Positions 1 to 64,000 of a stretch of DNA of 64,000 nucleotides are shown here, one piece after another; the stretch's first letter is position 1; every line of letters starts with the position of its first letter. A program made the position numbers and the translations under genes. Source of the stretch: Xanthomonas sp. DAR 35659 (GTDB taxonomy: Bacteria; Pseudomonadota; Gammaproteobacteria; Xanthomonadales; Xanthomonadaceae); the NCBI RefSeq assembly GCF_041242975.1, contig NZ_CP162488.1, forward strand, positions 1,478,001 to 1,542,000, in the 5' to 3' direction. The notes beneath the pieces were generated by a model. The model ran no database searches and had not been told where the DNA came from. It saw only the letters and a list, made by a program, of their open reading frames with translations.

Positions 1-49
1 CGGCGAACGTGCGCGATCTTGCGTCCATGCCTCAGTGCTGCAGCAGCGC

Positions 50-754
50 TCACCCATCCAACTCCGGGTAATGGCGGAAGACGCCGTTGTCGTTGAACGG
101 CAGGCGCCGCTCCGACGCCAGGTACGCCGCGATGGCTGGACGTTCGGACACCCGCTGCTGCAGCGCGCGCAGTTGCGGCAGCTTCGGCGAGAGCTTCTTC
201 ATGGCGGCAGGGAACGCGTAGTCCAGCCCGCTCATCAGTTGGAACAGCGACAGGTCCACGTACGAGTGTTCGCGCAATGCATGGCGGCCGCCGCCCTGGC
301 GCATCACCTGTTCGAAGTAGCCGAGGAACTTGGGCAGCCGCTGCCTGCGCAGGTCCTCGGCGCGGCGCCGCGCCTCCGGCTGCTGGTCCTCGTAGTACAG
401 CGCGCTGCCGATGGGGTGGTGGCTGTCGTGGATCTCGGTCACCAGGTCGGCGATGGTGAGCTGCAATTGCAGCGCCTGCAGGCGCCGCGACTCGCTGTCC
501 GGCACCAGTCCCAGCGAGGGGCCCAGGGAGTGCAGGATGTTGGCGACCTGCGCGATCACCAGCCGCCCGGCCTTCAGGAACGGCGGCGCGAACGGCCGCG
601 CGCCCGGCTGCTCGCCGTCGAGGAAGGGCTGCATGACCGCGTCGCCTTCCTCGCGGGCGACGTCGCGGTAGGCCGCGCCGGCATCCTCCAGCGCCAGCCG
701 CACGAACTCGCCGCGGCCCTGGATGCCGGTCCAGTAATAGAGGTCGTAGTGCAT
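50..754 (-). CDS. Glutathione S-transferase family protein
   Basis: This 234-residue protein has the two-part plan of soluble GSTs. The N-terminal thioredoxin-like part begins MHYDLYYWTG and continues with RGEFVRLALEDAG, which is typical of GSTs with an active-site Tyr near residue 5-8. The helical C-terminal half contains YVDLSLFQLMSGLDYAFP, a usual GST C-domain signature. The start was chosen because AGGAG lies just upstream; the frame stays open to about 1048, but that would run through the clpB promoter. It is divergent from clpB and not in an operon with it. It probably conjugates glutathione to electrophiles in the cytoplasm; substrate unknown. The fold is secure and the exact class is not. 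Confidence 0.85.
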   Translation of the reverse strand: MHYDLYYWTGIQGRGEFVRLALEDAGAAYRDVAREEGDAVMQPFLDGEQPGARPFAPPFLKAGRLVIAQVANILHSLGPSLGLVPDSESRRLQALQLQLTIADLVTEIHDSHHPIGSALYYEDQQPEARRRAEDLRRQRLPKFLGYFEQVMRQGGGRHALREHSYVDLSLFQLMSGLDYAFPAAMKKLSPKLPQLRALQQRVSERPAIAAYLASERRLPFNDNGVFRHYPELDG

Positions 755-1011
755 GGCGGCTCCTGTGCGGATGGATCGGAACCGCCGAGCGTAGGCGGCG
801 CACCGGTAGCGGCGTGTGACCGCAATGCGACCGGACGCGACAGGCCGGGGAGCGGACGGCCGATGCCGCCGGCGCAGTCCTCTTGCGGGGCGGTACCGCG
901 CGGCTTGGGATGGCCCGCGTGGCGCCGGTTCGCGTTTCGCCGTCACCCGTGGCCGCCGCCCGCGGAGTCGTCGATCCGCCCGTCGCAGCGGGATACAGGC
1001 GCCCAGGCGGC

Positions 1012-1039
1012 CTTGAAACATGCCGCGGCAACCGCATCT
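1012..1039 (+). promoter_or_regulatory. Heat-shock (sigma-32 type) promoter of clpB
   Basis: CTTGAAA at 1012-1018 is followed after 13 bases by CCGCATCT at 1032-1039. The sigma-32 consensus is CTTGAAA, 11-16 bases, CCCCATNT, so the -35 is perfect and the -10 has one mismatch. The site ends 47 bases before the clpB start. The rest of the 755-1086 interval (332 bases between the GST gene and clpB) shows no gene. Confidence 0.8.
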
Positions 1040-1086
1040 GACTAGCATGCCGGCGCGGCCGGCCCTTCATTCAGAGGAACTTCCCG

Positions 1087-3672
1087 ATGCGGATGGACAA
1101 GCTCACCTCGCGCTTCCAGCAGGCCCTGGCCGACGCGCAGTCGCTGGCCGTGGGCCGCGACCACACCATCATCGAGCCGGTGCACGTGTTCGTGGCGCTT
1201 CTCGACCAAGCCGGCGGCAGCACCCGGCCGCTGCTGGCGCAGGCCGGCGTCAACGTACCGGTGCTGCGCGAGCGCCTCGGCGAGGCGCTGGACAAGCTGC
1301 CCAAGGTCAGCGGCCAGCCCGGCAACCTGTCGATGGGCAACGACCTCAGTCGCCTGCTCAACCAGACCGACAAGCTGGCGCAGCAGCACAACGACCAGTT
1401 CATCGCCAGCGAGTGGTTCGTGCTGGCCGCCGCCGACGACGGCGGTGCGCTGGGCCTGGCGCTGCGCGCCGCCGGCGCCGACAAGAAGAAGCTCGAGGCC
1501 GCCATCGACAAGCTGCGCGGCGGCGAGACCGTGCAGTCGGAGAACGCCGAGGAACAGCGCCAGGCGCTGGAGAAGTACACCATCGACCTCACCGCGCGCG
1601 CCGAGAGCGGCAAGCTCGATCCGGTGATCGGCCGCGACGAGGAAATCCGCCGCACCATCCAGGTGCTGCAGCGGCGCACCAAGAACAACCCGGTGCTGAT
1701 CGGCGAGCCCGGCGTCGGCAAGACCGCCATCGTCGAGGGCCTGGCCCAGCGCATCGTCAACGGCGAGGTGCCGGAAGGCCTGCGCGGCAAGCGCGTGCTG
1801 TCGCTTGACATGGGCGCGCTGATCGCCGGCGCCAAGTTCCGCGGCGAGTTCGAGGAGCGGCTCAAGGGCGTGCTCAACGACCTGTCCAAGAACGAAGGCC
1901 AGATCATCCTGTTCATCGACGAACTGCACACCATGGTCGGCGCCGGCAAGGCCGATGGCGCCATGGACGCGGGCAACATGCTCAAGCCGGCGCTGGCGCG
2001 CGGCGAGCTGCACTGCATCGGCGCCACCACCCTGGACGAGTACCGCAAGTACATCGAGAAGGACGCGGCGCTGGAGCGGCGCTTCCAGAAGGTGTTCGTC
2101 GGCGAGCCGACGGTGGAGGACACCATCGCCATCCTGCGCGGGCTCAAGGAGCGCTACGCGGTGCACCACGGCGTGGAGATCACCGACCCGGCGATCGTCG
2201 CCGCGGCCACCCTGTCCAACCGCTACATCACCGACCGCCAGCTGCCGGACAAGGCCATCGACCTGATGGACGAGGCGGCCAGCCGCATCCGCATGGAGAT
2301 CGACTCCAAGCCGGAGGAACTGGACCGCCTGGAGCGGCGCCTGATTCAGCTCAAGATCCAGCGCGAGATGCTGAAGAAGGAGAAGGACGAGGCCTCGCGG
2401 CAGCGCCTGGCCGACCTGGAAAGCGACATCGACAAGCTCGAGCGCGAGTTTTCCGACCTGGACGAGGTCTGGAAGTCGGAGAAGGCGGCGCTGCAGGGCG
2501 CGACCCGGATCAAGGAGCAGATCGAGCAGGCGCGGGTCGAGCTGGAGGCGGCGCAGCGGCGCCAGGACTACGCCAAGATGAGCGAGATCCAGTACGGCCT
2601 GCTGCCGAACCTGGAGAAGCAGCTGGCCGCGGCCAACGAGGCCGAACAGCACGACTTCAAGCTGGTGCAGGACCGCGTCACCGCCGAAGAGATCGCCGAG
2701 GTGGTGTCGCGCTGGACCGGCATCCCGGTCAACAAGATGCTCGAGGGCGAGCGCGACAAGCTGCTGCGCATGGAGGACGAACTGCACCGGCGCGTGGTCG
2801 GCCAGGAAGAGGCGATCAAGGTGGTGTCCGACGCGGTGCGCCGCTCGCGCGCCGGCCTGTCCGACCCGAACCGGCCCAGCGGCTCGTTTCTGTTCCTCGG
2901 CCCGACTGGCGTCGGCAAGACCGAGCTGTGCAAGGCGCTGGCCGAGTTCCTGTTCGACAGCAGCGAGGCGATGATCCGCATCGACATGAGCGAGTTCATG
3001 GAGAAGCATTCGGTGGCGCGGCTGATCGGCGCGCCTCCGGGCTACGTCGGTTACGAGGAAGGCGGCTACCTCACCGAGGCGGTGCGGCGCCGGTCGTACT
3101 CGCTGATCCTGCTCGACGAGGTCGAGAAGGCGCACAGCGACGTGTTCAACATCCTGCTGCAGGTGCTCGACGACGGCCGCCTCACCGACGGCCAGGGCCG
3201 CACCGTGGACTTCCGCAACACCGTCATCGTGATGACCTCCAACCTGGGCTCGCACCAGATCCAGGAGCTGTCCGGCGACGGCAGCGCCGAGGCCTACACG
3301 CAGATGAAGGCGGCGGTGATGGGCGTGGTGCAGGCGCATTTCCGCCCGGAGTTCATCAACCGTCTGGACGACATCGTGGTGTTCCATCCGCTGGACAAGG
3401 CGCAGATCACCTCGATCGCGCGCATCCAGCTGCACGGCCTGGAAAAGCGCCTGGCCGAGCGCGGGCTGAAGATCGAACTGGGCGCGCGCGCGCTGGAGCT
3501 GCTCGGCAACGTCGGCTTCGACCCGGTGTACGGCGCGCGGCCGCTGAAGCGCGCGATCCAGTCGCAGCTGGAGAACCCGCTGGCGCAGCAGATCCTGTCC
3601 GGCCAGTTCCTCAGCGGCGACACCATCAAGGTCGAGGCCGAGGGCGGCAAGCTGGTGTTCGAGAAGGCGTGA
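1087..3672 (+). CDS. clpB: ClpB disaggregase (Hsp100 AAA+ chaperone)
   Basis: This 861-residue protein is full length for ClpB. It works in the cytoplasm with DnaK/DnaJ/GrpE to pull polypeptides out of heat-damaged aggregates by ATP hydrolysis. The Clp N domain covers about residues 1-145. Walker A of AAA-1 is GEPGVGKT at about 206-213, with Walker B ILFIDELH. The long coiled-coil middle domain typical of ClpB (about 400-530) carries runs such as [12 protein letters not shown]. Walker A of AAA-2 is GPTGVGKT at 605-612, with [13 protein letters not shown] as the pore-loop region. The start MRMDKLT fits the family (MRLDKLT), with AGAGGAAC upstream. A sigma-32 promoter precedes it. The next gene overlaps its stop by one base. 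Confidence 0.98.
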
Positions 3673-4331
3673 TGGATTCCGTCACGCCGACGCCGCAGGC
3701 GCGCACCGCCGCGCCTGCGGCGCGCGCGTTGTTGATCGACATGGACGGCGTGCTGCGGCTGTGGCCCGACGACGACGCGGAACTGGAGCGAGCGCACGGC
3801 GTGCCGCCCGGCAGCTTGCGCGCGGTGGCGTTCGCGCCGGCGCTGCTGGAGCCGGCGATCCGCGGGACGACCAGCGACACGCACTGGCGGGCCGAGGTGG
3901 CCGCGCGCATCAAGGCGCTGGCGCCGGATGCGGACGCCGTCGCGCTGGTCGCCGCATGGTCCGCGCCGGCGGCGGCGCTCCTCAACCCGCCGGTGCTGGC
4001 GCTGCTGCGGGAAGTGCGTCGGCGCATGCCGGTGGTGTTGCTGAGCAACGCCACCTCGCGCCTGCAGCACGACCTGGAAGCGCTCGGCATCGCCGATGCG
4101 TTCGATGCGGTGGTGAACTCCAGCGAGGTCGGCGCGATCAAACCGGAGCCGGCGATCTTCGCGCATGCGCTGGCGCAGCTCGGCGTGGCGGCGGACGCGG
4201 CCTTGTTCGTCGACGATGCGGCGATCAACGTCGAAGCGGCGCGTGCCCTGGGCCTGCGCGCCGAGCGCTATGTCGATGCCGAGGCGTTGCGCGCCTGGCT
4301 GCTCGCCCATGGTGCGCTCGGCGACGATTGA
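3672..4331 (+). CDS. HAD-superfamily hydrolase
   Basis: This 219-residue protein has the haloacid dehalogenase phosphatase motifs in order: motif I DMDGV at 23-27 (nucleophile Asp23, acid Asp25), motif II LLSNATS, motif III Lys in IKPEPAIF, and motif IV FVDDAAIN. The cap is a small helical insertion, as in the HAD-IA family (phosphoglycolate phosphatase and epoxide-hydrolase N-terminal-like). The ATG overlaps the clpB stop (TGATG), which suggests translational coupling to clpB. The substrate is probably a small phosphorylated metabolite and cannot be told from sequence. Confidence 0.9.
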   Translation: MDSVTPTPQARTAAPAARALLIDMDGVLRLWPDDDAELERAHGVPPGSLRAVAFAPALLEPAIRGTTSDTHWRAEVAARIKALAPDADAVALVAAWSAPAAALLNPPVLALLREVRRRMPVVLLSNATSRLQHDLEALGIADAFDAVVNSSEVGAIKPEPAIFAHALAQLGVAADAALFVDDAAINVEAARALGLRAERYVDAEALRAWLLAHGALGDD

Positions 4332-4396
4332 GCCTGCATGCCGCTACCGGATCGGCGCGCCGAGTTCGGCGTTCCATCCGGCGGCAGGGCGAGCGC

Positions 4397-5143
4397 CTAT
4401 TTCTCCACGGACAGTGTGATGCCTGCCACGCACGCCGCCTCGGGGTGGGCGCGTTGCGCAGCGAACGTGCCTTGCAGTGTGGCGCCCACGGCAAGGTCGC
4501 CACGCTGGAAGCTGGCGCTGACGCCATAGTCGGTGTCGGCGTGTTGCGGCGGCGGCGGCTCCACGGCGTAGTACTCTTTCGAGAACCCCGCGGCGGCCAG
4601 CCTGTCGGCCAACTGCCCGAGCCGCAGCGGGCAGGCGTCGCCCATGTCGCGATAGCGGTAGCCCAGTCCGCTCCCCGCGGCCACGGGTGCATCCTCCTGT
4701 GACCTGATGGAAAGCGAGAGCGACGCCTCCTTGGGCAAGTACTTCGCTTCGACCTCTTGCGTGAACGCCGTACCGGCAGCGTCGACGGAAGCAACGAAGA
4801 GGTTGCCGACCGGTGGCGGCGGCGAGGGATACCACGGTTCGGCGTAGGGCGGCGGCAGCATGCCGGAATAGAAATCGAGGTCGAGCCGATCGCAGAGATG
4901 GGCGAATGTCAGGGCGGCCTCATCGCCGGCGATCACCTCGTCGAGCACGCCGAGATAGCGTTGCATCAGGACGTGCGCGGACACGCTGGCGGCGTGTTCG
5001 GGGTCGGCGAGATAGCGCTGGTGCTGTGCCTCGCAGGTGTAGGGCTGGCTCCACTGTTCCATCGCGTACGGCGGCGGCGCGGCCCGCGCGCATGCGGGCG
5101 GGAGCAGCAAGCACAGCCAGAGCGGGCGGAGGACGTGTTTCAT
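4397..5143 (-). CDS. Secreted hypothetical protein
   Basis: This 248-residue protein has a clear N-terminal signal peptide (MKHVLRPLWLCLLLPP followed by ACARAAPPP), so it should leave the cytoplasm. The mature part has proline-rich stretches (MLPPPYAEPWYPSPPPPVG and VEPPPPQ) and scattered Cys residues. I recognise no catalytic motif or named family. It lies convergent to the HAD gene and is transcribed alone. Its coding quality (signal peptide, strong third-position GC) supports a real gene. Function unknown. Confidence 0.7.
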   Translation of the reverse strand: MKHVLRPLWLCLLLPPACARAAPPPYAMEQWSQPYTCEAQHQRYLADPEHAASVSAHVLMQRYLGVLDEVIAGDEAALTFAHLCDRLDLDFYSGMLPPPYAEPWYPSPPPPVGNLFVASVDAAGTAFTQEVEAKYLPKEASLSLSIRSQEDAPVAAGSGLGYRYRDMGDACPLRLGQLADRLAAAGFSKEYYAVEPPPPQHADTDYGVSASFQRGDLAVGATLQGTFAAQRAHPEAACVAGITLSVEK

Positions 5144-5329
5144 CGGCGGCGACCTGCGAGCGGACCGGACCATCATACGGGGCACCCGAGCCGGCGCGGT
5201 CGCTCGGCCTCGCGACCGCCCGTTCGCGAAGCCGCTGACAACCCGGCGGCATGGCCTCATAACCGCAGGTTTGCATTCGCCGGCACGCGGGGCGCTATCG
5301 TCATCGGCTCCTCTTGCCGAGACCCGCCC

Positions 5330-6616
5330 ATGTCCGACCCCAACTGGAAGCTGGAAACCATCGCCGTGCACGGCGGCTATCGCCCCGATCCGACCACCCG
5401 CGCGGTGGCGGTGCCGATCTACCAGACCGTGGCCTACGCCTTCGACGACACCCAGCACGGTGCCGACCTGTTCGACCTGAAGGTGCAGGGCAACATCTAC
5501 AGCCGCATCATGAACCCCACCACCGACGTGCTGGAGCAGCGCGTCGCCGCGCTGGAAGGCGGCATCGGCGCGCTGGCGGTGGCCTCCGGGCAGGCCGCGG
5601 TGACCTACGCGATCCAGACCATCGCCGAGGCCGGCGACAACATCGTCTCCTCGAGCGCGCTGTACGGCGGCACCTACAACCTGTTCGCGCATACGCTGCC
5701 GTTGTCGGGCATCGACACCCGTTTCGCCGACTATCGCGATCCGGACGCGTTCGCCGGGCTGATCGACGCGCGCACCAAGGCGATCTTCGTCGAGTCGATC
5801 GGCAACCCGCGCGGCAACGTCACCGACCTGGAGGCGGTGGCCGCGGTCGCGCACGCGCATGGCGTGCCGCTGATCGTCGACAACACCGTGCCCACGCCGT
5901 ACCTGCTGCGGCCGTTCGACTTCGGCGCCGACATCGTGGTGCATTCGCTGACCAAGTATCTGGGCGGGCACGGCACCAGCCTGGGTGGGGCGATCGTCGA
6001 TTCCGGGCGCTTTCCATGGGCCGCGCACGCGCAGCGCTTCCGCCGCCTCAACGAACCGGACGTGAGCTACCACGGCGTGGTCTACACCGAGGCGCTGGGC
6101 GAGGCGGCGTACATCGGCCGCGCGCGGGTGGTGCCGCTGCGCAACACCGGCGCGGCGCTGTCGCCGTTCAATGCCTTCCAACTCCTGCAAGGCATCGAGA
6201 CGCTGCCGTTGCGCATGGACCGGATCAACCAGAACGCGCTGGCGATCGCCCGGCACCTGCAGGAGGAGGCCAAGGTGGAGTGGGTCAACTACGCCGGCCT
6301 GCCCGGGCATCCGGAACATGCGCTGGCGCAGAAGTACCTGCGCGGGCAGGGCTCGGGCGTGCTGACCTTCGGCCTGCGCGGCGGGCGCGCCGCCGGCGCG
6401 CGTTTCCTCGACGCGCTGCAGTTGTTCACCCGGCTGGTGAACATCGGCGACGCCAAGTCGTTGGCCACGCATCCCGCCTCGACCACGCATCGCCAACTGT
6501 CGCCGCAGGAACTGGAGCGCAGCGGGGTCAGCGAGGACACGGTGCGGCTGTCGGTGGGCATCGAGCACATCGACGACCTGCTCGCCGACCTGCGCCAGGC
6601 ACTGGCGCAGGCCTGA
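5330..6616 (+). CDS. metY: O-acetylhomoserine sulfhydrylase / aminocarboxypropyltransferase (MetY-like)
   Basis: This 428-residue enzyme belongs to the PLP-dependent Cys/Met metabolism family (MetY/MetZ/MetB). It should form homocysteine from O-acetylhomoserine (or the succinyl ester) and sulfide. The PLP lysine is in HSLTKYLGGHG at Lys209. The opening KLETIAVHGGY and YSRIMNPTTDVLEQRVAALEGG are signatures of the O-acetylhomoserine branch, and the length of about 430 residues fits MetY rather than the 380-400 residues of MetB/MetC. The upstream 186 bases show no SAM riboswitch that I can recognise. It is monocistronic. Confidence 0.92.
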   Translation: MSDPNWKLETIAVHGGYRPDPTTRAVAVPIYQTVAYAFDDTQHGADLFDLKVQGNIYSRIMNPTTDVLEQRVAALEGGIGALAVASGQAAVTYAIQTIAEAGDNIVSSSALYGGTYNLFAHTLPLSGIDTRFADYRDPDAFAGLIDARTKAIFVESIGNPRGNVTDLEAVAAVAHAHGVPLIVDNTVPTPYLLRPFDFGADIVVHSLTKYLGGHGTSLGGAIVDSGRFPWAAHAQRFRRLNEPDVSYHGVVYTEALGEAAYIGRARVVPLRNTGAALSPFNAFQLLQGIETLPLRMDRINQNALAIARHLQEEAKVEWVNYAGLPGHPEHALAQKYLRGQGSGVLTFGLRGGRAAGARFLDALQLFTRLVNIGDAKSLATHPASTTHRQLSPQELERSGVSEDTVRLSVGIEHIDDLLADLRQALAQA

Positions 6617-6965
6617 TCCCGCCCGCTCCATGCGCGGCGGCGGCGCGCTGCACGCCGCTGCCCAGACGATCGCTGTCGATCGCGAGTACACGCCGGCGGA
6701 CAGGCAGGCGAAAGGATCGGTCGGCACGCTGAGGCGTGTCGTCCATCTTCGGGCGGGGTGCGTCGGGGGTTGGGAGTCCGGCGGCGGGCGGTGAGTGGCG
6801 TAGCGCCAGACTGGGCGGTCGGGTCGCGCCGCGCGGCGCCGGCCGGTGGCCTGCCAGGTTCCGGCGCAGCGTCGCTGCCGACGCGCCGCGCGGGGATGGA
6901 CGACACGCCCGGATGCCCGGCAATCGTGCCGGCGGCGTCGTGACCGCAGGCCAGGAGCCGTTTTC
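6617..6965. other. Intergenic region with a long inverted repeat
   Basis: No convincing gene lies in these 349 bases between metY and the hydroxylase gene. A 15-base inverted repeat joins 6733-6747 (GGCGTGTCGTCCATC) to 6895-6909. AGGAG just before 6966 is the ribosome binding site of the next gene. Confidence 0.6.
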
Positions 6966-8015
6966 ATGTCGTCCATCGCGCAGGCCTGGTCTGTCGTCGT
7001 CGCCGCGGTGGCCGAGCATGGGGTGGCGCCGCTGCTGGCGGCGCTGCACCTGACCGGGCTCAGCGACGATCCGCGCGCGATCGCCGCGTCGCTGCTGATC
7101 GCCGCGCTGCAACTGTGCGCCATCGGCGTGCTGTTCCGCCCGCTGGAAAGTCTGTGGCCGGCCGAGCGCTGGGAGCACCGGCGCCTGGCACGGATCGACT
7201 TCCACTACACCTGGCTGATGCTGGTCGGCGTGTTCCCGTTGTTCTCGTTCCTGATCCTGACCCCGCTGGTCAACGCACTGGGCGGCGCCGATGCGGGCGC
7301 CACGGCGGCGCCGGCGTCCGGCCTGCGCCACGCCTGGCCATGGCTGGACCGGCATCCGCTGGCCTTGTTCGCGCTGTACTACCTGGCCTACGACTTCACC
7401 TACTACTGGATGCACCGGATCCAGCACTGGCTGCCGTGGTGGTGGGCGATGCACAGCATGCACCACAGCCAGCGCCAGCTCAGTTGCTGGGCCAACGACC
7501 GCAGCAACTACCTGGACGGCATGCTGCAGTCATTCGTGCTGGCCGCGGTGGGCATTGTCTTCGGCATCGAGGCCGACGCGTTCGCCTGGCTGATGCTGCT
7601 CGGCGAACTGGTGCAGAACCTGTCGCACGCCAACGTGCGTTTCGGCTTTGGCCCGGTGCTCAACAAGCTCCTGGTCGATCCGCCGTTCCACCGCCTGCAC
7701 CACATGCGCGTGGATCCGCAGCGGCCGAACCTGCACAACTGCAATTTCGGCCAGGTGTTCGCGGTCTGGGACGTGCTGTTCGGCACCGCGCTGTACGGCG
7801 AGCCGGTTCGGCCCACCGGCGTCGGCGATCCGATGGTGGACCGCGACAACGAACTGGGCCTGGTCGCGTTGCAGTGGGAAGGGCTCAAGCGCTTCTGGGG
7901 CGCGGTGCGGCGGCGTTCCGGATGGACGCCGGGCGAGGTCGCGTTCGGCGAGGACTATGCGCCGATCCCGGTGGATCATGCGAGAGGCGGGGATGATCAG
8001 CCATTCGGCTGCTGA
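6966..8015 (+). CDS. Sterol desaturase / fatty acid hydroxylase superfamily membrane protein
   Basis: This 349-residue integral membrane protein has the three histidine boxes of the di-iron fatty acid hydroxylase superfamily: HRIQH at 150-154, HSMHH at 163-167 and HRLHH at 242-246. Several hydrophobic helices precede and separate the boxes (about 38-57, 77-96, 190-210). The reaction is probably O2-dependent hydroxylation or desaturation of a lipid in the inner membrane; the substrate is not known. The start has CCAGGAG upstream, and the longer open frame has no better site. The C-terminus is a soluble tail. Confidence 0.9.
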   Translation: MSSIAQAWSVVVAAVAEHGVAPLLAALHLTGLSDDPRAIAASLLIAALQLCAIGVLFRPLESLWPAERWEHRRLARIDFHYTWLMLVGVFPLFSFLILTPLVNALGGADAGATAAPASGLRHAWPWLDRHPLALFALYYLAYDFTYYWMHRIQHWLPWWWAMHSMHHSQRQLSCWANDRSNYLDGMLQSFVLAAVGIVFGIEADAFAWLMLLGELVQNLSHANVRFGFGPVLNKLLVDPPFHRLHHMRVDPQRPNLHNCNFGQVFAVWDVLFGTALYGEPVRPTGVGDPMVDRDNELGLVALQWEGLKRFWGAVRRRSGWTPGEVAFGEDYAPIPVDHARGGDDQPFGC

Positions 8016-8042
8016 AAAGCCCGGGAGGCGGGGTCGGGGATT

Positions 8043-8113
8043 TTGTAGGAGCGGCTTCAGCCGCGACCGACCTTCCTCGGGATGCCCGCCACGGCTCAAG
8101 CCGCTTCTAAAAC
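8043..8113. repeat. REP-like inverted pair
   Basis: GTAGGAGCGGCTTCAGCC at 8045-8062 is followed by its approximate inverse GGCTCAAGCCGCTTC at 8093-8107. This element is common between genes in Xanthomonas and Stenotrophomonas, and a second pair lies at 22715-22793. It probably forms a hairpin in the transcript. Confidence 0.75.
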
Positions 8114-8164
8114 GGCGCAATGCCGGTCTTGCCGGCTTCGCGGGCTGTCGTCCCCTCACCCCAA

Positions 8165-8187
8165 CCCCTCTCCCGGGGGGAGAGGGG
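8165..8187. repeat. GC-rich palindrome, possible terminator
   Basis: CCCCTCTCCCG and GGGAGAGGGG form a near-perfect stem. It lies between two convergent genes and could terminate either transcript. There is no T-run, so it may equally be a dispersed repeat. Confidence 0.5.
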
Positions 8188-8197
8188 CTTACGGCGC

Positions 8198-8506
8198 TCA
8201 CTTCTTCAGGCAGCCGCTCATGAAGGTCTTGCGCGCGTCGCCCTGCAGTTTCTGCGTGGCGGCCTTGGCATTGCAGTCCTTCATCCGCTGCTGCGCAGCG
8301 TTGCCGGAGGCCGGCGCCGCGTTGCCGCTGAGGCAGGCCTTCTGCGCGCTCTTGTATTCATCGCCCTTCTTGCCCTTGTTCTGTGCCGAGCATTGGGCCA
8401 TCAGCGACTGCTGCGCGGTCTGCGGCTTGGTGGCGGCATCGGCCAGCAACGGCGCGGCGCTCAGGCTCAGCAGCAGGTACATGGCGAGCGGGAGGGAACG
8501 GGTCAT
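8198..8506 (-). CDS. PsiF-repeat periplasmic protein
   Basis: This 102-residue protein has a signal peptide (MTRSLPLAMYLLLSLSAAPLLADA) and two tandem PsiF repeats. Each has the pattern C-x-A-x(5-6)-G-(D/x)-x-(Y/R)-K-x(4)-C-L: the first is around MAQCSAQNKGKKGDEYK and the second around MKDCNAKAATQKLQGDARK. PsiF was found as a phosphate-starvation-inducible protein in E. coli and its biochemical role is unknown. The start has CGGAGC upstream. It stands alone, convergent with the upstream hydroxylase gene. Confidence 0.9.
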   Translation of the reverse strand: MTRSLPLAMYLLLSLSAAPLLADAATKPQTAQQSLMAQCSAQNKGKKGDEYKSAQKACLSGNAAPASGNAAQQRMKDCNAKAATQKLQGDARKTFMSGCLKK

Positions 8507-8700
8507 GGCGCTGCTCCGGGCGGGTGATGCGCGCATCCTGCGCCTGCGGATCTGACCAAACCGTGACACGGTCCGCGGACTCGTCAATGCAGGCGTCGCC
8601 CGGAAGCATCGGCGCGGGGCGGCTGCCCGGCTCGGGCGCGTTCGCGCATCGCGGTCAACACGCCGGGCGGCCGTGGCGCGTTCGCCGCCGCGACGAAGAG

Positions 8701-8740
8701 GCGGCCGCCGCTCGCGCACGGGCGCCGCCGCTCGCGCACG
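8701..8740. repeat. Two-copy 20-bp direct repeat
   Basis: The segment GCCGCCGCTCGCGCACG occurs twice with a period of 20 bases in the intergenic space between the PsiF gene and the SDR gene. No function is evident. Confidence 0.5.
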
Positions 8741-8768
8741 CTCGCCCACCGACGAACGCGCGCCAGGC

Positions 8769-9518
8769 TCAGACCTGGGCGAGGCCGCCGTCCACGAACA
8801 CTTCGCTGCCGGTCATGAAGCTGCTCTCGTCCGAGGCCAGGAACAGTGCCGTGGCCGCCACTTCCTCCGCACGGCCGATGCGACCCAGCGGCAATTGCGC
8901 GGTCATGTCGGCGAGGATCGCGTCCTGCTGGCCGGTGCCGGACAGCGCGGTGTCCAGGCCCGGCGTCGTGATCGGTCCCGGCGACAGCACGTTGACACGG
9001 ATGCCGGTGCCCTTCAGGTCCAGCGCCCAGGTCCTGGCGAAATTGCGCAGCGCGGCCTTGCTGGCGCTGTACACGCTGAAGGCCGGCGTGCCGGTGCTGC
9101 CGGCGGTCGAGCCGGTGAGGATCACCGAACCGCCGGCGCGCATCAGCGGCAAGGCCTTTTGCACGGTGAACAGGGTGCCCTTGACGTTGATGCCGAAGGT
9201 GCGGTCGAACGATTCCTCGGTGATCGCGCCCAGCGGCAGGAAGTCGCCCAGCCCGGCATTGGCGAACAGCACATCGATGCGGCCCTTTTCGGCCTGGATC
9301 TGGGCGAAGACGCGGTCCAGATCGTCCAGCTTCGAAATGTCGCCCTGAATGGCGATGGCGTCGGCGCCGATCAGGCGCAGCGCCTTGTCCAGTTCCTCCT
9401 GCCGACGCCCGACGATGACGACCTGTGCGCCTTCGGCCGCGAAGCGAATCGCGCTTGCCAGACCGATGCCGCTGTTGCCGCCGGTGACCACTGCAATCTT
9501 GCCGTTGAGCCTGCTCAT
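8769..9518 (-). CDS. Short-chain dehydrogenase/reductase (classical SDR)
   Basis: This 249-residue protein has every classical SDR motif: cofactor loop TGGNSGIG near residue 12, NAG in the FANAGLG segment, catalytic Ser in LTGSTAG, the YSASK pair (Tyr and Lys), and SPGPI after the catalytic site. The Arg-Arg in VGRRQEEL after the second strand suggests NADP(H). Its C-terminus (FVDGGLAQV) is the usual SDR end. It is divergent from an HxlR-type regulator, a common pairing in which the repressor senses an electrophile and the SDR removes it. The start has TGGAGCG upstream. Substrate unknown. Confidence 0.93.
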
Positions 9519-9575
9519 GCTGCGCTCCAGAGAATGGGGAGGCGCCACTCTAGATCCGAGCTATTATTTTGAATA

Positions 9576-9601
9576 GTATGCACCATTTGGTAAGTGCATT
9601 C
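9576..9601. promoter_or_regulatory. Candidate HxlR operator between divergent SDR and hxlR-type genes
   Basis: ATGCAC at 9578-9583 and GTGCAT at 9594-9599 form an inverted repeat with a 10-base spacer. The arms extend to eight bases with one mismatch. It lies in the 97-base divergent promoter region, in unusually AT-rich DNA, as expected for a dimeric winged-helix repressor. Confidence 0.6.
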
Positions 9602-9615
9602 GGAGCGATCGGATC

Positions 9616-9993
9616 ATGGCGAAAACCACCTTCAATTGCGGTCTCGAGGCCGCGCTGTCCGTGCTCGGCGGCAAGTGGAAGCCGCTGATTCTCTACAACC
9701 TGGCGATGAACGTTCACCGCTACGGCGAGTTGCGGCGTGCCATCGGCGGGGTGACCGACAAGGTGCTGATCCAGCAGCTCAAGGAGCTGGAACGCGATCT
9801 GATCGTCGCGCGCATCGACTTCCAGGAGATCCCGCCCAGGGTCGAGTACTCGCTGACGCCGTTCGGGCAGTCCCTGGCGGCGGCGCTGAAAGGGCTGTGC
9901 GAGTGGGGCACGCAGCACATGCAGATGGTCGAGCGCATCAGCGAGCGTCGCGCGTCCGCCGTCGTCGAGTCCAAGTCAAAGGCGCATGCCTGA
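9616..9993 (+). CDS. HxlR-family winged-helix transcriptional regulator
   Basis: This 125-residue protein is the usual size for HxlR/MarR-like regulators. The signature LSVLGGKWKPLILYNL is followed by the recognition-helix region YGELRRAIGGVTDKVLIQQLKELERD and the wing RVEYSLTPFGQSL. An N-terminal Cys (FNCGLE, residue 8) matches the conserved Cys often used by this family to sense thiol-reactive compounds. It is divergent from the SDR and probably controls it through the inverted repeat between them. Confidence 0.93.
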   Translation: MAKTTFNCGLEAALSVLGGKWKPLILYNLAMNVHRYGELRRAIGGVTDKVLIQQLKELERDLIVARIDFQEIPPRVEYSLTPFGQSLAAALKGLCEWGTQHMQMVERISERRASAVVESKSKAHA

Positions 9994-10136
9994 TCGCCGA
10001 TGGCATGGCCGATCGCGGCGGTGCATGGCCCTGACGCATGCGCCTGGCCGCGCGGACAGTCTGTGGTGTGCTGGTGTCGGCCGGGCGCTGGCGGCGCCGC
10101 CGCCGATGTGCCGTCGCCGCCACGACGCCTGCGTTC

Positions 10137-10937
10137 CTATCGGAAGAACTGGCTCGGCGGCTGCCCGAACTGGCGCTTGAACATCGCGGTGAAGGCGCTG
10201 GGGCTGTCGTAGCCGAGTTCGACCGCCACGTCGATGACGCGGTCGCCGGCGGCGAGCCGTTCCAGCCCGCGCAGCAGGCGCACCTGCTGCCGCCACTGGC
10301 CGAAGCTCATCCGCAGTTCGCGCCGGCACAGGCGCTGGATCGTCTTGACGTCCACATCCAGCCGCGCCGCCCAGTCGTGCAGGGTACTGGCGTCGGCGGG
10401 GTCGGCATCGAGCGCGGCACCGATGCGCAGCAGGCGCGCATCGTGCGGTTGCGGCAGGTGCAGCGGCAGCGCCGGCAGCGCGTGCAGTTCGTCCAGGATC
10501 AGCCGCATCAGGCGCCCGTCGCGCGAGTCGGCAAGGTGGTCCCACGGCACGCTGGCGGCGCTGCGGATCAGCGCTTCCAGCAGCGGTTCCACCGCCATCA
10601 CCGCCGGCTGCGTCGGCATGCCGGCGATCGCGTCGGGTCGGATGTACAGGCTGCGCATGCCCAGCGTGCCGACGCAGCGCACGCCGTGCACGGTGCCGGC
10701 CGGCATCCACAGCGCGCGGGTGCTCGGCACCACCCAATGGCCCTGGCCCGAGCGCACCACCATCAGCCCGTGCAGCGCGTAGACCAGTTGGTGCCGCGCA
10801 TGCCGGTGCGGGGCGATGACGGTCTCGCTGGGGTAGTCGGTGGCCTTGCACACCACGTCGGCCGGCGCCTCATCCACGCTCCACGCGTACGGCGGCGGTG
10901 GAACGGTCGTGTCCTTTTCTCGACGAGCGATGGGCAT
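10137..10937 (-). CDS. AraC-family transcriptional regulator with cupin sensor
   Basis: The C-terminal AraC DNA-binding domain is clear: the first helix-turn-helix is around TLHDWAARLDVDVKTIQRLCRREL, and the second is around VIDVAVELGYDSPSAFTAMFKRQFG, ending QPPSQFFR. The N-terminal half is a cupin (HRHARHQLVYALHG, PAGTVHGV), the usual ligand-sensing fold of the AraC subgroup that controls efflux genes. It is divergent from an Fsr-like exporter, 68 bases away, and probably regulates it. The start MPIARR is chosen from several in-frame ATGs (10991 and 11051 are others) and is uncertain because no strong ribosome binding site is seen. Confidence 0.85.
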   Translation of the reverse strand: MPIARREKDTTVPPPPYAWSVDEAPADVVCKATDYPSETVIAPHRHARHQLVYALHGLMVVRSGQGHWVVPSTRALWMPAGTVHGVRCVGTLGMRSLYIRPDAIAGMPTQPAVMAVEPLLEALIRSAASVPWDHLADSRDGRLMRLILDELHALPALPLHLPQPHDARLLRIGAALDADPADASTLHDWAARLDVDVKTIQRLCRRELRMSFGQWRQQVRLLRGLERLAAGDRVIDVAVELGYDSPSAFTAMFKRQFGQPPSQFFR

Positions 10938-11005
10938 GTTGCGCAGGAAGGTCGAAGCGGACCAGCCTACCATGCGCGCCGTCGCCTTCATTCGCCCGGT
11001 CCGCC

Positions 11006-12226
11006 ATGTCCAGCCTGCGCTCCGCCGCCGCCGCTCCCGTCGCCGCCGCACCCCGTCCGGTGGTGGCCGGCGTGCTCGCCGCGATCACCTCCTCGCACCT
11101 GATCAACGACATGATGCAGTCGCTGATCCTGGCGCTGTATCCGGTGCTCAAGGGCCAGTTCCAGCTCAGCTTCGCCCAGGTCGGGCTGATCACCTTGACC
11201 TACCAGCTCACCGCCTCGCTGTTCCAGCCGTTGATCGGCTTGCGCACCGACCGCCGGCCGGCGCCGTATTCGCTGCCGCTGGGCATGGGCTCCACGCTGT
11301 GCGGATTGTTGCTGCTGGCGTACGCGCCCAGCTTTGCGATGGTGCTGCTGGCCGCGGCGCTGGTCGGGATCGGCTCGGCGATCTTCCACCCCGAATCCTC
11401 GCGCATCGCGCGGCTGGCCTCGGGCGGGCGGCACGGGCTGGCGCAGTCGGTGTTCCAGGTCGGCGGCAACACCGGCACCGCGTTGGGACCGCTGATCGCC
11501 GCGGCGGTGATCGTGCCCAATGGCCGCCACAGCGTGGCCTGGTTCGGCGCCGCGGCCTTGCTCGGCATCGCCTTGCTGTCCTACGTCGGCCGCTGGTACG
11601 CGCTGCACCTGCAGGCGGTGCGCGCCGCGCCGCGGCCGGCCGCCACGGCGCCGGCACTGCCGCGCAGGACCGTGCTGCGGATCGTGGCGATCCTGTTGCT
11701 GCTGATCTTCTCCAAGTATTTCTATATCGCCGGGCTGAGCAGCTACTACACGTTCTACCTGATCCAGCGCTTCGGGGTGTCGGTGCAGAGCGCGCAGTTG
11801 CACCTGTTCGCATTCCTGCTGGCCTCGGCGCTGGGCACGCTGATCGGCGGCCCGGTGGGCGACCGGATCGGGCGCAAGCCGGTGATCTGGGTGTCGATCC
11901 TGGGCGTGGCGCCGTTCGCGCTGGCGTTGCCCTACGTCGGCCTGCACGCGGCCACCGCGTTGACCGTGCTGATCGGCTTCGTGCTGTCCTCGGCGTTCTC
12001 GGCGATCCTGGTCTACGCGCAGGAAATGATGCCCGGGCGCATCGGCACCATCTCCGGGCTGTTCTTCGGCTTCGCCTTCGGCATGGGCGGGCTGGGCGCG
12101 GCGGTACTGGGCCTGCTCGCCGACCGCGAGGGCATCGTGTTCGTGTACCAGGCGATGTCCTACCTGCCGCTGCTGGGCATCGTGGCGGCGCTGCTGCCGG
12201 GTCGGCGCCCGGTGCCGGTGCACTGA
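11006..12226 (+). CDS. fsr: MFS transporter, Fsr-like (fosmidomycin resistance family)
   Basis: This 406-residue protein has about 12 hydrophobic segments. The opening HLINDMMQSLILALYPVLKG and the segment IGSAIFHPESSRIA are hallmarks of the fosmidomycin-resistance branch of the major facilitator superfamily. It is a proton-driven exporter of the inner membrane; the natural substrate is unknown. It is controlled most likely by the divergent AraC regulator. The N-terminus is Ala-rich (AAAAPVAAAP). The start ATG was chosen at 11006; the frame extends upstream into the AraC gene's leader. Confidence 0.88.
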   Translation: MSSLRSAAAAPVAAAPRPVVAGVLAAITSSHLINDMMQSLILALYPVLKGQFQLSFAQVGLITLTYQLTASLFQPLIGLRTDRRPAPYSLPLGMGSTLCGLLLLAYAPSFAMVLLAAALVGIGSAIFHPESSRIARLASGGRHGLAQSVFQVGGNTGTALGPLIAAAVIVPNGRHSVAWFGAAALLGIALLSYVGRWYALHLQAVRAAPRPAATAPALPRRTVLRIVAILLLLIFSKYFYIAGLSSYYTFYLIQRFGVSVQSAQLHLFAFLLASALGTLIGGPVGDRIGRKPVIWVSILGVAPFALALPYVGLHAATALTVLIGFVLSSAFSAILVYAQEMMPGRIGTISGLFFGFAFGMGGLGAAVLGLLADREGIVFVYQAMSYLPLLGIVAALLPGRRPVPVH

Positions 12227-12323
12227 GCGCGGCGCGTCCTGGCCGGGCGCGGCAGCGCAAGATCGAGACCGCGCGGCGCGGCATGCGCGGGGAGTGGGGC
12301 CACGCCCTAGGCGCCAGCGACGA

Positions 12324-14447
12324 TCAGAAGCGGTACTCCAGGCCGACGGTGACGCTGCGGCCCGGCGCCGGCTGCCGGCCCCACGGGCTGGTGTCGATGC
12401 CGCGATACCAGTAGTCGCGGTCGAAGAGGTTGTTCACCGCCAGCGAGGCGCTGAGCTTGCCGCTGTCGCGCTCGCTGAGCACCCGGCTCAGTTGCGCGTT
12501 CCAGACCCAATACGCCGGCAGTTCGCCGACCGAACCGATCGCGTTTTCCGGCACGGTGTTGGCCGCATCGCTGAAAGCGCGGCTGAAGTAGTAGCCGGAC
12601 ACGGCCAGCGTGGTGCGGCCTGGCTGGTAGCTGGCGCCGAGGCTGAGCTGGTTGCGCGAGGTATAGGGCACGCGCTTGCCGTCGTAGGCGCCCGATTCCT
12701 GGCGTGCGTCCAGGTAGGCGTAGCCGGCGTTGAGGGTCAGCGCCGTCAGTTGCGCCGGACTCCATTGCAGTTCCACCTCGCCGCCCTGGTGGCGGGTCTT
12801 GCCCAGGTTGCGATAGGTGCGGGTGGTGTTGTCGAGCTGGATTTGCTGGTCGAAGTCGATCAGGTAGGCGCCGACCTGCACGCGGGTGCGTTGATTGGGC
12901 TGGTAGCGCGCGCCGGCCTCGTAGTTCCACGCCAGCTCGGCGTCGAGATTGTCGCCGAAGACGATCTGGGTGACCTGCGGCGCGCGCAGCGAACGCTGGC
13001 CGTCGGCGTACAGATACCACTGCGGCGTGGCCTGCAAGCCCAGGGTCAGGCCCGGCAGCACATCGCTGGTCTCGTTGCGCGTGCGGGTGCCGTTGGCGAG
13101 GTTGTAGTAGCGCGAATCCACGCGCTCGTAGCGCAACCCCGGGGTGATGGTGAGGCGGCCGTCCGCCAGCCCGATCGCATTGCTGAGGTAGGCGGCGGCG
13201 CCGCGATCCTTGAAGCGCCAGTCGCGCACCAGGGTGTAGAGGCCGTCGCTCAGCCGCGTGTTGCCGACCAGGAAGTCGATGTCCTCGTTGATCGCGCGCG
13301 CGCCGAGCGTCCATTGCTGGGTGACCGTGTCCCCGCCCATCTTCCAGCTCAGGCGCGGCTCGCTGCCCAGCACCTTGAAGTCGCGCGGCGCGCTCTGCCG
13401 CAGTTGCGGCGGCAGGTCGGGGCGCCAGGTCTCGGTGCTGGCCTGGCGCATGCCGACGATGAAGTTGCGGCTGCTGCGCGCGCTGAAGCTGCTCCAGTCC
13501 AGGCGCAGATCCTGGAACGGACCGAAGTCGCCGATGTCCTGCTGGTAGACCAGCGAGGCGCGCGTGGTGCGGCCGTTGAACGCGTCCAGCGGCCGCGTCG
13601 ACTGGCGCGCGTTGCGCAGGTAGTCGGCGGTCGACAGCGCGCCGGCCATGTCCATGTCGGCCACGTAGCGCTGCACGCTGGCCTTGAGCAGCTTGTCCGG
13701 CGCCAGCCACCATTCCGCGCGCAGGCGCAGGTTCTTGATGTCGGTGTCGCTGTGTTCGCGCCAGTACTCGCCCTTGGTCCAGTTCGCATCCAACTGCAGG
13801 CCGAACGTGTCGCTGGCGTAGCCGCCGGTGCTGATCGCGGTGTCGCTCAGGTAGTGCCCGGCGCCGCCGGCGGTGAGCTTCTGCCCGAGCGTGGTGGTCC
13901 ACTCGCCGGGGATGTCCGGGCTGATCAGGTTGATCACGCCGCCGACATTGTTGGGCCCGTACTGCACCGCCGCGCCGCCGCGCACGATGTCGATGCGGTC
14001 GACCTGGTTCAGGCCCACCGGGAACAGCGACAGGCTGGTCTGCCCGTACGGCGCCAGCGCCAGTGGAATGCCGTCCTCCAGCACCTGCACGCGGCCGCTG
14101 CGGCTTTCGTACAGGCCGCGCAGCATGATCTGCGGCAGCGCGCCGGTGCCGGTCTCGTCGAACACCTTGATGCCGGGCACGCGTTGCAGCGCGTCGTCCA
14201 GCGAGCGGTTGGCGCCGTTGCGCAACTGCGCGTTGTCGATCACTTGGCGGCTGCCCGCGTAGTGCTGCACATCCTCCACGGTGGAGCGGCCGAGCAGGCT
14301 GCCCTGCACCTGCACGGTATCGAGCTGGCGGATCCGCGCCGCCGCGTCCTGCGGCGCCTGGGTATCCTGGGCGATCGCGGCGGAAGGGGCGAGCAGGGCG
14401 ATGCAGACGGCGACGGCCAGCGACGCCGGGGAGAGCGAAACGGTCAA
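12324..14447 (-). CDS. TonB-dependent receptor, FecA-like (ferric siderophore type)
   Basis: This outer-membrane receptor has about 707 residues. The plug domain contains DDALQRVPGIKVFDETGTG, LPQIMLRGLYESRSGR and RIDIVRGGAAVQYGPNNVGGVINL, which match the ferric dicitrate and related siderophore receptors. The beta-barrel ends in a terminal aromatic residue (VGLEYRF), as needed for outer-membrane assembly. There is no STN signalling domain. The signal peptide fits only a TTG start at 14447 (TVSLSPASLAVAVCIALLAPSAAIAQ), with GGAG nine bases upstream; no ATG is in a suitable place. It has a long leader of unknown content. Substrate inferred to be a ferric complex. Confidence 0.88.
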   Translation of the reverse strand: MTVSLSPASLAVAVCIALLAPSAAIAQDTQAPQDAAARIRQLDTVQVQGSLLGRSTVEDVQHYAGSRQVIDNAQLRNGANRSLDDALQRVPGIKVFDETGTGALPQIMLRGLYESRSGRVQVLEDGIPLALAPYGQTSLSLFPVGLNQVDRIDIVRGGAAVQYGPNNVGGVINLISPDIPGEWTTTLGQKLTAGGAGHYLSDTAISTGGYASDTFGLQLDANWTKGEYWREHSDTDIKNLRLRAEWWLAPDKLLKASVQRYVADMDMAGALSTADYLRNARQSTRPLDAFNGRTTRASLVYQQDIGDFGPFQDLRLDWSSFSARSSRNFIVGMRQASTETWRPDLPPQLRQSAPRDFKVLGSEPRLSWKMGGDTVTQQWTLGARAINEDIDFLVGNTRLSDGLYTLVRDWRFKDRGAAAYLSNAIGLADGRLTITPGLRYERVDSRYYNLANGTRTRNETSDVLPGLTLGLQATPQWYLYADGQRSLRAPQVTQIVFGDNLDAELAWNYEAGARYQPNQRTRVQVGAYLIDFDQQIQLDNTTRTYRNLGKTRHQGGEVELQWSPAQLTALTLNAGYAYLDARQESGAYDGKRVPYTSRNQLSLGASYQPGRTTLAVSGYYFSRAFSDAANTVPENAIGSVGELPAYWVWNAQLSRVLSERDSGKLSASLAVNNLFDRDYWYRGIDTSPWGRQPAPGRSVTVGLEYRF

Positions 14448-15052
14448 GGTGGGAACTCCGGGGAAGAAGACATCGGGGCGCACGCCATGCGGCGGCGGGC
14501 CAACGTTGCGCGGACTACCGCGGCGCGTGGCGTGCGCCGGCGCACAGGCACCGCCGGTCCGCTTGCGGCCGCCGGCGGCGACGTTGCGCCACGCACGCAC
14601 GGCCGATCGGCTTGGCGTCGCCTTCCGGCACGCCGCTCTGGGTGGCGCAGCGGTCCAGTCCGCCAGCGTGGATCGGGTGGTCTGGTTTCGCGGACGGCGG
14701 CAGCAGCATGTGCAGGGTCGCGCGCGGTCACGTCGTGGCAGCGGTGACCGAAAGTCCCGCAGAGCAAGGGGCTGGGCAGGGAGCTGAGCAACCCGATCTT
14801 GCAAGCCATGGAGAGGCGGGCGGAACTGGGACAGGGAGCGCAATCCTGCCGTAAACGCGAATGCTTATCAAGAATATCGGCGATGGGTGGGCATGCCCGC
14901 CCAAGGCCGCATCCGCGCTACGCCGGCATTCGCCCGGGAAGCACCGCACCTGAGGGAGTCGGATTCGCGATTCCCAAGTCCCAATCTCTAGGGCGTGTCA
15001 TCACTCCTCGCGACAGACTCGGGGAGTGGGGATACGCCCCAGCCCGACAGCC
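14448..15052. other. Long intergenic region upstream of the FecA-like receptor
   Basis: I see no convincing gene in these 605 bases. An imperfect palindrome (GGGTGGGCATGCCCGCCC) lies at 14885-14902. A weak Fur-like match, 11 of 19 bases, lies at 14860-14878 and is too far and too weak to call. GGAG near 14456-14459 serves the receptor. Confidence 0.5.
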
Positions 15053-16732
15053 TCAGCCAGCAGCAGCCCGCAACCCTCGATACGGCGGCGTCGCCATCAC
15101 CATCTCGGCCAGCGAATAGGCCAGCTCGCGCTCGGCCATCACCGTGCCGTCGGCGCCATGCTCGAGCAGGTGCTTGACCTCGGCGTCGCTGTGCGCGCGG
15201 GCCAGCAGGGTCAGGCCTGGATTGAGCGCGCGCAGCTTGGCCAGGGCTTCGCCGGCCTCCAGCGGTTGCGGGATCGCCAGGATCGCGATCTTGGCCTTTT
15301 CGGGATGTGCCTCGGCCAGCACGCGGTCGGCGGCGGCGCTGCCGCGGATGCCGGGGATGCCGTCGGCGTGGGCGCGTTCGACATGGTCGCGGTTGTCGTC
15401 GATCACCAGCACCGGCACGCCGCGCTCGCGCAGTACCGCCGCCAGCGCGCTGCCGACCCGGCCGTAGCCGATCACGATGGCGTGGTCGGCCAGGTCCAGC
15501 GACGGACCCGGCGGCAGTTCCGGCTCCACGGTCACCGGCGCCTCCACGGCCTGCCGCGCCTGCCAGCGGTCCAGCCAGGTGAACAGCAGCGGGTTGGCGA
15601 TGATCGACAGCAGCGCGCCGGCCAGGATCAGGTCGCGGCCGGTCTCCGGCAGGATCGCCAGGCTCACGCCCAGGCCGGCGAGGATGAAGGAGAACTCGCC
15701 GATCTGCGCCAGGCTGGTGGAGATGGTCAGGGCGATGCCGGTGGGGTGGCCGAACGCGCGCACGATCACGAAGGCGGCCAGCGACTTGCCGACGGTGATG
15801 GTCAGGAACGTGGCCAGCACCTGCCAGGGGTGTTCGAGCAGGATGTGCGGATCGAACAGCATGCCCACCGAGACGAAGAACAGCACCGCGAAGGCGTCGC
15901 GCAGCGGCAACGAGTCGCTGGCGGCCTTGTGGCTCAACTCGGATTCCTTCAGCAGCATGCCGGCGAAGAACGCGCCCAGCGCGAACGAGACGCCGAACAG
16001 GGTGGCCGAGCCGAACGCCACGCCCAGCGCGATCGCCAGCACCGACAGGGTGAACAGCTCGCGCGAGCCGGTCGCGGCCACCTTCTCCAGCGCCCACGGG
16101 ATCGCGCGGCGCCCGACCACCAGCATCGCCACCACGAACGCGGCCATCTTCAGCAGGGTGATGCCGAGCGCGCCGAGGATCGACCCGGTGTCGGCGCCCT
16201 TGCCGCCGAGCGCGTCGGCCAGCGCCGGCAGCAACACCAGCGCCAGCACCATCACCAGGTCCTCGACGATCAGCCAGCCCACCGCGATGCGCCCGCGCAG
16301 GGTTTCCAGCAGGCGCCGTTCCTCCATCGCCCGCAGCAGCACCACGGTACTGGCCACCGACAGCGCCAGGCCGAACACCAGGCCGTGCAGGGTCGGCCAG
16401 CCCATGCTCCAGGCCAGCCCCCAGCCCAGCAGGGTGGCGACCGCGATCTGCGCCAGCGCGCCGGGGATCGCGATCCACTTCACTTCCATCAGGTCTTCGA
16501 GCGAGAAGTGCAGCCCCACCCCGAACATCAGCAGCATCACCCCCAGTTCCGACAACTGGTTGGCCAGCGCCTGGTCGGCGACGAAGCCGGGCGTGAACGG
16601 GCCGACGCAGATCCCGGCCACCAGATAGCCGACCAGCGGCGAGAGTTTGATGCGATGGGCGAGCGTGCCGAGGATGAAGGCGAGCGCAAGCCCGACCGCG
16701 ATGATGTCGATGAGGCTGGTGTCGTGATGCAT
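15053..16732 (-). CDS. ybaL: YbaL-type K+/H+ antiporter (CPA2 family with TrkA-N domain)
   Basis: This 559-residue protein is almost the same length as E. coli YbaL and has the same opening pattern (MHHDTSLIDIIAVGLALAF). About 12 transmembrane segments of the Na+/H+ exchanger fold cover residues 5-385; LLMFGVGLHFSLEDL and QIGEFSFILAGLG are characteristic CPA2 motifs. From about residue 410, a Rossmann TrkA-N domain starts with HAIVIGYGRVGSALA, the nucleotide-binding Gly motif. It exchanges K+ (or Na+) for H+ across the inner membrane. It is transcribed alone. There is no strong ribosome binding site, but the ATG fits the family start. Confidence 0.95.
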   Translation of the reverse strand: MHHDTSLIDIIAVGLALAFILGTLAHRIKLSPLVGYLVAGICVGPFTPGFVADQALANQLSELGVMLLMFGVGLHFSLEDLMEVKWIAIPGALAQIAVATLLGWGLAWSMGWPTLHGLVFGLALSVASTVVLLRAMEERRLLETLRGRIAVGWLIVEDLVMVLALVLLPALADALGGKGADTGSILGALGITLLKMAAFVVAMLVVGRRAIPWALEKVAATGSRELFTLSVLAIALGVAFGSATLFGVSFALGAFFAGMLLKESELSHKAASDSLPLRDAFAVLFFVSVGMLFDPHILLEHPWQVLATFLTITVGKSLAAFVIVRAFGHPTGIALTISTSLAQIGEFSFILAGLGVSLAILPETGRDLILAGALLSIIANPLLFTWLDRWQARQAVEAPVTVEPELPPGPSLDLADHAIVIGYGRVGSALAAVLRERGVPVLVIDDNRDHVERAHADGIPGIRGSAAADRVLAEAHPEKAKIAILAIPQPLEAGEALAKLRALNPGLTLLARAHSDAEVKHLLEHGADGTVMAERELAYSLAEMVMATPPYRGLRAAAG

Positions 16733-17447
16733 TCAAGTTCGCAGAACAAAGAGACCCGGAGTGTGGCCGATGCGGCTTTTGCCGGCAAATCTGCCGATGC
16801 CCGATGCCCGATGCCTACTGCCTACTGCCTACTGCCTGCGGCACAGGCACAGGCACAGGAGCAGGAGCAGGCACAGGCACAGGCGCCGGCCGGGCGGCTG
16901 CGGTGCCCGACGGGTGATCCATTCGATCCGCCTGGTCCGTGACCAGCGTGCCTGGCGCTGGCCCTTGCCCGTCGGGCCTGTGGCCGCGCCACGCCCAGCG
17001 ATCCGTTGCTCGGATGGCGCCACGGGCGGTGGGGCTATCCGTGCGCTACGCCCCCGCTCTGGCCGACCACCGTGGCCTTTTTCCTTCCAGTGCTCGGGGC
17101 TGGAGCCAGGCCAGCGGCGGCGGTGCCATCCGATTGCGGTAAAGCCGATCCGCTCCGACGAAACACCGACAATCCGGTCGCCGACACTGTGGTCGAGCGT
17201 GCTTGCCGGCCGCGAACCCAGCATTGGCAACGATCTCGCTTGGATGTGATACGCAAAACGGTCAAAATCGCGCGGGCGTCGGAAATCGCCGAATGAGAAG
17301 CCGGTCCCAGCGTCTTCGCGATCCTCGCAAACCCCCGTGGCACAAGGCGTTGCCGCGGTCGCACACACTGCAAACTGTCTACTGTATGGGCTGGTGCGGT
17401 GCTGTATGTTTGCGCCAATTGGGCGTCCTGCCAAGGAACAAGGTGGC
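16733..17447. other. Intergenic region with short tandem repeats, no gene seen
   Basis: These 715 bases lie between ybaL and the MASE1 gene, which diverge. Tandem heptamers and hexamers occupy 16794-16890 (listed separately). The rest has no open frame with coding character. The frame of the MASE1 gene is open from 17337, but the start at 17448 has a far better ribosome binding site. Confidence 0.6.
16794..16890. repeat. Compound tandem repeat: seven heptamers then eight hexamers
   Basis: CCGATGC occurs three times (16794-16814), CTACTGC three times (16815-16835), then CTGCGGC once. From 16843, hexamers of the ACAGGC type follow (ACAGGC, ACAGGC, ACAGGA, GCAGGA, GCAGGC, ACAGGC, ACAGGC, GCCGGC). 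The heptamer resembles the CCGATTC/GGGAATC heptamers elsewhere in the window. Confidence 0.9.
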
Positions 17448-18965
17448 ATGGCTACACTGAAAAAACTCGTCGGCGGCATCCTCCTCAGTGCGGCCTATTG
17501 CGCGCTCTACGTGGTCGCATGGCATTGGTCGATGGACCAATGGTTCTTGCCGGCCGGCGTACGTGCGGCGGCATTGCTGTTCCTGCCCTATCGACTCTGG
17601 CCCTACGTGTTCCTGGGCGACGCTGCCGCGTTGCTGACGATGCGCGTGCCGATGGCCAACCACGACGGCGTCAGCGAGCTATGGGCGTATCTGAGCCCAT
17701 TCGTGGTCGTGCCGGTCTTCGCACTGCTGCCATGGGCGTTCCGCACCCGGTTCGCCGGTTCGGCGGCGGTGCAGCGCTGGCTGCCCTTGCTCGCCGTGGG
17801 ACTGGGGCTGTGGGGGTTGTTGGTCAACAAGGCAATCAACGCCATGTTGGACGGGCCTGCCGCCTTCATCACCTTGGAAACCAGCGTCAGGTACTGGATG
17901 GGTAGCTATCTGGGCATCCTGATGTTCTTCCTGCCGACGTTGCTTTGGCTGCACCGCAAGGGCGACAAGACCCTGTCCAGGAAGCTGCTGCGCGACTCTG
18001 CAATCGCGGTCCTCGCAGTGGCCGGCATCTTTGCCCTGGCGATGCGCACGCCGGGTTTGCTGCACCAGTTCATCCTGCTGATGCTGCTGGTTCCGGGCGT
18101 CTGGCTCACGCTGACGTATGGCTGGCGCGGTTCGGCGGTCGGCGTGGTGTTGGCCAACCTGGCGGTCGCCATGTCGCTACCGCGCTCGAACCATGCGGGC
18201 GCCTTCGATCAACAGACGTTCGATGTGCAGATGCTGGTGGCGTTCGCCGCCACCTTGCTGTTCGTGCTCGGCGTGAAGATTTCCAGCGCCTTCCGCCAGG
18301 CGCGGCACTTCGGCTATGCCGAGCAGCAGGCGCTGCAGGTGGCGCAGGCCAGCTATATGTCCGCCGAGCGCACGCTGCGCAACCGGGTGATCGAGTACAC
18401 CGATATCCACACCCACCTCAACAAGCTGCGTCGCGATATCGCCTCCTCGCTGAAGGAGCGCGGGCACTACGCGGCGGCCATGGAGATGAACCGCACCGGC
18501 GTGATCCAGGCGCAACTGCTGGACGACTACGTCGCCGCGCTGTATCCCCTGGATATCGAGACCCACGGCCTGTATGGCGCCTTGAACTCGATCGCCTTCG
18601 CCAATGCCTGCGATACCGAAGTCGAGACGCGGCTGCGCGGCGAATCGCAGCAACTGTCGATCGGGCTGCAACTGGCGGCGTACCGCTGCGTGCTCAATGC
18701 GATGGAGGTGCTGCCCAGCGGCAGCCGCCATCGCATCACCGCGCGTGTGTGGAAGGCGCGTGGCCGGCGTGGTCTGGTGGTCAGTATCGCGGCGGACCCG
18801 ACGCTGTTGCTTGCCAGGAACGACTCGGGCAAGCGCGTGGACGACGTCGAATCGGAACTGGCGAGCCGGCTGAAAGCCCATGACGGCACCTGTCGGCGCC
18901 GTCATGAGTTGAAGATCAGCTTCCTGGTCTCCGAGCCGTCGGAACGCCGCACCCTCACTTCTTGA
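17448..18965 (+). CDS. MASE1-domain membrane protein with degenerate sensor-kinase-like C-terminus
   Basis: This 505-residue protein starts with eight or so hydrophobic segments (to about residue 285) in the arrangement of the MASE1 sensory domain found in UhpB-type kinases and diguanylate cyclases. A cytoplasmic helical stretch follows (RTLRNRVIEYTDIHTHLNKLRRDIASSLKERG region), where a HisKA_3 dimerisation helix would sit. Then comes a region like a HATPase (LAAYRCVLNAMEVL). The normal catalytic His and the N, G1 and G2 boxes are not evident, and no GGDEF is present. It may be an inactive kinase or a regulator working through protein contacts. AAGGAACAAGGTGG precedes the start. Confidence 0.75.
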   Translation: MATLKKLVGGILLSAAYCALYVVAWHWSMDQWFLPAGVRAAALLFLPYRLWPYVFLGDAAALLTMRVPMANHDGVSELWAYLSPFVVVPVFALLPWAFRTRFAGSAAVQRWLPLLAVGLGLWGLLVNKAINAMLDGPAAFITLETSVRYWMGSYLGILMFFLPTLLWLHRKGDKTLSRKLLRDSAIAVLAVAGIFALAMRTPGLLHQFILLMLLVPGVWLTLTYGWRGSAVGVVLANLAVAMSLPRSNHAGAFDQQTFDVQMLVAFAATLLFVLGVKISSAFRQARHFGYAEQQALQVAQASYMSAERTLRNRVIEYTDIHTHLNKLRRDIASSLKERGHYAAAMEMNRTGVIQAQLLDDYVAALYPLDIETHGLYGALNSIAFANACDTEVETRLRGESQQLSIGLQLAAYRCVLNAMEVLPSGSRHRITARVWKARGRRGLVVSIAADPTLLLARNDSGKRVDDVESELASRLKAHDGTCRRRHELKISFLVSEPSERRTLTS

Positions 18966-19389
18966 TGGTGACGGTCCAGGCGTCGCCGCTGTTGGTGCTG
19001 GCCCGCTGCACGGTGAAGTAGCGCGCGTCGTAGACCACGGTGCCGCGGCTCTGGTCCAGCGTCTCGACGATGCTGACCCGGTCCACGTCCTTGCCCATTG
19101 GCGTCACCCAGGCGGTGTTTTCGATTCGCCCGATCGCGCCGCGGACCTGTCCATTCGCGTCGTTGATCTGCAGATAGGTCACGCCGCTGCGCTCGAACTG
19201 GTAAATGCTCACGGTCGCGTTCGAGGACAGATCGGTCGCGGCCGGTGCGCTCTCGCCCAGACCTTGACGAGCGATTTGACTGCCGCCGCCGGTCGGGCAG
19301 CAGCTTTGCGCCTGAGCGCTCATGCTGAGCGCCGAGCACAGCAAGGCTCCCGACGCGAGCACCGCGATTTTCTTCGTGTTCCATTCCAT
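18955..19389 (-). CDS. Small secreted protein, function unknown
   Basis: This 144-residue protein has a good Sec signal peptide (KKIAVLASGALLCSALSMSAQA, cleaved near residue 28). It carries a Cys pair just after cleavage (SCCPTGG). The mature domain ends in alternating strands (GTVVYDARYFTVQRAST, DAWTVTIKK), suggesting a small beta-rich fold. AAGGAAAAT upstream supports the start. It is convergent with the MASE1 gene and their stops overlap by 11 bases. I do not recognise the family. Confidence 0.8.
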   Translation of the reverse strand: MEWNTKKIAVLASGALLCSALSMSAQAQSCCPTGGGSQIARQGLGESAPAATDLSSNATVSIYQFERSGVTYLQINDANGQVRGAIGRIENTAWVTPMGKDVDRVSIVETLDQSRGTVVYDARYFTVQRASTNSGDAWTVTIKK

Positions 19390-19907
19390 TTTATTTTCCT
19401 TCCCCTGCTAAGGGTCTAGCGCCTGCCGTTCAGGCGATTCCACCTTACGCGAGTCGCAGCGTGCCGCTGTTGACAAATATGCGGTAGACCGGCGACGTTC
19501 TGGTTTATGCCATTGATATGGTTGTGGATTATGTGGATGTCTACGGAAGTGACTTCCTCCGCTTCCTTCGCTGTGCTAGCCGCACATCGCGGATGCACGG
19601 CAACCCGCGATTGGCGCGTCGTTGCCGTCGGTCGCGCGCCGGCAAAACCCTCCGGGCCCGGGGCGTTTGCCTGGCAGCTATGCGCGTGCGCGGTCGCCGA
19701 TCGCGCCGTGCCTGCGCGGCTCACCATTCTCAGTTGAAGTTGGCGTAGGCGCGCGCGTGGTCGAAGCCGAATGGCGAGGAGCGCGCTCGCCATCGCGCGA
19801 CCGCATCACGCTCGTGACTGCCATCGCAGTGTGCGTGCTGGTGCGCGCGCGTCATGCCCGACCAATGCGGCAGCGGCGACGCGCGCGCCGCCGCCGCCGC
19901 ACCGGTG
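19390..19907. other. Intergenic region holding a receptor fragment
   Basis: No intact gene is seen. The only recognisable content is a TonB-receptor C-terminal remnant at 19730-19783 (listed separately). TTGACA at 19470 has no matching -10. Confidence 0.6.
19730..19783 (-). pseudogene. C-terminal fragment of a TonB-dependent receptor
   Basis: Read on the minus strand, this segment encodes SSPFGFDHARAYANFN followed by TGA. The end of the intact receptor at 19908 is SSPFGFNGAFAYANVNYKW. Twelve of 16 aligned residues are identical, and the fragment lacks the last three residues. Homology stops just upstream. It is best read as the remnant of a fourth paralog deleted from the array, or of a partial duplication. 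Confidence 0.7.
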
Positions 19908-22298
19908 TCACCACTTGTAGTTGACGTTGGCGTAGGCGAACGCGCCATTGAAACCGAACGGGGAGGAGGTGCTGTACGGCAGGTAGGTGCGGGTGCCGGC
20001 ACCGGCGCGCGACTGGTCCGGGTACTCGTCGAGGACGTTGTCGCCGCCGATGGTGAAATCCCAGTTGCCCAGTTTGTAGCTGGCCGCCAGGTCGAGCGTC
20101 CACTTCGCCGCGTAGGTCTGGTCGGCGGCCGGCGTGGTGCCGAAGTCGGTGAATTCGCCCCAGCGTGTGGCGGTGGCGGTGAACGCCCAGTTGCCAGGCG
20201 CCCAGACGCTGCTCAGGAAGAACTTGTCGCGCGGCGCGCCCTTGGTGATGCGGCCGATCTCTGCGCGGCCGATGCGCACCGCGGTCGGGTCGATCGCCTC
20301 CAAGACCGCCGGGTTCTCGGCGATCTTCTCGATCTCGGTCTTGTTGTAGTTGTAGCCGGCGGTGAGATCCAGGTTGCTGTTCGACAACGCGATCTTGTAG
20401 GTGCCGATCGCATCCACGCCCTGGGTCTTGGTGTCGATCGCGTTGGTGAAGTAGCGGCCGCCGCCGATGCCGGCATAGCCGTTGCCTTGCAGGTAGTTGC
20501 GCACCGCGGTGGAGGTCAGGTTCTCCGACAGCACGATGCGGTCGTCGATGTCGATGCGATAGGCGTCGACGGTGACGTACAGCGCATCGACCGGCTGCAG
20601 CACCAGGCCCAGGCCGTAGTTCTTCGACTTCTCCGCCTTCAGCGGCTCGGCGCCGAGCGCGACCGCGGCCGGGTTGTCGGTGCGGAAGGTGCCGATCTCG
20701 AACGGGGTGGCGGCGATGCTGCCGTCGGGCTGGGTGACGTTGATGAAGTTGGTGGCGATGGACTGGAAGTACTGCTGCTGCAGCGACGGCGCGCGGAAGC
20801 CGGTGGAGGCGGTGGCGCGCAGCGCGACCTTGTCGGTGAAGGCGTAGCGCAGCGACAGCTTGCCGGTGCCGGTATCGCCGAAGTCGCTGTAGTTCTCGTA
20901 GCGCCCGGCCAGGCCGGCGGAGAACTTGTCGGTGATGTCGCCTTCCAGATCGAGGTAGGCCGAGTAGCTGTTGCGGTCGTAGTGACCCGAGTCGCTGGGC
21001 TTGAAGCCGGCGAACACCTGCGCGCCCGGCAGCAGGGTGCCGTTGGCCGAGGGCACGCCGCCGTTGACGTAGGAGGCCACCTCGCCCGGCGATTCGTTGA
21101 ACTTCTCGCCGCGCCATTCGCTGCCGAAGGCCAGCGTCACCGGATAGGCCAGGCCGATATCCAGCGACTTGCTGAAGTCGGCGTTGAGCACGTTCTGGGT
21201 GACTTCCAGCGTGCCGGCGTAGAAGTCGGTCGGGCTGGCCAGGCCCAGGCTGTTGTTGAGGCTGTTCTTGACCTCGAAGCTGAGGTTGTTGCGGCCGTAG
21301 TTGTAGCTGATGTCGATGGCCAGGCCGCCTTCGGTGCTGGCCTTGAAGCCGCCGACCCAGGACACGTCCTTGCTGACGTTGTAGATCTGCGGTAGGAAGC
21401 CGTCGGGGTAGAGTTCGGGGCGGTTGCGGTTGTCGCCGGACCAGCGGAAGTAGCCGTTGGAGAGCACTTCGCGGCGGCTGAGCATGCCGTAGGAATAGAA
21501 GGTCAGGTATTCGGCCGGGCTGTACTGGCCGTTGTAGGAGAACGCACCCTGGTCCACGTCCGGGTCGCCGTAGCGTTGCTGCACTTCGCCCAGGTACGGC
21601 TTGGCGCGATCGGTCTGGTCCTGGTGGCCGCCCTGCGCGGCGAAGTGCACGGCGCCGTTCTCGCCGAACTTGACCCCGGCGTCGCCGGACAGTTGGTACT
21701 GCTCGCCGTCGCCGGCGCTGTACTTGCCGTAGCGTGCGGCGATGCTGCCGCCGCTGCCGCTGCCCTTGAGCACGATGTTGATCACGCCGGCGATGGCATC
21801 GGAACCGTACTGCGCCGAGGCGCCGTCGCGCAGCACTTCGATGCGTTCGACCGCGGCGATCGGGATGGTGTTGAGATCGGCCGGCGAGGAGCCGCGGCCT
21901 TGCGCGCCATTGAGATTGACCAGCGCGGTGGTGTGATAGCGCTTGCCGTTGACCAGCACCAGCACCTGGTCGGGCGAGAGGCCACGCAGCTGCGCCGGGC
22001 GCACCGCGTCGGAGCCGTCGGTGATCGCCGGGCGCGGGAAGTTCAGCGACGGCACCGCGCGCGACAGCGCGGTGGCCAGTTCGGTGGTGCCGGTCGCCTG
22101 CAGCGTTTCCGGCGCGATGATGTCGATCGGCGACGCCGATTCGGCGACGGTGCGGTCGGCGACGCGGGTACCGGTGACGATCACGGTATCCAGCGTGCGT
22201 GCGCTGTTGGAGGCGTCGCTCTGCGCGAGCGCGGGCAGGGCGGAGGTGGTCAGGACGATGGCGATGGCGGTCGCGAGAGGGCTGAACGTGCGAGGCAT
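19908..22298 (-). CDS. TonB-dependent receptor, array copy 1
   Basis: This 796-residue outer-membrane receptor starts with a signal peptide (MPRTFSPLATAIAIVLTTSALPALAQ). The TonB-box-like TLDTVIVTGTR follows, then a plug with PRPAITDGSDAVRPAQLRG and RIEVLRDGASAQYGSDAIAG. The 22-strand barrel ends in Trp (NVNYKW). GGAG ten bases upstream supports the start. It is strongly similar to the receptors at 23589 and 26192, in the same orientation, so the three are paralogs from tandem duplication. Substrate unknown; Xanthomonas uses such receptors for iron complexes and for plant carbohydrates. No TonB, ExbB or periplasmic partner gene is adjacent. Confidence 0.93.
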   Translation of the reverse strand: MPRTFSPLATAIAIVLTTSALPALAQSDASNSARTLDTVIVTGTRVADRTVAESASPIDIIAPETLQATGTTELATALSRAVPSLNFPRPAITDGSDAVRPAQLRGLSPDQVLVLVNGKRYHTTALVNLNGAQGRGSSPADLNTIPIAAVERIEVLRDGASAQYGSDAIAGVINIVLKGSGSGGSIAARYGKYSAGDGEQYQLSGDAGVKFGENGAVHFAAQGGHQDQTDRAKPYLGEVQQRYGDPDVDQGAFSYNGQYSPAEYLTFYSYGMLSRREVLSNGYFRWSGDNRNRPELYPDGFLPQIYNVSKDVSWVGGFKASTEGGLAIDISYNYGRNNLSFEVKNSLNNSLGLASPTDFYAGTLEVTQNVLNADFSKSLDIGLAYPVTLAFGSEWRGEKFNESPGEVASYVNGGVPSANGTLLPGAQVFAGFKPSDSGHYDRNSYSAYLDLEGDITDKFSAGLAGRYENYSDFGDTGTGKLSLRYAFTDKVALRATASTGFRAPSLQQQYFQSIATNFINVTQPDGSIAATPFEIGTFRTDNPAAVALGAEPLKAEKSKNYGLGLVLQPVDALYVTVDAYRIDIDDRIVLSENLTSTAVRNYLQGNGYAGIGGGRYFTNAIDTKTQGVDAIGTYKIALSNSNLDLTAGYNYNKTEIEKIAENPAVLEAIDPTAVRIGRAEIGRITKGAPRDKFFLSSVWAPGNWAFTATATRWGEFTDFGTTPAADQTYAAKWTLDLAASYKLGNWDFTIGGDNVLDEYPDQSRAGAGTRTYLPYSTSSPFGFNGAFAYANVNYKW

Positions 22299-23002
22299 GG
22301 GCGGACGGCTCCAGAACGAGGGAAGTCGGCGCCGCCGCATTCGTCATCACCCCCTCCCGGGTGTCGCGCGCATGGCGAATGGGGCGGCTGCCACGATGGA
22401 TTACCGGCATCTGACAGGCGTGTCAATGTTCCGTTAAACCCCACATCGCAGTTGCAGTTGCAACCACCGCGGCGCGCCCCGTGCCAGCAGCGATGCGGCC
22501 ATCCCATCGGGTTTGTAGACAAAACGCGCGGCGGCGCGGTGCGCGGCATCGGAATGCGTTGCGGTTCACATGGCGCGCCGCGTGCCGGCCAGGATGTGTG
22601 CAGGAGATCGCGTGCGCCATGCCACGTCCAAATCCCCAAGCGAGACGATGAAAACGTGCTGTATCGCGACGCGGATTGATCGAGCGGACTGCTCGGAGTT
22701 GCATCACTGTATTCGTCGCGGTTGAAACCGCTCCTACAGGACATGCGCGCTGCGCTGGCTGGATGCACTGTAGGAGGGGCTTCAGCCCCGACCGCATCCG
22801 CAGACGCAAGGTTCGCCGGTGCGCGCGTCGGCAGGCATGGCGCCGTCGTGACCAGCCTCGACGCCAGTAGCGCGCCGCCGAGGTCGGCACCGCCCGCGGC
22901 TACCGCCGCATTGCGCTGCGATGCGGGCAGTACGCAGCATCCTCTGCGCGTGGCGGCGCTGATGCGTCCACTGACCAGCGCCAGAGCATCGGCAAAGCGG
23001 CC
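22299..23002. other. Intergenic region between receptor copy 1 and the broken VOC gene
   Basis: No gene is visible in these 704 bases. They contain a REP-like inverted pair (22715-22793) and a motif shared with the leader of receptor copy 3 (minus-strand TTTTGTCTACA, 22511-22524). The region should hold the promoter of receptor copy 1. Confidence 0.6.
22715..22793. repeat. REP-like inverted pair
   Basis: GTCGCGGTTGAAACCGCTCC at 22715-22734 is inversely repeated as TGTAGGAGGGGCTTCAGCC at 22770-22788. It is the same family as the element at 8043-8113. It probably forms a hairpin in RNA. Confidence 0.8.
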
Positions 23003-23428
23003 TCAGAACGCGATGTGTACCGCGTCGGCGCTGCGCTGCGCCGGTCCGTGGTAGACCGCTTCCAGGTTGTTGCCGTCCGGATCGAGCACGAAGGCCGCGT
23101 AGTAATCGGGATGTTACGGACGCAGGCCCGGGACGCCGTTGTCGCGGCCGCCGTGCGCGATCGCGGTGCGGTGGAATGCCTCGACCATGGCGCGGTCGCG
23201 CGCCTGGAACGCGAGATGGTGACGCCCGGTCAGTTCGCCCTGGGCGACGGTGTCGCGATCGGAGACGAACAGCTCGTCGGCCCAGAAATACCCCTCGCCC
23301 TGGCCGCCGAGCGGGATGCCGAGCACGTCCAGGACCGCCGAATAGAACGTCTGGCTCGCCTGCAGATCCCGCACCACCAGGTGCAGGTGGTCGATCAAGC
23401 GGCCACGGTAGAGCTCTCGGGTGTCCAT
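23003..23428 (-). pseudogene. VOC/glyoxalase-family protein interrupted by an in-frame stop
   Basis: From the ATG at 23428 the frame encodes a VOC (glyoxalase/bleomycin-resistance) protein: LIDHLHLVVRDLQASQTFYSAVLDVLG and GRHHLAFQARDRAMVEAFH carry the first metal-binding His residues. TAA at 23114-23116 stops it after 104 residues. Without changing frame, the next 36 codons encode the expected end (HPDYYAAFVLDPDGNNLEAVYHG...) including the last metal ligand Glu, and reach a normal TGA at 23003. In the family the stop position is usually Tyr (GLRPxYHPDYY), so one base change (TAC or TAT to TAA) explains it. The truncated product would lack the last half-site. A sequencing error is the alternative. 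Confidence 0.85.
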
Positions 23429-23588
23429 GGGCGTGCCTCGGCAGAAAGAACGAGGTTCCCTGATACCACCGATGCCGGCGCCATGCCTTGACGCCGCGTG
23501 GACCGTGCAGCGCGCGGCCCGCTGGCGCCGAAACGGCGATACCCCGGCACGGCCGGGGCGTCGTCGTTGCGCGCCTACGCCGGCGCCG

Positions 23589-25982
<2,394 letters not shown>

Positions 25983-26075
25983 GAAAACTCCAGCAGGTGC
26001 CGAAACGGCAGGCGGGGCGCGGCGGCCGGCATGGCCGGGCGGGCCGCGTCCCCAGGGGCGTCTTATTATTTTTTA

Positions 26076-26110
26076 ACATGCGTGCTGCGTCGCAGGATGC
26101 AAGCGCATGT
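26076..26110. promoter_or_regulatory. Inverted repeat in the leader of receptor copy 2
   Basis: ACATGCG at 26076-26082 and CGCATGT at 26104-26110 form an inverted repeat, each arm flanked outward by TCTTATT-type AT-rich sequence. It lies about 95-130 bases upstream of the receptor start, a plausible regulator-binding site. No regulator is assigned. Confidence 0.4.
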
Positions 26111-26144
26111 TCTTATTCTTTTACGTTCTAAGTCTTGCGCTCCG

Positions 26145-26172
26145 GGCGTGGCCGCGCCCCTGGGGCCACGCC
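26145..26172. terminator. Hairpin downstream of receptor copy 3
   Basis: GGCGTGGCC and GGCCACGCC form a perfect 9-bp stem with a 10-base loop, 20 bases after the stop of receptor copy 3. There is no T-run on either side, so factor-independent termination is uncertain. Confidence 0.5.
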
Positions 26173-26191
26173 ACGCGCTTCGGCTGCCGCC

Positions 26192-28582
26192 TCAGAAGCG
26201 GTAGCTCACCCGCCCGTACCAATAGCGCCCGTTGAAACCGAACGGCGACAGCGGCGAGTACTGCAGGCCGTTGGGGCGGTCGTCGTAGATGTTGTTGAGC
26301 GCGGTCCGGGTCGGATACTGGTTGGTGACGTTGTCGGCGCCGACGGTGAAGGTGAGGTCGTGCCAGGCGTAGCTGGTGGACAGGTTCAGCAGCCAGCGCG
26401 CGGCGAAGCCCTGGTCCTGGCTGCCATCGGCGTCGTCGCCGCGGCGGGTGATGGCGCCGTAGCGGGTGGCGTCGCCGTGCAGGGTCCAGCCGGCCAGGTT
26501 CCAGTCGCCGCTGAGCACGTACTTGGTGCGGGGCGTGGCATCGGTCAGCAGGCCCTGGCTGGCGCGGCCGAAGTTCGGATCTGAGATCTCCAGGATCTCG
26601 GTCTTGTTGTAGTTGGCGCTGACACTGAGGTTGAGCGTGCCGGCGCGGTCGAGATCGAGCAGGTAGTTGTTCACCCAGTCCACGCCGCGGGTGCGGGTGG
26701 TGGCGCCGTTGACGAAGAACTGCGCGGCGCTGACCTGGCCGATCGGCACGGCCAGCGAGATCTGGTCCGAGTACAGGATCTGGTCCCAGATGCGGATCTG
26801 GTACAGATCCAGGGTGGCATTGAAGCCGCCGCCTGGCTGCCAGACCGCACCGACACCGTAGTTGGTGGATTTCTCCGGCGTCAGCGGCTTGGCGCCGAGC
26901 GCGATCGCCACCGGGTCGGAGGTGCGGTAGGTGCCGATCTGGCTAAGGACGCCGTCCACCGGCAGGGTCACCACCGAGGCGTAGTTCTGTTGCGCCAGCG
27001 AGGGCGCGCGGAAGCCGTTGGAGAGCGTGCCGCGCAGGGCGAAGGTGTCGTTGAGCTGGTAGCGCGCCGACAGCTTGCCCGAGCGCGTCGACCCGGCATC
27101 GCTGTAGTCCTCGTAGCGCGCGGCCACGCCGCCCGACAGGCGTTCGGTCAGGTCCGCTTCCAGGCCGGCGTACACCGCCTTGCTGTGGCGCTTGAACTGC
27201 CCGGCCACCGAGGGCGACAGGCCGGGGAATACCTGCGAGCCGCCGGGGTAGGGCGCACCGGTATCGGGGTTGATGGCGTCGGGATCGAAGTAGATCGAGG
27301 TGGGCGAGCCGGCCACCACCGCGTACTTGTCCTGCCTGTACTCGGCGCCGAAGGCGAGGGTCACCGGATAGGCCAGGCCCCAGTCCAGCGACTTGCTGAA
27401 GTCGGCGTTGAGCGCGTTCTGCTCGTTGCGGAAGCCGCCGGCGTTGAAGCGGGTCGGCGAGGCGCCGGTACTCCAGTACAGGTTGGTGTTGATGGTGTTG
27501 CGCAGGTCGAAGGTGACGTCGTTCTTGCCGTGGTCGGCCGAGACGTCCCAGGTCCAGCCGCTGTCGGTGCTGCCCTTGACCCCGAGCACCGCGGCGCGGT
27601 CGTTGGACGGGTTGTAGATCTGCGGCAGGAAGCCGTTGGGATAGACCGCCTGCACGTTGCGGTCGCTGTTGTCCCAGGCGCGGTAGTAGCCGTTGGAGAG
27701 CACCTCGCGGCGGCTGAAGTTGGCGTAGCCGTACAGGTCGACGTGCGGGGTGAGCGCGTAGCCGAAATTGACCAGTCCCTGATAGGTCTTGACCGCCGGG
27801 TCGCCGTAGCGCTCGTAGGGAATGCCGCTGGGATTTTCCGCGCCGGCCAGGGTGGTGGCCTTGTCGGTGTTCTCGGCGCGGTTGGTGTTCATCGCGTTCT
27901 GGTAATTCCAGGACACCCGCACCCAGCCCGGCGCCTCGCCGCCGGCCGCGCCACCGAAGGCCAGGCCGTAGGAGCCGTCGATGCCGTTCTGCTCGCCATC
28001 GCCCTTGTCCATGATCCCGCCGTTGACCGTCACGCTGTTGCTGCCGGGCTTGGCGCCGTGCTTGAGCACGATGTTGATCACCCCAGCGATCGCGTCGGAA
28101 CCGTACTGCGCGGAGGCGCCGTCGCGCAGCACCTCGATGCGCGCGATCGCCGACATCGGGATGGAGTTGAGATCGGCCGGCGCCGAGCCGCGGCCGACCG
28201 AGGGGTTGTAGTTGACCAGCGAGGTGGTGTGGTAGCGCTTGCCGTCCACCAGCACCAGCACCGCGTCGGGGGACAGGCCGCGCAGGGTCGCCGGGCGCAG
28301 CGCGTCGTTGCCGTCGTTGATCGCCGGGCGCGGGAAGTTCAGCGACGGCAGCAGCTTGCCGAGGGCGCTGGCGAGGTCGCTGGCACCGGTGGCCTGCAGC
28401 GCTTCGGGGGCGATGATGTCGATCGGCGATTGCGATTCGGCCACCGTGCGGTCGGCGATGCGGGTGCCGGTGACGATGATGTTGTCCAGCGTGGTCGGCG
28501 CCTGCTGGGACTGGGCGAGGCTATTGCCGGAGGCGAGCACGAGCAGGACGGCGCTGACGAGGGGGAGGCGGTGTTGCGTCAT
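26192..28582 (-). CDS. TonB-dependent receptor, array copy 3
   Basis: This 796-residue receptor has a signal peptide (MTQHRLPLVSAVLLVLASGNSLAQ), TonB-box-like TLDNIIVTGTR, plug motifs PAINDGNDALRPATLRG and RIEVLRDGASAQYGSDAIAG, and a barrel ending in Phe (GRVSYRF). GGAG lies ten bases upstream of the chosen ATG. It heads the three-receptor array on the minus strand and diverges from the yheS-like gene. It is the most divergent of the three paralogs in its barrel. Substrate unknown. Confidence 0.93.
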   Translation of the reverse strand: MTQHRLPLVSAVLLVLASGNSLAQSQQAPTTLDNIIVTGTRIADRTVAESQSPIDIIAPEALQATGASDLASALGKLLPSLNFPRPAINDGNDALRPATLRGLSPDAVLVLVDGKRYHTTSLVNYNPSVGRGSAPADLNSIPMSAIARIEVLRDGASAQYGSDAIAGVINIVLKHGAKPGSNSVTVNGGIMDKGDGEQNGIDGSYGLAFGGAAGGEAPGWVRVSWNYQNAMNTNRAENTDKATTLAGAENPSGIPYERYGDPAVKTYQGLVNFGYALTPHVDLYGYANFSRREVLSNGYYRAWDNSDRNVQAVYPNGFLPQIYNPSNDRAAVLGVKGSTDSGWTWDVSADHGKNDVTFDLRNTINTNLYWSTGASPTRFNAGGFRNEQNALNADFSKSLDWGLAYPVTLAFGAEYRQDKYAVVAGSPTSIYFDPDAINPDTGAPYPGGSQVFPGLSPSVAGQFKRHSKAVYAGLEADLTERLSGGVAARYEDYSDAGSTRSGKLSARYQLNDTFALRGTLSNGFRAPSLAQQNYASVVTLPVDGVLSQIGTYRTSDPVAIALGAKPLTPEKSTNYGVGAVWQPGGGFNATLDLYQIRIWDQILYSDQISLAVPIGQVSAAQFFVNGATTRTRGVDWVNNYLLDLDRAGTLNLSVSANYNKTEILEISDPNFGRASQGLLTDATPRTKYVLSGDWNLAGWTLHGDATRYGAITRRGDDADGSQDQGFAARWLLNLSTSYAWHDLTFTVGADNVTNQYPTRTALNNIYDDRPNGLQYSPLSPFGFNGRYWYGRVSYRF

Positions 28583-28836
28583 CGATCGGAGACTCCAGTG
28601 GCTGGGGGATTGGCGTGGGTCTGGGCGGATGTCCGGTGCGGTTGGTGATGGTGCGATGCAGCAGGTGCCATCGGATTGAAATCCGTTTTTCACGCGGGCG
28701 TGTATACAAAAACGGTACTGGGTCCGGTTTCCGCGGCGCCCGCTTCCGCTCCGGGCGCGCCATGCCGTCGCCGCCCCGGGTGGGCCGGCGCGGGCGAAGC
28801 GGCTACACTTCCGCCTCGCTAGCCGAGTGCCCTGCC

Positions 28837-30696
<1,860 letters not shown>

Positions 30697-30841
30697 GCCG
30701 CGGCGTGGTCTCGCTCTCGCGGCTGCGTGGCGGCGAGGGCGGGCGGCGGCGCAGCATGCGTCGGCGGCGGTTTTGCGCCGGTTCCGCCGCGCGTGGCACG
30801 CTGCGGGTCTGACCATGGACGACGGCGCGAGGAGGAACACG

Positions 30842-31360
30842 ATGATCAGCGGCACCATCACGCTGGAGGACTATTTGGCCGCGCAGCGCCTGCATCAGCG
30901 GCGCGCGCTGCGGCGCGTGCTGCTGGCGACGGCGGTGCTGCTGGTGCTTGGACTGGCCGTATTCGCCTTCGCCAAGCGCGGCTCCGGCGTGGACATCGTC
31001 GGTGTCATGCTGGCCGCCGCCGGTGGCGGTGGCTTGATCGGCCAGACCATTCAGTCGACATGGACGATGCCGCGCAAGGTGCGGCGCCTGTATGCGCAAC
31101 AGGCGGCGCTGCGGCATCGCTTCACCTATCGCTGGGACGAGGCCGGCCTGGAGATCACCTGGGCGGACGGCCAGGTGCGGCGCCCCTGGCGCGACTACGT
31201 GCGCTACCGCGAAAGTCCGCAGCTGCTGATGCTCTACCACAACGACATCCTGTTCGATCTGGTGCCGACCTCCTGGTTCGCCGATGCCGCGCAGCGCGAT
31301 GCGTTCCGGCAACTTGCCGCCGCGCAGATCGGCAGCGATGCGGGCAAACGCGCCGTGTAG
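30842..31360 (+). CDS. YcxB-like membrane protein
   Basis: This 172-residue protein has two hydrophobic segments (about 25-45 and 52-70). A soluble domain of the YcxB type follows, with FTYRWDEAGLEITWADGQVRRPWRDYVRYRES as its core part: strand pairs and a W-x-D-Y motif. It ends with a short helix (WFADAAQRDAFRQLAA). GAGGAGGAACACG gives a strong ribosome binding site. It follows the yheS-like gene after 145 bases and may share its transcript. Role unknown. Confidence 0.85.
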   Translation: MISGTITLEDYLAAQRLHQRRALRRVLLATAVLLVLGLAVFAFAKRGSGVDIVGVMLAAAGGGGLIGQTIQSTWTMPRKVRRLYAQQAALRHRFTYRWDEAGLEITWADGQVRRPWRDYVRYRESPQLLMLYHNDILFDLVPTSWFADAAQRDAFRQLAAAQIGSDAGKRAV

Positions 31361-31371
31361 CGTCCTCGCCG

Positions 31372-31396
31372 GGCCGGGCCGGGCCGGGCCCGGGCG
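31372..31396. repeat. Short GGGCC tandem repeat
   Basis: Five copies of GGGCC-type pentamers lie just past the end of the YcxB-like gene. No function is evident. Confidence 0.6.
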
Positions 31397-31586
31397 TAGC
31401 GTGATCGGGTGCGCCGCCGGCAGGCAAGCCGACAGGTGATTCCGATGCCAGGAACGCCCTGCGCAGGCGTAACCCGCCATGATCGTTCGGGAGATCGGTC
31501 GCAACGGGCTTCTTGCGGAAGCCGATCCGCGGAGGGCGGGGGAAGGCGGGGGCCTAGCGCCGCACTCGGTCGTCGGCGCGCGCCAC

Positions 31587-31877
31587 TCAGGCGGCCGCGC
31601 TGGCCACGACCAGCAGGCCGCCGGCAATGGCGGCCCAGTCCAGCGGCGTGCGCGAACGCAGGCTGCGCAGTGACGGCAGCGCCATCGAACTCGGGCGCAG
31701 GCTGGCCTTGAGTGCCATCAGCGCCAGGCCGGTCGCGCTGAGCGCCCAGTGCCATTCGCCGGCGCCGCTGCGCAGGAAATACGCCAGGTGCAGCACGCAC
31801 AGGCAGGCCAGTGCGGCGGCCAGGACGGCATCGCGCGAAACCAGGCCGGGACGGGCCGTGGCGGCAGGACGATTCAT
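31587..31877 (-). CDS. Small inner-membrane protein, unknown
   Basis: This 96-residue protein has three hydrophobic stretches: AVLAAALACLCVLHLAYFL, WALSATGLALMAL and LDWAAIAGGLLVVASAAA. Basic residues lie between them. GGGGGAA upstream of the ATG supports the start. It is divergent from the lipoprotein hydrolase gene. No family recognised. Confidence 0.65.
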   Translation of the reverse strand: MNRPAATARPGLVSRDAVLAAALACLCVLHLAYFLRSGAGEWHWALSATGLALMALKASLRPSSMALPSLRSLRSRTPLDWAAIAGGLLVVASAAA

Positions 31878-32281
31878 GACGTATTCCCCCGAAAACGCGT
31901 GGTTCGCCGGCCTTGGCGCACAGTCCATCCGAGACCTGGATCGTAGTTCGCCCGGTGGGTGTCGCCAAGTGGCGCTGCACAAATCCTTCACATCCGGCGC
32001 TGGCGCATCCCCGGCCGTCTACCAGGCCGTGCGGCGTGCGCGATGTCCGTGTCCGCCAAAGGGGGGGCGAGGCATCTCGCGGCGCGGCGCACGGGCGGCG
32101 ACGGTGCGTGGTGACGGGCGAAGGCGCGTGGGCCGCGAGCACCGCTACGCATCGTGCATGCCGGCCTCGTCCTTTGCGTCGCCATGGGGTGGCCGGATGT
32201 CGTCGCGATCCGCGTTGGGCAGGGAGGATGCGCATCGCCGGCGCGGCTGCGCCGGCGGCGAAGGACCCAGGGAGAACCGCT
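31878..32281. other. Divergent intergenic region, no gene seen
   Basis: These 404 bases separate the small membrane protein from the hydrolase and must hold both promoters. I see no clear -35/-10 pair and no repeat. AGGGAGAACC at the end is the hydrolase ribosome binding site. Confidence 0.5.
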
Positions 32282-33538
32282 ATGCATCGCATCATCGCCA
32301 CGGCCTTGCTGCTGGCCGGGCTGTGCGGCTGCGCCAGCTACGGCCAGCAACGGCCGGACCGGACCGCCTGCCGCGAGGCCTCGTCGCTGTCCCCCGCCTG
32401 CAAATCGGCGGACTTCATCGTGCTCGGGCAGGAACCGGACGAGGCCGACGCGCCGGCCCCGGCGCTGGCCTTCATCGAGTTCGACGAACACGGCAGACCC
32501 TACGCTCCGGCCGCCATCGACGATGTCATGGGCAAAATCGCGGCCTTCGCCGCGCGGCCGCCGGAGCGGGTGCTGATGGTGATCTTCATCCACGGCTGGA
32601 ATCACAACGCGGCGCAGAACGACGGCAACGTCATCGCCTTCAAGGCCTTCCTGCGCCAGTTGCAGGCGCAGGAGCGAATGTCGACGGTCGGGCAGCGGCG
32701 CGCGGTCGTCGGCGTCTATCTGGGCTGGCAGGCGAAGGCCTCCGACCACGATCTGGTCGCGCTGCTGTCGTATCGGGACAAGAAGGAACTGGGCCTGACC
32801 ACCGGCGTGGACGGGGTGCGTGGCGTGCTGGCGCGGTTGGCCGAGATGCGCCGCGCCTCGCCGCACAGCCGCCTGGTGGCGATCGGCCACAGTTTCGGTG
32901 GTGGCGTCCTGTTCAGTGCGGTCAAGGACCGGCTCGCCGAGGCGGTCGGCGCCGCACAGGGCGACTGGCACCCGGCGTACGCGGATCTGGTGGTCCTGCT
33001 GAATCCGGCGATCGAGGCGGAGCAGTTCGTCGCCCTGCATGCGGCCGCCGCGCAGACGCGGTTCCCGGCCTGCACGCCGTTGGCGCTGGTCAGTTTCACT
33101 TCCGAGGCCGACACCGCGCTGTCCCGGGAGTTTCCGCGCGGCATGCGGCTGTTCTACGCGCAGCGCATCGCGCAGGCCGGTGCGGGCGGCGCCGCGCTGA
33201 TCACCACGCCATACGGGCTGTATCCGGACTTTTCGCGCTACCGCCTGCGCCCGCTGCCGGGCGCGGCGGCGCCGACCGCGCTGACGCCGGAGGCGTTTTC
33301 CGCCGCGGCGCGCACCTGGGGCGGGTTCCGCGCCGGCACCGGTGCGTTCGCGCTGGGCGGACTGGAACTGGCCGCCACCGCCGCGTCACCGCCGCCGGCG
33401 CCATGGGGGCCGTTGTTGAACGTGCGCGTGGACGGATCGTTGATCCAGGACCACAACGCGATCTGGGATCCGCGCTTCGCGTACTTCGTGCGCGGTCTGG
33501 TCGGCATGGAGTTCGCGCGCGGCGACGCCTGCCGCTGA
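32282..33538 (+). CDS. Lipoprotein with alpha/beta-hydrolase domain
   Basis: This 418-residue protein starts with a lipoprotein signal (LLLAGLCGC, lipidated Cys at residue 17), so it is membrane-anchored and faces the periplasm or outside. The hydrolase core shows strand then oxyanion motif MVIFIHGWNH, the nucleophile elbow AIGHSFGGG (Ser), and a later segment LVVLLNPAIEAEQF. The likely final His is in DHNAIWD or nearby and cannot be placed firmly. AGGGAGAAC precedes the ATG. It is monocistronic. Substrate unknown; a lipase or esterase role is possible. Confidence 0.82.
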   Translation: MHRIIATALLLAGLCGCASYGQQRPDRTACREASSLSPACKSADFIVLGQEPDEADAPAPALAFIEFDEHGRPYAPAAIDDVMGKIAAFAARPPERVLMVIFIHGWNHNAAQNDGNVIAFKAFLRQLQAQERMSTVGQRRAVVGVYLGWQAKASDHDLVALLSYRDKKELGLTTGVDGVRGVLARLAEMRRASPHSRLVAIGHSFGGGVLFSAVKDRLAEAVGAAQGDWHPAYADLVVLLNPAIEAEQFVALHAAAAQTRFPACTPLALVSFTSEADTALSREFPRGMRLFYAQRIAQAGAGGAALITTPYGLYPDFSRYRLRPLPGAAAPTALTPEAFSAAARTWGGFRAGTGAFALGGLELAATAASPPPAPWGPLLNVRVDGSLIQDHNAIWDPRFAYFVRGLVGMEFARGDACR

Positions 33539-33632
33539 GCGCGCGCTGCGGCGTGGTGCCTGAGCGGGTGGAGCGGGCATCGTCGCCGACGCCGACCGGC
33601 GTCCTATCGGTCGCGCCGGGGCGTCCGCGCGC

Positions 33633-34511
33633 TTACGCGGTGGCGGGCTGGCCTTCGGCCAGCAACCATTCGCGCAGGCGCCGGCCGGCCTCGCTCTCGC
33701 CGCGCGAGCGCAGGCGGGTGAGCCAGTAGCGGCCAAGGTCGATGCGCTGCGGGAACGGGCAGACCAGGCGCCCCGCGCCCAGGTCCTGCGCGAACAACGG
33801 CAATGGCAGCAGCGCCACGCCGGCGCCGGCCGCCGCGGCCGCCGCCAGGGTCAGCGACGAATCGCAGATCGGCCCGCCGGCCAGCACTTCCGGCGCGGCG
33901 GCGGCCTGCAGCCAGCGCGGCCATTCGTCCAGTCGGTAGGAGCGCAGCAACGGCATGCCGGCCAGGTCGGCCGGCACGCGCAGCGCGCGCGCCAGCGCCG
34001 GCGCGCAGACCGGCGCGAACGCGGCATCCAGGATCGGTGTCGCCTGCTGGCCCTGCCAGTCGCCGTCGCCGAAGCGGATCGCCAGGTCCAGGCCCTCGCC
34101 GGCGAGGTCGACGCGGTTGTTGTGGGTGTGCACGCGCAACTCGATGTCGGCATGCGCGGCATGGAAGGCGTCCAGCCGCGGCAGCAGCCAGCCCACCGCG
34201 AAGGTGCCGACCACGCCCACGCTCAGCGTCTCGCGGTAGCGGCCGCCGGCGAAGCGCTGCACGGTCGCGGCGATGCGGTCGAAGGCCTCGGTCAGCACCG
34301 GATGCAGGCGCTGGCCTTCGTCGGTCAGCGCCACGCCGCGCGGCAGGCGCTGGAACAGCACCACGCCCAGGCGCGCTTCCAGTCGCTTGATCTGATGGCT
34401 CAGCGCGGCCTGGGTCACGCACAGCTCATCGGCGGCGCGGGTCAGGTTCTGGTGTCGCGCGGCCGCCTCGAAGGCGCGCAGCGCGTTCAGCGGCAGCGGC
34501 GGGCGGATCAT
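33633..34511 (-). CDS. ampR: AmpR-like LysR-family regulator
   Basis: This 292-residue LysR-type protein has an N-terminal winged helix (LNALRAFEAAARHQNLTRAADELCVTQAALSHQIK segment) that matches AmpR closely, followed by the two-lobe effector domain (about 90-290). AmpR proteins bind the region between ampR and the beta-lactamase and respond to cell-wall muropeptides. Its divergence from two class A enzymes is exactly the Stenotrophomonas ampR-L2 arrangement. The start has TCCCGATG context with GGAGGCATC overlapping (minus-strand TGCCTCCCGATG); the family start MIRPPLPLNALRAF is conserved. Confidence 0.93.
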   Translation of the reverse strand: MIRPPLPLNALRAFEAAARHQNLTRAADELCVTQAALSHQIKRLEARLGVVLFQRLPRGVALTDEGQRLHPVLTEAFDRIAATVQRFAGGRYRETLSVGVVGTFAVGWLLPRLDAFHAAHADIELRVHTHNNRVDLAGEGLDLAIRFGDGDWQGQQATPILDAAFAPVCAPALARALRVPADLAGMPLLRSYRLDEWPRWLQAAAAPEVLAGGPICDSSLTLAAAAAAGAGVALLPLPLFAQDLGAGRLVCPFPQRIDLGRYWLTRLRSRGESEAGRRLREWLLAEGQPATA

Positions 34512-34524
34512 CGGGAGGCATCAG

Positions 34525-34550
34525 TTAATTTCATGGGTGCGATTGAATAA
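34525..34550 (+). promoter_or_regulatory. AmpR operator candidate upstream of beta-lactamase 1
   Basis: TTAATTTCATGGGTGCGATT at 34525-34544 continues with GAATAA. It lies in the 98-base ampR/bla interval and is repeated in variant form (TTATGGGCGCGATTCAACAA) upstream of the second beta-lactamase. A TTC to GAA inverted pair fits the T-N11-A style of LysR sites. Confidence 0.65.
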
Positions 34551-34609
34551 CCTCGCTGGTGGGCGGCGGTCAAGCTGCGCATGATCGCGGCTCACGATGG
34601 AGGTGGACG

Positions 34610-35500
34610 ATGCTGGCAAGACGACGATTCCTGCAGGGCATGGGGCTGGCGGCGGCCGCGCTGGCGGTGGCGGGGGTGGAGGCGAAAGTGGCGTCCGGCA
34701 AGGCGCAGACCCTGGCGCAGCGGCTCGCCGGGATCGAACGGCAGGCGCGCGGGCGGCTGGGCGTGACGCTGCTCGACGGCAGCGGCACGGTGCTGGGCGG
34801 GCAGCGCCAGGACGAGCGTTTTCCCTTGTGCAGTACCTTCAAATTTGTATTGGCGGCCGCGGTGCTGCAGCGGGTCGATCGCGGCGAGCTGGCGTTGCAG
34901 ACGCAGGTGCCGATCCGTGCCGAGGACATGGTGGTGTCGCATGCCCCGGCGACCCGGCCGCATGTCGGCGCCTCGCTCGGTCTGGCCGAGCTGTGCCGGG
35001 CCGCGATGATCTTCAGCGACGGGGTGGCGGCCAATCTCCTGCTGCGCCAGGTCGACGGCCCCGCGGGGCTGACCCGTTTCCTGCGCACGATCGGCGACAC
35101 GCAGACCCGCTCCGACCGTTACGAGCCGGAGATGAACGACTTCGCCATGGACGACCCGCGCGATACCACGACGCCGGCGGCGATGGCCGCGAGCATGCGC
35201 ACGCTGCTGCTCGGCGAGGTGCTGGCGCCGGCCTCGCGGCAGCGGATGATCGACTGGATGCGCGACAACCGCACCGGCGACGACTGCCTGCGCGCCGGGT
35301 TTCCGCGCGCCTGGAAGGTCGGCGACAAGACCGGCAACAACGGCATCGACACCCGCAACGACATCGCCATCGTCTGGCCGCCGGGGCGTGCGCCGCTGTT
35401 GCTCACCGCCTATCTCAATGGCGCCAAGGTCGACGAAGACGCGCGCGACGCGGCGTTGAAGGCGGTGGCGGTCGCGGTGCGGGAAACGCTCGCGGGCTGA
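34610..35500 (+). CDS. Class A beta-lactamase, L2-like, with SDG motif (copy 1)
   Basis: This 296-residue serine beta-lactamase is exported by the Tat route (MLARRRFLQG, the same start as Stenotrophomonas L2). The active-site Ser75 and Lys78 lie in STFK, Glu172 is in EPEMND (the omega loop), and K240-T-G lies in GDKTGNNG. Its SDN loop is SDG (136-138), so Asn132 (Ambler) is Gly. Among characterised enzymes, M. tuberculosis BlaC also has Gly here, which is linked to altered inhibitor behaviour. GGAGGTGG supports the start. It is the first of two tandem copies and is probably induced through AmpR. Confidence 0.93.
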   Translation: MLARRRFLQGMGLAAAALAVAGVEAKVASGKAQTLAQRLAGIERQARGRLGVTLLDGSGTVLGGQRQDERFPLCSTFKFVLAAAVLQRVDRGELALQTQVPIRAEDMVVSHAPATRPHVGASLGLAELCRAAMIFSDGVAANLLLRQVDGPAGLTRFLRTIGDTQTRSDRYEPEMNDFAMDDPRDTTTPAAMAASMRTLLLGEVLAPASRQRMIDWMRDNRTGDDCLRAGFPRAWKVGDKTGNNGIDTRNDIAIVWPPGRAPLLLTAYLNGAKVDEDARDAALKAVAVAVRETLAG

Positions 35501-35656
35501 GGCGCGGAGACGATCCGCCGGGCATGGCCGCCGCGCGGCGGGACGGGGTGAGCACGGCGCTGCGCGGCGCGCCTCAGGGTCCAGCGCCGCGCCGCCTTGA
35601 AGGCGCGCGGGACGTTCGGCGGATGCGGATGGATCGTGTTCAGGCAGCAATTCGGC

Positions 35657-35678
35657 TTATGGGCGCGATTCAACAATA
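35657..35678 (+). promoter_or_regulatory. Second AmpR-type operator candidate, upstream of beta-lactamase 2
   Basis: TTATGGGCGCGATTCAACAA aligns with TCATGGGTGCGATTGAATAA upstream of copy 1. It lies about 57-79 bases before the second ATG, the same spacing as in copy 1 (about 60-80 bases). The ribosome binding site and start region GATGGAGGTGGACGATG is also identical in the two copies. This suggests that copy 2 carries its own AmpR-controlled promoter. Confidence 0.6.
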
Positions 35679-35735
35679 TTGCGGGTGAGGGATGGTCGAT
35701 GCGGCCATCCTCCCGGTTGCCGATGGAGGTGGACG

Positions 35736-36626
35736 ATGCTGACGAGACGACGGTTCCTGCAGGGCGTGGGCATGGGCGCGAGCCTGCTGGCGGTGGCTGC
35801 GGCAACGGCGAAAACAGCGCAAAGTCCCGCGCCCACCCTGCAGCAACGGCTGGCCGAGATCGAGCGGCGCAGTGGCGGCCGGCTCGGCGTGAGCCTGCTC
35901 GACGGCGGCGGCGCGACGCTCGGCGGGCAGCGCCAGGACGAGCGCTTCCCGCTGTGCAGCACCTTCAAGTTCGTCTTGGCAGGGGCGGTGCTGCAGCGGG
36001 CCGACCGTGGCGAATTGGCCTTGGAACGGCGCCTGCCGGTGCGCAAGGAAGACCTGCTGGCGTATGCGCCGGTGTCCGAGCGCCATGTCGGCGGCACGCG
36101 CAGCGTGGCCGAGTTGTGCGAGGCGGCGATGATCTACAGCGACAACACCGCCGCCAACCTGCTGCTGCCGCTGGTGGGCGATCCGCCGGGAGTGACCCGT
36201 TTCCTGCGCACGTTGGGCGACCCGCGGACCCGCCTGGACCGCAACGAGCCGGGCGTGAACGATGTCGGCCCGGGCGACCCGCGCGACACCACCACGCCGG
36301 CGGCAATGGCGGCGACGATGCACACGCTGCTCCTTGGCGATGCGCTGCAACCGGCGTCGCGGCAGCGCCTGATCGGCTGGATGCGCGACAACCGCACCGG
36401 CGACGCTTGCCTGCGTGCGGGCCTGCCGGCGGGCTGGCGAATCGGCGACAAGACCGGCAGCAACGGCACCGACACCCGCAACGACATCGCCATCGTGTGG
36501 GCACCGGGACGGCCCGCGCCGCTGCTGCTGACCGCCTACCTCAACGGCGCGACCGTCGACAGCGCCGCCCGTGACGCGGCCCTGAAGGCGGTGGCGCAGG
36601 CCGTGGTGGCCTCGCTGTCGGTGTAG
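35736..36626 (+). CDS. Class A beta-lactamase, L2-like (copy 2)
   Basis: This protein also has 296 residues and a Tat signal (MLTRRRFLQG). All classical motifs are intact: STFK (Ser75, Lys78), SDN at 135-137, Glu171 and Asn175 in EPGVN, and KTG at 239-241. It is the canonical member of the tandem pair and the likelier main hydrolase of penicillins and cephalosporins. It shares the same length and leader sequence with copy 1, so the two arose by duplication that included the promoter. They differ mostly in the mature part outside the active-site strands. Confidence 0.94.
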   Translation: MLTRRRFLQGVGMGASLLAVAAATAKTAQSPAPTLQQRLAEIERRSGGRLGVSLLDGGGATLGGQRQDERFPLCSTFKFVLAGAVLQRADRGELALERRLPVRKEDLLAYAPVSERHVGGTRSVAELCEAAMIYSDNTAANLLLPLVGDPPGVTRFLRTLGDPRTRLDRNEPGVNDVGPGDPRDTTTPAAMAATMHTLLLGDALQPASRQRLIGWMRDNRTGDACLRAGLPAGWRIGDKTGSNGTDTRNDIAIVWAPGRPAPLLLTAYLNGATVDSAARDAALKAVAQAVVASLSV

Positions 36627-36628
36627 CC

Positions 36629-36767
36629 GGGACTGGGGATTGGGGATTTGGGATTCGCAAGAGCGGTCCCTGCATGCTGATGCGTTTCTGCCCGATCTCA
36701 ATCTCGCGCCTGAAGCCCGTGGAGGCCGCTTTTACGATTCCCCAATCCCGATTCCCCACTCCCGCCC
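36629..36767. repeat. Heptamer-type inverted repeat pair between bla2 and plc
   Basis: G-rich copies (GGGACTGGGGATTGGGGAT) at 36629-36657 face inverted C-rich copies (CCCCAATCCCGATTCCCCAC) at 36741-36760. They are members of the 7-base-period repeat family that recurs through 44-57 kb. It lies between convergent genes and may form a hairpin. Confidence 0.7.
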
Positions 36768-36770
36768 GCC

Positions 36771-38927
36771 TCAGAAGGGTCCCGGCCCTTGATAGACCGC
36801 CGGGTCCTCCTGATACAGCCGCGCCGGTCCGCCCATCGCCGGGTCGCTGATGCCGGGCTTGCCGGTTTCCACGCGGCCGGCCAGGCGCTGGCGCGCGTGG
36901 TCCTGGACCAGCCACAGGTCGTACCAGCCGCCGCTGGGTTTGGCGCTCCAGCGGATGCGTCGCTCGGTGCCGGGCGCCAGCGTCAGTTGCTGGCGTGGCT
37001 GGGCCTGCGCGTAGGCGGCTGGTTCCAGCGACACGCCGAGCGGGGTGGTGCCGGGATTGCGCAAGACCAGGCACAGCGCCTGCGCATCGTCCGCATCCTG
37101 AGCGATCTCGGCCTGCAGCAGCGGGGCGCTCAGGTCGCCGCGGTAGTGGCGATGGAAGCCGTTGGGGCCGAGCAGCCACAGGTCGTAGTCGCCGTCGTAG
37201 GTGGTCCAGGTGCCGTCCAAGCTCGCGCCGGCGCCCACCGTGTAGCGGCGCGGGATCGCGTCCAGCAGATAGCGGTCGTAGACGTGCAGCACCGCCGCCG
37301 CGCCGCTGTTGGCCATGTGCAAGCGCACTTCGCCACGTTCCAGGTCGTACTGCAATTGCACCGTCGGCCGATACGGCAGCGCGCGCGAGCGGCGCACGCC
37401 GAACGCCTGCCGCGGCGCCCGCACCTGCTCCGGCAGCGGCGGCAGCGCGTGCTCGCGCAGCGCCGCGGCGCGCGCCGCGGCGTCGCCCACGTCGGGCAGG
37501 TCGGCGACGAACGGGCGGGTGTCGGCCTGGCGGAAATCGAAGGCATCGACCAGGTCGCCGCAGACCGCGCGGCGCCATGGCGTCAGGCCGGCGGCGGCGA
37601 CGCCGAAGCGGCGCTCCAGCAGGCGCAGCACCGAGGTGTGGTCGTAGACCTGCGAATCCACCCAGCCGCCGCGGCTCCATGGCGAGATCACGTACAGCGG
37701 CACGCGCGGGCCGAGGCCGTACGGGCGCCCGCGCAGTTCCGGCGGGTCGACCTTGGCGTCGCCCGGCGCCGGGTGCAGGTGGTATTCGCCGTCGGTGGCG
37801 ACGCTGGAGGCGCCGGCCCAGCCGCCGGCCGCGGACGGGTCCGGCGAGGGCGGCGCCGGCGGTGGCACGTGATCGAAGAAGCCGTCGTTCTCGTCGAACA
37901 TCAGCAGCAGCGCGGTGCGCGCCCACACCTTGGGGTCGGCGGTCAGCGCGTCGAGCACGCGCGCGGTGTAGGCCGCGCCCTGCGCCGGGCTGGACGGATC
38001 GGGATGCTCGCTGCCGGCCGCGTCGGCGATGATGAAGCTCACCGACGGCAGGCGCGCGGCCAGCACGTCCTCGCGTAACTGCGCCAGGCTGCGGCTGGAG
38101 ACGCCGCGCGCGCGCAACTGCGGATCGTGCCCGGGCGCGCCGCGCCAGGCGGCGCGAAACGGGGCGAAGCCGGCCAGCGGGTTGTCGGTGAAGTTGTCGG
38201 CCATGTCCTGGTAGATCTGCCAGGACACGCCGGCCTGCTGCAGCGCTTCCACGTAGCTGGGCCAGCGGTAGTCGTCCGGGTCGCCGCCCAGTTCCGGGAA
38301 GTTGTCGTGCGAGTTGGCGATCGCCGGGCCCCCGGCGCGCGCGTGCGGATCGTTCTGCCCGGTCCACAGGAACACGCGGTTCGGGTTGGTGCCGGCCTGG
38401 ATCGCGCAGTGGTAGGCGTCGCAAAGGGTGAAGGCCTCGGCCAGGGCGAACTGGAACGGCAGGTCCTCGCGCTCGTAGTAGGCCAGCGCGTGGTCGCGCT
38501 TGGCCGCCGGCCACTGGCCCATGCGGCCGTGGTCCCAGGCCTGCTGCGCGTTCGGCCAGGTGTGCGGGGTGCCCTGCACGCGCATGGTGGCGAAGTCGCG
38601 CGCGGTGTTCAGCGGGAAGGGCGCGAGCTGGCGGCTGCCGTCGGCGCTGGGCTGCAGCCACACCGTGCGCGGCGCGATGTCCGGCAGGGTCGGCGCCGGG
38701 ATCGGAAAGCGGTCGCCGAAGCCGCGCACGCCGGCCAGGCTGCCGAAGTAATGGTCGAAGGCGCGGTTCTCCTGCATCAGGATCACCACGTGCTGCAGGT
38801 CGTCGAGGGTGCCGCTGCGCACGTCCGGGGCGATCGCGGCGGCGCGGGCGATACTGGGCGGCAGCAGCGCGGCCGCAGCGGCGGCGACACCGCTCTGCAG
38901 CAGGCGGCGGCGGGGAAGGTCAGTCAT
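36771..38927 (-). CDS. Phosphocholine-specific phospholipase C, Tat-exported
   Basis: This 718-residue enzyme has a twin-arginine signal (LPRRRLLQSG). The phosphoesterase domain contains HVVILMQENRAFDHYFG, the metal-binding Glu-Asn motif, then WTGQNDPHA and LLMFDENDGFFDHV as further conserved blocks. The C-terminal part has two copies of the DUF756 beta domain usual in PlcH/PlcN (around 500-590 and 610-690). It hydrolyses phosphatidylcholine and related lipids outside the cell or in the periplasm. Such enzymes are Tat-exported and then secreted by the type II pathway in Pseudomonas. The start lacks a strong ribosome binding site. Confidence 0.93.
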   Translation of the reverse strand: MTDLPRRRLLQSGVAAAAAALLPPSIARAAAIAPDVRSGTLDDLQHVVILMQENRAFDHYFGSLAGVRGFGDRFPIPAPTLPDIAPRTVWLQPSADGSRQLAPFPLNTARDFATMRVQGTPHTWPNAQQAWDHGRMGQWPAAKRDHALAYYEREDLPFQFALAEAFTLCDAYHCAIQAGTNPNRVFLWTGQNDPHARAGGPAIANSHDNFPELGGDPDDYRWPSYVEALQQAGVSWQIYQDMADNFTDNPLAGFAPFRAAWRGAPGHDPQLRARGVSSRSLAQLREDVLAARLPSVSFIIADAAGSEHPDPSSPAQGAAYTARVLDALTADPKVWARTALLLMFDENDGFFDHVPPPAPPSPDPSAAGGWAGASSVATDGEYHLHPAPGDAKVDPPELRGRPYGLGPRVPLYVISPWSRGGWVDSQVYDHTSVLRLLERRFGVAAAGLTPWRRAVCGDLVDAFDFRQADTRPFVADLPDVGDAAARAAALREHALPPLPEQVRAPRQAFGVRRSRALPYRPTVQLQYDLERGEVRLHMANSGAAAVLHVYDRYLLDAIPRRYTVGAGASLDGTWTTYDGDYDLWLLGPNGFHRHYRGDLSAPLLQAEIAQDADDAQALCLVLRNPGTTPLGVSLEPAAYAQAQPRQQLTLAPGTERRIRWSAKPSGGWYDLWLVQDHARQRLAGRVETGKPGISDPAMGGPARLYQEDPAVYQGPGPF

Positions 38928-39209
38928 GGCAGTGGTACCGGCGGATCGGAAGAAGGGGCCGCCGGGCGGCAGCCCGCCGTCGGCGAGGGCGCAGCATGCG
39001 GGTTGCGCGATGACAGATCCACCGCCTTCTGGCGCGCGGGTGCCGAGCGTGGCCGCACTGGGCCAGGTCGAACTGGAACGGTCCCGGGTGGGGACGGTCA
39101 GGCATGCGTCCGGCGACGCCGCCGCGCGGTCAAGGCTGCGGCGTCGCTTGAAAGCCTGCGCCCGGGCCCCATACTGGCTGCCTCCGTTCCTCTCGCGTTG
39201 TTTGCCGCC

Positions 39210-39539
39210 ATGCCGATCTATGCCTTCCAGTGTGCCGAATGCGGGCACAGCTTCGACCGCCTGCAGAAGCTTTCCGACGCCGATCCGCAGACCTGCCCCG
39301 CGTGCGGCGCGGCCGCGGTCAAGCGCCAGCTGACCGCGCCGTCGTTCCGGCTGTCGGGCAGCGGCTGGTACGAGACCGACTTCAAGAAGGACGGCGACAA
39401 GAAGCGCAACCTGGCCGAATCCGGCAGCGGCGGCGGTAGCGGTGGCGAGACCAAGCCGGCCGCCACCACCGACGCGGCCAAGCCCGCTGCCGCCGCTGCA
39501 CCGGCGCCGACGCCGGCGGCCAAGCCTGCCGCGACCTGA
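39210..39539 (+). CDS. FmdB-type zinc-ribbon protein with Ala/Pro-rich tail
   Basis: This 109-residue protein has the short FmdB/CxxC_CxxC_SSSS zinc ribbon: MPIYAFQCAECGHSFDR and PQTCPACGAA give two CxxC pairs. It continues with FRLSGSGWYETDFKKD, which is conserved in proteobacterial members. The tail from about residue 75 is low-complexity Ala, Pro, Lys and Gly. Aside from the tail it is ordinary. In many proteobacteria it precedes aspS, as in this window (with one minus-strand gene between). Confidence 0.9.
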   Translation: MPIYAFQCAECGHSFDRLQKLSDADPQTCPACGAAAVKRQLTAPSFRLSGSGWYETDFKKDGDKKRNLAESGSGGGSGGETKPAATTDAAKPAAAAAPAPTPAAKPAAT

Positions 39540-39570
39540 GTCCGTCGACCCGCGAAACGCGAACGGCCGC

Positions 39571-40542
39571 TCAGCGCGCGCCGAAGCGTGCCCGGCAACC
39601 GTCCTTGACCCACACCGCATTGCCCTCGTAGCCCCAACTGCGGCCTTCGCTGCAGGTGCTGCCGGACAACTGCTGGATCAGCACCGGACGGCCCTGGCGC
39701 CGATCCCAGGCGCAGCTGCGCAGGCGCTTGTCGTCGCTGTTGCAGGTCACCGAGTAATCGCCGCCGCCGCTCGGCGGACGTCCCGGACCCCAGCCACCGC
39801 CGCCGCCGCCGCGGCCTTCGGCGAACTCGCCGCGGCAGCCGTCGTCGACCCACACCGCGCCGCCGCGCTGGCCCCAGGTGCGGCCCTCGATGCAGCGGGT
39901 GTCCGACAGTTGCCGCACCAGCACCGCGTTGCGCCAGCCGGTATTGCAGACGCGTTGGCGCTGATCCTGGCTCTCGCAGCGGATGGTGCCGGCGGCACCG
40001 ACGCCGCCACCGCCCCAGTTGCCGCCACCGCCACCGCCCCCCCAGCCGCCCCGACCCTCGGCGAAGCGGCCGCGGCAGCCGCCGTCGACCCAGACCACCC
40101 CGGGACCCGAGCCCCAGGTCTGGCCCTCGATGCACGGCGAATCCGACAGCGTGCCGACCAGCCGCGCGGGACCGCGGAACGGCGTCGCGCACTGGCGGCG
40201 CCGGCGGTCGTTGCTGGAGCAGGCGATGGTCTGCGCGGTGAATCCCGGCTGCGGCCGCCACTGGCCGCCGCTGCCGCGCAGCGAGGTGGCGATGTCCTGC
40301 TGGATGCGGCCGAAGCCCCAGCCGCGGTCGATCTGGTCCAGGTAGAACTCCAACTGATCGTCGGGAATCTGCCGGCCGCGCGATTGATCGGCGTACTCGC
40401 GCTCGATCACCCGCACCCGGCTCGGCACCGACAGCTGCCGCAGGTCCTCCGGCGCATAGGCGCGCGCGCTCTGCGCCGCGACCGGCCCGCTGGCCAGGGC
40501 CAGGCCGGCCAACAACAGCCAACCGCTCAGGTGCTTCAACAT
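39571..40542 (-). CDS. DUF3011 triple-repeat secreted protein
   Basis: This 323-residue protein has a signal peptide (MLKHLSGWLLLAGLALASGPVAAQ). After a helical N-terminal region (to about 95), it has three copies of a Cys-rich DUF3011 unit (about 100-165, 185-245, 260-323). Each has the order C-x-S-x-D-x-R, a middle Cys, LS-x-(T/S/D)-x-C-x-EG-x(2)-WG, and VWV-x-(D/G)-GC-(R)-x-(R/E)F. Gly-rich linkers separate the units. Function unknown; a beta-sandwich binding role is a guess. GGAGGGGACCC is a strong ribosome binding site. Confidence 0.88.
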   Translation of the reverse strand: MLKHLSGWLLLAGLALASGPVAAQSARAYAPEDLRQLSVPSRVRVIEREYADQSRGRQIPDDQLEFYLDQIDRGWGFGRIQQDIATSLRGSGGQWRPQPGFTAQTIACSSNDRRRRQCATPFRGPARLVGTLSDSPCIEGQTWGSGPGVVWVDGGCRGRFAEGRGGWGGGGGGGNWGGGGVGAAGTIRCESQDQRQRVCNTGWRNAVLVRQLSDTRCIEGRTWGQRGGAVWVDDGCRGEFAEGRGGGGGGWGPGRPPSGGGDYSVTCNSDDKRLRSCAWDRRQGRPVLIQQLSGSTCSEGRSWGYEGNAVWVKDGCRARFGAR

Positions 40543-40700
40543 GGGTCCCCTCCGATACCCGTGAGTGTGGCCGGACTATAGCCTCACGCGAACTTAAGGC
40601 CGGGTGAGCGGCGCGGCGATTTGCCCGGGCCGGCCGCGCGCCGCAGAATATCGGGCTTGCCGGCGCGTTCTGTGGCGGCGGCCCCTCCTTGGAGTTTGCG

Positions 40701-42458
40701 ATGCGTACCCACTTCTGCGGCCTGGTCGACGAGACCCTGATCGGCCAAACCGTCACTCTGGCCGGCTGGACCGACGTCGCCCGCAACCTCGGCGGCGTGT
40801 GCTTCATCGACCTGCGCGACCACGAGGGCATCGTGCAGGTGATGGTGGAGCCGGAGAATGCCGAAGTGTTCGCCGTCGCCGCCGCGCTGGGCTACGAGGA
40901 CGTGCTGCAGGTGGAAGGCGTGGTGCGCGCGCGGCATGCGGTCAACGACCGGATCCGCAGCGGCAAGGTCGAGGTGATCGCCACCCGCATCACCGTGCTC
41001 AACAAGGCCGCGCCGCTGCCGTTCCACGCGCACGAGAACCCGGGCGAGGAGACCCGCCTGAAGTACCGGTATCTGGATTTGCGCCGGCCGGAGATGCAGC
41101 GCATGCAGCGCACCCGCATCAAGCTGGTGCAGGCGCTGCGCCGCTACCTGGACGAGCGCGGCTTCCAGGACATCGAGACCCCGATCCTGACCAAGGCCAC
41201 CCCGGAAGGCGCGCGCGACTTCCTGGTGCCGGCGCGCATGCATCCGGGCGAGTTCTACGCGCTGCCGCAGTCGCCGCAGCTGTTCAAGCAGATCCTGATG
41301 GTGGCCGGCTTCGACCGCTACTACCAGATCGCGCGCTGCTTCCGCGACGAGGCGCTGCGCGCCGATCGCCAGCTCGAGTTCACCCAGCTCGACATGGAGT
41401 TCGCCTTTGTGCGCGAGCGCGACGTGCAGGACTTCGTCGAGGCGATGGTGCGCGCGATCTTCAAGGAGGTGGTCGACGTCGAACTGGCCGCCGAATTCCC
41501 GCGCATGACCTGGGCCGAGGCCATGCGCCGCTATGGCTCGGACAAGCCGGACCTGCGCATCGCCCTGGAACTGACCGACGTGGCGGAGCTGGTCAAGGAC
41601 AGCGAGTTCGCGGTGTTCAGCGCCGCCGCCCGCGATCCCGACGGCCGCGTCGCCGCGCTGCGCATCCCCGGTGGCGCGAGCCTGTCGCGCAAGCAGATCG
41701 ACGAATACGCCGCGCACGCCGCCAAGTACGGCGCCAAGGGCCTGGCCTACGTCAAGATCGCCGACAGCGGCGAGATCAGCTCGCCGATCCAGAAGTTCTT
41801 CGGCGAGACCGCGTTCGCCGCGCTGCTGGCCCACGTCGGCGCCGGCAACGGCGACATCGTGTTCTTCGGCGCCGGCGCCTACGGCAAGGTCTCCGACTTC
41901 ATGGGCGCGCTGCGCCTGAAGGCCGGCAAGGACTTCGGCCTGGTCGCCGACGGCTGGCGTCCGCTGTGGGTCACCGACTTCCCGATGTTCGAATGGGACG
42001 AGGAGGCGCAGCGCTACGTCGCCCTGCATCACCCGTTCACCGCGCCGGCGGTGGACGACATCGCCGAGCTGCGCGCGCATGCCAGGACCGCGGTGTCGCG
42101 CGGCTACGACATGGTGCTCAACGGCAACGAGATCGGCGGCGGTTCGATCCGCATCCATCGCCCGGACATGCAGAGCGCGGTGTTCGAGCTGCTCGGCATC
42201 GGCGCCGAGGAAGCACGCGCCAAGTTCGGCTTCCTGCTCGACGCGCTGAACTACGGCGCGCCGCCGCACGGCGGCATCGCCTTCGGCATCGACCGCATCG
42301 CCGCGCTGATGGCCGGCACCGAGTCGATCCGCGACGTGATCCCGTTCCCCAAGACCACCGGCGCGCAGGACCTGATGACCGACGCGCCGTCGCCGATCGC
42401 CGACGCGCAACTGGCCGAAGTGCACGTGCAGGTGCGCGCCAAGCCGGTGCAGGGCTGA
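40701..42458 (+). CDS. aspS: Aspartyl-tRNA synthetase
   Basis: This 585-residue class II synthetase is full length. The N-terminal OB-fold anticodon domain opens with [20 protein letters not shown]. Motif 2 is [19 protein letters not shown] and motif 3 is [18 protein letters not shown] insertion domain lies between motifs 2 and 3, as in bacterial enzymes. It charges tRNA-Asp with aspartate in the cytoplasm. TTGGAGTTTGCG precedes the ATG. A GNAT gene starts three bases after its stop, so the two are co-transcribed. Confidence 0.98.
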
Positions 42459-42461
42459 GCG

Positions 42462-42983
42462 ATGGCGCTGGCGATCCGCCGCGCCACCGCGGACGACGCC
42501 GCCACGCTGGCGGCGCTGGCCGCGACCACCTTCACCGAGACCTTCGGCCACCTGTATCCGCCGGCCGACCTGCATGGCTTCCTCGCCGAGCACTACAGCG
42601 CCGAGCGCCAGCGCACCATCCTGCAGCACCCCGACTACGCGGTGTGGCTGCTGGAGGACGACGGCGTCGCGGTGGGCCATGCCGCGGCCGGCCCCTGCGG
42701 CCTGCCGCACGCCGAGGCGCAACCCGGCGACGGCGAGTTGAAGCGGCTGTACCTGCTGCGTTCGCACCAGAACAGCGGCTGGGGCAGCCGCTTGTTCGAG
42801 ACCGCGCTCGGCTGGCTGGAACGCGCCGGGCCGCGCACGCTGTGGATCGGCGTGTGGTCGGAGAACTTCGGCGCGCAGCGCTTCTATGCGCGCTACGGCT
42901 TCGAGAAGGTCGGCACCTACGAGTTCCCGGTCGGGCAGACCCGCGATCTGGAGTTCATCCTGCGCCGCCTGCCGCGTAGCTGA
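42462..42983 (+). CDS. GNAT-family N-acetyltransferase
   Basis: This 173-residue protein has the GNAT fold, with the acetyl-CoA pyrophosphate loop in LKRLYLLRSHQNSGWGSRLFE (QNSGWGS in the place of Q-x-x-G-x-G). The conserved C-terminal motif is FYARYGFEKVGTYEFPVG. Three bases separate it from aspS, so it is translated from the same mRNA. The acceptor is unknown; small metabolites, peptides or protein N-termini are all possible. Confidence 0.9.
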   Translation: MALAIRRATADDAATLAALAATTFTETFGHLYPPADLHGFLAEHYSAERQRTILQHPDYAVWLLEDDGVAVGHAAAGPCGLPHAEAQPGDGELKRLYLLRSHQNSGWGSRLFETALGWLERAGPRTLWIGVWSENFGAQRFYARYGFEKVGTYEFPVGQTRDLEFILRRLPRS

Positions 42984-43061
42984 GCGGCAGGCCGGCGCAG
43001 GTCTGGCCTGGCGACGCTGCACGGTAGACTGCCGGCACCCAGTCTCACAAAGGAGATCGCC

Positions 43062-43379
43062 ATGCCACGCGTGTCAGGACGTGCCGCCGTGTTTGCGCTG
43101 GTACCGCTGCTCGCGGCCTGTGCGCCATCGGCGTCGCTGCCCGCAGCCGGGAACGGCCCGGCCGCGCCGGGCGGTAGCCGGTGCGATGCCGAGGCGGTGC
43201 GCTGGGCGGTCGGCCAGCCCGCGACCGAGGCCACCGTGACCAGACTGCGCCAGGACAGCGGCGCCGCCGAAGTGCGGTCGATCGCGCCGGGCCAGCCGAC
43301 CACGCGCGACCTGCGTCCCGACCGGCTCAACGTCTTCCTCGATGCCGACCATGTCGTCGCCAGGCTCAGTTGTGGCTGA
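43062..43379 (+). CDS. I78-family peptidase inhibitor, lipoprotein
   Basis: This 105-residue protein has a lipoprotein-like leader (LVPLLAACA, Cys near 21). The mature domain has the I78 pattern: CDAEAVRWAVGQPATE, then RQDSGAAEVRSI, and TRDLRPDRLNVFLDADHVVARLSCG, with a Cys pair for a disulfide. It probably inhibits a serine protease in the periplasm. AAAGGAGATCGCC gives a strong ribosome binding site. Confidence 0.9.
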   Translation: MPRVSGRAAVFALVPLLAACAPSASLPAAGNGPAAPGGSRCDAEAVRWAVGQPATEATVTRLRQDSGAAEVRSIAPGQPTTRDLRPDRLNVFLDADHVVARLSCG

Positions 43380-43395
43380 GCCTGCGGGCAAGCGC

Positions 43396-44094
43396 ATGGG
43401 CGCGCCGCCCATGGCGGCTGGCGCCGCGGAGCCGCCGCAGGTCCTGCTGCTGCACGGCATCTGGAACGGCCGCGCCTGGCTCGGTCCGTTGGCGTGGCGG
43501 CTGCGGCGCGATGGCTTCCGTGTCGCCACCTTCGGCTATTCGACCGCCTTCGGCGGCGCCGAAGCGGCGGTGCCGCGGCTGCAGCGGCGCATCGAGCAGT
43601 TGGCCGCGCAGGGGCCGGTGGCACTGGTCGGGCACAGCCTGGGCGGGCTGATCGCGCTGCACGCGCTGCGCCAGGCGCCGCAACTGGCGGTGCCGCGCGT
43701 GGTGTGTCTGGGCAGCCCGCTGGCCGGCAGCGCGGTGGCGCAGACGCTGCAGCGGCGTGGCCTGGGCGCGGCGCTGGGGCGCAGCGCGGCCTTGCTGCAG
43801 CAGGGGATCGGGCGCTGGGACGGCGCCGCCGCGGTCGGCATGGTCGCCGGCAGCGTCGCGGTGGGCATCGGCAACCGCTTCGCCGCGCTGGGACCGGAAT
43901 CGGACGGGACCGTGGCCCTGGCCGAGACCCGCGTGCCCGGCCTGCATGGCCATTGCCTGGTACGCGCCAGCCACAGCGGCCTGCTGTTTTCGCCGCTGGC
44001 CGCGCGCCAGACCGCCGCCTTCCTGCGCCACGGCCGGTTCGCCGGCGCCGAGGCGCGCCTGCCGCGGATGGGGCGGGGCGGCGCAATCGAGTAA
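43396..44094 (+). CDS. Alpha/beta hydrolase (esterase/lipase-like)
   Basis: This protein of about 232 residues has the hydrolase core: VLLLHGIWNG (oxyanion region), nucleophile elbow VALVGHSLGGL (Ser), and a terminal His-bearing segment GLHGHCLVRASHSGLL. PRVVCLGSPLAGS suggests a PGAP1 or lipase-like branch. The first ATG after the I78 gene was chosen; in-frame starts at 43342 and GTG 43372 overlap that gene and remain possible. It is probably in one operon with the inhibitor. Substrate unknown. Confidence 0.85.
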   Translation: MGAPPMAAGAAEPPQVLLLHGIWNGRAWLGPLAWRLRRDGFRVATFGYSTAFGGAEAAVPRLQRRIEQLAAQGPVALVGHSLGGLIALHALRQAPQLAVPRVVCLGSPLAGSAVAQTLQRRGLGAALGRSAALLQQGIGRWDGAAAVGMVAGSVAVGIGNRFAALGPESDGTVALAETRVPGLHGHCLVRASHSGLLFSPLAARQTAAFLRHGRFAGAEARLPRMGRGGAIE

Positions 44095-44132
44095 AATCCG
44101 CCGCTTGTCCTTACTGATGTCCGGAACGCCCC

Positions 44133-44867
44133 ATGGGTAGAGGCCCCTCGATCGAAGCCCGCAAGAACGCATCCGATGCGAAGCGCGGCAAGATTTTCAC
44201 CAAGATCATCCGCGAGATCGGCGTCGCCGCGCGCGCCGGCGGCGGCGACCCGTCCAACAACCCGCGCCTGCGCGTGGCGATGGACAAGGGCCTGGCTTCG
44301 AACATGTCCAAGGACGTGATCGAACGCGCGATCAAGAAGGCCACCGGCGAGCTGGAAGGCGTCGAGTACGAGGAGATCCGCTACGAGGGCTATGCGCCGG
44401 GCGGGGTGGCGGTGATCGTGGATTGCCTGACCGACAACCGCGTGCGCACCGTGGCCGACGTGCGCCATGCCTTCAGCAAGTGCGGCGGCAACATGGGCAC
44501 CGAAGGCTCGGTGGCCTTCATGTTCAAGCGCCTGGGCGTGCTCAGCTTCGCCGCCGGCGCCGACGAGGAGAAGATCACCGAGGCGGCGATCGAGGCCGGC
44601 GCCGACGACATCGTGGTCTATCCCGAGGACGGCGCGATCGACGTGTTGACCGCGCCGGAGGCGTTCCAGGCGGTCAAGGACGCCATGGACGCGGCCGGCC
44701 TGGCCGCCGACCATGCCGACATCACCTTCCGCGCCGACAACGACATCGCCGTGGACGGCGACACCGCGCTGCAGGTGCGCAAGCTGCTGGACATGCTGGA
44801 AGACCTGGACGACGTGCAGAACGTCTATTCCAACGTCGACCAGGCCGCACTGAGTGGCGGGGGCTGA
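44133..44867 (+). CDS. yebC: YebC/PmpR family translation/transcription factor
   Basis: This 244-residue protein opens [24 protein letters not shown] in part, the YebC signature, and continues with [18 protein letters not shown] and [16 protein letters not shown]. YebC/TACO1 proteins are now known to act in translation of proline-rich stretches; PmpR in Pseudomonas acts as a regulator. It lies just before ruvC, a placement conserved in many gammaproteobacteria. Confidence 0.96.
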
Positions 44868-44949
44868 CACCATGGACGCCGGGGCCCGACGCCCGGGACC
44901 CCGGACCCGGAAGGCCGCCGTGCCGGTGCCGGAGGCATTGCCGAGGTCG

Positions 44950-45546
44950 ATGACTGCAACGGGCATCGCTGCCCGCCCGGGCGCTGCTCACCCGATTTCC
45001 GATTTCCGACTCCCGACTCCCGGCTCCATCCGCATCCTCGGCATCGACCCCGGCTCGCAGCGCACCGGCGTGGGCATCATCGACGTGGAGGCGTCCGGCC
45101 GCACCCGGCATGTGTACCATGCGCCGCTGCTGCTGCTGGGCGAGGGCGATTTCTCGGCACGGCTCAAGCGCCTGCTGCACGGACTGGACGCGCTGATCGA
45201 GGCGTACCAGCCACAGGAAGTGGCGATCGAGCGGGTGTTCATGGGCAAGAGCGCCGACGCGGCGCTCAAGCTCGGCCACGCGCGCGGCGCGGCGATCTGC
45301 GCGGTGGTGCTGCGCGACCTGCCGGTGCACGAATACGCGGCCAAGGAAATCAAGCTGGCCATCGTCGGCAAGGGCGCGGCCGAGAAACAACAGGTACAAC
45401 ACATGGTCGGGCTGATGCTGAGCCTGACCGGCAAGCTGCAGGCCGACGCCGCCGACGCGCTGGCGGTGGCCATCACCCATGCCCACGTGCGCGCCACCGC
45501 GCAGCGCCTGGGCGTCAGTACGCAACAGGCGTGGAGCAGAAAATGA
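44950..45546 (+). CDS. ruvC: RuvC Holliday-junction resolvase, N-terminus extended by repeat
   Basis: RuvC cuts Holliday junctions after branch migration by RuvAB. The core begins at [13 protein letters not shown] with Asp in GIDPG, then Glu in AIERVFMG, and Asp-Ala-Ala-Asp at the end ([14 protein letters not shown]), the four acidic catalytic residues. The family normally starts two residues before RILG, but the codon there is TCC. The nearest in-frame ATG is at 44950, 26 codons upstream. Five heptamers (44992-45026) are translated in between, giving a non-conserved leader. The product would be 198 residues instead of about 174. Confidence 0.9.
44992..45026. repeat. Five tandem heptamers inside the 5' end of ruvC
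   Basis: CCGATTT, CCGATTT, CCGACTC, CCGACTC and CCGGCTC follow without a gap. The conserved RuvC core starts two bases later. They belong to the same family as the GGGAATC repeats nearby. Confidence 0.9.
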
Positions 45547-45892
45547 CAAAGGCCGGGAATCGGGATTCGGGAATCGGGAATAGGAACAGCAGAAGCGGTG
45601 AAGCGGCCCTCCGCTTTGCCCATTCCCCATTCCCGTTTCTCCATTCCCGTCGCCTCGCACGGGGCGGGAATCGGGATTCGGTAATCGGGAATAGGAACAG
45701 CAGAAGCGGTGAAGCGGCCCTCCGCTTTGCCCATTCCCCATTCCCGTTTCTCCATTCCCGGCGCCTCGCACGGGGCGGGAATCGGGAATCGGGAATCGGG
45801 AATGGGAACAGCAGAAGCGGTGAAGCGGCCCCCCGCTTTGCCCATTCCCCATTCCCGTTTCTCCATTCCCGGCGCCTCCACGGAGGCGCCCA
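45547..45892. repeat. Three tandem 111-bp repeats between ruvC and ruvA
   Basis: The unit carries a G-rich end (CGGGAATCGGGAATAGGAAC), a 40-base core (GCAGAAGCGGTGAAGCGGCC) and a C-rich end (CCATTCCCCATTCCCG). Core copies start at 45582, 45693 and 45804, so the period is exactly 111. Copies 1 and 2 differ from each other at only a few positions and copy 3 at slightly more. Each unit's ends are inverted and can pair. 111 is a multiple of three, so false open frames with repeated peptides run through it on both strands. No gene is here. Confidence 0.95.
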
Positions 45893-46477
45893 ATGATCGG
45901 CCGTCTGCGCGGGATCCTGGCCTACAAGCAGCCGCCGTGGCTGGTGATCGACGTGGGCGGCGTGGGGTATGAGCTGGAGGCGCCGATGAGCACCTTCTAC
46001 GACCTGCCCGACGTCGGTCGTGACGTGATCCTGTTCACCCACTACGCGCAGAAGGAGGACAGCGTGTCGCTGTACGGCTTCCTGCGCGAGGGCGAGCGGC
46101 GCCTGTTCCGCGACGTGCAGCGGGTCAGCGGGATCGGCGCGAAGATCGCGCTGGCGGTGCTGTCCGGGGTCAGCGTCGACGAATTCGCGCGGCTGATCAC
46201 CAGCGCTGACGTCACCGCGCTGACCCGCATCCCCGGCATCGGCAAGAAGACCGCCGAGCGCATGGTGGTGGAACTGCGCGACCGCGCGGCCGACTTCAGC
46301 GGCGGCGCGCCGATCACCGGCCAACTGGGTACCGACGCGGTCTCCGAGGCCACGGTGGCGCTGCAGCAGCTCGGCTACAAGCCGGCCGAGGCGGCGAAGA
46401 TGGCGCGCGACGCCGCCGCCGACGGCGACGAGGTCGCCACGGTGATCCGCAAGGCCCTGCAGGCCGCGTTGCGCTGA
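45893..46477 (+). CDS. ruvA: RuvA, Holliday-junction branch-migration subunit
   Basis: This 194-residue protein has the three RuvA domains: an N-terminal OB fold ([23 protein letters not shown] region), central helix-hairpin-helix pair ([15 protein letters not shown] and [19 protein letters not shown]), and a C-terminal three-helix RuvB-binding domain ([19 protein letters not shown]). RuvA tetramers bind the four-way junction and load the RuvB motor. GGAGGCGCC precedes the ATG, directly after the 111-bp repeats. Confidence 0.97.
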
Positions 46478-46529
46478 CCCCGCGCCGTAGCTTCTTCTTC
46501 ACGCCTCGCGGCGCTAACCTGATCTCCAC

Positions 46530-48449
46530 ATGTCCTCCACTCCCGCTCCGTCCCCCGGCTCCGGCCATTCGGCCGACGCCTCGCATGGCAAGGCCGGCTT
46601 CGCGCTGGTCATCGGCGCCATCGGCGTGGTGTTCGGCGACATCGGCACCAGTCCGCTGTACACGCTCAAGGAGGCGTTCTCGCCGCACTACGGCCTGAGC
46701 AGCGACCACGACACCGTGCTCGGCGTGCTGTCGCTGGCGTTCTGGTCGCTGATGATCGTGGTGACGCTCAAGTACGTCACCATCATCATGCGCGCCGACA
46801 ACGAGGGCGAGGGCGGCATCATGGCATTGATGGCGCTGACCCAGCGCACCATGCGCAAGGGCTCGCGCTCGGCCTACGTGGTCGGCATCCTCGGGATCTT
46901 CGGCGCCTCGCTGTTCTTCGGCGACGGCGTGATCACCCCCGCCATCTCGGTGCTGGGCGCGGTCGAGGGCCTGGAAGTCGCGGCGCCGGGACTGCATGCC
47001 TTCATCGTGCCGATCACGGTGCTGGTGCTGGTGGTCCTGTTCCTGGGCCAGCGCTTCGGCACCGAGAAGGTCGGCAAGGTGTTCGGCCCGATCACCTCGC
47101 TGTGGTTCCTGTCGCTGGCGGCGATCGGCATCTGGAACATCGTCGATGCGCCGGAAGTGCTGAAGGCGTTCAATCCATGGTGGGCGATCCGCTTCTTCCT
47201 CGACCACGGCTGGCACGGCGTGTGGATCCTCGGCGCGGTGGTGCTGGCGGTGACCGGCGGCGAGGCGCTGTACGCGGACATGGGCCACTTCGGCGCGCGC
47301 CCGATTCGCCATGCCTGGTACTACTTCGTGCTGCCGTGCCTGGTGCTGAACTACCTGGGGCAGGGCGCGCTGGTGCTCAAGCATCCGTCGGCGCTGAAGA
47401 ACCCGTTCTTCGAAGCGGTGCCGGGCTGGGCGCTGTACCCGATGATCGTGCTGGCCACGTTGGCGGCGGTGATCGCCTCGCAGGCGGTGATCACCGGCGC
47501 GTTCTCGATCGCGCGTCAGGCCATGCAGCTGGGCTACATCCCGCGCATGCTGATCAAGCACACCTCGCACGACACCATCGGCCAGATCTACATTCCCGGC
47601 ATCAACTGGCTGCTGATGGTGATGGTGATCGCGCTGGTGCTGATCTTCCGCAGCTCCACCAACCTGGCGGTGGCCTACGGCATCTCGGTCTCGGCGACGA
47701 TGCTGATCGACACCCTGTTGCTGGCGCTGGTGGCGCGCGCGCTGTGGCCGCGCTGGCGCAACTGGGTGTTGCCGCTGTGCGTGGTGTTCTTCGTCATCGA
47801 CGCCGCGTTCCTGATCGCCAACGGCGCCAAGCTGCTGCAGGGCGCCTGGTTCCCGGTGGCGCTGGGCATCGTGATGTTCACCATGATGCGCACCTGGCGC
47901 CGAGGCCGCGAGTTGCTGCGCGAGGAGATCCGCAAGGACGGCATCCAGATCGACAGCTTCCTGCCCGGGCTGATGCTGGCGCCGCCGGTGCGCGTGCCCG
48001 GGACGGCGGTGTTCCTGACCGCCGACTCCACCGTGGTGCCGCACGCGCTGATGCACAACCTCAAGCACAACAAGGTGCTGCACGAGCGCAACGTGTTCCT
48101 GACCGTGGAAACCCTGCCGGTGCCCTACGCCGCGGCCAAGCAGCGGCTGAAGATGGATGCCATCGGCGACGAATTCTACCGGGTGATCGTGCGCTTCGGC
48201 TTCATGGAGACCCCGGACGTGCCGCTGGCGCTGATGCGCTCCTGCGACCAGGGCGGGACCTATTTCGACCCGATGGACACCACGTACTTCGCCAGCCGCG
48301 AGACCATCGTGGCCAGCGCCAACCGTGGCATGCCGATCTGGCGCGACAAGCTGTTCGCGGTCATGCACCGCAACGCCGCCCCCGCCACCGGCTTCTTCCG
48401 CATCCCCGGCAACCGCCTGGTGGAGTTGGGCGCGCAGGTGGAGATCTGA
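46530..48449 (+). CDS. kup: Kup low-affinity potassium transporter
   Basis: This 639-residue protein belongs to the KUP/HAK/KT family. The first helix region holds [18 protein letters not shown], the family signature, and [18 protein letters not shown] is the second. About 12 transmembrane helices are followed by a cytoplasmic domain (about 470-639). It brings K+ into the cell with protons and is little regulated by transcription in E. coli. It lies between ruvA and ruvB, as in other Xanthomonas-type chromosomes. Confidence 0.97.
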
Positions 48450-48471
48450 GGCCGCGACGGGGTCGCGGCCT

Positions 48472-48624
48472 TGGGAATGGGGAGACGGGAATGGGGAATA
48501 GGCAACGGCAACGGCGTTCGGCTGAAAAACTAAGCGGCGACGCCCGAAGTAGGCGCCAGTCGCGTCGCCAACCGCTACTATTGTCCGCTCAATTCCCCAT
48601 TCTCGATTCCCCAATCCCGGCTCT
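48472..48624. repeat. Heptamer inverted repeat pair between kup and ruvB
   Basis: G-rich heptamers (GGGAATGGGGAGACGGGAAT) lie at 48475-48494, and C-rich heptamers (CCCCATTCTCGATTCCCCAA) at 48595-48614, just before the ruvB ATG. The core differs from that of the 111-bp repeats. Confidence 0.85.
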
Positions 48625-48626
48625 AA

Positions 48627-49664
<1,038 letters not shown>

Positions 49665-49703
49665 GATGTCGTGGTTACCCAGCTACCGACAGGAGCGCCG
49701 CTC

Positions 49704-50174
49704 TTGACTGCCCATTCTCCATTCCCTGTTCCCGATTCCCGGCTATTCAGTTGGCCGACACGCATCTACTGGGAAGATACCGACGCCGGTGGGGTGGTCT
49801 ACCATGCGCGTTACGTCGCCTTTCTGGAGCGCGCGCGCACGGAGTGGTTGCGTGCGCTGGGCTATGGACAGGAGCGCCTGCGCCTGCAACACGATCTGGT
49901 GTTCGCGGTGCGCGCGATGCAGCTCGACTTCCTGCGCCCGGCCCGCCTCGACGATACCCTGCAGGTCGGCGTCGCGCTGTCGCACTGCAAGCGCGCCAGC
50001 CTGGTGTTCGCGCAGTCGATCCACCGCGACGGCGAATTGCTGTTGCGCGCGCAGGTGAAGGTGGCGGCGCTGGGCGCCGGCACTTTCCGCCCGCGCGGCA
50101 TCGACGACGCGCTGCACGACGCATTGAAAGTTCTCGAAATCACTGAAGCCGAATTACTGAGGAACGACGGATGA
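49704..50174 (+). CDS. ybgC: YbgC acyl-CoA thioesterase of the tol operon
   Basis: This hot-dog-fold thioesterase core starts at PTRIYWEDTDAGGVVYHARYVAFLERARTEWL in part; the Asp in EDTDAGGVVYH is the catalytic residue of the 4-hydroxybenzoyl-CoA thioesterase family. The start is TTG at 49704, with AGGAG seven bases upstream; no ATG is available. The first 17 residues (TAHSPFPVPDSRL) come from a heptamer repeat and are not conserved. The stop overlaps the tolQ start (ATGA), so it opens the tol operon. Length about 156. Confidence 0.92.
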   Translation: MTAHSPFPVPDSRLFSWPTRIYWEDTDAGGVVYHARYVAFLERARTEWLRALGYGQERLRLQHDLVFAVRAMQLDFLRPARLDDTLQVGVALSHCKRASLVFAQSIHRDGELLLRAQVKVAALGAGTFRPRGIDDALHDALKVLEITEAELLRNDG

Positions 50175-50947
50175 TCGCATTGCTCCTGGCCCTGCAGGAC
50201 ACGGTGGTGGAGGCGCTGCCGCAGGACGTGACCCAGACCGCCGCGCAGGCCGTCGCCCATACCGCCAGCCACGGCGGCATCAACTACCTGGACCTGATGG
50301 TCAAGGCCAGCCTGCCGGTCAAGGTGATCGTGCTGCTGCTGCTGCTCGGCTCGCTGATCAGTTGGGTGATCATCTTCCGCAAGGCGCGGGTGTTCAAGCA
50401 GGCCAACCGCGAGGCGGACGACTTCGAGAACCGGTTCTGGTCCGGCACCGACCTGACCAAGCTCTATGCCGGCGCGGCCGACCGCAACCGCGTGGTCGGC
50501 GGGCTGGAGGCGATCTTCGAGGCCGGCTTCCGCGAGTTCACCCGCCTGCGCGACAAGCGCAAGCTCGACGCGCGCATCCAGCTGGAAGGCGCGCAGCGGG
50601 CGATGCGCGCGACCTATGCACGCGAGGTGGATCGCCTGGAGCGCAACCTGGAACTGCTCGCCAACATCGGCTCCACCGCGCCCTACGTGGGTCTGGTCGG
50701 CACCGTGTTCGGCATCATGGTGACCATGCACGACATGATCAACAGCGGCCAGCAGGCGGGCATCGCCGCGGTCGCGCCGGGCATCTCCGAGGCGCTGTTC
50801 GCGACCGCCATCGGCCTGTTCGTGGCGATCCCGGCGGTGTGGGCCTACAACCGCTTCACCACCCGGGTCGAGCGCCTGGCCGTGCGCTTCGAGACCTTCT
50901 CCGAAGAGTTCAGCTCCATCCTGCAGCGCCAGGCCAGCGGCGACTGA
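50171..50947 (+). CDS. tolQ: TolQ, inner-membrane energising subunit
   Basis: This 258-residue MotA/ExbB-like protein has three transmembrane segments, near 60 (VKVIVLLLLLGSLISWVIIF), 160 (LLANIGSTAPYVGLVGTVFGI) and 205 (EALFATAIGLFVAIPAVWAY). With TolR it forms the proton channel that powers TolA. The start overlaps the ybgC stop by four bases (ATGA), typical of coupled translation. Confidence 0.97.
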   Translation: MIALLLALQDTVVEALPQDVTQTAAQAVAHTASHGGINYLDLMVKASLPVKVIVLLLLLGSLISWVIIFRKARVFKQANREADDFENRFWSGTDLTKLYAGAADRNRVVGGLEAIFEAGFREFTRLRDKRKLDARIQLEGAQRAMRATYAREVDRLERNLELLANIGSTAPYVGLVGTVFGIMVTMHDMINSGQQAGIAAVAPGISEALFATAIGLFVAIPAVWAYNRFTTRVERLAVRFETFSEEFSSILQRQASGD

Positions 50948-50983
50948 GCGTCGCCCGCCCGCCCACGATCCCAGGATTCCCGC

Positions 50984-51410
<427 letters not shown>

Positions 51411-51421
<11 letters not shown>

Positions 51422-52412
51422 AGCCGAAAATCGACCGCCGCTGACCCAGGGCGACAACGACAGCCTGCTGTACGGCATCGCCCTGGCGGTGGGCGTGCAC
51501 GTGCTGATCGCGCTGCTGTTCTTCCTCGCCTGGTGGTGGTCGCCGGTACGCCAGGTGGAACCGGCGGCCGGCTCGCCGATGGTCGAGGCCTCTCTGGTGG
51601 TGTCCGCCGCCGACGTGCGTTCGGCGCAGAAGGCGGTGCAGGATGCGCCCAAGCCCTTGCCCGAGCCGCTGCCCGAGCCGGTCAAGGAGGTGGCCGAGGA
51701 AGACGCCGTGCCGCCGCCGCAACCGGTGCCGGTGCCCAAGCCGCAGGACGCCCCGACCGAGCAGCAAAAGAAGGCGCAGGACTTCGTTCCGGTGCCGGAC
51801 AAGGTCGACCAGGACCGCGCCAGCCGCACCGCGATCTCCCAGGAGAAGGAGAAGCAGGAGCAGGAGGCCAAGCGCCGCCAGGAACAGATCGACCTGACCG
51901 AGCAGAAGCGCCAGCAGGAGGCCGAGCAGAAGCAGCGCCTGGCCGCCCAGCAGGAAGAGGAGCGGCAGAAGAAGATCGCCGACATCCGCAAGCAGCGCGA
52001 GCAGGCCGAGCGCGAAGCCAAGCTGGCCGAGCAGAAGCTGCGCCAGCTCGCGGACCTGCGCGCCAAGCAGGCCTCGGCATCCGCCGCGTCCACCGCGCAG
52101 CCGGCGCCGGGCCAGAACGGCACCAACACCGATCTGCAGGCCAAGTACGCCGCGGCGATCCAGCAGGCGGTGCTGAGCCAGTGGGTGCGCCCGGATTCGG
52201 TGCCGCTGGGGCAGAAGTGCAAGATCGCGATCAAGCAGATTCCAGGCGGCACCGTGATGGAAGCCAAGGTCAGCCCCGACTGTCCCTACGACGAGGCGGG
52301 CCGCCGCTCGATCGAGGCGGCGGTGCTGCGCGCGCAACCGTTGCCGTATCGCGGCTTCGAGTCGGTGTTCGCGCGCGAGCTGACCTTCAACTTCACCGCG
52401 CAGGATCGCTGA
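51411..52412 (+). CDS. tolA: TolA, envelope-spanning linker protein
   Basis: This 333-residue protein has the three TolA domains: a transmembrane anchor at about 20-43 (ALAVGVHVLIALLFFLAWWW), a long charged helical region (to about 225, rich in EQKRQQEAEQK-type heptads), and the C-terminal domain III (about 246-333). Domain III opens YAAAIQQAVLSQW and carries a Cys pair (QKCKI, SPDCPYD) as in E. coli TolA-III. Domain III binds TolB and Pal, and also colicins and phage proteins. The 3' part is duplicated downstream in the next gene. Confidence 0.95.
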
Positions 52413-53300
52413 GCGGCCGGGGTTCGGGATGCGAAGTTTTGCGCCCCGTTCCAGGGTCATGGAGGCCGGCCGGCAGGTCCGGAACTTCCCGGGCGGCGGC
52501 GCGATCGGCGATCATTCTCGCTTTCTGCCAGCGGCTTCACATAGCGATGGTTCATGATTGCGAATACGTTCCCCCGCGCATTGCTATCTCTTGCGCCTTC
52601 CCGAGTGCCGCTGGGCGACCCATGAACACACTGCCGCGCTGGCTTGCCGTCCTGGCCGCCCTGTTGCTCCCCTTGGCCGCCTCCGCGCAGGACAAGGGCC
52701 AGGAAACCGACTACGCCGCGGCGATTCAACAGGCGATACTGAGCCAGTGGGTGCGGCCGGATTCGGTGCCGCTGGGGCAGAAGTGCAAGATCTCGATCAA
52801 GCAGATTCCCCCCGGCCAGGTGATCGAGGCCAAGGTCAGCCCCGACTGTCCCTACGACGAGGCTGGGCGGCGCTCGATCCAAGCGGCGGTGCTGCGCGCT
52901 CAGCCCTTGCCCTACCGCGGCTTCGAGCAGGTCTTCGTGCGCGAACTGAACCTCACCTTCACTGCGCGGGATCGCTGAGAGGCCTGGATCGAGATTCGGG
53001 ACTGGGGATGCGAAGTTCGCGCGCCGTTCCAGGGTCCTGGACGCCGCTGGCAGGCCCGGCGAGGTCGGGGAACTCTCCCTCGCGGCGGTGCGATCGGCGA
53101 TAATCCGCGCTTCCTGCCATCGGCTTCACATGGCGATGGTTCATGATTGCGAATACGTTCACCCGCGCATTGCTATCTCTTGCGCCTTCCCGAGTACCGC
53201 TGAGCGACCCATGAAGAAACTGCCGCGCTGGCTTGCCGTCCTGACCGCCCTGTTGCTCCCCTTGGCCGCGTCCGCGCAGGACAAGGGTCTGGAAATCGAC
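52146..53300 (+). repeat. Tandem duplication covering tolA 3' end, spacer and tolB 5' end
   Basis: Unit 1 runs from 52146 to about 52710 and unit 2 from 52712 to about 53300. The TolA-III coding parts are offset by 566 bases and the TolB-signal parts by 589, the difference being about 23 bases of indel in the spacer. Spacers share many runs, such as GATGGTTCATGATTGCGAAT (52548-52567 and 53137-53156). Confidence 0.95.
52622..52978 (+). CDS. Chimeric TolB-signal::TolA-III protein (free TolA C-terminal domain)
   Basis: This 118-residue protein is an in-frame fusion. Residues 1-28 (MNTLPRWLAVLAALLLPLAA...) equal the TolB signal region (MKKLPRWLAVLTALLLPLAA...). Residues 31-118 equal TolA domain III, with 12 differences over 88 aligned residues by my count. 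Both Cys of the domain are kept. After signal cleavage near AQDKG it should be a soluble periplasmic domain of about 95 residues, without the anchor and helical arm of TolA. Its spacing and leader copy those of tolB. It lies inside the tol gene order and probably shares its transcript. In E. coli, free periplasmic TolA-III disturbs Tol function, so a modulating role is possible; not tested. Confidence 0.9.
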   Translation: MNTLPRWLAVLAALLLPLAASAQDKGQETDYAAAIQQAILSQWVRPDSVPLGQKCKISIKQIPPGQVIEAKVSPDCPYDEAGRRSIQAAVLRAQPLPYRGFEQVFVRELNLTFTARDR

Positions 53301-54530
53301 ATCGTCGGCGGCAACGCCTCGGCGACCCCGATCACCGTCGTGCCGATGCCGTACCAGGGCTCGGCCGCCGCGCCGTCCACCGACGTCGCCGCGGTGGTCC
53401 GTGCCGACCTGGATCGGTCCGGCCAGTTCCGCAACCTGCCCGAGGCGCAGATCGTCGAGCGCCCGACCCGCGGCAGCGAAGTGCAGTACGCCACCTGGCG
53501 CGCGCTCAAGCAGGACTACCTGGTCGCCGGCCGGGTGATGGACGCGGGCGAGGGCGCCTACCGGGTCGAATACGAACTGTTCGACGTGGCCAAGGGCGAG
53601 CGCATGCTCGGCCTGGCGATGACCGCCCGCGCCAGCGCGATGCGCGACGTGGCGCACCAGATGGCCGATGCGATCTACGAAAAGATCACCGGCGTGCGCG
53701 GCGCGTTCTGGACCCGCATCGCCTACGTCACCGCCAGCGGCAAGGGCGGGGCGATGCGCTATGCGCTGATGGTCGCCGACTCCGACGGCTTCAACCCGCA
53801 GACCATCGTGCGCTCGGCCGAGCCGCTGCTGTCGCCGAACTGGAGCCCGGACGGCAAGAAGCTGGCCTACGTGAGCTTCGAGCGCGGCAACTCCTCGATC
53901 TACATCCAGGACATCGCCACCGGCGCGCGCCAACTGGTCTCCAGCTTCCGCGGCATCAACGGCGCCCCGTCGTTCTCGCCGGACGGCAAGAAGCTGGCCC
54001 TGGCGCTGTCGCGCAGCGGCAATCCGGAGATCTACGTGATGGACCTGGGCAGCAAGCAGCTGACCCAGCTGACCAACCATTTCGGCATCGACACCGAGCC
54101 GACCTGGGCGCCGGACGGCGGCTCGATCTACTTCACCTCCGACCGCGGCGGCCGCCCGCAGATCTACCAGGTCGCGGCGACCGGCGGCAGCGCCAACCGG
54201 GTGACCTTCCAGGGCAACTACAACGCCACCGCCAGCGTGTCCTTCGACGGCAACAAGATCGCCGTCGCCCAGGGCAGCGGCAACACCTACAAGATCGCGA
54301 TGATGGATCGCAGCCTGGGTTCGCCCCGCTGGAGCACGTTGTCTACGGGCTCGCTGGACGAGTCGCCGAGCTTCGCTCCCAACGCCAGCATGGTCCTGTA
54401 TGCCGCCCGCGAAGGCGGACGTGGCGTGCTTTACGCGGTTTCGGCCGATGCCCGCGTCCGTCAGCGCCTGGTGCTGGCCGATGGCGATGTGCGCGAGCCG
54501 TCGTGGTCGCCGTATCGGACCGCGCGTTGA
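53211..54530 (+). CDS. tolB: TolB, periplasmic beta-propeller protein
   Basis: This 439-residue protein has a signal peptide (MKKLPRWLAVLTALLLPLAASA), the N-terminal alpha/beta domain (about 22-160; its first residues EIDIVGG bind TolA), and a six-bladed propeller with repeats such as LSPNWSPDGKKLAYVS, PSFSPDGKKLALALS and PTWAPDGGSIYF. It shuttles between Pal and TolA. It follows the chimeric gene and precedes pal. Confidence 0.97.
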   Translation: MKKLPRWLAVLTALLLPLAASAQDKGLEIDIVGGNASATPITVVPMPYQGSAAAPSTDVAAVVRADLDRSGQFRNLPEAQIVERPTRGSEVQYATWRALKQDYLVAGRVMDAGEGAYRVEYELFDVAKGERMLGLAMTARASAMRDVAHQMADAIYEKITGVRGAFWTRIAYVTASGKGGAMRYALMVADSDGFNPQTIVRSAEPLLSPNWSPDGKKLAYVSFERGNSSIYIQDIATGARQLVSSFRGINGAPSFSPDGKKLALALSRSGNPEIYVMDLGSKQLTQLTNHFGIDTEPTWAPDGGSIYFTSDRGGRPQIYQVAATGGSANRVTFQGNYNATASVSFDGNKIAVAQGSGNTYKIAMMDRSLGSPRWSTLSTGSLDESPSFAPNASMVLYAAREGGRGVLYAVSADARVRQRLVLADGDVREPSWSPYRTAR

Positions 54531-54555
54531 CATGTAAGTTTGATGTTAATATTTC
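54527..54555 (+). promoter_or_regulatory. Candidate pal promoter overlapping the tolB stop
   Basis: TTGACA at 54527-54532 includes the tolB TGA; 17 bases later is TATTTC (54550-54555). The stretch is AT-rich for this genome. pal starts at 54601 with AAAGG upstream. The -10 is weak (three of six matches). Confidence 0.45.
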
Positions 54556-54600
54556 GCTGCGTTGAACCCCTCTAGGCTCAGGAGCCACAAAGGTATCCCC

Positions 54601-55119
54601 ATGAACAAGACCACCCGCGTTCTGCTTGTTTCGCTGTTGTCCGTCGCAGCTCTGGCCGGCTGCACCAAGAAGGTCAAGGAAGTTCCCCAGACCGACACCA
54701 CCAGCACCACCGGCAACACCCCCTCGACCGGCCCGTCGACCTCCGGCCTGTACGGCCCGGGCGATCTGGACACCGATGCCTGCCTGCGCCAGCGCGTGGT
54801 CTACTTCGATCTGGATCAGGACTCGCTGAAGCCGGAGTTCCAGGCGATCATGGCCTGCCACGCCAAGTACCTGCGTGACCGTCCGTCCTCGCGCATCACC
54901 CTGCAGGGCAATGCCGACGAGCGCGGTTCGCGCGAGTACAACATGGGCCTGGGCGAGCGTCGTGGCAACGCCGTGTCCTCGGCGCTGCAGGCGGCCGGCG
55001 GTTCGGCTGCGCAGCTGACCGTGGTCAGCTACGGTGAAGAGCGTCCGGTCTGCACCGAGTCGAACGAGTCCTGCTGGTCGCAGAACCGTCGCGTCGAGAT
55101 CGTCTACACGGCGCAGTAA
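54601..55119 (+). CDS. pal: Pal, peptidoglycan-associated lipoprotein
   Basis: This 172-residue lipoprotein has the lipobox LAALAGC region (Cys21) and a Ser/Thr/Pro-rich linker. The OmpA-like domain (about 60-170) has VVYFDLDQDSL, the peptidoglycan-binding segment ITLQGNADERGSREYNMGLGERR in part, and the end NRRVEIVY. It anchors the outer membrane to murein and binds TolB. AAAGGTATCCCC precedes the ATG. Confidence 0.98.
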   Translation: MNKTTRVLLVSLLSVAALAGCTKKVKEVPQTDTTSTTGNTPSTGPSTSGLYGPGDLDTDACLRQRVVYFDLDQDSLKPEFQAIMACHAKYLRDRPSSRITLQGNADERGSREYNMGLGERRGNAVSSALQAAGGSAAQLTVVSYGEERPVCTESNESCWSQNRRVEIVYTAQ

Positions 55120-55122
55120 TCC

Positions 55123-55935
55123 ATGCGTATCGGTGTCCTCACATCGATGATCGTCGCGGCGGCCCTCGTGGCCGCCGCTCCGGTTCATGCGCAACGCGCG
55201 AGTCTTGCCGATCGCGTGGCCGTGCTCGAGCAGCAGGCCATGAACACCCAGGCCAACACCGACATGCTTAACCAGCTCAACCAGCTGCGGACGCAGATGC
55301 AGGCGTTGGAAGCGACGATCGAGCAGTTGCAGCACGACAACGAACAGCTCAAGCAGCGCGCCAAGGACCAGTACCTGGACCTGGACGGCCGCCTGAACCG
55401 GCTCGAGGGTGGCGCCATGCCGCCGTTGCCGCCGGCCGGCGCTGCCGCACCGGCCGCCTCCGCACCCGCTGCCAAGCCGGCTGCCGCCGTGTCCGAACGG
55501 CCGCCGTCGGTGCATGGCGATGCCGGCACGCTCGCCGCCACCGGCGACGAGCGCACCAGCTACAACGTCGCCTTCGACGCGCTGAAGGCCGGCAAGTACG
55601 CCGACTCGGCGAACCTGTTCCAGAGCTTTCTCGAGCTGTACCCGAACGGCGTCTATGCCCCCAATGCCTTGTACTGGCTTGGCGAGAGCTATTACGCCAC
55701 CAAGAATTTCCCGCTGGCCGAGGCGCAGTTCCGCGACCTGATCGGCCGCTACCCGACGCACGACAAGGCGTCCGGCGCCCTGCTCAAGCTGGGCCTGTCG
55801 CAGTACGGCGAAGGCAAGGCGCAGGAAGCCGAGCAGACCCTGCAGCAGGTGATCAGCCAGTATCCGGGATCGGATGCGGCGCGCACCGCCCAGGACCGCC
55901 TCCAGTCGATCCGCATCGGCCAGCAGTTGCGCTGA
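55123..55935 (+). CDS. cpoB: CpoB (YbgF), periplasmic Tol-Pal coordinator
   Basis: This 270-residue protein has a signal peptide (MRIGVLTSMIVAAALVAAAPVHA), an N-terminal coiled coil that trimerises (about 30-98: DRVAVLEQQAMNTQANTD..., ATIEQLQHDNEQLKQ), an Ala/Pro-rich linker, and a C-terminal TPR domain (about 145-265). It links PBP1B activity to Tol assembly in E. coli. It starts four bases after the pal stop, in the same operon. Confidence 0.95.
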   Translation: MRIGVLTSMIVAAALVAAAPVHAQRASLADRVAVLEQQAMNTQANTDMLNQLNQLRTQMQALEATIEQLQHDNEQLKQRAKDQYLDLDGRLNRLEGGAMPPLPPAGAAAPAASAPAAKPAAAVSERPPSVHGDAGTLAATGDERTSYNVAFDALKAGKYADSANLFQSFLELYPNGVYAPNALYWLGESYYATKNFPLAEAQFRDLIGRYPTHDKASGALLKLGLSQYGEGKAQEAEQTLQQVISQYPGSDAARTAQDRLQSIRIGQQLR

Positions 55936-55979
55936 GCCCCAACCGCTGCCGCCCTCGTCGCGGGAGCATACTTCCCGCC

Positions 55980-56651
55980 ATGGCCGCCGTTCCCAGCGAT
56001 ATCGTCCAAAGCCCGCGCCTGAAGCTGACGGAGATCTTCCTGTCGCTGCAGGGCGAAGCCGAGAGCGCCGGCTGGCCGACCGTGTTCGTGCGCCTGACCG
56101 GCTGCCCGCTGCGCTGCAGCTACTGCGACACCGCCTACGCCTTCCATGGCGGGCAATGGTGGGACATCGAGGCGATCCTGGCCGAAGTGGCGCGCCACGG
56201 CGTGCGCCACGTCTGCGTGACCGGCGGCGAGCCGCTGGCGCAGAAACGCTGCCTGCGCCTGCTCGAACAGTTGTGCGACGCCGGCTACGACGTGTCGCTG
56301 GAAACCTCCGGCGCGCTGGACATCGCCGAGGTCGACCCGCGCGTATCGCGGGTGCTCGACATCAAGACGCCGGCCTCGCAGGAAGTGCAGCGCAACCGCT
56401 GGGAGAACCTGCCGCTGCTGACCGCGCGCGACCAGATCAAGTTCGTGCTGTGCGGCCGCGCCGATTACGAGTGGGCGCGCGCGATCGTCGCCGAGCACCG
56501 CCTGCACGAGCGCTGCACGGTCTGGTTCTCGCCGAGCAAGAGCGAACTGGCGCCGCGCGACCTGGCCGACTGGATCGTCGCCGACCGCCTGCCGGTGCGT
56601 TTCCAGATGCAGTTGCACAAGCTGCTGTGGAACGACGAGCCAGGCCGTTAG
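55980..56651 (+). CDS. queE: 7-carboxy-7-deazaguanine synthase, radical SAM
   Basis: This 223-residue enzyme makes 7-carboxy-7-deazaguanine in the queuosine pathway. The radical SAM cluster motif is [14 protein letters not shown] (CxxxCxxC), preceded by [22 protein letters not shown], the QueE signature. GGEPLAQK is the SAM GGE motif. It follows cpoB and precedes queC with a repeat-rich gap, giving a queuosine pair. Confidence 0.96.
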
Positions 56652-56667
56652 CTGCGCCGGTGCGCAG

Positions 56668-56838
56668 CTGGGAATCGGGAATGGGGAAACGGGAATCGGA
56701 AAAGCGGCGCGTTGCCGACGTCCCCTGTTGCGCGCTTCGCTTCCGCGACTTGAAAGCCGGCGATCGCTCATCCTCTGTGTCCAGTGCGGCTGTTACGCTT
56801 TAACCATTCCCGTTTCTCCATTCCCCATTCCCGGCCCC
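56668..56838. repeat. Heptamer inverted repeat pair between queE and queC
   Basis: G-rich heptamers (GGGAATCGGGAATGGGGAAA at 56671-56690) face C-rich ones (CATTCCCGTTTCTCCATTCC at 56805-56824, then CCATTCCCGG). They have the same end sequences as the ruvC-ruvA repeats, with another core. Confidence 0.85.
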
Positions 56839-56841
56839 CAA

Positions 56842-57507
56842 ATGAAAAACGCCGTCGTCCTACTCTCAGGTGGCATGGATTCCGCCGTCGTCGTCGCCAT
56901 CGCCCGTGAGCAGGGCTATGCCGTGCATGCGCTGAGCGTGCGCTACGGCCAGCGCCATACCTCGGAACTGGACGCGGCCGAGCGTGTCGCCGCCGCGCTC
57001 GGCGCGGTGGCGCACAAGACCGTCGCCGTGGACCTGCGCAGCATCGGCGGCTCCGCGCTGACCGACGACATCGAGGTGCCGGACGCCGGTGGCGACGGTA
57101 TCCCGGTCACCTACGTGCCGGCGCGCAACACCATCATGCTGTCGGTGGCGCTGGGCTGGGCCGAGGTGCTGGGTGCGGCCGACATCTTCTGCGGCGTCAA
57201 TGCGGTGGACTACTCGGGCTATCCGGACTGTCGCCCGGAGTTCATCGACGCGTTCCAGGCCCTGGCCAACCTGGCGACCAAGGCCGGCGTGGAAGGCGCC
57301 GGGCTGCGCGTGCACGCGCCGCTGCAGCGCATGAGCAAGGCCGACATCGTGCGCGAGGGCCTGCGCCTGGGCGTGGACTTCGGCCTGACCGTGTCCTGCT
57401 ACCGCGCCGACGCCGCCGGCCGCGCCTGCGGCCACTGCGATGCCTGCCGCCTGCGCGCGGCCGGCTTCGCCGATGCCGGCGTGGCCGACCCGACCCGCTA
57501 CGCCTGA
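56842..57507 (+). CDS. queC: 7-cyano-7-deazaguanine synthase
   Basis: This 221-residue enzyme converts CDG to preQ0 with ATP and ammonia. The PP-loop motif is [13 protein letters not shown] near residue 8, and the C-terminal zinc site has [20 protein letters not shown] (four Cys). It is complete. The pair with queE suggests shared control; no preQ1 riboswitch is seen. Confidence 0.97.
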
Positions 57508-57542
57508 TTTCGCGTTGACGCGGGGCTGGGGTAGACTACGCA

Positions 57543-57569
57543 CCCCGGCGCAACGCCGGGGCATTGTTT
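57543..57569 (+). terminator. Terminator after queC
   Basis: CCCCGGCG (57543-57550), loop CAA, CGCCGGGG (57554-57561) and then CATTGTTTT. A perfect 8-bp GC stem followed by a short T-rich end, ending just before the tRNA. Confidence 0.75.
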
Positions 57570-57570
57570 T

Positions 57571-57646
57571 GGGCCGTTAGCTCAGTCGGTAGAGCAGAAG
57601 ACTTTTAATCTTTTGGTCGATGGTTCGAATCCATCACGGCCCACCA
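57571..57646 (+). tRNA. tRNA-Lys (anticodon TTT), CCA encoded
   Basis: The 76 bases fold as a cloverleaf: acceptor GGGCCGT pairs with ACGGCCC, D arm GCTCAGTCGGTAGAGC, anticodon stem GAAGA/TCTTT with loop CTTTTAA (anticodon TTT at 57604-57606), and T arm GATGGTTCGAATCCATC, with CCA encoded. tRNA-Lys genes are common integration sites, and the island-like DNA that follows fits this. Confidence 0.97.
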
Positions 57647-58322
57647 AAAAAATCAGGCGCTTGCCTCACAGCGAGCGCCTTATCACGGCGTCGGGAAAGT
57701 CGTGACGTCGTGCGTCTTGTATGAGACTTCTTCGGTGCATGCGATTGGCCAGCGGTTCTAGTGCTTTGACCGCGATGTGAATGGTTGCGCACATCCCAGT
57801 TCGCACAACAGCTTGGTCGGTTGCTGCTTCGCCAAGGACCGGCTGCTCGTGGTCGTCGCGCCGTGCTTGACCTGCCTACACCAACGCCGGGCGTGCTCAG
57901 GTGGGGTGCCGGGCGTCTTGATGTCGAGTCCCAGCCGACCAACGTAATGTAGACGGCGGGCGCTGATCCAAGAGCCCATCACGAGGTTCTTCCTGTTCCT
58001 GATGATCCACGACGCTACCGTAGATGGCGGCGCCGCGCGGCCCGTCGCATGGAATCACCTTGCCCGCGGCGAACTGGTGCAGTGGGGCGAGATATCCAGA
58101 GTGAACCCTGCGCTATGGCCTGCACACATTCCGGCAATCTGGCGGCCCCGTAACGTCCGGGTATCCGCCGTCTTCATATGCGCCCGATAGCCGGACGTGT
58201 CGCTCGTATTGAAGGGGATCACCAGCGATCGGCAGGTGATCAACGTCGCACTCCATTGTGGTCACGTTCCGAACCCGGCGCGATGAAGCGCTTTGCCGGA
58301 AAAATTTAAAGCGGACCCAACT
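57647..58322. other. Gene-poor region after tRNA-Lys
   Basis: I recognise no gene in these 676 bases. A hairpin (AGGCGCTTGC, loop CTCACA, GCGAGCGCCT) lies at 57655-57680 and may terminate the tRNA. Short open frames at 57758-57982 and 58055-58243 on the minus strand have no clear start signal. Base composition is less GC-rich than the rest. I find no duplicated tRNA end that would mark the other edge of an island. Confidence 0.5.
57655..57680. terminator. Hairpin after tRNA-Lys
   Basis: A 10-bp stem with one mismatch and a six-base loop, nine bases after the tRNA end. No T-run follows. Confidence 0.5.
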
Positions 58323-59594
58323 TTAGGTCGTTAAATTGTTGGCAACTATCTTGTTCGATGCACCCTGATCTAGAATCTGCCCTTGAGTGTTGGCGCGTAC
58401 CACATTGCCGGTAATGGCGTAGCTGTTGACGCCGGCCTCCACAACAATGCCGTAGCCCTTGGCCGTAGTGCCGTTGTGGACGATCAGATTTCCTGAAACG
58501 ACATAGTCCTGCACCGCGGGTGCGACCATATGAATGCCATGCCCGCCGCCAGTGCCGAGGCCGTTCTGCTGGATCTTGCAGCCGCTGATATTTCCACTGC
58601 CTCCATTTAGAACGATCGCGCCACCGGCGTTATTGAACAGCCTCACGCCCGACATTCCTAGGATCATGCCGGGAGGCTGAGGGCCGCCGATATTGATTCC
58701 CGCCCCAGCTGCATTGACCTTGCCTGAAGTCGCAATCCATGTGCCGGTCAAATCAAGATGTACAACGCTGCCCGCCTCGACGAATACGCCTGTGTTCAGT
58801 GCGCCGTCGACAGAGCACAGTGAAGAGACGAAGACCTCGCGGTTGGTGGTGGTGTTGTAGGTCTGGCTCATGTAAAGACCCGTCCCGCAGTCGATGATGT
58901 CACAAGCTCCCAAATAAATTCCTCCAGCACCACCCCCGACGGTGACACCAAAGCTGTTAGCGGCATTGGCGCACGTTATCTTCGTGCCGCCTTCAATAAA
59001 AAATCCGGCGCCTGTATGCAGGGCAATGGATCTATTTTTGGCTGCGATGTGTCCGGCATAAATAGTGATGTAGTCAAATGAATCCGCGAAGATGCCGCCG
59101 AAATGTCGCGGTGGGACGGATGAGTCTTCGGGCCTGCCGATGAAGACGTTTTCCAGCCGTCCACGCGCCCAGCGTTGTCCGTGGATAGCCCATCCAGCCG
59201 ATTTGTCCACGACTGCGTCTATGGTGATGTTGCGGAAGCACACACCTACGGCCTCGACAGATGGTGTCCCGAAACGGAACCCATTTGCGGTAGCGCTGGT
59301 CATTACGAATCGCGAACCCTGTCCTTCCCCAAACACAGTGGTGTAATTGGCGAGGCCACTTACTTCGCGGTTGAGTACATATGTCCCCAGTGGGACATAG
59401 ACACGTCGAGATGCATTTACAGCTGCCTGCGTCGCTGCCCAGTCGATCTCGTCTGTCAATGTCGTCACAAATGGATAGACGGCTCGTGCCATATCCAGTG
59501 TTTCGTATCGTTGCGAGAGTGGATGGGATGCTCCGTCCGCGATGGCGCCAAAGTCCTGCGGTGATACAGGCGCAATTTGTTCAGAGGTGGTCAT
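58323..59594 (-). CDS. Right-handed beta-helix (pectate-lyase-like / tail-spike-like) protein
   Basis: This 423-residue protein has the Pectate_lyase_3-type opening DFGAIADGASHPLSQRYETL, with RVYVPLGTYVLNREV as the first coil. Repeated short strands with N, G and V follow, typical of a parallel beta-helix (SGNISGCKIQQNGLG, GNLIVHNGTTAKGYG, ITGNVVRANTQG). Proteins like this occur as phage tail spikes or polysaccharide-modifying enzymes. There is no signal peptide, which favours phage origin. The start has GAGGAAAC upstream; an earlier in-frame ATG is less likely. Its base composition differs from the neighbours. I see no catalytic residues that fix an activity. Confidence 0.8.
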   Translation of the reverse strand: MTTSEQIAPVSPQDFGAIADGASHPLSQRYETLDMARAVYPFVTTLTDEIDWAATQAAVNASRRVYVPLGTYVLNREVSGLANYTTVFGEGQGSRFVMTSATANGFRFGTPSVEAVGVCFRNITIDAVVDKSAGWAIHGQRWARGRLENVFIGRPEDSSVPPRHFGGIFADSFDYITIYAGHIAAKNRSIALHTGAGFFIEGGTKITCANAANSFGVTVGGGAGGIYLGACDIIDCGTGLYMSQTYNTTTNREVFVSSLCSVDGALNTGVFVEAGSVVHLDLTGTWIATSGKVNAAGAGINIGGPQPPGMILGMSGVRLFNNAGGAIVLNGGSGNISGCKIQQNGLGTGGGHGIHMVAPAVQDYVVSGNLIVHNGTTAKGYGIVVEAGVNSYAITGNVVRANTQGQILDQGASNKIVANNLTT

Positions 59595-59775
59595 GTCAAG
59601 TTTCCTCGCTGCGTTGATCGGTCCAATTGCTGGCATGATCATGTTCCAATAGGTACTAAATCTTGAGCGCTCTTGGCACTTGGAATCTTTTTTCTGGGAT
59701 AACGGCGTCACGAGCGAACCAGCGAAGTTCCTCCGGCGCGATGGCCGGCTCAAGCTCACCGGCGCCGTCAAGACC

Positions 59776-60084
59776 TTACCTGGCCGCGTTCTCGGAGAGC
59801 GGATACAGGCCTAGCGAAATGGACAGCCGCGCCGGCACGCCGAGTTGGGCCCTGCACTTCAGGTCGCCCTGCAGCGGGATCCAGTCCTCCGCTGCGAGAG
59901 GGCAGGCCTCGCGCAACGCGGCAATGTCCAGGACATCGCCCTTGAATCCCGGTATCGCCCATGGGTCTCCATGGAACTCGATCACCAACAGCCTATCGGC
60001 TGGCCCTGCCTCGGGGATGGAGCAACCGTGCCGCCATTTGGTGTAACCCTTCTCCATCTGCGTCCCGATGATGATTGCCGGCAT
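59776..60084 (-). CDS. Hypothetical protein in the tRNA-Lys island
   Basis: This 102-residue protein (MPAIIIGTQMEKGYTKWRHG...) has no recognised domain, signal peptide or membrane segment. GGAGCACGGT immediately precedes the chosen ATG; an ATG at 60096 is also in frame. It is on the same strand as the beta-helix gene, 181 bases upstream. It may belong to the same acquired segment. Confidence 0.55.
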   Translation of the reverse strand: MPAIIIGTQMEKGYTKWRHGCSIPEAGPADRLLVIEFHGDPWAIPGFKGDVLDIAALREACPLAAEDWIPLQGDLKCRAQLGVPARLSISLGLYPLSENAAR

Positions 60085-60150
60085 ACCGTGCTCCATTGAA
60101 GAGTGCTTCGTATCCGCGGCCGCTGCCGTGGCGGTCCGCGCAGCATCCCA

Positions 60151-60181
60151 CTGGCCGGTCTCCCTTGATGAGACTGGCCAG
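60151..60181. other. Long perfect-type hairpin
   Basis: CTGGCCGGTCTC (60151-60162), loop CCTTGAT, GAGACTGGCCAG (60170-60181): a 12-bp stem with one mismatch. It lies in the 288-base gap between the hypothetical gene and argP, which otherwise holds no visible gene. It may be a terminator or attenuator or an insertion scar. Confidence 0.6.
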
Positions 60182-60372
60182 CGCAGAAAGGGGCGCTGGC
60201 CGCCGCGACGGATTGTCGAAGAGAGGGCTGCCGGTCTTGGCGTCCGGCAGGGCGCCAGCCGTCTGGCCCGCACGTTGCGTTCGCAGGAGATACGTGCCTT
60301 GGAGCCTGGCGCAGCGAATGGTGGAGCTGGCCGCACCACCTTGAGTGCATCCCTATCGAGCGCGAGCGTGGT

Positions 60373-61281
60373 TCAAGCGCTCTTGCGGTCGCGCTGCATG
60401 CCCGACGCCGCCATGCGCAACGCCTGGCCGATGTGCTGCAGCACGTTCGACCGAACCGCCGCATGCTGCCAGTACAGCGGCACGTCGAGCCAGCGTTTGC
60501 GGTCGATGATCACGATCCGTTTGTCGCGCAGCGCGGGTGCGAGCATCTGTTCGGGCGCCAGGCACCATCCCAGGCCGCGCGCGGCGGCGTCGACGAAGCC
60601 GGTCGACGTCGGCAGGTAGTGAATGGGCGGGTCGAGGCGGGTACGGGTGATGCGTCGCGTGAAGCGGGCCTGCAGGCCATCCTTGCGGTTGAACACCAGC
60701 ATCGGCGCCTGCGCCAACGTCGCGGCGTCCAGGCCCGCGGCGAAGTGGCGGGCGACGAACGCCGGTGCGGCGATGGCGTAGTAGCGCATCGCGCCCAGCG
60801 CGTGCACGTTGCAGCCCTGCAGCGGCCTGTTTTCCGAGGTGACGGCGCCGAGCACCGAGCCGTTGCGCAGTAATTCCAGGGTGTGGTCCTGGTCGTCCAC
60901 GCGCACGTCGAACAGGTAGCCGTACGCGTGGTGCAGGTCGGCCAGCGCAGGCAGGAGCCAGGTCTGCAGCGAGTCGTCGTTCACCGCGATCGCGATGCTG
61001 TGCGGCCGCCCGGCGTCGGCATTGGCCGGCAGGAAGTCCGCCATCGCCTCGGCTTCCAGCGCCTGCATCGGCCTGACCCGGCGCAGCAGCCGTTCGCCTG
61101 CCGCCGTCGGCCGGCATGGCGCCTGGCGCACCACCAGTACCTGCCCGAGGCGGTCTTCGAGCGCCTTGATCCGCTGCGAGATCGCAGAGGCGGTCACCGA
61201 CAGTCGACGCGCGGCGGCGTCGAAGCTGCCCTCTTCGAGAACGGCGGAGAATGCGGCCAGTTGTGGATGCAGCAGGTTCAT
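60373..61281 (-). CDS. argP: ArgP, LysR-family regulator of arginine export
   Basis: This 302-residue LysR protein (MNLLHPQLAAFSAVLEEGSFDAAARRLSVTASAISQRIK region) matches ArgP/IciA in the helix-turn-helix and in length. Its divergent partner is an argO-like exporter, the standard ArgP target. ArgP activates argO with arginine and represses it with lysine in E. coli. The two start 104 bases apart. Confidence 0.92.
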   Translation of the reverse strand: MNLLHPQLAAFSAVLEEGSFDAAARRLSVTASAISQRIKALEDRLGQVLVVRQAPCRPTAAGERLLRRVRPMQALEAEAMADFLPANADAGRPHSIAIAVNDDSLQTWLLPALADLHHAYGYLFDVRVDDQDHTLELLRNGSVLGAVTSENRPLQGCNVHALGAMRYYAIAAPAFVARHFAAGLDAATLAQAPMLVFNRKDGLQARFTRRITRTRLDPPIHYLPTSTGFVDAAARGLGWCLAPEQMLAPALRDKRIVIIDRKRWLDVPLYWQHAAVRSNVLQHIGQALRMAASGMQRDRKSA

Positions 61282-61293
61282 GGGGCTGGTCTC

Positions 61294-61337
61294 ATTAGCA
61301 TTGCTTTACAGACTACAGAATATTTAGCTTGGCTAAT
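61294..61337. promoter_or_regulatory. Candidate ArgP-binding inverted repeat
   Basis: ATTAGC at 61294-61299 and GCTAAT at 61332-61337 flank an AT-rich 32-base middle in the argP/argO interval. The position and symmetry fit a LysR-type operator covering both promoters. Confidence 0.5.
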
Positions 61338-61384
61338 GCCGCCGGCGCAGGGAGCATGCCCGCTCCACGCTCCTGGAGTTGCTC

Positions 61385-62002
61385 ATGGTTCTGCATGCCC
61401 TGCTGGCGGGTTTCGGCGCCGGCGCCGGCCTCATCGTCGCGATCGGCGCGCAGAATGCGTTCGTATTGCGGCAGGGGTTGCAACGACAGCACGTCGGCCT
61501 GGTGGTGGCGGTCTGCGCGCTGGGCGACCTGACGCTGATCGTCCTCGGTGTGGCCGGCGTCGGCGCGGTGGTGAAGGAATGGCCGGCGCTGCTGGAACTC
61601 TTGCGTTATGCCGGTGCCGGCTTCCTTGGCATCTACGGAGGACTGGCGGCGCGACGCGCGTGGCGTGGTGCCGGCGCATTGCGAATACAGGGCGATGCGC
61701 CGCATGGGCGGCGGCGTGTGCTGCTGACCTGCCTGGCGTTTACGTTCTTGAATCCGCACGTGTACCTGGACACGATGGTGTTGCTCGGCAGCCTGTCCAC
61801 GCGCTATCCGGGCGGGCTGCGCTGGGCGTTCGCGCTCGGCGCCTGCGGGGCGAGCGTGGTCTGGTTCTGCAGTCTCGGTTATGGCGCGCGATGGCTGCAG
61901 CCGGTGTTCCGCACGGCGCGCGCATGGCGCGTGCTGGACACGGGCATCGCGGTCTTCATGCTGACGTTGTGCGGCCTGTTGCTGTGGCGTCCGTTGAATT
62001 GA
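61385..62002 (+). CDS. argO: ArgO-like L-arginine exporter (LysE family)
   Basis: This 205-residue protein has six hydrophobic segments and the LysE/ArgO signature GAGAGLIVAIGAQNAFVLRQG in part, with FTFLNPHVYLDTMVLLGS as the second conserved block. It exports arginine or related basic amino acids across the inner membrane. CTGGAGTTGCTC precedes the ATG. The gene is divergent from argP. Confidence 0.94.
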   Translation: MVLHALLAGFGAGAGLIVAIGAQNAFVLRQGLQRQHVGLVVAVCALGDLTLIVLGVAGVGAVVKEWPALLELLRYAGAGFLGIYGGLAARRAWRGAGALRIQGDAPHGRRRVLLTCLAFTFLNPHVYLDTMVLLGSLSTRYPGGLRWAFALGACGASVVWFCSLGYGARWLQPVFRTARAWRVLDTGIAVFMLTLCGLLLWRPLN

Positions 62003-62072
62003 CGTCGCCTGTGGCGCTGCGGGACGCGGCATCGCCATGCCGTGGTTCGCAGCATGTACGCGACCGCGATGG

Positions 62073-62705
62073 CTAGGCGGACGCGGGTGCGGACCTGAGC
62101 ATGCCGGCGAGGCTTTCGCTGAGGATCAGCTGCAGGTGCATGCGCTTGAGTTCCACGCCCACCACCATCATGTGCAGGCCCACGCACATCGCCGCGACCG
62201 CGTAGACGCGCGCCTGGAACTCCTGTTCGTCGCCGCTCCAGTCGCCATGGCCGCGCAACAGGCGCTTGAGCATCTCGCCGAGGTGTTCGATCAGGGAAAC
62301 GCCGCGACGCCGCGCGTACTCGGCCAGTTCGGGGTCGCGCGCGGCCGCCAGGTCGATTTCCAGGCCGAGCCGCAGGCGGCGACCATCGGCCTCGGACAGC
62401 AGCCATTCCTCCAGCGCGCCGGCGATGAAGTCGGTCGCGTCCATGTTTGGTGGCCGTTCGATCATCCACATGGTGCGCAGCGACTGCTCGTAACTGCGTT
62501 CCATCAGCGCCCGCACCAGTCCGCGCTTGTCGCCGAAGTAGCGGCGCAGCGCACTACTGGACACATCGCTGGTCTGCGCGATCCGTTCGAAGGTGGTCGC
62601 GCCGAGGCCCCTGTCGGTGATGCACTGTTCGGCCGCGTCCAGCGCGGCGTCGCGAATGCGCTGCTCGCGTTCCCTGGCGCTGCGCAGGTCAACGAGGTTG
62701 GACAT
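62073..62705 (-). CDS. TetR-family transcriptional regulator
   Basis: This 210-residue protein has the TetR helix-turn-helix (RIRDAALDAAEQCI, ATTFERIAQTSDVSSSALRRYFGDKRGL) and an alpha-helical C-terminal domain. The start MSNLVDLRS has AGGA nine bases upstream. It is divergent from a TonB receptor and may control it, although the receptor also has a Fur box. The ligand is unknown. Confidence 0.9.
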   Translation of the reverse strand: MSNLVDLRSAREREQRIRDAALDAAEQCITDRGLGATTFERIAQTSDVSSSALRRYFGDKRGLVRALMERSYEQSLRTMWMIERPPNMDATDFIAGALEEWLLSEADGRRLRLGLEIDLAAARDPELAEYARRRGVSLIEHLGEMLKRLLRGHGDWSGDEQEFQARVYAVAAMCVGLHMMVVGVELKRMHLQLILSESLAGMLRSAPASA

Positions 62706-62821
62706 GGGGGCGGTCCTGGCGAAGAGGGGGATGGTGACCTGATTGTGCCGCCGATGCCACGCCGGATGCATGCCAGCGGCGGCACGGCGCAAGGCGAAAC
62801 GGCGGTCGGAAGCTGTCTTTC

Positions 62822-62840
62822 GCGTATAATAATCATTCTC
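62822..62840 (+). promoter_or_regulatory. Fur box upstream of the terminal TonB receptor
   Basis: GCGTATAATAATCATTCTC matches the Fur consensus GATAATGATAATCATTATC at 14 of 19 positions, including the core AATCATT. It lies 52 bases before the receptor start, so iron repression is likely. Confidence 0.75.
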
Positions 62841-62891
62841 GTTAACCTGCGGTGCCTGGACGGTGCCGTGTCGTTCCAAAGGATCCCGTCG

Positions 62892-64000
62892 ATGCCTTCG
62901 CCGTTTCCCCTGTCCGTCGCGCTGTCCACCGCGCTGGCGGCCATCGCCTGCGCCCACGCGCAGTCGCCCTCAGCGCAGACCCTGGAGACCGTCGTGGTCA
63001 GCGCCTCGCGTACCGACCAGCCGGCCGATACGGCGCCGCAGACCGTGGTGGTGATCGACCAGCAGCAGATCGCCCAGCAATTGGCCATCAGCAGCAATTC
63101 CTCGGACCTGCTGTCCAGCCTGCTGCCGGCGTACACGCCCAGCCGCGGCAAGATGAACGGCAGCGGCGAGACCCTGCGCGGACGCACGCCGTTGATCCTG
63201 GTCGACGGCATCCCGCAGTCCAATCCGCTGCGCCCGACCGGGCGCGAAGCGCACACGATCGACTATGCGATGGTCGAGCGCATCGAGGTGATCCAGGGCG
63301 CCAACGCGATGAACGGCCTGGGCGCGACCGGCGGCACCATCAACCTGGTCACGCGGCGTCCGCAGCCGGGCGCGCTCAACCAGCACGTCGAGGTGCAGGC
63401 CACGCTGCCGAGCACCGACGTGGACGCCGAGACCATGAGCTACCGGACCAGCTACCGCGTCGACGGCCGCCGCGACAAGCTCGACTACCTGTTCGCGGTC
63501 GGCTACGAGGACCAGGGCCTGTACCTGGACGGCGACGGGCGCGCGATCGGCACCGACGTGACCCAGGGCGACCTGATGGCCACGCGCGCCTACGACGTGC
63601 ACGCCAAGCTGGGTTACTGGATCGACGATCACCAGGAACTGCAGTTCAGTTCCAACCGCTACCGGATCAAGTCCAAGGCCGAGTATCTGGGCGTGGCCGG
63701 CGACCGCGATCTCGGCATCCCGACCACCTCGGTCCGCGGCCGGCCCGAAGGCACGCCGCCGTGGAACGACGTGTGGACCACCGGCCTGTCCTACGCCCAC
63801 CACGACCTGGCCGGGATGGAACTGAAGGCGATGGTGTTCAACCAGGAGTTCGAAGGCCTGTTCGGCGCCGACAACTCGGCCACGTTCCAGGATCCGCTGA
63901 TCGCGCCGCCCGGCACGCTGTACGACCAGTCGCGCTCGGTCGCCTCCAAGTGGGGCTCCAAGACCAGCCTCGGCAAGGACGACCTGGTCGGCGGCCGACT
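62892..64000 (+). CDS. TonB-dependent receptor, partial at window edge
   Basis: The first 369 codons are present and the gene runs off the window. A signal peptide (MPSPFPLSVALSTALAAIACAHAQ) precedes the TonB-box-like TLETVVVSASRT. The plug contains LLSSLLPAYTPSRGKMNG, LILVDGIPQ and RIEVIQGANAMNGLGATGGTINL, like siderophore receptors. AAGGA lies eight bases upstream of the ATG. With the Fur box it is probably an iron-siderophore receptor of the outer membrane. Confidence 0.9.
   Translation, partial: MPSPFPLSVALSTALAAIACAHAQSPSAQTLETVVVSASRTDQPADTAPQTVVVIDQQQIAQQLAISSNSSDLLSSLLPAYTPSRGKMNGSGETLRGRTPLILVDGIPQSNPLRPTGREAHTIDYAMVERIEVIQGANAMNGLGATGGTINLVTRRPQPGALNQHVEVQATLPSTDVDAETMSYRTSYRVDGRRDKLDYLFAVGYEDQGLYLDGDGRAIGTDVTQGDLMATRAYDVHAKLGYWIDDHQELQFSSNRYRIKSKAEYLGVAGDRDLGIPTTSVRGRPEGTPPWNDVWTTGLSYAHHDLAGMELKAMVFNQEFEGLFGADNSATFQDPLIAPPGTLYDQSRSVASKWGSKTSLGKDDLVGGR

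What the first reader, a model, noticed from the sequence alone, without database searches (positions are those of the whole stretch)
52622..52978. A new gene born by tandem duplication: free periplasmic TolA-III made by fusing the TolB signal peptide to TolA's C-terminal domain
Seen: a segment running from tolA domain III through the spacer to the TolB signal codons is duplicated head to tail (52146-53300). At the junction the first TolB signal peptide is joined in frame to the second TolA-III copy. The product is intact, keeps both Cys, and differs from TolA-III at 12 of 88 aligned positions, so it has diverged without losing the reading frame. Known: TolA-III binds TolB, Pal, colicins and filamentous phage proteins, and free periplasmic TolA-III disturbs Tol in E. 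coli. Inferred: this may be a chromosomal competitor or modulator, for example a decoy for phages or bacteriocins that use TolA, or a brake on Tol-Pal.
Basis: partly seen in the sequence, partly recalled or inferred. Interest (0 to 1): 0.86.

Follow-up and report, generated by a model that had tools for sequence, protein, structure and literature searches.

The report
Secreted TolA-III gene between tolA and tolB
A duplication beside a bacterial cell-envelope gene joined TolB's export signal to the free tip of TolA, making a small protein predicted to be secreted; related bacteria carry similar genes in the same spot, the window's one arose on its own, and such proteins could act as a brake on, or a decoy for, the Tol system.

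Summary
A 566/589-nt unit (TolA domain III, spacer, TolB signal codons) is duplicated head to tail, and an intact 118-codon ORF (52622-52978) fuses TolB's signal peptide plus eight mature residues to TolA-III. Within the genus the chimera is in 1 of 20 species held. But a short signal-peptide-like + TolA-III gene between tolA and tolB recurs in the family: 15 of 20 species of one genus, 7 of 52 and 7 of 71 in two others, and five single finds, one in another family. The window's is a separate origin and the only one whose birth is still readable. Its branch evolves about four times faster than tolA (omega 0.10 against 0.025) but below neutrality (p=0.013); omega among the genus-wide copies is 0.10-0.74. 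Best reading: a soluble periplasmic TolA-III that competes for TolA's partners. Brake and phage/bacteriocin decoy cannot be told apart from sequence, and a young gene without function remains possible. No expression data exist here.

The parts
51411..52412 (+). tolA, 333 aa, the intact parent gene; its domain III (52146-52409) carries a G006-like allele
   Evidence: NCBIfam TIGR02794 89.4 bits, cut-off 59.45; tree and site patterns
52146..52711 (+). first copy of the duplicated unit: TolA-III, spacer 1, TolB-type signal and first 8 mature codons
   Evidence: repeats D1 and D2; alignment with 20 other genomes
52413..52621 (+). spacer 1 (209 nt), copy of the leader of tolB; 179 of 206 aligned noncoding bases equal spacer 2
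52622..52978 (+). chimeric gene: secreted TolA-III, 118 aa plus stop
   Evidence: (PF13103 30.9 bits, cut-off 22)
52622..52687 (+). TolB-derived signal peptide MNTLPRWLAVLAALLLPLAASA (cleavage after ASA inferred by eye; no SignalP)
   Evidence: alignment with tolB starts
52688..52711 (+). remnant of TolB's N-terminal TolA-binding segment: QDKGQETD in place of QDKGLEID; both hydrophobic residues lost
   Evidence: TolA-box role from passages of PMC7066135
52712..52975 (+). TolA domain III of the chimera (88 codons), G004-like allele
52979..53210 (+). spacer 2 (232 nt), leader of tolB
53211..54530 (+). tolB, 439 aa; its first codons close the second copy of the unit at 53300
   Evidence: NCBIfam TIGR02800 535.5 bits, cut-off 343.15

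Best explanation
A chromosomal gene for a soluble periplasmic TolA domain III, made by a tandem duplication from tolA-III into the tolB signal codons. Shown: the duplication, the fused intact frame, the TolA-III family and fold, the separate ancestry of the chimera's domain from the domain now in the neighbouring tolA, slow-but-faster-than-tolA evolution, and recurrence of the same gene architecture at the same place in other genera. Inferred: export through TolB's signal, translation from a copied tolB leader, folding in the periplasm with the Cys pair. Proposed mechanism: without domains I and II it cannot transmit force, but it offers the same beta-edge that binds TolB's N-terminus, filamentous-phage pIII and some colicins; it therefore competes with membrane-bound TolA. 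The net effect is either a mild brake on TolA-TolB coupling or a sponge for foreign ligands that use the same edge. Loss of the two hydrophobic residues of the TolB remnant at its N-terminus would leave its own groove free.
For: Anatomy. Family: TonB_2 above cut-off; model pLDDT 82.4, pTM 0.67; all 6 PDB matches at E<=0.001 are TolA-III entries, the first being 6s3w, TolA-III with the TolB peptide. Selection: omega 0.102 on the chimera branch against 0.025 elsewhere; equal rates rejected p=0.041, neutrality rejected p=0.013. No indel in the 357-nt ORF against 5 indel runs between the two noncoding spacer copies, two of them deletions of 14 and 12 nt in copy 1. Recurrence: 34 further loci (33 with intact frame) hold a short TolA-III gene between tolA and tolB; in one genus 15 of 20 species, one clade at 100/100, omega 0.104-0.736 in 12 pairs. 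Edge use by TolB, pIII and colicin N/A: passages of PMC7391070, PMC7066135, PMC4339652.
Against: No transcript, protein or phenotype. Absent from the 19 other species of the genus. In the TolA-III part, changes found only in the chimera are 5 nonsynonymous to 3 synonymous, compatible with little constraint, and part of its branch predates the duplication, so omega 0.10 may flatter it. Random substitution alone leaves the ORF stop-free in 49% of trials at 20 changes and 37% at 28, so an open frame is weak evidence. The signal lost two lysines (K2N, K3T). No promoter-like or terminator-like site and no Rfam match in 52300-53330. A natural competitor of an envelope machine could be harmful, and one relative's copy (G389) is frameshifted.
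Confidence: 0.5

Rival explanations
1. Young duplicate without a function of its own: expressed or not, it drifts and will decay, kept open so far by chance and by descent from a slowly evolving domain.
For: 1 of 20 species; private changes 5N:3S in the TolA-III part; faster than tolA (p=0.041); stop-free by chance in 30-56% of simulations; a related copy is frameshifted (G389).
Against: Omega=1 on the branch rejected (p=0.013); copies are old: noncoding identity between the copies 86.9%, between the tolB spacer and seven other species 80.8-84.3%, with indels in the spacer and none in the ORF; similar genes persist across 15 of 20 species of another genus.
Confidence: 0.28
2. Phage or bacteriocin decoy: the free domain soaks up pIII-like or colicin-like ligands before they reach membrane TolA.
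For: pIII and colicin N bind TolA-III at the TolB edge (passages); patchy, repeated presence and fast change look like conflict genes.
Against: Nothing here ties presence to phage load; no change was mapped to a binding edge; 15-of-20 presence in one genus looks more like a housekeeping role; no relative in 50,697 phage or 72,556 plasmid records at E<=1e-3, so it does not travel as a phage gene in those collections.
Confidence: 0.17
3. Reservoir for recombination: the second TolA-III mainly serves as, or simply results from, allele exchange at tolA (it preserves the older domain III while the intact gene took a foreign one).
For: Chimera and G004 share 14 sites against G000 and G006, none the other way; flanking stretches of tolA-II and tolB are nearest G004.
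Against: Explains the history but not the signal peptide or the recurrence elsewhere; the reverse, import of the chimera from a G004-like strain, gives the same sites.
Confidence: 0.05

Closest known systems
TolA domain III of TolA (Tol-Pal system)
   Same: Fold and sequence: 82% identity to the neighbouring TolA, PDB matches 6s3w, 4g7x, 1lr0, 3qdp, 2x9a, 3qdr
   Different: Has a cleavable-type signal in place of the membrane anchor and no domain II, so it cannot pull
Short TolA-III genes between tolA and tolB in other Xanthomonadaceae (e.g. Luteimonas panaciterrae L066, Xanthomonas chitinilytica L057, Stenotrophomonas sp. PS02289 L050)
   Same: Place, size, hydrophobic start, TolA-III domain
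   Different: 46-57% identity to the chimera domain where measured by tblastn for those three or their handles, no readable TolB-derived signal; not described in print as far as the searches show
VreA (PA0674) of Pseudomonas aeruginosa
   Same: Soluble-type secreted protein with a C-terminal domain modelled on TolA/TonB (passages of PMC2729926)
   Different: Carries an N-terminal signalling domain and sits in a sigma-factor signalling locus; 9.3% identity to TolA as stated there
TonB C-terminal domain (PF13103)
   Same: Pfam family that the chimera passes
   Different: TonB is membrane-anchored and pulls on transporters

Membership tests
TolA/TonB C-terminal domain | profile match and beta-beta-alpha-beta fold | tested here: met
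   PF13103 30.9 bits over cut-off 22 (PF06519 23.3, under its 25); model and PDB matches
full TolA (TIGR02794) | membrane helix and domain II with domain III | tested here: not met
   chimera 42.3 bits against cut-off 59.45, only model positions 269-361
TolB | TolB N-domain and beta-propeller | tested here: not met
   only the signal and 8 mature residues are present; no TolB family in its scan
signal peptide + TolA-III gene between tolA and tolB (class described here) | own ORF between tolA and tolB holding TolA-III without domain II | tested here: met
signal peptide + TolA-III gene between tolA and tolB (class described here) | common descent with the other members | tested here: not met
   chimera nested in its genus's tolA (100/88 and 98/88); one clade of all 25 solos rejected p=0.030
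signal peptide + TolA-III gene between tolA and tolB (class described here) | export to the periplasm | not testable with these tools
   hydrophobic start only; no signal-peptide predictor
phage/bacteriocin decoy | binds the parasite ligand and protects | not testable with these tools
   needs binding and challenge assays

The most novel reading that the evidence does not exclude
Xanthomonadaceae have repeatedly made the same kind of gene, a membrane-free, secreted TolA domain III placed in the tol operon, to blunt the use of TolA by filamentous phages and bacteriocins (or to damp Tol-Pal); the window catches one such birth with donor, signal and junction still readable.
Probability: 0.25. Interest if true: 0.85.

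Novelty: new variant of a known kind. Interest (0 to 1): 0.62.

Why it matters
Free TolA-III has been a laboratory construct (recalled, not looked up). If genomes encode it, Tol-Pal has natural soluble competitors, and a question that is usually asked with mutants (what happens when TolA's partners are titrated) can be asked with native genes. The recurrent architecture gives a comparative set for testing brake against decoy, and the window gives a dated example of gene birth by fusing a neighbour's export signal to a duplicated domain.

Tried and rejected
Assembly error: rejected, single contig and 9-14% divergence. Simple duplication of the present tolA: rejected by site patterns. Mobile origin: no phage or plasmid relative. 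A described RNA or a sigma-70-type promoter in the leader: nothing found. TolB-derived signal in the other loci: not supported. G189 and G402 first looked positive, but other-genus pairs score as high (G402 self 31.1 bits, others up to 34.0) and the best G189 alignment is out of register; only 16 of 17 equal bases around the G189 start codons remain, suggestive. One old family for all other solos: not rejected (p=0.224 without the chimera, 0.217 without chimera and G189). The place of the G189 solo changed between trees (with its own tolA 80/85, with other solos 99/68), so I do not count it as an origin. Three origins are forced by starred branches only in the larger tree; the smaller one forces two; both assume tolA gives rise to solos and not the reverse, and gene conversion could mimic it. 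An eye-catching point kept only as a lead: both substitutions in the 8-residue TolB remnant remove its hydrophobic residues (n=2, noticed afterwards).

Full report
What is there. Between tolA (51411-52412) and tolB (53211-54530) lies an extra ORF, 52622-52978. Repeat search gives two families that abut: TolA-III DNA 52141-52421 / 52707-52987 at 86% and spacer plus TolB signal 52487-52718 / 53076-53307 at 91%. The unit is 566 nt in the first and 589 nt in the second copy, and the junction lies at 52711/52712, where the eighth codon of mature TolB (Asp) meets the Tyr that opens TolA-III. The product reads MNTLPRWLAVLAALLLPLAASA-QDKGQETD-YAAAIQQ.... The 19 other species of the genus have 165-260 nt between tolA and tolB and no such ORF; the protein search finds the full chimera in 1 of 20 species.

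Family and fold. The chimera passes the TonB_2 cut-off, falls short of the TolA domain and full-TolA cut-offs, and its model (30-row alignment, pLDDT 82.4, pTM 0.67; signal part near 53-55) matches six TolA-III entries at E<=0.001. By sequence alone the two best PDB matches are also TolA-III, 6s3w and 1lr0, at E 0.0014 and 0.0016.

History. On a tree of 22 TolA-III DNA rows the chimera pairs with G004's tolA (97/94) and the window's own tolA with G006's (98/94). Of 41 two-state sites among the four, 14 join chimera and G004, none joins chimera and own tolA alone; four bases are found in chimera and G004 only, one each in chimera with G008 and with G003. Windows along the locus put part of tolA-II and parts of tolB nearest G004, and own TolA-III nearest G009, G013 or G006. 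The simplest account is duplication of a G004-like allele followed by replacement of domain III in the intact tolA; import of the chimera from a G004-like strain would leave the same sites. The duplication is not recent: the two noncoding spacers agree at 179 of 206 bases (86.9%), the tolB spacer and those of seven other species at 80.8-84.3%.

Selection on the chimera. Changes seen in no other tolA of the set are 5 nonsynonymous and 3 synonymous in the TolA-III part (leaving out five in the first three codons, which are TolB-derived). A codon model of my own (GY94 type, 21 rows, 88 codons, one topology, no recombination) gives omega 0.102 on the chimera branch and 0.025 elsewhere; equality is rejected at p=0.041 and neutrality at p=0.013. 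The branch includes time before the duplication. The ORF has no indel; the spacers differ by five indel runs. Random substitution alone would often leave it open (0.56, 0.49, 0.37 and 0.30 of 5000 trials at 15, 20, 28 and 35 changes). So constraint is likely but weak.

Signal and TolB remnant. Against all compared tolB starts the copied signal has lost Lys2 and Lys3 (K2N, K3T); T12A also occurs in G009 and G017. In mature TolB the N-terminal segment is the TolA-binding site and its hydrophobic residues are essential in E. coli and P. aeruginosa (passages of PMC7066135). In the chimera this segment is cut short at Asp and its Leu and Ile have become Gln and Thr, while all 21 compared tolB rows, the window's own included, keep LEID. 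This would leave the domain without a strand of its own in its groove; two changes are too few for a test.

The same architecture elsewhere. Translation of these 25 loci shows the order tolA, short gene, tolB in all 25. Profile searches by genus then gave 15 of 20 in g28 (four more species have an unlinked one, one has none), 7 of 52 in g41, one of them frameshifted, and 7 of 71 in g42. With G200, G189, G077, G278 and G035 this makes 34 loci besides the window, 33 with intact frames. Of the 25 loci scored for a hydrophobic start 23 reach a 10-residue mean of 1.97 or more; G389 is broken and G274 was not scored; the nine others were judged by eye. In a class-wide sample of 143 genomes, 141 of them outside the family, no other genome had two adjacent matches; in 61 of the order only G035 did. 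Both are profile searches at E<=1e-6 and could miss divergent copies. Named examples, by equal contig length and sequence, are Luteimonas panaciterrae (L066), Xanthomonas chitinilytica (L057) and Stenotrophomonas sp. PS02289 (L050).

Are they one family? In two trees of 56 TolA-III domains the chimera sits with G004 (100/88, 98/88) and the g28 solos form one clade (100/100, 100/99). All solos as one clade is rejected (p=0.030), all but the chimera is not (p=0.224). In the larger tree the f12 solo pairs with its own tolA (100/96), which gives three origins if solos come from tolA; in the smaller tree that pair was unresolved. So the window's origin is separate, a third is likely, and the rest may be one old, often lost family. 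In g28 omega of the solo domain is 0.104-0.736 in 12 non-independent pairs against 0-0.170 for TolA-III of tolA: purifying selection, relaxed relative to tolA.

How it would work. TolB binds TolA-III by beta-strand augmentation with Kd about 40-200 uM; phage pIII (g3p) and colicin N use the same edge, colicin A another (passages of PMC7391070, PMC7066135, PMC4339652). A secreted TolA-III without anchor can bind these ligands but cannot pull. Whether dose is enough to matter is unknown. I give 0.5 to a functional soluble competitor, 0.28 to a gene without function, 0.17 to decoy as its main role.

Print. Eight searches listed no paper whose title or abstract describes such a gene. In the 2025 survey of tol-pal loci (PMC12204202: outline, first part of one results section, and passages) I saw no mention; its supplements were not available. 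The nearest precedent seen is VreA, a protein with a signal sequence and a TolA/TonB-like C-terminal domain (passages of PMC2729926). The library holds open-licence papers only.

Noticed in passing
L117-L130 (g28 loci), e.g. L125, and L115, L116: The 15 g28 solo proteins end in a basic, Trp-containing tail (such as RVKRWWRQVRER), and 13 of 15 have an extra Cys pair before the domain (such as CDSPEHC). Unexplained.
   Followed up: partly
L120, L121, L125, L127, L128, L129 (g28) and L113 (g41): The solo start codon overlaps the tolA stop (TGATG), which suggests translational coupling.
   Followed up: no
L131 (G389): The solo gene is frameshifted: the domain is spread over two frames.
   Followed up: no
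L133-L138, L141-L147 among others: Unlinked short TolA-III genes with hydrophobic starts occur elsewhere in several family genomes, e.g. 132-codon frames in G095 and G049.
   Followed up: partly
window 53135-53210 and copies: The last ~75 nt before tolB are almost invariant across the genus and the tolB frame is often open through them from an upstream ATG; no promoter or Rfam match.
   Followed up: partly
window 52400-52412 and 52960-52978: TolA and the chimera end four residues after the last strand of the model, so the C-terminal helix that covers the TolB site in P. aeruginosa TolA (passage) seems to be missing in this genus.
   Followed up: no
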